Shown: positions 1-28,010 of the stretch, piece after piece
Layout of the letters: every line of letters begins with the position of its first letter
Position numbering within the stretch: position 1 is the stretch's first letter
Origin: a virus
Reading direction: 5' to 3' (one strand)
IMG/VR virus record: IMGVR_UViG_3300029448_000314
Coordinates: 1 to 28,010 of that record
Length of the DNA stretch: 28,010 nt
Notes under the pieces: generated by a model
Told to the model about the DNA's origin: nothing
The model's input: the letters and a program-made list of their open reading frames with translations, nothing else
Database searches by the model: none
Made by a program: the position numbers and the translations under genes

Positions 1-1714
1 CCTCAATCATCTGACGGTGTAACTGGGGAAGGTTATAAATCTGTGGGGCTTGCTGTGACATCTGTAATACAGTCTGATACTGAACTACACGCTGTGCCAT
101 AGTCGTACTATTAGGGTCACTTACTGGTATCACCTCGACCATCTCATAGTCGCTTCTACGTGCAGTAATCTCTCCCCTATGTGGCTCATATCCATACTCT
201 TCTGGCGCATTCTCTGCCATAAGCTCTTTCAACATACGGAACTCTAACTTCATCGCATAATGCACACGAGCCTGTACAGCAGCCATAGGCTTCAATGTAC
301 GCTCTAATAAAGCTAGTGTAGTACCTACTGGCGCGTTCGCAGACATATCAGAAACATCCATATCCGCAATAGCGCCCAGCCTACGACCTTCTGTAGTAAT
401 CTGATTAAGTAACGCTAGTAGCGTTTGACTAGGTTCCTTATATGGCAGAGGCATAATATTGTCACGTATGCTACCTGATGGTACATCTACATCTTTAAAC
501 TCGCCCGGCTCGATAGGCTCATCATCACCCTTAATACGTAACCCACGAGACTTTAATCCGCCCGGAAGGTTAGATAACGTACCCGCGTCTACCAATTGCC
601 GTATAATCGACGTTCCTGCTTTAGCGTACCCACCTATTATATGTATCAGTCCAAGGCCGTAGAAGCCAAACCCGGGCACGTAAGAGTAATGTACGAAATG
701 TTGACGCTTCATTTCTAGCTCGTCACCTTCTTCATAATTACGTCTAATAGATAGTAATTCACCTGTGCCACGTTCTACAGTAACTACGTATGGTTTAGCT
801 AGGTCATCTTCATCATCAATACCATCAATAATAAGATCTGCATGTACTTCATATAAAGTGTAACGATTATCATCGTTTAAAGTGTAACCACCTTCTTCTG
901 CTTTACGCTCTTCAATATCTGTATGGTATGGACTAGGATCATCTAAGTCTTTGTCGTCATAAAAACCGTTAGCTTGTAGTCTACGTAGGTCATTTTTGGT
1001 TTTGCGCATTACATGAGTAACACGTTCTGCTGACTCTATATTAGACGCTCCATAAGGCACTATAACGTCTTCTGCGGGGATAAACATCGCACACTGTCTA
1101 TTCATGTTAGGATCAAAGTAAATCTTCTTAAACGCTGATCCTGCAAGTCCTAGGCTATATAGCATTCTTTCATGTTCTGGACGGTACTCCACCATACGAT
1201 CTGTAAGTTGGTAATTCATGTCTGTACGTACACGCTCACCCGCTTCTTCTTTTTCTGGGGTCTCTTTACCTAAAATCTTAACCTTAACTGGCCCTTGCGC
1301 AGGAAAAGTCTCACTCATAGCTTCTGCTTGGAATCTAATAGCTGCTTCTGCTAATACAGTAGAATGCACACCACATGCGCCTTCCCACGGGGCTGTACGC
1401 TCTTCATACTTAAATCCAAGTATGTCTAGACCTTTTACATAAGTCTCAGCCCAATCTTTTCGGCTTTGTACGTCTGACTCAACAAGACCAATAATATCAT
1501 CCGCTAATATCTGTTGTTCTCTGTCATCTAGCATTTCTACTAAATTAGCATCAAACTCTGACTCCTCGTCGTCTTCTCCCGGAATAAGAGTTATCTCCGC
1601 GCTGCCATCATCTAAAATAACTGCATCAGGATTTATAATCTCAATCTCTAACCCTTCGCCTGTAAGGTTTTCGCCTTCAGGAGCCTCAGCCTGTAAACTT
1701 TTCTCAATAGCCAT
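1..1714 (-). CDS. Portal protein, P22-type (3' end beyond the window)
   Basis: The portal forms the dodecameric ring at the packaging vertex through which DNA enters and leaves the capsid. Reverse translation from the ATG at 1714 is open for 571 residues to the left edge, so the C-terminus is missing. Recognisable portal features include an N-terminal acidic stretch, a PWEGACGVHSTVLAEAA-type segment (portals of this class often have PWxGAS followed by HPxLAEA), a KKIYFDP segment, and a later helical part with GTTLALLERTLKPMAAVQ. The start is supported by AGAGG seven bases upstream, overlapping the stop of the terminase gene. Only 10 bases separate the two genes, so they share a transcript. 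The portal call rests on these motifs and on adjacency to the terminase; the P22-type assignment is from memory of the family and is less certain. Confidence 0.85.
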   Translation of the reverse strand, partial: MAIEKSLQAEAPEGENLTGEGLEIEIINPDAVILDDGSAEITLIPGEDDEESEFDANLVEMLDDREQQILADDIIGLVESDVQSRKDWAETYVKGLDILGFKYEERTAPWEGACGVHSTVLAEAAIRFQAEAMSETFPAQGPVKVKILGKETPEKEEAGERVRTDMNYQLTDRMVEYRPEHERMLYSLGLAGSAFKKIYFDPNMNRQCAMFIPAEDVIVPYGASNIESAERVTHVMRKTKNDLRRLQANGFYDDKDLDDPSPYHTDIEERKAEEGGYTLNDDNRYTLYEVHADLIIDGIDDEDDLAKPYVVTVERGTGELLSIRRNYEEGDELEMKRQHFVHYSYVPGFGFYGLGLIHIIGGYAKAGTSIIRQLVDAGTLSNLPGGLKSRGLRIKGDDEPIEPGEFKDVDVPSGSIRDNIMPLPYKEPSQTLLALLNQITTEGRRLGAIADMDVSDMSANAPVGTTLALLERTLKPMAAVQARVHYAMKLEFRMLKELMAENAPEEYGYEPHRGEITARRSDYEMVEVIPVSDPNSTTMAQRVVQYQTVLQMSQQAPQIYNLPQLHRQMIE

Positions 1715-1724
1715 TTTTTAACCT

Positions 1725-3266
1725 CTAATAATATCCGACACTTCTTCTAGAGAAGTATTTAGTTTCTTCTGGCTCATCTGAAGGTAGTCTTATAAATCCG
1801 CCCTGCCTAAACCGCATAAGCGCCATAACCGTAGAATCAACCAAATCATCGTTACTCATAAATGGGAACCCAGCAATCTCTTCAACAACTTCCTCAGCCC
1901 ATCGAGTTTGGGGTACCCACACCAACTCAGAAGCTATAATATCAGATACAGAATTTAATCGCGCTAATTTATCACCAGATCCTCTATGAGGAGTATATTC
2001 TTGTATAATAAGCCCCATACGACGCATTTCTTGATACAATGCAACACCTGAACTCTTTTTCTCTACAATAAACGCATCTGGATCCCACAAGGTATACTCT
2101 TCCATAGCCAACTCTTTTAGCTCTGGGAACTCATATCTATCCTTAATACTGTTTAATAATATAATGTTATGCGCATTTGTCTCCTCATTGAAGAATACCC
2201 CCCAAGTCGTTAGCGCAGTATAATCTGCCCTATTGTGTTTTTCTGCTGCAGAATCCAGTGACATAATAATATACTCACATGCAGGAGGTCTTTCTTTCTC
2301 CCATATCTGCCACCACTCCCTTTTTACAATAGCCGCTTCTTCTGCGGTAGGTTGCTGCTGATACTGTGCATTCCACTGAAATAATGGCATAGACGCTTTT
2401 GTACGTTCTAAAGCCGCCATATCAAAAAACTCAGGCCACAAAGGCTTTTCTATAAGCTCTCCACTACTTTTATCTTCTATTTCAACGATAGCTGGGAACT
2501 CTACAACGTCATACTGGTCAGATTTCTCATTCTGACTCATATCCTTAACTACACGACCAGTCAAATCATCCATGTGCCATCTAGTTTGTATAATAGCTAC
2601 ACTACCACCCGGCATCAATCGTGTACGAGCACCAAATGTAAACCACTCATAAGCCTTCTCAAATACACTAAAGTTACCATTAATTACATCTTGCTCAGAA
2701 TGTGGGTCATCTACCAACAATAAGTGCGCACCACGACCAGCTAGTGCCGATCCAACACCACATGCGTAGTATTCACCCCCTACACTAGTGTTCCAACGAC
2801 CTGCAGACTTAGAATCCGTAGCTAGCTTCACACTAGGAAATATAGCCTTATAATCGGCTAAACCAAGTAAATTACGTACTTTTCGACCAAAATCTACCGC
2901 TAAATCCGTCGTATGCGACACCATCATCACTTTTTTGTCTGGATTTCGCCCTAAATACCACGCTGGAAAGAAAATAGACACTAATTGTGACTTACCATGC
3001 CTTGGTGGGATGTTTACACATGCCCTATCCTTAACTCCTTTCTCAATATCCATCAACATATCCGCCAAAATGCGGTGATGTTTGCCTACAATGAAGTCCG
3101 GCATCATTCTTTTGCAAAATTCTATCAAATCATCGTACGCAACTTGGTTTTTTTGCCTTGCATCTAACTCATCCACCATTTTCTCGATCTCTGTTACCTC
3201 TGCTTCGGTAAAATTATCAAGATTATCCAACATGTGCTGGACTTCTTCTGGTGTGAAATCACTCAT
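1725..3266 (-). CDS. terL: Terminase large subunit (packaging ATPase-nuclease)
   Basis: This is the motor that drives DNA into the procapsid and cuts the concatemer. It has 513 residues, a normal length. The ATPase domain shows Walker A at about 88-94 (PPRHGKSQ, K92), Walker B at 183-187 (LLVDD) and a coupling-type motif at 226-231 (IIQTRWH). The C-terminal RNase H-like nuclease shows D338 in SLDSA, E402 in VEKKSSG, and D474/D477 in DDLVDS, which fit the metal-binding acidic residues of the Terminase_6C family. The gene overlaps the small subunit gene by 8 bases and is followed 10 bases later by the portal gene, the usual packaging order. All key residues are present, so it looks functional. 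Confidence 0.96.
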   Translation of the reverse strand: MSDFTPEEVQHMLDNLDNFTEAEVTEIEKMVDELDARQKNQVAYDDLIEFCKRMMPDFIVGKHHRILADMLMDIEKGVKDRACVNIPPRHGKSQLVSIFFPAWYLGRNPDKKVMMVSHTTDLAVDFGRKVRNLLGLADYKAIFPSVKLATDSKSAGRWNTSVGGEYYACGVGSALAGRGAHLLLVDDPHSEQDVINGNFSVFEKAYEWFTFGARTRLMPGGSVAIIQTRWHMDDLTGRVVKDMSQNEKSDQYDVVEFPAIVEIEDKSSGELIEKPLWPEFFDMAALERTKASMPLFQWNAQYQQQPTAEEAAIVKREWWQIWEKERPPACEYIIMSLDSAAEKHNRADYTALTTWGVFFNEETNAHNIILLNSIKDRYEFPELKELAMEEYTLWDPDAFIVEKKSSGVALYQEMRRMGLIIQEYTPHRGSGDKLARLNSVSDIIASELVWVPQTRWAEEVVEEIAGFPFMSNDDLVDSTVMALMRFRQGGFIRLPSDEPEETKYFSRRSVGYY

Positions 3267-3825
3267 CTACCGTCTCCGCGTCGATTACGACTGCGTCGCC
3301 ATCAACTTCAGGCGGATTTACGAGTTTTTCTAGTTTTTTACGGAGGTTTTTCTTCAAATCATCTGTTGATTGATGCGTAACTGTAACTTCTGACTTCTCA
3401 GCGAACAGTCCTACATCAGAAACCTTACCCAATAACTCTAATGCACGTAGCCTTACCTTAGCATCAGGGTTTTCTGTCTCTAAAATCAATTTGTTTGTTA
3501 TTAAATGTCGTACAGATATAGCAGATTCGACCACAGAACGACCAAATTCACTCAAAATGTTGTTTGTAAGCACCAAAGATGCCGGAGTTAACTCAGCTAT
3601 ACGCGCTTTAGTGGCTTTTTTAGATGTTTTATCAGGATCTTCTGCGTATGACATGCTTAACATACTCGCTACCGCTTCATCTTCGGCAGTCGGAGTCAAA
3701 TCTAAGCCTTCCTTCTCTAATTCCTTTGCCGTTACCGTAGCAGCACGCGCACGCATAGATAAATCTACCGCAGGATCGTCATCATACACAGGAACGCCAG
3801 TCTCTGGCTCTAGTTTAATCGTCAT
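3259..3825 (-). CDS. Probable terminase small subunit
   Basis: The product has 188 residues, is largely helical and charged, and lies directly upstream of terL with an 8-base overlap. The central part (about 80-140) reads as a helical segment with LTNNILSEFGRSVVESAISV and a following KVRLRALELLGKVSDVGLF stretch. This resembles the oligomerisation/recognition helices of phage small terminases. The C-terminal 50 residues are rich in Lys and acidic residues. Small terminases diverge fast, so the call rests mainly on position, size and helical character. The ATG at 3825 has no clear Shine-Dalgarno sequence; a possible promoter lies just upstream (3858-3886, minus strand). It could instead be an unrelated DNA-binding protein, but the context strongly favours the small terminase. 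Confidence 0.75.
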   Translation of the reverse strand: MTIKLEPETGVPVYDDDPAVDLSMRARAATVTAKELEKEGLDLTPTAEDEAVASMLSMSYAEDPDKTSKKATKARIAELTPASLVLTNNILSEFGRSVVESAISVRHLITNKLILETENPDAKVRLRALELLGKVSDVGLFAEKSEVTVTHQSTDDLKKNLRKKLEKLVNPPEVDGDAVVIDAETVDE

Positions 3826-4036
3826 ATTTTAGTCGCAGGTTATTAACCGTAGGTGTATATATACCAAAAAGTTATAAGAAGCGCAAGTTATTACCAAAAA
3901 TCATGCGAAATATAAACAATATGTATTAGAATATATACTCCAGTGTGTATATAATGCCGCCTTCCCTAACTTACTACTTACTGGAGTACTCTCTTGGCCG
4001 AACTAATGTTTATATCATCCGCATGTGCCGTTGTAT
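3826..4036. other. Intergenic region upstream of the packaging genes
   Basis: This 211-base AT-rich gap holds the candidate minus-strand promoter above. It also has an inverted repeat of 7-base arms (TATATAC at 3932-3938 and GTATATA at 3947-3953) that overlaps a plus-strand TATAAT at 3950-3955. A 29-codon hydrophobic reading frame starts at TTG 3994 on the plus strand and is treated as a finding only. No convincing full-length gene is visible here. Confidence 0.5.
3858..3886 (-). promoter_or_regulatory. Possible promoter of the packaging operon
   Basis: Read on the minus strand, TTGCGC (3886-3881) is followed after 17 bases by TATATA (3863-3858). The -10 is preceded by TGG, an extended -10 element. 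It lies about 32 bases before the start of the small terminase gene at 3825. The -35 matches consensus only at its first three bases, so this is a moderate sigma70-like candidate. Confidence 0.4.
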
Positions 4037-4486
4037 TTATTGGACTTGTTTGCATCTTTTTTCAAGATGATCTTCCCTTTTAAAGGAGCGCAACATACTA
4101 ACACCATCCAACTCGTCTTCTTGTGTAAAGTCAGGGGGTAATAAGCGATATTGAGTCTTACCCTCTAACTCTGCCGTAGGCACTATAAGAAACCTTTCCA
4201 TATCCAAAGCTATAAACATAAAAAAATCTGCAGTATGCTCTGATCTTAAATTATAAGAATAACCAGATATACCTCTACGTTTATTATGTTGGTTGAAATG
4301 GCATAGGTTTGCAGACTTGACCTGCAATGTGAATAACGAATTGTCTAACGATTGGCACCACAAGTCTATGCCGGAACGATCTACATGGTGGCACTCAATA
4401 CCATACTTCTCTAGTTTATATACCGCAAAAAATTCACCTACCCTACCTATGTGACTCGCGTTACCTTCCACTAAAAGCTGACCCAT
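4037..4486 (-). CDS. PD-(D/E)XK nuclease-like protein
   Basis: The 149-residue product has the layout of a small PD-(D/E)XK fold. An N-terminal helix carries G-E-F (E18), followed by SGIDLWCQ with D41 and LFTLQVKSA with Q55 and K57. That gives a plausible E...D...QxK catalytic set, a known variant of (D/E)xK. Such proteins act as Holliday-junction resolvases or restriction-type endonucleases; which role applies cannot be told here. The C-terminal third is less conserved-looking and Lys/Arg-rich, possibly DNA-binding. It sits alone upstream of the terminase genes on the same strand, a common place for nucleases that help packaging or recombination. No strong ribosome binding site precedes the ATG at 4486. 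Confidence 0.6.
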   Translation of the reverse strand: MGQLLVEGNASHIGRVGEFFAVYKLEKYGIECHHVDRSGIDLWCQSLDNSLFTLQVKSANLCHFNQHNKRRGISGYSYNLRSEHTADFFMFIALDMERFLIVPTAELEGKTQYRLLPPDFTQEDELDGVSMLRSFKREDHLEKRCKQVQ

Positions 4487-4660
4487 ATCAAATTATCCAT
4501 TATTAAATGGGTTTCAAAAGTAACACACAAAATTTTTTTTGACTAGCCTTTTTAAAACAAGGTGGGGGGTTTTCAGAAAAATACGATTTATTTAAGTAAA
4601 TTGGTATTACATGGTAGCGTGGAGTCCCAAATAAAAAATTGGGGGGTGGGGGGTCTTTTA

Positions 4661-4677
4661 GTTCTACAGTGTAGAAC
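4661..4677. promoter_or_regulatory. Phage palindrome copy 1
   Basis: A perfect dyad GTTCTACA-G-TGTAGAAC. It lies 36 bases upstream of the -35 element of the 4714 promoter, where an activator or repressor could act. It is one of eight near-identical copies in the window. Confidence 0.85.
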
Positions 4678-4713
4678 TTTTTGAATAATGTGTAGGATAG
4701 TGAAAGAAAGTGT

Positions 4714-4741
4714 TTGACTATGGGTGATAATGTGTTATTAT
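4714..4741 (+). promoter_or_regulatory. Strong sigma70-like promoter with extended -10
   Basis: TTGACT (4714-4719), a 16-base spacer, then TATTAT (4736-4741) preceded by TGT, so the -10 is extended. Transcription would start near 4748, giving a leader of about 50 bases before the gene at 4798. Host RNA polymerase should recognise this, so the downstream gene is probably among the first expressed. Confidence 0.75.
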
Positions 4742-4752
4742 ATAAACAGATC

Positions 4753-4792
4753 GGGGCAATTGGTGCACCGACTAAATGCCCCAGGAGGGGCA
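4753..4792 (+). promoter_or_regulatory. Leader with mutually exclusive hairpins around the ribosome binding site
   Basis: TGCCCC (4777-4782) can pair with GGGGCA downstream (4787-4792) around an AGGA tetraloop, burying most of the Shine-Dalgarno AGGAGGGG (4783-4790). The same TGCCCC can pair instead with an identical GGGGCA upstream (4753-4758), which would free it. The self-complementary GGTGCACC (4762-4769) lies in the loop of the upstream pairing. Confidence 0.55.
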
Positions 4793-4797
4793 ACACT

Positions 4798-5337
4798 ATG
4801 GAAAATTTAATTACTAGCGCAGAAAAAACTGCCTTATCAAATTACGCTAAGACTGATAGCAAGTGCAACCGCACTTTGCAGAATATCATTCTTGAAATTC
4901 ATCACTCTGGCAAGCGTGCTACAGATTACAGATCACCGAAATCTAAGCAATACACTAGCACCGCGACTCCAGAGCAATACACCGGGCGCAAAGATGCGCT
5001 TGCATTGGGACTAGGTGCCGAGGCTTACAAGATTTATAGCGCACCTAAATCAATCGTTAAAGATTGGGACGATACCAAAAAGGCTAAGCGGAAAGCTATC
5101 CAACAAGATGTTGGCACGTATATAGACCGCATAGCTAACAAGCTAGATAGCTTGGAAAATCCTAACAAGGAAAAGGCACCGACTCCACCAGTCAGTGACA
5201 TAGTCAAGATGCGCGAAGCTATCAACAAGGCATTAAAGATTGCAGAAAAGGACGAAACTCCGACCTACAATCTTGAAGCATTAACAAAATGCCTCAATGA
5301 TGCACAGCGTATCCTATCGGTAAGAGTCACCAAATAA
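4798..5337 (+). CDS. Unknown early protein, single-gene transcription unit
   Basis: I do not recognise this 179-residue protein. It is soluble, Lys-rich and mostly helical, with no signal peptide or membrane segment. It has a central basic part (GKRATDYRSPKSKQY and DDTKKAKRKAIQ) and a Pro-rich hinge (APTPPVSD) before a C-terminal helical part ending in ILSVRVTK. The ATG at 4798 is chosen because the very strong AGGAGGGG lies just upstream; an in-frame TTG at 4714 falls inside the promoter and is rejected. The gene has its own promoter and an intrinsic terminator 18 bases after the stop, so it is a stand-alone unit beside the putative origin. An early host-takeover or DNA-binding role would fit this place, but that is inference. 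Confidence 0.85.
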   Translation: MENLITSAEKTALSNYAKTDSKCNRTLQNIILEIHHSGKRATDYRSPKSKQYTSTATPEQYTGRKDALALGLGAEAYKIYSAPKSIVKDWDDTKKAKRKAIQQDVGTYIDRIANKLDSLENPNKEKAPTPPVSDIVKMREAINKALKIAEKDETPTYNLEALTKCLNDAQRILSVRVTK

Positions 5338-5355
5338 CACCAACCCACCAACATA

Positions 5356-5381
5356 GCCACCCTTCGGGGTGGCTTTTTTTT
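5356..5381 (+). terminator. Intrinsic terminator
   Basis: GCCACCC (5356-5362), loop TTCG, GGGTGGC (5367-5373), then eight T. This is a textbook rho-independent terminator with a stable tetraloop. It ends the 4798 transcription unit. Confidence 0.95.
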
Positions 5382-5389
5382 GCCTCAAA

Positions 5390-5406
5390 GTTCTACACTG
5401 TAGAAC
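5390..5406. promoter_or_regulatory. Phage palindrome copy 2
   Basis: GTTCTACA-C-TGTAGAAC; the centre base is C here, where most copies have G. The dyad extends outward to AAAGTTC...GAACTTT. It begins nine bases after the terminator T-tract and is not followed by a gene. Confidence 0.8.
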
Positions 5407-5423
5407 TTTTTTTTCGTCCTGCT

Positions 5424-5509
5424 GATACCAGTATTTTGTATAGTGTGGAGTCGGACTGTCAATAAGTTACACGTTACCACACGATACCAGTACTTTGTAT
5501 AGTGTGGAG
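5424..5509. repeat. 27-base direct repeat pair
   Basis: Positions 5424-5450 and 5483-5509 are the same 27 bases except for one T/C difference. Each begins GATACCAGTA and ends TATAGTGTGGAG. The period is 59 bases. The TATAGTG core recurs at 5976-5982 beside the main promoter, so these may be protein-binding sites. Confidence 0.8.
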
Positions 5510-5660
5510 CAATGTTCCGTTTGTAATGTTCCATTTGTTCCCCTAATGTTCCGTGAATGTTCCGTTTTATTTAGCCAAAAAGTTACAAAACGGTTTCGTG
5601 AATGTTCGTGTAGTATTGTGAACGCGTGTGGTATTAGCAACGTGTGCGATTGTGCGTTTC

Positions 5661-5719
5661 TATCTATCTATCTATCTCTATATTTATAATGTTACTTTTT
5701 TACTAATATATATATATAT
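5661..5719. repeat. Short simple repeats (TATC)4 and (AT)7
   Basis: TATC is repeated four times at 5661-5676 and AT seven times at 5706-5719, with a very AT-rich stretch between. Such easily melted DNA beside iterons fits an unwinding element. Confidence 0.7.
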
Positions 5720-5748
5720 CGTTTATTCGGGGGCACTCTGGCAGATTT

Positions 5749-5766
5749 GTTCTACACGTGTAGAAC
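5749..5766. promoter_or_regulatory. Phage palindrome copy 3
   Basis: GTTCTACAC-GTGTAGAAC, an 18-base perfect palindrome without a centre base. The 7-base arms match the other copies, but the spacing between them is one base longer. It lies within the putative origin, with no start codon nearby. Confidence 0.8.
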
Positions 5767-5945
5767 TTATTTTAAAATATTACCTCACTATTACCGCAAA
5801 AAACGGAACATTGTTACATTACGCGTCACCAGTGACCTACAGCCAAAAACAAAAAGTTACAATCATGGAACATTACAGCATTTCTGGAACAGTCGTTTTG
5901 GTACATTGTAACGATACTACATATTCCACCACAAAATTACGTTAC

Positions 5946-5979
5946 TTGACACAATACCCCACTGTGTTATACTAGTATA
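5946..5979 (+). promoter_or_regulatory. Strong sigma70-like promoter with palindromic -10
   Basis: TTGACA (5946-5951), a 16-base spacer, then TATACT (5968-5973) preceded by TGT (extended -10). The -10 is the left half of a perfect 12-base palindrome TATACTAGTATA (5968-5979), a likely operator. Transcription should start near 5980 and run into the operon that begins at 6070. Confidence 0.8.
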
Positions 5980-6035
5980 GTGATTGGGTGATGACCTGTT
6001 CACACGTGTTGCCTGTGCGCAACGATAACTAATTA

Positions 6036-6052
6036 GTTCTACAGTGTAGAAC
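6036..6052. promoter_or_regulatory. Phage palindrome copy 4
   Basis: GTTCTACA-G-TGTAGAAC. It ends 17 bases before the ATG at 6070, and GAGG follows in the gap. It lies in the transcribed leader of the 5946 promoter, so it would also form a 7-base-pair RNA hairpin. Confidence 0.85.
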
Positions 6053-6069
6053 TTTCCAACGAGGTGTTT

Positions 6070-6264
6070 ATGAACAAGCTAGATTTCAACAACCATTTAT
6101 ATTATCTGCTAATGGATCATGCAGATATTGCAGACGAGACAGACGGACAGCGACTAGCAGGTTGTAGCGTTGACCAAATGTTCGATGATATGTTCGACAA
6201 GCAGGAGTTAGTCGAGCCAATGAGTATGACAACCAAACGAGGTACTAAAAATGACAACATTTAA
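6070..6264 (+). CDS. Small acidic protein of unknown function
   Basis: This 64-residue protein is not recognised. It is acidic, with a DDMFDKQE stretch and a Met-rich C-terminus (VEPMSMTTK), and has no membrane segment. It is the first gene after the strong promoter and palindrome copy 4. The ATG at 6070 is preferred because GAGG (6061-6064) lies upstream at usable spacing; the in-frame GTG at 6064 overlaps that site. It overlaps the next gene by 14 bases, which suggests coupled translation. Confidence 0.75.
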   Translation: MNKLDFNNHLYYLLMDHADIADETDGQRLAGCSVDQMFDDMFDKQELVEPMSMTTKRGTKNDNI

Positions 6265-6478
6265 TGGACACAGAAGCTACAACGCGTGGAACGTATCGCT
6301 CTGGTTACTCAACGATGAAGACTACTACAATGATTGGTGTTGGTTACCAAAGTATATGTCGCTTGAACGCGCGCTGGATAGGCTCATGCTTAGCTTACCA
6401 AAGTATACGCCAGATGGTGCAGTGTTTAACAGGTTATCAGTAAAACTTGCAATAGAGGAGTCATTCAATGACAAATAA
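6251..6478 (+). CDS. Small phage protein with a YNAWNVSLWLLNDE motif
   Basis: The 75-residue product begins with the pattern YNAWNVSLWLLNDE. A near-identical Y-(N/E)-x-W-N-V-x-L-W-(I/L)-x-N-(D/E) signature recurs in many small early phage proteins of unknown function. The protein is rich in aromatic residues in its first half and helical after that (SLERALDRLMLSLP). GAGG at 6239-6242 gives a usable ribosome binding site for the ATG at 6251, which lies inside the end of the previous gene. It overlaps the next gene by 11 bases. Function unknown. Confidence 0.82.
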   Translation: MTTFNGHRSYNAWNVSLWLLNDEDYYNDWCWLPKYMSLERALDRLMLSLPKYTPDGAVFNRLSVKLAIEESFNDK

Positions 6479-6689
6479 AAATGTTGCGTATGAACGCGCT
6501 ATGATGCAGGTCGATGAATTACAAAACTACATCGAGTCACTTGACAGTATGCCTAGGATATTACAGAAAAATCTAGTCACTGAATTAGATCTTATTGTAG
6601 TTGACCTTGTTCAATTCAAACCATCAATGGAGTACGCACTAAATCAAAGTTCTACAGTTGTAGAACAAACCAACGAGGATTTAAAATGA
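6468..6689 (+). CDS. Small helical protein of unknown function
   Basis: This 73-residue product is predicted helical throughout and acidic, with no recognisable domain. AGAGGAG (6454-6460) precedes the ATG at 6468. Its C-terminal codons run straight through palindrome copy 5 (6649-6666), encoding SSTVVEQ. The regulatory element is therefore inside the coding sequence, close to its end. The TGA overlaps the next start as ATGA. I cannot assign a function. Confidence 0.75.
   Translation: MTNKNVAYERAMMQVDELQNYIESLDSMPRILQKNLVTELDLIVVDLVQFKPSMEYALNQSSTVVEQTNEDLK
6649..6666. promoter_or_regulatory. Phage palindrome copy 5, inside a gene
   Basis: GTTCTACA-GT-TGTAGAAC, with the same 7-base arms and a 4-base centre. 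It ends 19 bases before the ATG at 6686, with GAGG between. It lies within the coding sequence of the upstream gene, so the element was kept despite the coding constraint. Confidence 0.85.
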
Positions 6690-6871
6690 AAAATTATATT
6701 ATAGGCTTTAGCTATGTAGAGTTTGCCAAAGTACAAGTACAGGCAGAGAGTCAAGAAGATGCAGAGAGTCGGGTGTATGAACAGCTAGAGGAACAAGGCA
6801 TGCCCGACAACGCAGAGGTTTTTGACCGCGAATATTCCGTAGACTTTGGAGAGGAGAACGATGATGAGTGA
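6686..6871 (+). CDS. Small protein resembling the DpnD/PcfM type
   Basis: This 61-residue acidic protein has a beta-rich start (KNYIIGFSYVEFAKVQVQA) and then ESQEDAESRVYEQL. The pattern strand - AExxEDA - helix - acidic strands is seen in small DpnD/PcfM-like and related phage proteins. The gene at 10374 has the same layout (VEAENEEEARDVI), so the two may be distant relatives. It starts within the stop codon of the previous gene (ATGA), has GAGG at 6675-6678, and follows palindrome copy 5. Biochemical role unknown. Confidence 0.78.
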   Translation: MKNYIIGFSYVEFAKVQVQAESQEDAESRVYEQLEEQGMPDNAEVFDREYSVDFGEENDDE

Positions 6872-7034
6872 TCGAGAGATATACAGCGATTATATCGTGG
6901 AGCATTTTGAGCGTCAGCAGTGGGACAATTCAATGTTTGATGAGTCTACGTTGCGTGATTTTATTCACCATATACCTGTTAACGTGTTAAAGGATTACTT
7001 TGACATATTGATAGATACAGGAGAAAAAAGATGA
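6861..7034 (+). CDS. Small unknown protein
   Basis: This 57-residue product starts MMSDREIYSDYIVEHFERQQ and is predicted mainly helical and acidic; I do not recognise it. GAGAGGAG (6850-6857) precedes two adjacent ATG codons (6861 and 6864), and either could be used. An upstream in-frame TTG at 6846 would place the start before this strong site and is rejected. The gene overlaps its neighbours on both sides by 11 and 4 bases, as expected of a compact co-translated operon leading into the 7031 gene. Confidence 0.75.
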   Translation: MMSDREIYSDYIVEHFERQQWDNSMFDESTLRDFIHHIPVNVLKDYFDILIDTGEKR

Positions 7035-7912
7035 CAACTAATATCCAAGCCCCAAGCCTAGCATCTAGTGCGATGCTAACAGAGTTAAACATCAGTGTGT
7101 GGACTGGTCGCAAGAAAGACAGGCGCGAGTCCAAGACAGTCGCAGATCAAAACTACGCAGACAGTGGCGTGGTGTCAGTCAATAAGATGTTACTGGGTGA
7201 TTGTGACAAGCTGAAAGCTATCAATGAGATACGTGGCAAGATACGCAACCATATACATTACCCGATGACAATGCCGTGGTCTGACAGTGGTTTGAGGTTG
7301 TTGCCTACATCAGTGTACTTTGACTACAACCAACAGATGGGTGAGGCAATCAATGCGTTCGATACATTGGTTGACGAGTTTATTGATGACTATGATTTTG
7401 CTGTGTCACGTGCACAGGCAAAGCTCGGTAACTTGTTTGTACGTGATGACTACCCAACTTCCGAGCAGATACGCGACAAGTTCGATGTGCGTGTGAATTA
7501 TACACCGCTACCTGATGCAGGTGATTTTCGTGTTGACATTGGCAACGAGGCTAGTGTTCAACTCAAAGCTGACTATGACAAGTTTTACTCTGACCAACTG
7601 AGTAAGGCGATGGGTGATGTGTGGAAACGTATGCACACTGCACTAGCCAACATGTCTGACAAGCTGACCGACAGCAACGGCAAGAAGCAGGTGTTCCGCG
7701 ATACGCTAGTCAGTAACGCGTTATCAATGGTTGACTTGTTGACTACGTGTAACGTGACAGGTGACAGTCAGATGGAAGCGATGCGCCAACGGCTCGAGTC
7801 TACGTTACGTGGTGTGACACCCGAGGGGTTACGTGATGACGAGTTCTTGCGTGCCGAAACTAAATCTAAGGTAGACGACATACTCAAGACTCTACCATCA
7901 TTGGACATGTAA
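7031..7912 (+). CDS. DUF3150-like protein, partner of the MoxR ATPase
   Basis: The 293-residue protein opens with LTELNISVWTGRKKDRRESK, the entry typical of DUF3150 proteins as I know them. It continues with a mainly helical body (IRNHIHYPMTMPWSDSGLRL; later a long helical DYDKFYSDQLSKAMGDVWKR part). DUF3150 genes often lie next to a MoxR-type AAA+ ATPase and a VWA/DUF2201 protein, and that is the order here (8069 and 9142). No catalytic motif is visible, so it is probably a structural or adaptor part of the same complex. The start is the ATG at 7031 in an ATGA overlap. Codon use favours GAC, GAG and CGT, unlike the polymerase genes downstream. The family name comes from sequence pattern and context, not a search. 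Confidence 0.65.
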   Translation: MTTNIQAPSLASSAMLTELNISVWTGRKKDRRESKTVADQNYADSGVVSVNKMLLGDCDKLKAINEIRGKIRNHIHYPMTMPWSDSGLRLLPTSVYFDYNQQMGEAINAFDTLVDEFIDDYDFAVSRAQAKLGNLFVRDDYPTSEQIRDKFDVRVNYTPLPDAGDFRVDIGNEASVQLKADYDKFYSDQLSKAMGDVWKRMHTALANMSDKLTDSNGKKQVFRDTLVSNALSMVDLLTTCNVTGDSQMEAMRQRLESTLRGVTPEGLRDDEFLRAETKSKVDDILKTLPSLDM

Positions 7913-7914
7913 CC

Positions 7915-8076
7915 ATGCAGACTAACACTAGGTGCATGGATATGTGGCGTGGTAACAAACTATACCACGTTAACGAGAATGCGAACGTGCGCAGGGTAAT
8001 ACTCAAGCGCACCAAGCATCTACCTAAAAATGTTCTACAGTGTAGAACTTCTAACCGAGGACAAAGCTATGAATAA
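7915..8076 (+). CDS. Possible small basic protein
   Basis: The gap between the 7031 and 8069 genes holds an open frame of 53 codons, starting with ATG at 7915 just after the upstream stop. It encodes a basic product with MWRGNKLYHVNENANVRR in the middle. It reads through palindrome copy 6 and overlaps the ATPase start by 8 bases. Internal ATGs at 7936 and 7942 are alternatives. No strong ribosome binding site is seen, so it is only moderately supported, but otherwise 156 bases would be empty in a region where genes overlap. Confidence 0.4.
   Translation: MQTNTRCMDMWRGNKLYHVNENANVRRVILKRTKHLPKNVLQCRTSNRGQSYE
8032..8048. promoter_or_regulatory. Phage palindrome copy 6, before the MoxR gene
   Basis: GTTCTACA-G-TGTAGAAC. 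It ends 20 bases before the ATG at 8069, with CGAGG in between. Confidence 0.85.
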
Positions 8077-9148
8077 CGTATATGTAAGCAGTATTGAAGA
8101 GATAGTCCAACTACTATTACACGTAGGTGGTAAACGCACTGTACTAATCGAGGGTGACATGGGTATTGGTAAGTCTAGCCTACTCAAGACTCTCAAGAAA
8201 CTATTACCCGATCACATTGCCTGTTTGTTTGATTGTACCACCAAAGATCTTGGTGACTTGTTTATACCTGACCTGATGCGTGAACTAGGTTGTGTATCAT
8301 TCCTACCCAATGAGCAGTTCGGTATACATCTTGGTAAGCCGTTGATACTCATGCTTGACGAACTGGGCAAAGCTAACCCATCAGTCAAGAACGCGTTACT
8401 TGTTGTTATGCTCGAGCACATGATTGGCAACCAACAACTACCCGAGGGTAGCATTGTGTTTGCAACTACCAATCTGGGTGCAGAGGGTGTCGGTGATATG
8501 TTACCACCACATGCACGCAATCGTATCATCACAGTACGTATGCGCAAGCCGTCATCTGATGAGTGGATCAACAACTACGCTATCAACAATGACGTACACC
8601 CATCAGTCATGGGTTTCGTACGTGAGTTTCCGCAAGTCATGCAGTCATTCACTGAGGTTAACAGCCCTGATGACAACCCATACATCTATCACCCCAAGCG
8701 ACAAGCTAAATCATTCTGTACACCACGTTCACTCGAGTGTGCATCTGACATACTACATCAACGCGAGCACCTATCCGATGACACGTTAACAGGTGCATTG
8801 ATTGGTACTATCGGTGAGCGTGGAGCGTTAGATATGATGGCGTTTGTCAAACTAGCCGACAAGCTACCGACGCTCGAGTCCATCAAGACTGACCCAATGA
8901 ATGCAATCGTACCCGACAGTGCCAGTGCTGTATGTATGGTCGTGTATCGTGCACTTGCATCACTCGACAAAGCGTGGATTGATGCTTGGTTCAAGTACAT
9001 GGGTAGGTTGAGTAAGGAAGCGCAAGGTCTGTTCGCGCTCGGTATCAAACCTGACACATACAAGAACAAGTCACTCGTTACTACCAACAAGAGTTTCACA
9101 GCTTGGTGTCGTGAGAACAACTACATGTTCGGTGCAGACAAATGTTAG
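8069..9148 (+). CDS. MoxR-type AAA+ ATPase
   Basis: A 359-residue AAA+ protein of the MoxR/CbbQ kind. Such ATPases remodel or activate partner proteins and usually pair with a VWA-domain protein (RavA-ViaA, CbbQ-CbbO and NorQ-NorD are known pairs). Walker A is GDMGIGKS at 29-36, Walker B LILMLDE at 92-98, sensor 1 ATTN with N135, and a likely arginine finger in HARNR at 148-152. All key residues are present. The ATG at 8069 follows CGAGG; an upstream in-frame ATG at 8030 would begin inside the palindrome and is rejected. The VWA partner starts within its last codons (overlap 9142-9148), which strongly suggests a co-made complex. Confidence 0.9.
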   Translation: MNNVYVSSIEEIVQLLLHVGGKRTVLIEGDMGIGKSSLLKTLKKLLPDHIACLFDCTTKDLGDLFIPDLMRELGCVSFLPNEQFGIHLGKPLILMLDELGKANPSVKNALLVVMLEHMIGNQQLPEGSIVFATTNLGAEGVGDMLPPHARNRIITVRMRKPSSDEWINNYAINNDVHPSVMGFVREFPQVMQSFTEVNSPDDNPYIYHPKRQAKSFCTPRSLECASDILHQREHLSDDTLTGALIGTIGERGALDMMAFVKLADKLPTLESIKTDPMNAIVPDSASAVCMVVYRALASLDKAWIDAWFKYMGRLSKEAQGLFALGIKPDTYKNKSLVTTNKSFTAWCRENNYMFGADKC

Positions 9149-10377
9149 TCTCTAATCTGACAGCAGAACAACGCATACACAAAGCGGTTGTATCTATCGT
9201 CAACCACCCATTGTACTTTGCACTCGCAGGTGTACTGATGGTGGGTAAGCGTGAGGTACGTGACGATATACCGACAGCGTGTACCAATGGTCGTGACGAG
9301 TTCTATGGTCGTGCGTTTGTTGACAGTCTGACTGATGCGCAGTTACGTTTTGTAATACTGCATGAGTGTTACCACAAAATGTACAAGCATCTTACAACGT
9401 GGCATCACCTATGGCTACGCTGTGCTATGACAGCCAACAAAGCGATGGACTACGTCATCAACATACAGATACTCGACGCACACAAAGACGACGGGTTTGT
9501 CGAGGGTATTGATGGTATGTGTTACGACACAAAATATCGTGGTTGGGCTACACCCAAAGTGTTCAACGACATCTACCAGCAACAGCAACAAGACAATGGT
9601 TCTGGTGGTAACGAGTCAACAGATGATGGGCAACAGTCGTCCAGTTCGTCGCAAGCGTCGGGTCAACAGCCGTTCGATGAGCATGACTGGGAAGGTGCGC
9701 AAGAGATGACCGACGAGGAGCAGAAAGAGTTATCGAAAGAGATTGATGATGCGATACGTCAAGGTGCTATCAGTGCAGGTAAGATGGGCAGTGGTGGTGA
9801 GCGTACAGTAGCCGACCTACTCGAACCACAGGTTGATTGGCGTGAGGTGTTACGTGAATACATCACCACACATTGCAGTGGCTCTGACTATGCTACATAC
9901 AACCGACCCAATCGCAGACGCTTACACACAGGTATGTATTTACCTAGCGGTATATCCGAGCAGGTTGACGAGTTAGTGGTTGCTATTGATACGTCAGGCT
10001 CTATCGGTCAGCGTGAGTTATCGGTGTTCCTATCCGAGATCAAGTCTATATGTGAGACAGTGCACCCCAAGTGTCTACGTGTACTGTATTGGGACACTGA
10101 GGTATGTCGTGACGAGAAGTATGAGATGCACGAACTACATGACATGGTCGAGTCTACCAAGCCCGAGGGTGGTGGTGGTACAGATGTTAACTGTGTAACA
10201 AGTTACATGGCAGAGAATAACATCAGCCCGCAAGCATCAATCGTACTGACTGATGGTTATTTGTATGGCGGTTGGGGTTCTTGGTCAAATCCAGTGTTGT
10301 GGTGCATACTAGACAACCGCAGTGCAACACCTAACTGTGGTTCAACAGTACATGTTAAATCAGGAGATATGTTATGA
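9142..10377 (+). CDS. VWA-domain protein with N-terminal metallopeptidase-like domain (DUF2201 type)
   Basis: A 411-residue two-domain protein. The N-terminal part has a zinc-protease motif HECYH (74-78) and an ANKAMDYVIN helix (98-107, D103), as in the putative metallopeptidase domain of DUF2201 proteins. A low-complexity Gln/Ser/Gly/Asp linker follows (about 150-180). The C-terminal VWA domain has a complete MIDAS: DTSGS at 283-287, T347 in GGGGTD and D371 in LTDGY. VWA proteins of this kind are clients or adaptors of MoxR ATPases. The fused peptidase motif suggests that the complex may cut or unfold a target. The substrate is unknown. It overlaps the ATPase gene by 7 bases and the next gene by 4. 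Confidence 0.88.
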   Translation: MLVSNLTAEQRIHKAVVSIVNHPLYFALAGVLMVGKREVRDDIPTACTNGRDEFYGRAFVDSLTDAQLRFVILHECYHKMYKHLTTWHHLWLRCAMTANKAMDYVINIQILDAHKDDGFVEGIDGMCYDTKYRGWATPKVFNDIYQQQQQDNGSGGNESTDDGQQSSSSSQASGQQPFDEHDWEGAQEMTDEEQKELSKEIDDAIRQGAISAGKMGSGGERTVADLLEPQVDWREVLREYITTHCSGSDYATYNRPNRRRLHTGMYLPSGISEQVDELVVAIDTSGSIGQRELSVFLSEIKSICETVHPKCLRVLYWDTEVCRDEKYEMHELHDMVESTKPEGGGGTDVNCVTSYMAENNISPQASIVLTDGYLYGGWGSWSNPVLWCILDNRSATPNCGSTVHVKSGDML

Positions 10378-10556
10378 AGAAGAAGCATAGAGTAGTTATG
10401 AGTGAGACGTTAGTATACAGCTATGACGTTGAAGCCGAGAATGAAGAAGAAGCTAGAGACGTAATCTATTCGGGTGACTATGACCTAGATACATACAAAG
10501 TGTATGACTCGTTTGATATTCAAATAGATGACGTTGTGGAGATCAAAGATGAGTGA
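10374..10556 (+). CDS. Small DpnD/PcfM-like protein
   Basis: This 60-residue product has the layout KHRVVMSETLVYSYDVEA (strands), ENEEEARDVIYSG (helix), and then acidic strands ending VDDVVEIKDE-like (actual end QIDDVVEIKDE). This matches what I know of the small DpnD/PcfM-like family, whose biochemical role is not established. AGGAG lies just upstream, and the start overlaps the VWA gene stop as ATGA. It resembles the 6686 gene in overall design. Confidence 0.75.
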   Translation: MKKKHRVVMSETLVYSYDVEAENEEEARDVIYSGDYDLDTYKVYDSFDIQIDDVVEIKDE

Positions 10557-10734
10557 GTCATTTGGTATGGGCATGGAAGCCGTACACAAACGCATGGAGT
10601 GGGACAGGGCAGTGGCAGAGGTACAAGAGGCAGTGGAGTTTCGGTTAGAGGCTATGACAATGCGCTACTCTCATTGCACCGAAGAAGAAAGAGAACGGCT
10701 TGCCCAAGCATGGGCAAGAATATTACAAGGGTAA
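10549..10734 (+). CDS. Small helical protein of unknown function
   Basis: A 61-residue, strongly helical and charged protein (MEAVHKRMEWDRAVAEVQEA, then EEERERLAQAWARILQG), not recognised. The start at 10549 is chosen because GGAG lies about eight bases upstream; an in-frame ATG at 10528 is possible but less well placed. It overlaps the previous gene by 8 bases. Its 3' end carries two perfect hairpins (10699-10718 and 10729-10748), the second covering the stop codon. It is the last gene before the next palindrome. Confidence 0.7.
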   Translation: MSESFGMGMEAVHKRMEWDRAVAEVQEAVEFRLEAMTMRYSHCTEEERERLAQAWARILQG

Positions 10735-10748
10735 GGTACATCTTACCC
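10699..10748 (+). promoter_or_regulatory. Tandem hairpins at an operon end
   Basis: CTTGCCCA-agca-TGGGCAAG (10699-10718) is a perfect 8-pair stem with a tetraloop. GGGTAAG-gtacat-CTTACCC (10729-10748) is a perfect 7-pair stem over the stop codon. Neither has a T-tract, so RNA processing, 3'-end protection or weak attenuation is more likely than intrinsic termination. Confidence 0.5.
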
Positions 10749-10776
10749 CCTAACGTAACTAAACAACTGATAACAA

Positions 10777-10793
10777 GTTCTACAGTGTAGAAC
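10777..10793. promoter_or_regulatory. Phage palindrome copy 7
   Basis: GTTCTACA-G-TGTAGAAC, flanked symmetrically by AA and TT. It ends 19 bases before the ATG at 10813, with GAGGA between. Confidence 0.87.
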
Positions 10794-10812
10794 TTTATTG
10801 AGGAACTAAACT

Positions 10813-11784
10813 ATGGCAATGTTTCATTACAATCTAGATACTTTCGCAGAAGTAGAACGACGCTACGACCGCGTCAAACCAATACGTACTACAGGTCAAG
10901 TACCACTCGGTGATCGTGCGCGTAAGTGGGAGCACATCATCAAGGTCAACAAGAACAAGTACGTACTCATGGACAAGATACCCGACGATGAGGGTAACAG
11001 GTTCTGGTGTGGTGACAGTAAAGAAGAGATAGCACGTGCGCCTGTTACGTGGACAAGATGTGCGCATACTGGTATCGAAAAAATCCGAGTGCGCAACGAC
11101 TATGGTGACACGTGTCACAATCAACGCTATTCATTCTTAGTACGTGCGCTACCGAGTTGTATGGATTTTCTGGTTCAACAGGGTAAGCAATACGTCATAC
11201 TTGGTGATACTCATCATTACCTACCCAAGTCTACGTGGGTCAACAGTCACATGTATAAGTCGCTAGTTAGTATGCGTGCAAGTCATGGCGAGACTGCATG
11301 GAATACACAGAAGATGACAAAGACTGATGATGGTAAGTACCTAGACTTTGAGCGTGATTCATTCAGTTCACGTCAACAGTGGACATGTACAACCGCACGT
11401 CACAAACAACCTGTAACACGTACCAAGATAAGTGGTGAGAAGAAAAAGTATTACGAAGTTATACGTGAGTATGCCGAATGGGCTTGGGTAATGCAAAGCA
11501 TATTGATGAACCGCGATCACTACGACTGGGAACACCAACGACTCATACGACAACAGTGTGGTGATGCGATAACCGACAGTGATGTGTTTCGTGATATGTT
11601 GAAAGACCCTACCGATGAGCGACGTTCGCCTGTAGCCATAGCTATACTGGGTGAAATATCCGAGTACGACTGGCAGACTCAAACGTCATCACCACCAGAA
11701 GATGAGAAGAAGTTTATGAGTAAGTTCAAGTCACAGGTTGACAAGTTAGCCAACTTCAAAATCAAATATCAAGACTACAAATAG
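10813..11784 (+). CDS. Large unknown protein, palindrome-controlled
   Basis: This 323-residue product is not recognised. It is soluble, with no signal peptide or membrane segment, rich in basic and aromatic residues, and contains scattered Cys and His (for example RCAHTG, DTCHNQRYSF, GDTHHYLP). The C-terminal 100 residues look helical (EVIREYAEWAWVMQS), ending in a Lys-rich tail. GAGGA lies just upstream of the ATG. It is the first gene after palindrome copy 7 and is followed 10 bases later by another unknown gene of similar size. Codon use is the same as in the MoxR block. Nothing visible indicates an enzymatic role. Confidence 0.85.
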   Translation: MAMFHYNLDTFAEVERRYDRVKPIRTTGQVPLGDRARKWEHIIKVNKNKYVLMDKIPDDEGNRFWCGDSKEEIARAPVTWTRCAHTGIEKIRVRNDYGDTCHNQRYSFLVRALPSCMDFLVQQGKQYVILGDTHHYLPKSTWVNSHMYKSLVSMRASHGETAWNTQKMTKTDDGKYLDFERDSFSSRQQWTCTTARHKQPVTRTKISGEKKKYYEVIREYAEWAWVMQSILMNRDHYDWEHQRLIRQQCGDAITDSDVFRDMLKDPTDERRSPVAIAILGEISEYDWQTQTSSPPEDEKKFMSKFKSQVDKLANFKIKYQDYK

Positions 11785-11794
11785 GAGATATGAA

Positions 11795-12787
11795 ATGTTT
11801 TTAACCGTCATACCAAGAGGAATAAGTTACCACAAAAAGGGTGAGACTGGGCGACCAATAAGTGCAGTGAAAGACTTGTTGAACGCTACGAAACAAGACA
11901 AACGCCATGTGTACGAGTGGGGTAAGTTCTGCCAGTTCTTTGATGACTTTGTGTACAAAGCTACGATGCACTTACCCGACGTAGAGTTTGTTATGACTAC
12001 AGTGTCGTCAAGTAAATATGAGTTAGTGGTGTTTTACAAAGATGATTTGTGTGAGATGGGTAGACTGTGTACCACGTACTACAATGGTAACTTGCAATAC
12101 CACGTGCAGAGTCAAGCCATACAGAACCAACGATACTGCCCACACAACTCACCCGATGACCACCACACGTTATCGAGTAAGAATGTATCGAAAGCTGTAG
12201 CCAATGCGCGTAGGTATTTGCGTCCTAATACAATGTCCGATATCGCTAGGTCAACACATGATAACGTGGAACAAAGAGTTATGAAGCATCGTGGTAACGT
12301 AAATAGCGAGCGTAAAAATCGAGCACGCGAGGTGGGATTCGAGGTAAGTCCTGCAGGTCAATTGCCTGACATAGCACAACCAGTCATGGATATGCACCGA
12401 ATGGGGTTGATGACTGTAGATGAAGAATTAGATAGAAAGCTAGGCACGCTGTACGATGCCATTGACGAGTACGATAAACTACTTGGTGAAGATGACGAGT
12501 ACATGACTTGTGTGTGGATAAAGAATGATGAGATACAGATGCACCCATTCGATGTACACTACAGACATGCCAGTCAATCCACTAGAGTAAGTCGTGGTCA
12601 AGCACCGTGGGACGAAAGTTTTGGACGTTTCCCTAGTACAATACCGCGTAACGAGTTACCAGATAGTGTAGCGGATAGGGTAGCTGTGTTAGATGTCTTA
12701 GGGGTTAATGATTTTGTATATGATGTTGGCGTTAAGTTATCAGATAGTGTATATTACGTTAGGTATGACTGGGGATACACAAAGTAA
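11795..12787 (+). CDS. Large unknown protein, paired with the 10813 gene
   Basis: This 330-residue product is not recognised. The N-terminal half looks alpha/beta (VIPRGISYHKKGETGRP; later ELVVFYKDDLCEMGRLCTTY). The middle is polar and basic (SKAVANARRYLRPN), and the C-terminal part is acidic with repeated Tyr (VYDVGVKLSDSVYYVRYDW). AGGAG seven bases upstream supports the ATG at 11795. It shares a transcript with the 10813 gene, and the pair is bounded by palindrome copies 7 and 8. No catalytic motif is apparent. Confidence 0.85.
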   Translation: MFLTVIPRGISYHKKGETGRPISAVKDLLNATKQDKRHVYEWGKFCQFFDDFVYKATMHLPDVEFVMTTVSSSKYELVVFYKDDLCEMGRLCTTYYNGNLQYHVQSQAIQNQRYCPHNSPDDHHTLSSKNVSKAVANARRYLRPNTMSDIARSTHDNVEQRVMKHRGNVNSERKNRAREVGFEVSPAGQLPDIAQPVMDMHRMGLMTVDEELDRKLGTLYDAIDEYDKLLGEDDEYMTCVWIKNDEIQMHPFDVHYRHASQSTRVSRGQAPWDESFGRFPSTIPRNELPDSVADRVAVLDVLGVNDFVYDVGVKLSDSVYYVRYDWGYTK

Positions 12788-12792
12788 ATAAA

Positions 12793-12809
12793 GTTCTACA
12801 GTGTAGAAC
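12793..12809. promoter_or_regulatory. Phage palindrome copy 8
   Basis: GTTCTACA-G-TGTAGAAC. It ends 19 bases before the ATG at 12829, with AAGGAG between. This is the last copy seen; the replication genes downstream have none. Confidence 0.87.
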
Positions 12810-12828
12810 AAATATAAGGAGCAACGAT

Positions 12829-13158
12829 ATGGCTATGACCCCCGAGGGCAAGGTTAAGAAGAAGATTGTCGCCTATTTAAAAGAGATCGGAGCATATTAC
12901 TTTTTCCCTGCTACAGGTGGATATGGTAAGAGTGGTGTGCCTGACATAGTAGGTTGTTATAAAGGTAAGTTCTTTGGTATTGAATGTAAGGCAGGTAACA
13001 ACAAGCCTACGGAGTTACAGAAGCACCAATTAAAACTTATATCCGAGGCAGGTGGTATTGCTACTGTAACGAATGAGGATACGATTCATTCTTTGCAATA
13101 CATATTGAATAGTTTACCTGAACCTGACCCTAATCAATTGGAGTTAGACTTTGATTGA
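12829..13158 (+). CDS. VRR-NUC domain nuclease
   Basis: A 109-residue single-domain PD-(D/E)XK nuclease of the VRR-NUC family, proposed to resolve branched DNA in replication and repair. The fingerprint is GYGKSGVPDIVG (D39), FFGIECKAG with E52 and K54, then KPTELQKHQ with the conserved Gln. The length suits a stand-alone phage VRR-NUC. AAGGAG precedes the ATG at 12829; ATG 12835 is an alternative two codons in. It is the first gene of the replication set and follows palindrome copy 8. The C-terminus is acidic (PDPNQLELDFD). Confidence 0.93.
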   Translation: MAMTPEGKVKKKIVAYLKEIGAYYFFPATGGYGKSGVPDIVGCYKGKFFGIECKAGNNKPTELQKHQLKLISEAGGIATVTNEDTIHSLQYILNSLPEPDPNQLELDFD

Positions 13159-13330
13159 GGGTAAGCCTGTAGTAGAGGCTGAATTAGAAAGTATTGATAT
13201 GGCAATACGTAAAGAGCGCAACCGCCTATGGAAACTAGAAGATGAAGATTTAGATCCTAGTTACCACTGGCTTGAATACTTACAAGCTGAGAAGGCGCGT
13301 GGCGTACAAATAATGGTAGTTAACTTTTAG
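13151..13330 (+). CDS. Small unknown protein with TTG start
   Basis: A 59-codon frame fills the otherwise empty gap between the VRR-NUC and DUF3310 genes. It starts at TTG 13151, overlapping the upstream stop, and GGAG (13140-13143) lies seven bases before it, ideal spacing. The product is helical and charged, with a middle reading IDMAIRKERNRLWKLEDEDL and then PSYHWLEYLQAEKARGVQIM. An internal ATG at 13199 is a weaker alternative. The frame stays open right up to the ribosome binding site of the next gene, as expected for a real operon member. Function unknown. Confidence 0.72.
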   Translation: MIEGKPVVEAELESIDMAIRKERNRLWKLEDEDLDPSYHWLEYLQAEKARGVQIMVVNF

Positions 13331-13339
13331 GAGAATGAT

Positions 13340-13645
13340 ATGGTTGATGCAAGCCCCAAAGAATGGGACGAATTAAGAGAGAAACACCCTGAACTTATCG
13401 AGAAGTATGAAAACTTTTTGAACGAGGTGGGTGACGATCCAGTCAATAACCCGAACCATTACAATACAGGTGGAGTAGAATGTATTGAGGGTATCGAGTC
13501 TAGTATGAGTCCTAACGCGTTTCTAGGTTATCTCAAGGGTAACTGTATGAAATATATGTGGCGTTATGAATACAAGGGTAAGCCTCTTGAAGATTTAGAG
13601 AAAGCCCAATGGTATCTTAACTTGTTATTAGAACGGAATAAGTAA
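13340..13645 (+). CDS. DUF3310 protein
   Basis: This 101-residue protein carries the DUF3310 signature: NPNHYNTGGVECIEGIES, then GYLKGNCMKYMWRYEYKGK and LEDLEKAQWYLNLLL. These proteins are widespread in phages next to DNA polymerase genes and are sometimes annotated as nucleotide kinases, although no kinase P-loop is present and the function is not established. AGGAG precedes the ATG at 13340. The stop overlaps the polymerase start by one base (TAATG). The first 40 residues are an extra acidic N-terminal extension. Confidence 0.88.
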   Translation: MVDASPKEWDELREKHPELIEKYENFLNEVGDDPVNNPNHYNTGGVECIEGIESSMSPNAFLGYLKGNCMKYMWRYEYKGKPLEDLEKAQWYLNLLLERNK

Positions 13646-15477
13646 TGGATTTAATTACTGTAGATTTTGAGACGTATTACGACAAAGACTTCTCACTACG
13701 TAAGGTAACAACGGAAGCCTACATACGTGATCCTCAGTTCGAGGTGATCGGTGTAGGTGTTAAAGTAAATGACAATGAAACGGAGTGGGCTAGTGGAACA
13801 CATGAACAGATCAAGCGTTACTTACATAATTTCGATTGGGCAAATAGCATGTTGTTATGTCATAACACTATGTTCGATGGTGCTATTCTTTCTTGGGTTT
13901 TTGATGTGCGTCCTCGCGTCCTTGCTGATACTCTTTGTATCGCTCGCGCACTGCACGGTGTCGAGGTTGGTGGATCGCTTCATGCTCTTACTCAAAGATA
14001 TAATCTCGGCACTAAGGGGACAGAAGTCCTAGATGCTAAAGGTAAGCGTAGGCTAGACTTTACACCTGAAGAGTTAGGTAGGTATGGTGACTACTGTGTC
14101 AATGATGTAGAGTTAACGTATAACTTGTTTATGCGTATGGCTAAAGGATTCCCTAAGCAGGAGATGCGTATAATTGATATGACGTTACGCATGTTCACAG
14201 AACCAATGCTAGACCTAGACATTGGATTACTCCAACAACACTTAGAAGACACCCAGAAGATCAAAGAAGATTTGATAGAGTCAAGTGGTGTCACACGTGA
14301 ACAGCTAATGAGTAACCCTAAATTTGCCGAACTACTGGTATCCCTGAATGTCGATCCCCCGATGAAAACTAGCCTGACAACAGGCAAAGAAACTTACGCC
14401 TTTGCAAAGAATGATGAAGGGTTTAAAGCATTGTTAGAACACGAAGACCCACGTGTACAAGCACTTGTTACTGCACGCTTGGGTACAAAAAGCACGCTAG
14501 AAGAATCACGCACTGAGAGGTTTATAGGTATTGCTAGACGTGGATTAATACCTATTCCAGTGAGGTACTATGCCGCGCACACTGGTAGGTGGGGCGGTGA
14601 TGACAAGATAAACATACAGAATCTACCTAGTCGTGGTGTCAATGGTAAGAAGTTGAAGTCCAGTATCATTGCGCCAGTAGGTTACACACTAGTTGATTGT
14701 GATTCATCACAGATCGAGGCACGTGTACTTGCATGGTTGGCAGGGCAAGACGATTTGGTTGAGGCGTTTGCCAACAAGGAAGATGTATATATAAAGATGG
14801 CATCTAAGATATACAACGTCAAAGAAGAAGATGTTACCAAAGAGCAACGGTTTGTTGGTAAGAGTACGATACTTGGTGCAGGTTACGGCATGGGTGCTGT
14901 ACGATTTGCTGAACAGTTGGCTACGTTCGGTACAAAGATAGATGTAGAAGAGGCGCGTAGGATTATACAGATATACCGAGATGCTAATTGGAAGATCAGT
15001 CAGTTCTGGCGTAATTGCCAAAACATGTTGGTAGAAATGTCGAGAGACAAAGCAATTTCGTTTGGAGCTAGAAATATTGTTAAGGCTGTACGCACACAAA
15101 CAGGTTATGGTATAGAGTTGCCTAGCGGTTTGGTAATGCGATACGATGACTTACAGTATGAGCAAGGAGAGCGTGGAGTCGAATTTAGTTATATGACTAG
15201 GCGCGGACGTACAAGAATCTATGGTGGTAAGGTTACAGAGAATGTATGCCAAGCCATTGCTAGGTGCATCATGGGTGAACAGATGTTGGCTATAGCTAAG
15301 AGATACAAGCCAGTACTCACAGTACACGATTCTGTGGTATGCTGTGTACCAGATGATGAGTTAGATGAGGCTAGACAGTACATTGAAGAGTGTATGAGTA
15401 CAACACCATCATGGGCAGAAGGTATGCCTATAACGTGTGAGTCTGGCATTGGCAAATCTTATGGAGATTGTGAATAA
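13645..15477 (+). CDS. Family A DNA polymerase with 3'-5' exonuclease domain
   Basis: The replicative polymerase, 610 residues, with no 5' nuclease domain. The exonuclease is of the DEDDy type: D7 and E9 in VDFETYYD, D78 in NTMFD, Y150 and D154 in YCVND. Polymerase motif A is DSSQIEARV (D353), motif B is R402-x3-K406-x7-YG (Y414), and motif C is VHDS (H561, D562, S563). All catalytic Asp residues are present, so it should polymerise and proofread. Motif C has Ser where E. coli Pol I has Glu (HDE). The gene overlaps its neighbours by one base on each side, so it is made together with the DUF3310 protein and the downstream nuclease. Confidence 0.96.
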   Translation: MDLITVDFETYYDKDFSLRKVTTEAYIRDPQFEVIGVGVKVNDNETEWASGTHEQIKRYLHNFDWANSMLLCHNTMFDGAILSWVFDVRPRVLADTLCIARALHGVEVGGSLHALTQRYNLGTKGTEVLDAKGKRRLDFTPEELGRYGDYCVNDVELTYNLFMRMAKGFPKQEMRIIDMTLRMFTEPMLDLDIGLLQQHLEDTQKIKEDLIESSGVTREQLMSNPKFAELLVSLNVDPPMKTSLTTGKETYAFAKNDEGFKALLEHEDPRVQALVTARLGTKSTLEESRTERFIGIARRGLIPIPVRYYAAHTGRWGGDDKINIQNLPSRGVNGKKLKSSIIAPVGYTLVDCDSSQIEARVLAWLAGQDDLVEAFANKEDVYIKMASKIYNVKEEDVTKEQRFVGKSTILGAGYGMGAVRFAEQLATFGTKIDVEEARRIIQIYRDANWKISQFWRNCQNMLVEMSRDKAISFGARNIVKAVRTQTGYGIELPSGLVMRYDDLQYEQGERGVEFSYMTRRGRTRIYGGKVTENVCQAIARCIMGEQMLAIAKRYKPVLTVHDSVVCCVPDDELDEARQYIEECMSTTPSWAEGMPITCESGIGKSYGDCE

Positions 15478-15668
15478 TGAGTAAAATAGATATAGAAAAA
15501 GCATTAGATGAAGTAAATGAATTGGCGGATAAAGCCCTCGAAGAAGCAAAAGAGACAAAGATGGAAGTCAGAACGTGGTTGAAAGAAGAATGCACCTTTA
15601 AGCGTTCAGAAATAATAGTTGTAGGTGTGTGTGTCATAGCGTCTTTGTGGGTTTTAGGTATAACATAA
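15477..15668 (+). CDS. Small protein with C-terminal membrane anchor
   Basis: A 63-residue protein with an amphipathic, heptad-like N-terminal helix (IEKALDEVNELADKALEEAK) and one hydrophobic segment at about 45-62 (IIVVGVCVIASLWVLGI). This gives a tail-anchored or bitopic topology. It sits between polymerase and nuclease genes with one-base overlaps, so it is transcribed with the replication genes. It could tether replication proteins to the membrane, or be an unrelated small membrane protein. Too little is visible to choose. Confidence 0.75.
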   Translation: MSKIDIEKALDEVNELADKALEEAKETKMEVRTWLKEECTFKRSEIIVVGVCVIASLWVLGIT

Positions 15669-16339
15669 TGGGTGCTGCACCGTGGTCATTCAGCAAAATA
15701 AAATCCTTTGAACAATGCCCTAAAAAGTTTTATCATCTAAAGGTAGCAAAGGATTACAAAGAGCCCGAAACTGAGGCTATGTTGTATGGGACTGCGGTGC
15801 ATTTAGCCGCTGAAGAGTATGTAAGAGATGGGAAACCGTTACCCCCAGAGTACGTATACGTAAAAGCCCCGATAGACGCACTATGTGCTAAGAAGGGGGA
15901 AAAACTCTGTGAATTGGAAATGGGGTTAACGGCAGACCTAGAGCCGTGTGGCTTTAGAGACGAGGAAGTATGGTGGCGAGGGATCGCTGATTTAGTTATA
16001 CTTGATAAAGAAAGCAAGACTGCTTGGGTTATTGACTATAAGACAGGAAAGAATACTAGGTATGCAGATAAGGGACAGCTTGAGTTGATGGCACTCGCTG
16101 TATTCAAACACTACCCCGACATCGAAACTGTAAAGGGGGGGCTTTTGTTTGTTGTCTGTAACGAGTTAATAAAAGATACGTATGATTCAAGTTCCGCTGG
16201 TAAGATGTGGGAGAAGTGGTTAGCTGATTACAATCGTATGAAAATAGCATTTGAGAATGATGTATGGAACGCTCACCAAAGTGGGCTATGTAAACGACAT
16301 TGTTTAGTTACAGAATGTGTGCACAATGGGAGGCACTAA
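15668..16339 (+). CDS. RecB/Cas4-like PD-(D/E)XK exonuclease
   Basis: The 223-residue protein has the RecB-family nuclease motifs: SFSKIKSFEQCPKKFY at the start, GTAVHLAAE with H45, GIADLV with D108, VIDYKTG with D123 and K125, and GQLELMALAV with Q137. Four cysteines (C17 near the start, C208, C212 and C217 near the end) are placed as in Cas4/AddB-type 4Fe-4S nucleases, though the spacing (C-x3-C-x4-C) is not exactly canonical. It likely resects DNA ends in phage recombination or replication. The start is the ATG at 15668, in a TAATG overlap with the previous stop; an upstream in-frame start would run deep into the previous gene. Confidence 0.9.
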   Translation: MGAAPWSFSKIKSFEQCPKKFYHLKVAKDYKEPETEAMLYGTAVHLAAEEYVRDGKPLPPEYVYVKAPIDALCAKKGEKLCELEMGLTADLEPCGFRDEEVWWRGIADLVILDKESKTAWVIDYKTGKNTRYADKGQLELMALAVFKHYPDIETVKGGLLFVVCNELIKDTYDSSSAGKMWEKWLADYNRMKIAFENDVWNAHQSGLCKRHCLVTECVHNGRH

Positions 16340-16581
16340 TGAGACGTAGAAGAAAGAAGCAAGTAAACGCCCCTGTTGGTAGTGAAACGTTTGAAAGAAG
16401 AATGGAACGCCAACGTGCTAGACGAGCGTTCGATAAGAAGAATGGTAAGTCCGCACGCAAAGGTAAAGATATAAGCCACAATAAGATGTTAAAGAATGGT
16501 GGCAGTAATAAAGATGGTTACAAATTAGAAAGTCCTAGCAAGAATAGATCTAGGAATGGGCATAAGCCTAAAAAGAAATGA
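16339..16581 (+). CDS. Small, very basic protein
   Basis: An 80-residue protein that begins with MRRRRKKQ and is Lys/Arg/Asn-rich throughout, ending in SKNRSRNGHKPKKK. This composition suggests binding to nucleic acid. The part around MLKNGGSNKDGYKLES is Gly/Asn-rich and probably unstructured. The start overlaps the previous stop (TAATG), and GGGAGG lies upstream. I do not recognise the family. It is the last gene before a 300-base region without a clear gene. Confidence 0.75.
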   Translation: MRRRRKKQVNAPVGSETFERRMERQRARRAFDKKNGKSARKGKDISHNKMLKNGGSNKDGYKLESPSKNRSRNGHKPKKK

Positions 16582-16882
16582 CTCTGCTTGGTCGTGTGTA
16601 GACGCTTAGCTTGATGCGTCTTTAAATGATGTAGCCAGTTTTGTCCTCCTGACTATACGTATGCTACATAAAATCGAGTTAGCTATGGGTATTGATTAAA
16701 GTCCCACATAGCAGACCTAGCCCCATCTGCGGCGACATCGGGGCCATTACTGGGTTCCACGGTTATCTGGGTTATTTGGGTTGCGCTATTTTTATGGGCG
16801 CAAGAAATGTAAGTATGTACGTCGTAACAAGTTATCGTAGAGCGAAGACCGCTTTACGAGGTTTACTAACGGAGAATAAAAA
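16582..16882 (+). other. Gene-poor region rich in inverted repeats
   Basis: These 301 bases lie between the basic-protein gene and the helicase gene. Visible stems are AGACGC/GCGTCT (16600-16605 with 16616-16621), ATGTAGC/GCTACAT (16629-16635 with 16663-16669) enclosing TCCTCCT (16644-16650, complementary to a Shine-Dalgarno), and TTGCGC/GCGCAA (16781-16786 with 16798-16803). A possible frame, TTG 16692 to 16886, ends in a 4-base overlap with the helicase start, but it has no ribosome binding site and an unconvincing product. A structured leader or small RNA is an alternative. No tRNA is seen. Confidence 0.4.
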
Positions 16883-18418
16883 TTGAAAATTGTAGATAAC
16901 CGCGCATTGTTACTTAATCTAAGAGCACCCGGGCGGGTGACGAGTTGTATACCAAAGAGTAAGACGTTATCAGAACATGAAGTATTAGTTAATTGGGGAG
17001 TTGATGAAGTGCAAGTATTGAGAAACATAGGTATAAATGCGCCCTCACCTATAGAGGGTAGGTATGAATGGACAGGGAGGTATGACCCCTACGAACACCA
17101 AAAGTCCACTGCAAGTTTTATGACTTTGAATAAAAAGTCTTTTTGTTTTAATGAACAAGGTACAGGTAAGACAGCCAGTGCTATATGGGCATCGGATTAC
17201 TTATTGGATCAAGGCAAGGTAAGCAGAGTGTTAGTTATATGTCCTTTATCTATTATGGAATCGGCATGGCGTAATGATTTATTTAACTTTGCCATGCACC
17301 GTAAAGTAGATGTAGCGTATGGTTCAGCCAAGAAGCGCAGAGAGATAATAGCAGGTGACGCTGACTACGTAATAATAAATTACGATGGCGTGGAGATTGT
17401 ACAAGATGCGGTAAGAGAAGGTGGGTTTGATTTAATAATTGTAGATGAAGCTACACACTACAAGAACGTGCAGACCAAACGATGGAAGACGCTTAACAAG
17501 TTAATAAGTAAAGATACGTGGTTATGGATGATGACAGGTACACCTGCGGCACAAAGTCCCACTGATGCGTATGGTATAGCTAGATTAGTTAATCCAACAG
17601 CAGTACCTAAATTTTTTGGTTCTTTCAGAGATCAAGTAATGGTCAAGGTAACAAACTTTAAATGGATACCAAAAGACGATGCTACTGATAGAGTACACAA
17701 AGTACTTCAACCTGCCATACGCTACACAAAAGAAGAATGTTTAGACTTACCACCTATGGTATATGTAAAGCGTGAAGTAGATATGACGGCACAACAAAAT
17801 AAATATTATAAAGAATTAAAAAGTAAAATGGTTATGCAAGCGGCAGGAGAACAAATCTCAGCGGCAAATGCGGCAGTCAACATGAATAAGTTATTACAAA
17901 TATCTTCTGGTGCTGTATATACCGATACTGGTGAGGCATTGGAGTTTGATATAACAAAACGTTATAAGGTACTGCGTGAAGTCATAGACGAATCAAGTAA
18001 GAAAGTTTTAGTCTTTGTGCTGTTCAAACACACCATAGAATTACTTACAGAAAAGTTACGTAAAGATGGAATATCTACTGAGGTAATCAATGGTGCAGTT
18101 CCCGCACCCAAACGCACTGACATATTTAAACGCTTCCAAGAACAAGACGACCCCAAAGTTTTAGTAATCCAACCACAGTCTGCGGCACATGGTGTAACAC
18201 TTACAGCCGCTAACACAGTAGTGTGGTGGTCGCCAACCAGTTCGCTAGAAACGTACGCGCAAGCTAATGCTAGGGTGCACAGATCAGGTCAGGATCAAAA
18301 ATGTACCGTTGTTCACCTGCAAGGATCGTTCGTAGAAAGACGTGTTTACACGTTATTAGACAATAGAATAGACGTTCACACAAAAATGATTGACTTATAT
18401 AAAGAAGTTCTTGACTAG
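16883..18418 (+). CDS. SNF2-type DEAD/DEAH-box helicase (translocase)
   Basis: A 511-residue superfamily 2 protein of the Snf2/RapA kind, which moves along double-stranded DNA. YDPYEHQ (68-73) fits the helicase Q-motif region. Walker A is GTGKT at 93-97, the DEATH box is at 188-192, motif III is MTGTPAAQ, and motif VI is QANARVHRSGQ with R464 and R467. The start is TTG 16883, supported by GGAG eight bases upstream; the first in-frame ATG would lose the N-terminal part. Phage Snf2 helicases usually sit in replication/recombination clusters, as here, beside polymerase and nuclease genes. The motifs are complete, so it is probably active. Confidence 0.93.
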   Translation: MKIVDNRALLLNLRAPGRVTSCIPKSKTLSEHEVLVNWGVDEVQVLRNIGINAPSPIEGRYEWTGRYDPYEHQKSTASFMTLNKKSFCFNEQGTGKTASAIWASDYLLDQGKVSRVLVICPLSIMESAWRNDLFNFAMHRKVDVAYGSAKKRREIIAGDADYVIINYDGVEIVQDAVREGGFDLIIVDEATHYKNVQTKRWKTLNKLISKDTWLWMMTGTPAAQSPTDAYGIARLVNPTAVPKFFGSFRDQVMVKVTNFKWIPKDDATDRVHKVLQPAIRYTKEECLDLPPMVYVKREVDMTAQQNKYYKELKSKMVMQAAGEQISAANAAVNMNKLLQISSGAVYTDTGEALEFDITKRYKVLREVIDESSKKVLVFVLFKHTIELLTEKLRKDGISTEVINGAVPAPKRTDIFKRFQEQDDPKVLVIQPQSAAHGVTLTAANTVVWWSPTSSLETYAQANARVHRSGQDQKCTVVHLQGSFVERRVYTLLDNRIDVHTKMIDLYKEVLD

Positions 18419-18467
18419 TACGCAATCATACGCTATCTTGGTTGTCCCTTTGATGAAGGAGCGTAAA

Positions 18468-18866
18468 ATGTGGGAAGAAAAGTTGAATGCTGAGAAGTTG
18501 ACCGCTGTCTACTTAAAGATTAAAGACAAGCGTGCAGAGTTATCAGCAGATTTTAAAGAGAAAGACACTGAGTTAGTTGAGCAATTAGATAAAGTTAAGA
18601 AGGCTTTGTTAGCATATTGTGAAGAGCAGGGTGTCGATAGTGTAAGGACTTCAGCGGGATTGTTTTATCGTTCTGCGAGAACACGTTACTGGACTAGTGA
18701 TTGGTCTTCAATGCACGAGTTTATTCTTGAGCATGAAGTTCCAGAGTTGTTAGACAAGCGTGTTAATCAGGGCAACATGAAGCAATACTTAGAAGAAAAC
18801 CCCGACCTTGTACCTAAAGGTCTTAACGTAGATTCTGAATACGTTGTATCAGTAAGGAGAAAATAA
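18468..18866 (+). CDS. Conserved-looking phage protein with coiled-coil start
   Basis: This 132-residue protein begins with a charged helical stretch (about 5-50, KIKDKRAELSADFKEKDTEL), probably a coiled coil. A domain with VRTSAGLFYRSARTRYWTSDW and then GNMKQYLEENPDLVPKGL follows. I remember this combination from hypothetical proteins in other phages, near ssDNA-binding and recombination genes, but no function is assigned. AGGAG (18457-18461) fixes the ATG at 18468; a longer frame from 18390 overlaps the helicase gene and lacks a site. The last bases overlap the next ATG (TAATG). Confidence 0.85.
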   Translation: MWEEKLNAEKLTAVYLKIKDKRAELSADFKEKDTELVEQLDKVKKALLAYCEEQGVDSVRTSAGLFYRSARTRYWTSDWSSMHEFILEHEVPELLDKRVNQGNMKQYLEENPDLVPKGLNVDSEYVVSVRRK

Positions 18867-19141
18867 TGTCAGATAATTTTGTTCCAGTCGGTGCGGTAGC
18901 CGATAAGTTTAGTGTATCTAAACACACAGTCCGAATGTGGTTGCGTAAGGGCAAGATACCCGAAGACTTGTATATAAAGATAGGTAACACATACCGCTAT
19001 AATCTTCAAGGGATCGAAAACGTCTTTTTGAGTAGCAACAAAGATTACAAATGTGGTACTGACTTTGATGTTGCGGAGTTCAAAGAGTCAGAAGGGTATA
19101 AAAAGCTACAGGATGTAGACATGCTAGATGAAGACTTTTAG
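18866..19141 (+). CDS. Helix-turn-helix DNA-binding protein
   Basis: A 91-residue protein whose first 60 residues fit a MerR/excisionase-like winged helix: VPVGAVADKFSVSKHTVRMW then LRKGKIPEDLYIKIGNTYRY, with the typical VSxHTVRxWLRxGxIP pattern. The rest is acidic and probably disordered. It is the only clear HTH protein in the window and so a candidate to bind the repeated palindrome or the iterons, though that is speculation. The ATG at 18866 overlaps the previous stop, and AAGGAG lies upstream. There is a one-base overlap with the next gene. Confidence 0.85.
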   Translation: MSDNFVPVGAVADKFSVSKHTVRMWLRKGKIPEDLYIKIGNTYRYNLQGIENVFLSSNKDYKCGTDFDVAEFKESEGYKKLQDVDMLDEDF

Positions 19142-19803
19142 TGAAACGGATAAGCATCCGTGGTGGTGAGTTTAGTTTACTTGGGGATAGTCAACAAGAA
19201 GTGCTATCGTCAGACAATATAAACGTAATCATTATAAATGCGGCACTGGTATCAAGATCGTACTTTGGCAATGAGTTTGACCCTAACAAGTCTACTGCCC
19301 CAGTATGTTGGTCTGATGATACTCAAAGGCCATCTCCAAATGTACCCGAAGAAAACATTCAAGCACGTAGGTGTATGGATTGTACGCAAAACGTTCGTGG
19401 TTCTGGTGGGAATGGTGGTAGGGCTTGTCGGTTTCAACAACGACTAGCAGTTGTATTTGAGGGAGACCTCGAAGAAGTGTATCAGTTGCAGATACCCGCT
19501 AGTTCTATTTTTGGTAGGGTAGTGGATGGCAATATGGGCATGCAAGAATATGCTCGTCATCTATCTTCACACGGTACAGCAGTAATTAGTGTTGTCACAA
19601 ACATTTTGTTTGATAAAGACAGCGTTGTTCCAAAACTTTATTTTAAACCTATTCGACCTATTGATACGGATACAGGAATAAAAGTAGCAGAGATGGTAGT
19701 ACACGAAGATACTAAGCGTGCAATTACATCGTTTGTACCTGTTACTAGTGAACCTTCACCGTTTGGTACGGTAGATGGTGGGTTTGACATAAACGCAGAT
19801 TAA
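19141..19803 (+). CDS. Cysteine-containing protein related to the replication set
   Basis: The 220-residue protein has a putative metal-binding segment: CWSDDTQRPSPN, then CMDCTQNVRGSG and GRACRFQQRLAV, giving a C...C-x2-C...C pattern. I recall this layout from conserved phage proteins next to ssDNA-binding genes. The C-terminus carries VPVTSEPSPFGTVDGGF, which closely matches a segment of the ssDNA-binding protein encoded next door. It may be a second ssDNA-binding or annealing-type protein. The start is GTG 19141, overlapping the upstream TAG by one base; the ribosome binding site is weak (GATGAAG). Confidence 0.75.
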   Translation: MKRISIRGGEFSLLGDSQQEVLSSDNINVIIINAALVSRSYFGNEFDPNKSTAPVCWSDDTQRPSPNVPEENIQARRCMDCTQNVRGSGGNGGRACRFQQRLAVVFEGDLEEVYQLQIPASSIFGRVVDGNMGMQEYARHLSSHGTAVISVVTNILFDKDSVVPKLYFKPIRPIDTDTGIKVAEMVVHEDTKRAITSFVPVTSEPSPFGTVDGGFDINAD

Positions 19804-19823
19804 TTTAATTAAGGTAAATAGTT

Positions 19824-20525
19824 ATGGCTAATCAAAATAGCACTTTTATGATACAAAACGTTGAGGCGCAATGGCCTCGTATAAATAAACCCTATCGTTT
19901 CGATAACGCTGAGAATCGCACAGTACCCTGTGACGCGTTTGACGATAACGCCAAGTACGAAATGAAATTCCGCATGACTAAAGATCAAGCTAAGGCTTTG
20001 TACTTAGGTATGTGTGAAGCGTATGAGGCTAAGAAAGAGAAAGGTTGGCCTGAGAAAGTAGACATGCCTTTCAACAAAGACGATGATGGTATGTACACCT
20101 ACAAAGCTACCCTCAAAGGTGCTTATGGTAAAGAGGCTACATTAAAGCCTGTACAATATGACTCGAAAGGAGTTAAACTACCTGATGACTTCATGCTTAC
20201 TACTGGCAGTACAGTTAATATTGCTGTGGTATTTGTACCTTACAATATGCGTGAAGCAGGTATTTCCCTACGTTTGAAAGCGGTACAGGTTATTAAGTAT
20301 GTACCAATGGAAGCATCATCACCCTTTAGTGCAGTTGAGGGTGGGTTTGAATTTACTTCAGAAGATAATCCCTTTGAAGTTGTAGAAGCTAAACCTACTA
20401 CCAATGTTATTGAAGGTGAGTTTGGTGATACACCCGAGCCTAAAAAAGTCAGTAAAAAAGCAGCACCGAAACCAAAAAAGACTGACTCTGATCTTGCATC
20501 AATCGTAGACGATTGGGACGACTAG
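19824..20525 (+). CDS. Single-stranded DNA-binding protein, gp2.5/DUF2815-like
   Basis: The 233-residue protein has an OB-fold-like body: MIQNVEAQWPRINKPYRFDN at the start, a central KATLKGAYGKEATLKPVQYD, and GSTVNIAVVFVPYNMREAGI then SLRLKAVQVIKYV. This is the DUF2815/gp2.5 pattern. The last 60 residues are Lys/Pro-rich and end in an acidic tail (SIVDDWDD), as in T7 gp2.5 and SSB, where the tail recruits polymerase and helicase. It coats ssDNA at the phage fork. AAGG lies upstream of the ATG at 19824. A perfect hairpin (20556-20572) follows in the gap before the primase gene. Confidence 0.85.
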   Translation: MANQNSTFMIQNVEAQWPRINKPYRFDNAENRTVPCDAFDDNAKYEMKFRMTKDQAKALYLGMCEAYEAKKEKGWPEKVDMPFNKDDDGMYTYKATLKGAYGKEATLKPVQYDSKGVKLPDDFMLTTGSTVNIAVVFVPYNMREAGISLRLKAVQVIKYVPMEASSPFSAVEGGFEFTSEDNPFEVVEAKPTTNVIEGEFGDTPEPKKVSKKAAPKPKKTDSDLASIVDDWDD

Positions 20526-20555
20526 TCCAAAAACTTAGCTAGGTATAACCGAAAA

Positions 20556-20572
20556 GGGCGCATCATGCGCCC
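20556..20572 (+). promoter_or_regulatory. Perfect 17-base hairpin before the primase gene
   Basis: GGGCGCAT-C-ATGCGCCC forms a very stable GC-rich stem, in the 81-base gap after the ssDNA-binding protein gene. No T-tract follows, so it is not a standard terminator. It could stop exonucleases at the 3' end of the abundant upstream message, or attenuate the primase gene. Confidence 0.6.
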
Positions 20573-20606
20573 CTGCTATCTCCACCCTCGGAATTAGGAA
20601 TGTATT

Positions 20607-23417
20607 ATGGATGCAGAAGTATTTTTGCGACACGTCACTGGCGACGATGGATACTACTGTTTATTTGCGGTTAAGTTAGGACAAGAAGATAGACCACAAA
20701 CGTTTCATACAACGTATGATTCGTTACTACAAGAAGCACGTAAGTTAGATGCTCGTGGGTACAGTCCATACTTTGCACTAGGCACGTTTGATAAGAGCGG
20801 TACGCGTGTAGCCGACAATGTAAAACAGTTAAAATCTTTCTTTATGGACATCGACTGCGGGGAAGGCAGAGATTATCCAACCAAGAAGGAAGGACTCCAA
20901 GCCCTACAAAGATTTTGTAAGAAGGTTGAGTTACCACGCCCATTGTTAGTTGATTCTGGCAGGGGTGTACATTGTTACTGGCCTTTGTCTGAAGCTGTTA
21001 GCAGGGACGATTGGAAGCCTGTTGCAGACCACTTGAAACAGTTGTGTAAGAATCATGGGTTTATAATTGACCCCTCAGTAACTGCCGATGCGGCTAGGGT
21101 ACTGCGTATACCTACCACACACAACCACAAGACTGATCCACCATCTCCTGTGGTGTTTTACAGTGAGCATGTACCTGAGTATGTAACTCTTGATGAGTTC
21201 GCTAAGTGTATTGGTGCGGATAAGATTCCTGCACCACAGAAGATAGAGGTGCAACCTATAACTGCTTTTCAAGAAGCGTTGATGGGTAACAAGCAACACA
21301 AATTTAAAGACATAATTACTAGAGAATCTAGCTGTGCGCAGTTGGTTGACATAGTAGTTAATCAGGATGAGTGTAGTGAGCCTATATGGAGGGCAGGTTT
21401 ATCTATAGCTAAGTTCTGTTCTGACGGGCAGAAAGCCGCACACGTTATGTCTAAGAATCACCCTGAGTACTCAGCAGAAGAGACACAGGACAAGTTTGAT
21501 AAGATTAAAGGCCCTTACCTGTGTCATCACTTCGATGAGTACAACCCAGATGTATGTACAAAATGTCCGCACTGGGGCAAGATAAAATCTCCTATATCAT
21601 TAGGTAGCAGTGTAAGAGAAGCTACCGAAGAAGATAACATAGTAGAAGTACCTGCACTTGACCTACCAAATACACCTACTACTACGTATGTAATACCGAC
21701 ATACCCCAAGCCATACTTTAGAGGTGCTAACAATGGTGGCGTGTACATACGTACATCAAATGAAGAAGGTGAGCCTGACGAAGAACTTATATACCACAAC
21801 GACATTTATATTGTGAATCGTATTGTAGATGTCGAGCTTGGTGAAGTTGTGGTAATACGTTTACACCTACCACAAGATGGCGTACGTGAGTTTACAGTTC
21901 CGCTTACCGCAGTAACTTCGAGAGAGGAATTTAGAAAACAAATGTCCATGCAGGGCGTGGCAGTAACAAAGATGGATAAACTTATGACTTATATGACTAC
22001 TTGGATTAACGAGTTACAGGCTACTACAAAAGCTGACAAGGCTCGCACTCAGTTTGGTTGGACTGACGACACACATAAATCTTTTGTTGTGGGCAACCAA
22101 GAAATAACGGCTGATGGTGTTAGCAGTAACCCCCCATCAAAAGCTACCGCAGGTTTGATGAATGCGTTTAAACCTAAAGGTTCTTTGGAACAATGGAAGC
22201 AGATGGCTAACTTCTATAATCGTGATGGGTTTGAGTTACACCAATACATAGTAGCTAGTGCCTTTGGTTCTCCCTTGATGGCCCTTATGCCTGTAGCATG
22301 TTCGGGCTTACACGTGCATAGTAAGGATCATGGGCTTGGTAAGACTACCGCTATGTACGTAGGAGCGTCTGTTTGGGGTGATCCTGAGCAGTTAGTTGTG
22401 AATGCCGTAGATACTCAGAACTCTTTGATGCTACGTGGTGAGGTATACAAGAACCTACCTTTTTACATTGATGAGTTAACAAATGGAGATGGTGAACAAT
22501 TATCTAATCTAGTGTATCAGTTGTCTAGTGGTAAGCAACGTAATCGGATGTCAGGTAACTCAAACACAGAAAGAGTACGTGGTGAGCCGTGGAGTCTGTT
22601 GGCTGTATCTACAGGTAATACTAGTGTGATTGAAACTATAAGTTCCTTTAAGAATGCTCCGAAGGCCGAGGCGGCTCGCCTACTAGAAACAAAAGCTGTT
22701 AAGTTGTTTGACGAAACAAAGACTAAGCATCTTACTGACAAGCATCAAGCTAACTCTAAAAACATTCATGGGCATGCAGGTGTGCCTTACATGCAACACG
22801 TTATACAAAACGTAGATAGGGTTATAGCGTTGTTACAAGAAATACAACAAAAAGTAGACACTGGAGCAGGGCTTACTGCACAAGACAGATACTGGTCAGC
22901 GGGTACTACTGTTAACCTAGCAGGGTTTTTGTTAGCTAGAGAAATAGGGCTACTGGACTATGATAGGGAAAAACTATTTAGGTATGCCATACGGCTACTC
23001 GGTGAGAACAAGGCATCAGCTAATGATTTAATATCTTCTACGGCAGATGTATTGAATGACTTTGTGCATGAGCATTGGGGTAGCATTCTAAAAATTAGAA
23101 GTACTGACGACTTACGTAAGGCGCAAGGCAACGGCATGGATGATTTAGTAATACCTGAGTCTGACCCACGGATTAAGTTAGTAGGTAGATATGAGACTGA
23201 TCTTAAAAAGCTGTACATAGTACCCAAAGTATTAAAGTCGTGGTGTGCTAAACAGCAGATAAACTACAGTTCTTTGATACAAGATTTTAAAGATAAGTTT
23301 AAGGGCAAGTCTATGAAAATACGCTTGACCAAAGGGACACCTACACAGATGCCCCCATCACATGTCTTGTGTGTTGACTGTTCGCAAGTTGATCTAGAAG
23401 AAGATGCTAAAACTTGA
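20607..23417 (+). CDS. AEP-type primase fused to a helicase
   Basis: A 936-residue fusion that probably both primes and unwinds DNA at the fork. The N-terminal primase has the archaeo-eukaryotic primase pattern: MDIDCG with D81 and D83, DSGRGVHCYW with S117-x-G-x-H122, and a DPSVTADAARVLRIPTTHN segment (155-173). A Cys/His cluster follows (LCHHFDE...DVCTKCPHWG, about 306-330), which resembles the region after the primase in PriCT-type proteins. The C-terminal part has Walker A GLGKTT (K579) and Walker B FYIDE (D622, E623), as in DUF927/D5-like helicases. No DnaB-like or DnaG-like gene is seen in the window, so this protein likely supplies both functions. The ATG follows an AGGA-containing site. 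Confidence 0.88.
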   Translation: MDAEVFLRHVTGDDGYYCLFAVKLGQEDRPQTFHTTYDSLLQEARKLDARGYSPYFALGTFDKSGTRVADNVKQLKSFFMDIDCGEGRDYPTKKEGLQALQRFCKKVELPRPLLVDSGRGVHCYWPLSEAVSRDDWKPVADHLKQLCKNHGFIIDPSVTADAARVLRIPTTHNHKTDPPSPVVFYSEHVPEYVTLDEFAKCIGADKIPAPQKIEVQPITAFQEALMGNKQHKFKDIITRESSCAQLVDIVVNQDECSEPIWRAGLSIAKFCSDGQKAAHVMSKNHPEYSAEETQDKFDKIKGPYLCHHFDEYNPDVCTKCPHWGKIKSPISLGSSVREATEEDNIVEVPALDLPNTPTTTYVIPTYPKPYFRGANNGGVYIRTSNEEGEPDEELIYHNDIYIVNRIVDVELGEVVVIRLHLPQDGVREFTVPLTAVTSREEFRKQMSMQGVAVTKMDKLMTYMTTWINELQATTKADKARTQFGWTDDTHKSFVVGNQEITADGVSSNPPSKATAGLMNAFKPKGSLEQWKQMANFYNRDGFELHQYIVASAFGSPLMALMPVACSGLHVHSKDHGLGKTTAMYVGASVWGDPEQLVVNAVDTQNSLMLRGEVYKNLPFYIDELTNGDGEQLSNLVYQLSSGKQRNRMSGNSNTERVRGEPWSLLAVSTGNTSVIETISSFKNAPKAEAARLLETKAVKLFDETKTKHLTDKHQANSKNIHGHAGVPYMQHVIQNVDRVIALLQEIQQKVDTGAGLTAQDRYWSAGTTVNLAGFLLAREIGLLDYDREKLFRYAIRLLGENKASANDLISSTADVLNDFVHEHWGSILKIRSTDDLRKAQGNGMDDLVIPESDPRIKLVGRYETDLKKLYIVPKVLKSWCAKQQINYSSLIQDFKDKFKGKSMKIRLTKGTPTQMPPSHVLCVDCSQVDLEEDAKT

Positions 23418-23619
23418 TGACATAGCGCCAGATGGCGTACGTATTGTCGTACGTTGGGATAAGATGGTAGTTAACGCTTCAATCTTTGTGCCGTGTATAA
23501 ACGCCCGTAAAGCACGAGAACAAGTTAACGTAATATTTAAAAGAAAAGGCTGGCAGTACAAAGCCAAAACCACTATAGAAAGTGGTAAGTTAGGTGTACG
23601 TATATGGCGTACAACATGA
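23404..23619 (+). CDS. Small basic protein at the end of the early arm
   Basis: This 71-residue product looks beta-rich in its first half (VRIVVRWDKMVVNASIFVP), followed by a helix (INARKAREQVNVIF) and a basic C-terminus. It overlaps the primase-helicase gene by 14 bases and starts at ATG 23404 with a weak AGAAG upstream. I do not recognise it. It is the last plus-strand gene, ending about 50 bases before the terminator. Confidence 0.75.
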   Translation: MLKLDDIAPDGVRIVVRWDKMVVNASIFVPCINARKAREQVNVIFKRKGWQYKAKTTIESGKLGVRIWRTT

Positions 23620-23633
23620 AGTTTTAGGATACG

Positions 23634-23659
23634 GAGTAGCATCTTCCCCTTTGCTACTC
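23634..23659. repeat. Inverted repeat in the convergent gap
   Basis: GAGTAGCA (23634-23641) and TGCTACTC (23652-23659) form a perfect 8-pair stem with a 10-base loop. It lies between the two convergent arms and has no T-tract in either direction. It may help to end the minus-strand transcript or protect RNA ends. Confidence 0.6.
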
Positions 23660-23667
23660 TTGCCTTG

Positions 23668-23703
23668 CTCCCTGATGTTCCGAGGCATCGGGGAGTTTTT
23701 TTT
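23668..23703 (+). terminator. Intrinsic terminator of the plus-strand arm
   Basis: CTCCCTGATG (23668-23677), loop TTCCGAGG, CATCGGGGAG (23686-23695), giving ten pairs with one G-U, then eight T. The T-tract reaches the stop codon of the convergent minus-strand gene. It closes the whole plus-strand arm. Confidence 0.93.
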
Positions 23704-26700
23704 ATCTACTATATTCTTTCCAACTCTTTTCTAGTGCAAGCCTGTAAGTAGCGGACACCGATACACCGTTGTGCATAGTGACTGTAGTTCTATTTTGCCC
23801 TTTCAAAGATTTAATAATACTTTCTCTAGTTAACGGAGTATCAGGATTATCTCTGTTGAACTTTTGTATCTCTTTCCACACTTCTTCCGCCTCTTCGTAG
23901 TCTTTGAAGCGCAATGCTTGGTAGTACCTTTCCGACAGTTTACCCTTTTTCTCTGCTATAGCACGTACTACTTTGGTATCCCTAGCGCTTTGCTCTGTGT
24001 TAAACGTGTAGTTTACAGGCGCAAAACCCAACGCTTTGGAAAACACTTCGCCACCGGCTATATCCTCATAAATAAAATCACCCCTACGGCTCTGAACACC
24101 CTCGTCAAAATAAAAACGTAGGCCAGTCATAAGGTTACTAGCGCCCGCAGGTAGCAGGGCTTCTGTCATACGTTGGAACTCACCATCTACCATGTCATCT
24201 ATAGCCCTATCAAACCGCTTAACAGTGCTTATGAATGGGCCACCTAAGTAGTACCCTATAGTTTCTTCCACACTAGGATCACGCATGAATCTATTTTCTT
24301 GGAATATTAAGTCATTTAGCTTTATACGTTGTGATACATCCATACCCGTTATGCTAGATATTGGGCCTTTGTAGTAATCTTCACCTATGTATTTACGTAG
24401 TATAGTATCTGCATCATCTTCGTCATCGTCTAGGTACATATCCCAAAGCGTAGAAACTATACCCCACAAAGGTATACCGCCCACACCCGCAAACAATGTA
24501 GCCGATAAGTGTATACCCGCCAACTGTTTAAGTGCTTGCTTGCGTTGCTCTGGGTTATTAGCAAACAACTGCTTAGTACCAATCAATGCAGACTTAATCA
24601 TGGCAGAGTTCATAAGCACGCCAAAACTCTTATACATAAATGCTACCCTTCCCCAACCCTGCTTAGCAAATGGCATGGTAGTTTCCAACGTAGCACCACC
24701 GTTAGTCTCTTGAGCCGTATACAACGCGTCGTCAGTCGCTATCTTACGTAACTCATTTACGTTTTCTGGCACATCAATTTCTTTACCCTGTCGCACACTA
24801 AAGTATTTCTTGCCCGCCTTACGACGCTCAGCCATGTCTCTACGTATAAGGTTGTAAGATGCAATCATAGTTGTCTGCGTGTTAAATCGTTCGGCTTGCA
24901 CAAAGAAGTACGCTGAAAATTGTGACAGCTTATCTCTAAAGCTAGCTTTCTCCTCTAACCCAAGTTCTCTAGTCATGTTAGCTGTAAACAACTTACCGCG
25001 TAGGTTAGCTTCTTTTACTAGAGGAATTATAGCTTCCAACTCTTGTATCCTTACGTCAGCATCCTCCTTATCTATAGCGTGTTTTTTAATTTTGTCTATA
25101 ACACTTTTCTTTAGTGTGTACGTAGCTCCTTCACCTTTACCGTCTATATTATAAAACTCTACAACTGACATACGAGCACCACCTACCAACTTACCAACAC
25201 GCATAAACTCATCAACGGTAACGTCTAACCCAAAGCGTGGAGCTAGATAAGGTACAACAAACAAAGGTATTTGGGATAAGTTAACAATAGCTGATGATAC
25301 GTTAAAGCCTAGAGTGTATAGGAAAGCTACTTGGTTAAATTCTTTATATAATCTTTCCATATTTTTATTTTTTGCGCCCATAAGTGCAAAGTTACCATGC
25401 TCATTTACAAGCACATCTGCAATAGCCTTGGCTTTAGGGTTTGGCCCTTCTAATTGAATTTCTTTGTCTCTATCTTCAATGGCCTTAGTAATAACACGGA
25501 TTTTTGCTGAGCCTTGAATCTTAGCGGCTTGTATTGCTAACGAGGTTCCTTTGTTAGTTAAGGCAACACTAACATTTTGTACGTACCCATAATCGCCCTT
25601 ACGTCGTACAAGCGAGCGTAAGAAAGAACTTTCAGGTGTTGTAGCTGCATACATACGTATTACCGAGTCTTGTATTTTTGGATCTACCTTGCCCTTCTGT
25701 AGTACGTCTAACAAGTCTGATACAAAAGTACCACTCGGAGCTTTTTCAAATACAGCTCTAGTCATGTCACCATTGAACGCGGTAATAGATTTTGTATCAA
25801 CATCTCCCTCAGCTTTTAACACTTCCACCATAGCGTCTCTCTCGGCTACGTGCTCGAAACTAAGCAGTGCATTCTCTACACCTATTTGCTCGCCAGTTTT
25901 AGGGTCTCTGTTAATATATTCAAAGAAAATTCTAAACTCACCTTCACGAACTAAAGGCCAATAGTTTTCTATCTTATCTCTGGCCATTAGTCTTCTATTA
26001 ATATCTTTAAGTAACTTTCTACCTGATTCTTTGTCGCCCCTAGCTATCATAGCATTAGCTTCAATTTCCATAGCTTTAGCAATATCGTCAAATATAGATG
26101 CGTATAAATTTCTTTCGTAGTAATACTGTTCTTTTAGTTTGGCCCTTTCGGTTGTTGTTAGAGTACGCAACTGTTCTTTCTGCTGCTTGTGTACTTCTTC
26201 TAAACTGACACCGTCTTTATCTTTCCCTTTATACTTACTTTTATCTAAGGCAAAGGGGTCAACGTCGAATATGGTAGCACCATACTCAGTGTTATAGATT
26301 AAACGGTTAAACACAGCAAACGCCTTATCACCCACGTCTTTAGCAAACTTGTTCTGCCGCTCTATAGCTGCATCTACACGTTTTTTATTTTCATCTATAG
26401 CGCCACGTTGCTTATCAATTATTTCATGCAGCTTATGTCCTAAATCTGCAAACCCACTACTCCTAGCAAGATCTCCAAGAGTAGCAATGTGTATGGCTTT
26501 GGCTAAGTTTCTCAACCCTGAAGCGCCCGCCTTGAAATCCTGCCAAAAGGTTGTAAACTCAGATTTGGTATTCTCTTTACCTGCTCTAGCTTCGTCTATC
26601 CTGTCTGTAACAGATTTAGCCATCGCTCTTACAGAACCTACGTCAGTTCTTACATACCTAAAGTCAGGATCTAGGTTAGGTTCTAGTATAGCTAGAGCTA

Positions 26701-28010
26701 GTTGGTCAGCCGCGTCTAAAGCACTACCCAATTGTCTGGTAGCATCTCCACGCAACATCCTAAGTATATTCATAACCGCATTTAAGAACTTATCTAATGC
26801 GCTGTATTGCTTATTCTCTTCTATCTTTATTTGACCTAAGTCTCTCCTAAATGCCCTGTCAGAAAGTGCTTCAGCCACAAACTCATGTATGTCTTTTCTA
26901 CCATAGGCTGTACCTAGTTTATCTTCTATAGACTCATACAGTTTTATTAACTCTTTAACCGCAGGTGCTCGTGAGTTTCTTTCTATTGCTACTTCAGTCA
27001 ACGCATGCGCCACTTCGTGCATTAAAATACCATTTGTAGTAGGGTACTCCGCGTGCAAGTAAACTGTGTCAGTCCTATAATCATAGTAAGCTGGCTCTAC
27101 GTCTGATTCTTTAGTGTATTCTAATGGATATGCTTCCATAGTTTCTTTAGGCGTTCGGAATACTACTTTAGTATTAACAATCAAATTGCTAAATGTTCGC
27201 GCTAGAGTTCTAAGTTCTTTACCCTTTGTTTCTTTAGCTATATTTAATAACGCCTCTCTTAGCTTACCTTCTTTTAATAGTTTTCTTGTTTCTTTGGAAG
27301 CAACTTGCAACACCAACTTAGCATCTTCAGTTTTTATTTTGTACTCTCTAACTACATGTCCGTATTCCTTTTCGGCTTCGGTAATTATTTGCTTTTTAGT
27401 AGCGTCTTTTAGCATGTATGTAGAGCCGTGCTCCTCAAACATCTTGCGTAGCGTGCTGAAAGATACGCCAGTATCCTTCCACTTTGCAGCTATTTGCTGC
27501 ATCACAGCTTTTTGAACTTCTTTTTCCGCTCGCGCTACTTTTCTTTTGTCTACAGCTTCAGTGTCTATCTTAGCCCTACGTTGCGCTCCTACCTCTTGGC
27601 TGTCATCTTTCGGCTTAGCCTTTGTTTTTGGTTTAGCTGGAGTTATGTCTTCTTTGGTTGGTAAGTGAGTAAACGACTTAACCTTTGCCTGTTTAGGTTC
27701 TAAGATAACTATTTGAGCAGGTATGTCTAGACCTTCAGGGACAATAATCCCATCGTACCCTGCTTTTTTCATTGCGGCAATATCATCTGGAAACAATCTT
27801 TCAGGGTCAATCATTATAAATAAATTTTTGGATTCAATTAATTTTTGCAATTCTGCCTTAGATAAATCATCGACTAATTCTAAATCGCCATCTTTAATAG
27901 TTCTTATATCATCTAAATTGCTCGGTAACTCATCAATATCAACTCTAGCGAAAGTAATTTTTTTCTTGTCAAATGAACTAGTAACTGTTTGCAGTGGTAC
28001 TGGGTTGTTA
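23702..28010 (-). CDS. Large polyvalent virion-type protein with HExxH domain (5' end beyond the window)
   Basis: The frame is open from the right edge to the TAA at 23702, giving at least 1435 residues. A TTG at 27850 is the first start-like codon, but coding clearly continues upstream (DIDELPSNLDDIRTIKDGDL), so the N-terminus is outside. In order there is an AGYDGIIVPEG segment near the start, like those in ART-like domains of phage polyvalent proteins; a Lys/Pro linker; helical parts; and a zinc-peptidase motif HEVAH (27005-27019) with a downstream HEFVAEAL that may give the third ligand. Long helical regions follow, then hydrophobic segments in the last third (FLYTLGFNVSSAIVNLSQIP; LFAGVGGIPLWGIVSTLW). 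Such giant proteins are usually packaged in the capsid and injected with the DNA. Convergent with the early arm. Confidence 0.85.
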   Translation of the reverse strand, partial: NNPVPLQTVTSSFDKKKITFARVDIDELPSNLDDIRTIKDGDLELVDDLSKAELQKLIESKNLFIMIDPERLFPDDIAAMKKAGYDGIIVPEGLDIPAQIVILEPKQAKVKSFTHLPTKEDITPAKPKTKAKPKDDSQEVGAQRRAKIDTEAVDKRKVARAEKEVQKAVMQQIAAKWKDTGVSFSTLRKMFEEHGSTYMLKDATKKQIITEAEKEYGHVVREYKIKTEDAKLVLQVASKETRKLLKEGKLREALLNIAKETKGKELRTLARTFSNLIVNTKVVFRTPKETMEAYPLEYTKESDVEPAYYDYRTDTVYLHAEYPTTNGILMHEVAHALTEVAIERNSRAPAVKELIKLYESIEDKLGTAYGRKDIHEFVAEALSDRAFRRDLGQIKIEENKQYSALDKFLNAVMNILRMLRGDATRQLGSALDAADQLALAILEPNLDPDFRYVRTDVGSVRAMAKSVTDRIDEARAGKENTKSEFTTFWQDFKAGASGLRNLAKAIHIATLGDLARSSGFADLGHKLHEIIDKQRGAIDENKKRVDAAIERQNKFAKDVGDKAFAVFNRLIYNTEYGATIFDVDPFALDKSKYKGKDKDGVSLEEVHKQQKEQLRTLTTTERAKLKEQYYYERNLYASIFDDIAKAMEIEANAMIARGDKESGRKLLKDINRRLMARDKIENYWPLVREGEFRIFFEYINRDPKTGEQIGVENALLSFEHVAERDAMVEVLKAEGDVDTKSITAFNGDMTRAVFEKAPSGTFVSDLLDVLQKGKVDPKIQDSVIRMYAATTPESSFLRSLVRRKGDYGYVQNVSVALTNKGTSLAIQAAKIQGSAKIRVITKAIEDRDKEIQLEGPNPKAKAIADVLVNEHGNFALMGAKNKNMERLYKEFNQVAFLYTLGFNVSSAIVNLSQIPLFVVPYLAPRFGLDVTVDEFMRVGKLVGGARMSVVEFYNIDGKGEGATYTLKKSVIDKIKKHAIDKEDADVRIQELEAIIPLVKEANLRGKLFTANMTRELGLEEKASFRDKLSQFSAYFFVQAERFNTQTTMIASYNLIRRDMAERRKAGKKYFSVRQGKEIDVPENVNELRKIATDDALYTAQETNGGATLETTMPFAKQGWGRVAFMYKSFGVLMNSAMIKSALIGTKQLFANNPEQRKQALKQLAGIHLSATLFAGVGGIPLWGIVSTLWDMYLDDDEDDADTILRKYIGEDYYKGPISSITGMDVSQRIKLNDLIFQENRFMRDPSVEETIGYYLGGPFISTVKRFDRAIDDMVDGEFQRMTEALLPAGASNLMTGLRFYFDEGVQSRRGDFIYEDIAGGEVFSKALGFAPVNYTFNTEQSARDTKVVRAIAEKKGKLSERYYQALRFKDYEEAEEVWKEIQKFNRDNPDTPLTRESIIKSLKGQNRTTVTMHNGVSVSATYRLALEKSWKEYSR

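What the first reader, a model, noticed from the sequence alone, without database searches (positions are those of the whole stretch)
5424..5874. Iteron cluster and AT tracts: candidate replication origin
Six exact copies of AATGTTCC(G/A)T lie here, four direct and two inverted, together with a 27-base direct repeat pair, a 12-base AAAAAGTTACAA pair, (TATC)4 and (AT)7 tracts, and no credible gene. This combination is typical of initiator-controlled origins. The related string ATGTTCCG also appears in the loop of the terminator at 23675-23682, possibly by chance.
Basis: partly seen in the sequence, partly recalled or inferred. Interest (0 to 1): 0.55.

Follow-up and report, generated by a model that had tools for sequence, protein, structure and literature searches.

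The report
Phage replication origin with switching code
This stretch is most likely where an uncultured phage starts copying its DNA: an array of short repeats probably read by the phage's own primase-helicase, and in related phages the repeat word and the reading part of that protein appear to change together.

Summary
The slot before the rightward replication operon holds eight TGTTCC cores, five + then three -, around an AT-rich centre. Related phages carry the same two-sided array in the same slot, but with another word (TGTTAC, TGTAAC, TGTACC, AGTTCC, TGTTCT/G). 35 of 40 non-redundant slots (window included) hold at least 6 copies of one word, against 0 of 800 shuffles. The word needs 12 changes on the polymerase tree.

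Best explanation: a replication origin bound by the phage's AEP-primase/DUF927-helicase (20607-23417) through a predicted C-terminal winged helix. Its helicase is closest to SaPIbov1 Rep and SCCmec Cch, a family that uses iterons. Among 11 conserved proteins the only residue diagnostic of TGTACC phages is AEP-helicase Q904, and of TGTTAC phages L917; both lie in the predicted wing. The HTH protein is an unlikely reader: its domain is identical in phages with different words. Proteome-wide covariation scans do not survive correction; binding and origin activity are untested. A new variant of the PICI-type iteron origin.

The parts
5511..5565 (+). left half of the array: five direct TGTTCC cores at 5513, 5527, 5536, 5547, 5558 (spacings 14, 9, 11, 11)
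5803..5912 (-). right half: inverted TGTTCC cores at 5805, 5867, 5886, with TGTAAC at 5813 and 5856 and TGTACC at 5900 on the same strand (TGTTAC at 5812 and TGTAAC at 5907 are on the + strand)
5569..5800 (.). AT-rich centre (67% AT) with CTAT repeats (5660-5677) and (AT)7 (5706-5719), candidate melting region; also holds single variant cores at 5582(-), 5603(+), 5690(+), 5748(+)
   Evidence: in relatives the largest internal gap is more AT-rich than its slot in 31 of 35 slots
5722..5745 (+). block TTTATTCGGGGGCACTCTGGCAGA, strongly conserved in near relatives, between AT tract and right half; role unknown
   Evidence: alignment
5424..5509 (+). two 27-base direct repeats beginning GATACCAGT (5424-5450, 5483-5509); GATACCAG lies in the 2.7 kb before DUF3150, on the + strand each time, in 23 of 38 genomes
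5389..5407 (.). perfect palindrome AGTTCTACACTGTAGAACT, operator-like; further copies at 4660, 6035, 8031, 10776, 12792 and longer-spaced variants at 5749 and 6649
5946..5973 (+). sigma-70-type promoter TTGACA-16-TATACT (11 of 12) just right of the array, facing the replication operon
   Evidence: pattern match; 7 such sites found in 2 kb against 5.4 expected
5355..5374 (+). intrinsic terminator after the upstream rightward ORF 4714-5337
20607..23417 (+). AEP primase + DUF927 (Cch/SaPI Rep-like) helicase + C-terminal winged helix (about 860-924; wing strands 901-905 and 918-924, my reading of the model's element order): proposed initiator
18866..19141 (+). MerR/HTH_17-like DNA-binding protein; unlikely as reader of the iteron word
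7031..7912 (+). DUF3150-like protein used to find relatives; right border of the slot
   Evidence: Pfam score below its cut-off
3259..3825 (-). protein called small terminase here only from its place beside the large subunit; left border of the slot (no PHROG match)
13645..15477 (+). DNA polymerase (family A by my naming) of the replication operon
19824..20525 (+). Gp2.5-like ssDNA-binding protein

Best explanation
[quoted passage not shown] The phage's own AEP-primase/DUF927-helicase (20607-23417) binds the 6-bp TGTTCC cores through its C-terminal winged helix, probably as one ring on each of the two inverted half-arrays, opens the AT-rich centre, unwinds outward and primes with its AEP domain for the phage's polymerase. 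Shown here: the array, its two-sided layout, its conservation of place with change of word, the domain make-up, and a partial match of wing residues to word. Inferred: that it is an origin, that the AEP-helicase binds it, the two-ring loading and the melting site.
For: (1) 35 of 40 non-redundant full slots (window included) hold at least 6 copies of one of seven preset words, 0 of 800 shuffles; 34 of the 35 are + then - with polarity at least 0.8 (random orientations reach this 24-32% of the time). Counting only slots retrieved by protein, 22 of 23. (2) 120 of 171 neighbouring same-strand cores (under 40 bp) are 8-11 bp apart, and the largest gap is more AT-rich than the slot in 31 of 35. (3) Non-coding. 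(4) Helicase profile against PDB: 8tch (SaPIBov1 replication initiator by its title; 2.4e-19) and 5dgk Cch (4.3e-13); the only other match is at E 0.6. Model against PDB: Cch 4.2e-18, SaPIBov1 Rep 1.5e-17; the AEP domain of phage S-2L PrimPol follows at rank 12 (TM 0.74 on the target). Published (passages read): SaPI Rep recognises iterons with its C-terminal domain, and PICI origins have two iteron sets flanking an AT-rich region. (5) C-terminus predicted as a winged helix, block pLDDT 83-95 at 857-906, 69 in the wing loop. (6) Among columns of 11 proteins, AEP-helicase Q904 is the only one diagnostic of the 4 TGTACC phages, which starred branches force apart 4 times, and L917 the only one diagnostic of the 2 TGTTAC phages. 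The winged-helix block ranks first of 75 protein blocks for tracking the word (label shuffles reach its value in 18/1000, and in 7/1000 among close relatives). (7) G044/G045 (polymerase 97%) differ in word; their winged helix is 75% identical, the rest of that protein 91%.
Against: Over all 2,653 columns the best association (residue 919) is no better than the best of shuffled labels (58 of 150 reach it), and over all 75 blocks 474/1000 (176/1000 close) reach the winged-helix value: the covariation counts only because that domain was expected beforehand. The diagnostic-residue test has weak controls for TGTTAC: 3 of 5 alternative pairs also have a diagnostic column. The window and G002 share residues 904 and 914-920 but differ in word (TGTTCC against TGTAAC); G069 has R919 with TGTTCC; TGTTCC phages carry six residues at 919. 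One of three same-word pairs (G012/G054) also has a more diverged winged helix, so that domain may simply evolve fast. The window's array is mixed. In 7 of 38 genomes no such array was found, 5 of them with more than 1 kb of upstream sequence. GC skew changes sign near the array, but so does transcription direction. PICI origins lie next to rep; here the gene is 14.7 kb away. No binding or replication data.
Confidence: 0.73

Rival explanations
1. The array is an operator: a phage regulator binds the iterons to control the early promoter at 5946-5973, without any role in replication.
For: The last core ends 33 bp before the -35 box; the phage has an HTH protein further down the same strand; in the pairs window/G002 and G044/G045 the HTH domain is only 52% and 67% identical while the word differs.
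Against: A better operator candidate exists: the perfect palindrome at 4660, 5389, 6035, 8031, 10776, 12792, ahead of successive genes. The iterons are 6-15 copies in two opposed sets around an AT-rich gap and the exact word sits at one place only in the window. The HTH domain is 98-100% identical in phages with different words (G012/G067, G054/G067, G005/G012, G005/G054).
Confidence: 0.12
2. The array is an origin, but the word is read by another protein (the HTH protein or a fast-evolving small protein), which then loads the AEP-helicase.
For: Initiator and helicase are separate proteins in many phages (recalled); the HTH protein is in all 20 arms and diverges fast.
Against: HTH domain identical across different words and little block association (r 0.03 and -0.01; 0.08 and 0.13 among close relatives). 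The 207-aa ORF 4714-5337 was detected in 4 of the 20 arms (several arms do not reach that far left; it was not detected in L218, which does). DUF3150, AAA, VWA, polymerase and SNF2 proteins are 86-98% identical between the window and G001, whose word differs.
Confidence: 0.1
3. The array is the packaging (pac) site, read by the terminase small subunit.
For: It lies beside the terminase genes in relatives that reach that far; pac sites of headful phages often lie near terS (recalled).
Against: The presumed small terminase is 92% and 95% identical between the window and two relatives with different words (G001, G002). The layout follows iteron origins, and the wing-word match points to the replication protein.
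Confidence: 0.05

Closest known systems
PICI/SaPI replicon (SaPIbov1 Rep-ori; PMC6092414 and PMC7581432, passages read)
   Same: Two iteron sets flanking an AT-rich region; initiator helicase of the DUF927/Cch kind (SaPIbov1 Rep) with a C-terminal DNA-binding domain; AEP primase, primase and Rep sometimes fused.
   Different: Here the replicon belongs to a phage group with its own terminase and polymerase, not a satellite; primase and helicase are one polypeptide; the origin lies 14.7 kb from the initiator gene instead of directly after it; a promoter-like site of the replication operon forms the right border.
SCCmec Cch / Cch2 helicases and putative origin (PMC7581432, passages read)
   Same: Cch is the best structural match of the helicase; [quoted passage not shown]
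   Different: Iterons here are 6-bp cores in two opposed sets of several copies, against three 5-nt iterons in SCCmec; the carrier is a phage.
Phage P4 alpha protein and its origin repeats (PMC4234260 and PMC6092414, passages read; rest recalled)
   Same: One protein with primase, helicase and a winged helix that binds origin repeats.
   Different: The P4 alpha primase is of the TOPRIM type (PMC4234260); here the primase is AEP and the helicase DUF927. No sequence comparison with P4 was made.
V. cholerae satellite PLE RepA iterons and ICP1 Odn (PMC8263062, PMC7145576, passages read)
   Same: Iterons and the replication module vary between near relatives; a nuclease that mimics the initiator is escaped by iteron change.
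   Different: RepA_N initiator without helicase or primase; whether any such enemy drives the switching here is unknown.

Membership tests
iteron-controlled replication origin | several copies of a short word in a non-coding stretch, beyond chance | tested here: met
iteron-controlled replication origin | adjacent AT-rich melting region | tested here: met
   67% AT centre; largest gap more AT-rich than the slot in 31 of 35; melting itself untested
iteron-controlled replication origin | cognate initiator binds the iterons and replication starts there | not testable with these tools
   only covariation evidence
[quoted passage not shown]
   definition from PMC6092414
PICI-type replicon | Rep helicase of the Cch/SaPIbov1 Rep kind | tested here: met
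   (DUF927 in 48 of 48)
PICI-type replicon | AEP-type primase, separate or fused | tested here: met
   LigD Prim-Pol model in 38 of 48 members at E up to 1, best 9.3e-6, the window protein not among them at full length; fold match to S-2L PrimPol
PICI-type replicon | C-terminal domain of Rep recognises the iterons | tested here: inconclusive
   winged helix predicted; best fold matches are winged-helix and other DNA-binding domains but weak (E 0.23); no PDB sequence match; Pfam Cch HTH domain at E 0.078, below cut-off, in 1 of 3 C-termini given; residues 904/917 diagnostic; corrected scans not significant
PICI-type replicon | origin directly 3' of rep | tested here: not met
   array ends at 5912, gene starts at 20607
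PICI-type replicon | satellite that depends on a helper phage | tested here: not met
   own large terminase, polymerase and SNF2 helicase; relatives in records up to 70 kb; dependence itself not tested

The most novel reading that the evidence does not exclude
A large, uncultured phage lineage carries a protein-DNA recognition code in rapid, repeated flux: the whole origin array (about ten sites) and a few residues of the initiator's wing (904, 917, 919) are rewritten together again and again (12 word changes by parsimony among 27 phages, and between phages with 97-98% identical polymerases), because origins are targets of parasites, competitors or initiator-mimicking nucleases. Change would then be favoured for its own sake, like a lock and key that must keep changing.
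Probability: 0.35. Interest if true: 0.8.

Novelty: new variant of a known kind. Interest (0 to 1): 0.62.

Why it matters
[quoted passage not shown] here the same layout, with a helicase of the same family, is found in a group of apparently autonomous phages. It gives a natural series of origin words and winged-helix variants, seven words among related phages, from which the reading rules of this initiator family can be tested directly. It also makes concrete origin predictions for many uncultured phage genomes.

Tried and rejected
HTH protein as word reader: unlikely. The first column-wise scan looked decisive (residue 919 ranked first of 2,653 columns by two measures), but shuffled labels give an equally strong best column in 58 of 150 runs, so I do not rest on it; the block test is likewise not significant over all blocks. 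The argument rests on the prior from SaPI Rep and on the diagnostic-residue test, where 8 of 300 random 4-sets had any diagnostic column, 1 of 11 sister-swapped alternatives of the TGTACC set did, and 3 of 5 alternatives of the TGTTAC pair did, so the TGTTAC result alone is weak.

GC skew of the window and of the 66-kb relative G001: it changes sign near the array, but follows transcription; over the whole record the minimum of the running sum is at the record's start, so inconclusive. GATACCAG along the right arms: 58 on the - strand and 29 on the + strand, probably coding bias, not pursued. Cultured relatives: a home-made scan of Rollin (15,000-61,282 only) and RHph_TM27A showed no two-sided array like this one; Planktothrix phage Pag-Yong1 (20,728-65,014 only) has nine direct GTCATA copies in one place. 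Nucleotide search of phages: no match. Host: the genome collection gave no relative. First alignment script had wrong offsets and was redone. Loci retrieved by the iteron pattern (49 of the 118 loci L057-L174 carry homologues of window genes) bias the slot counts, so protein-retrieved slots are counted apart.

Dropped before counts: G029 (mixed word) and G039 (near copy of G035) from the column, block and diagnostic-residue tests, leaving 28 of 30 genomes with a word; truncated AEP-helicases (G016, G028, G064) give no winged-helix residues. Words were assigned by me from counts; G015, G025, G031, G044, G048 and G064 are mixed at the last base, so the TGTTCC/TGTTC[GT] border is soft, G066 has only four TGTACC, and the window itself is mixed. 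The close pairs are not independent of each other.

Papers: PMC6092414, PMC7581432, PMC7145576, PMC4234260 and PMC8263062 were seen as passages only; PMC1964853 and PMC3804134 are not held. The paper searches for such an origin in phages listed nothing whose title or abstract start described it; the library is partial.

Full report
What is there. The slot 5340-6070 lies between a rightward ORF followed by a terminator (5355-5374) and the rightward replication operon. It is non-coding: the ORFs over it are broken by stops in 6 of 8 and 9 of 10 relatives that match them, and Rfam finds nothing near its thresholds. Read as a 6-bp core, the array is larger: TGTTCC at 5513, 5527, 5536, 5547, 5558 on the + strand and at 5805, 5867, 5886 on the - strand, with TGTAAC (5), TGTTAC (2) and TGTACC (1) among and around them. 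The centre is AT-rich, and a promoter-like site (TTGACA-16-TATACT) lies just to the right.

Relatives. A scan with the 293-aa DUF3150-like protein found 50 loci in IMG/VR. In the same slot many carry arrays of other words: AATGTTACC, ATTGTTCCA, AAGTTCCAA, AATGTACCA and so on. Aligned slots of near relatives show site-for-site replacement of the words in the same places while other blocks stay conserved. In 40 non-redundant full slots (window included), 35 have at least 6 copies of one word, against 0 of 800 dinucleotide shuffles, and 34 of those 35 have the + then - layout. L007-L056 were found by protein, so they are the fair sample: 22 of 23. Neighbouring same-strand cores are mostly 8-11 bp apart (120 of 171), and the largest gap is more AT-rich than its slot in 31 of 35.

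The word changes fast. 38 genomes whose right arm or parts of it I fetched were examined: 31 have a recognisable array, counting the mixed G029 and G059, and 7 do not, two of those having under 0.8 kb upstream. Words were set for 30. On a tree of 27 polymerases the words need 12 changes, little below shuffled labels (mean 13.9; 13 of 200 as low); TGTACC is forced apart four times. G016 (AGTTCC) and G066 (TGTACC) have 98% identical polymerases. G044 (TGTTCC) and G045 (TGTTAC) have 97% identical polymerases, and their DNA is nearly alike beside the array and different within it.

Who reads it. The AEP-helicase was found in 26 of 42 records searched, the others being mostly short. DUF927 is recognised in 48 of 48 members and an AEP domain in 38 of 48. 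By profile its only clear relatives in PDB are SaPIbov1 Rep and Cch; by fold the same two come first. [quoted passage not shown] The C-terminus here is predicted as a winged helix (my reading of the element order), with only weak matches in PDB, the best to winged-helix DNA-binding domains (E 0.23; the family names of these are recalled). Its wing follows the word in part: Q904 and R919 in all four TGTACC phages, L917 in both TGTTAC phages, D919 in all six phages with TGTTC[GT] and also in G025 and G029, whose words are mixed. Q904 and L917 are the only columns among 11 proteins diagnostic of those sets. Of 14 close pairs with different words and full C-termini, all have a winged helix less alike than the rest of the protein; of three same-word pairs, one does.

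What weakens it. Corrected over all columns or blocks, the covariation is not significant, and for the TGTTAC pair the control is weak (3 of 5 alternatives). The window's own array is mixed, and its wing residues match those of G002, which uses TGTAAC. R919 also occurs in G069 with TGTTCC. The HTH protein diverges with the word in two close pairs, though it is identical across words elsewhere. There is no binding, replication or coverage evidence at all.

Comparison. [quoted passage not shown] The layout, the helicase family and the primase type agree here; the distance of the origin from the gene and the autonomy of the phage do not. So it works like a PICI origin but is not filed as one. A possible driver of the switching is known from elsewhere: ICP1's Odn nuclease mimics an initiator and is escaped by iteron change (PMC8263062, passages); whether that happens here is open.

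Change on checking: confidence lowered from 0.74 to 0.73 and the pac-site rival raised to 0.05 after the controls and counts were read again; no finding was dropped.

Noticed in passing
window 4660, 5389, 6035, 8031, 10776, 12792 (variants 5749, 6649): Perfect or near-perfect palindrome AGTTCTACANTGTAGAACT ahead of successive genes, 6 matches at up to 3 mismatches against 0.03 expected. Other lineages carry other repeats near the same slot (e.g. GTTATAACACGTGTTATAAC in L378/L379; TGCCCGAAA in L020-L026): possibly lineage-specific operators.
   Followed up: partly
window 5424-5450, 5483-5509: GATACCAGT direct repeats; GATACCAG in the 2.7 kb before DUF3150, + strand each time, in 23 of 38 genomes; role unknown.
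   Followed up: partly
window 5722-5745: TTTATTCGRGGGCACTCTGGCAGA block conserved in near relatives while iterons around it change; could be a priming or melting site.
   Followed up: no
window 7031-10377: DUF3150-like protein followed by an AAA ATPase and a metallopeptidase/VWA protein (phrog_1297, DUF2201), found in each of the 19 right arms that span them and, by annotation of the last two, in Rhizobium phage RHph_TM27A.
   Followed up: no
L221, L223, L225, L230 (AEP-helicase): A subgroup of AEP-helicases is hardly alignable between the AEP and DUF927 domains (about residues 215-357 of the window protein): a swapped or lost middle domain.
   Followed up: no
L571 about 3226 (Planktothrix phage Pag-Yong1): Nine direct GTCATA copies within 450 bp near the terminase genes, possibly another origin or regulatory array.
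   Followed up: no
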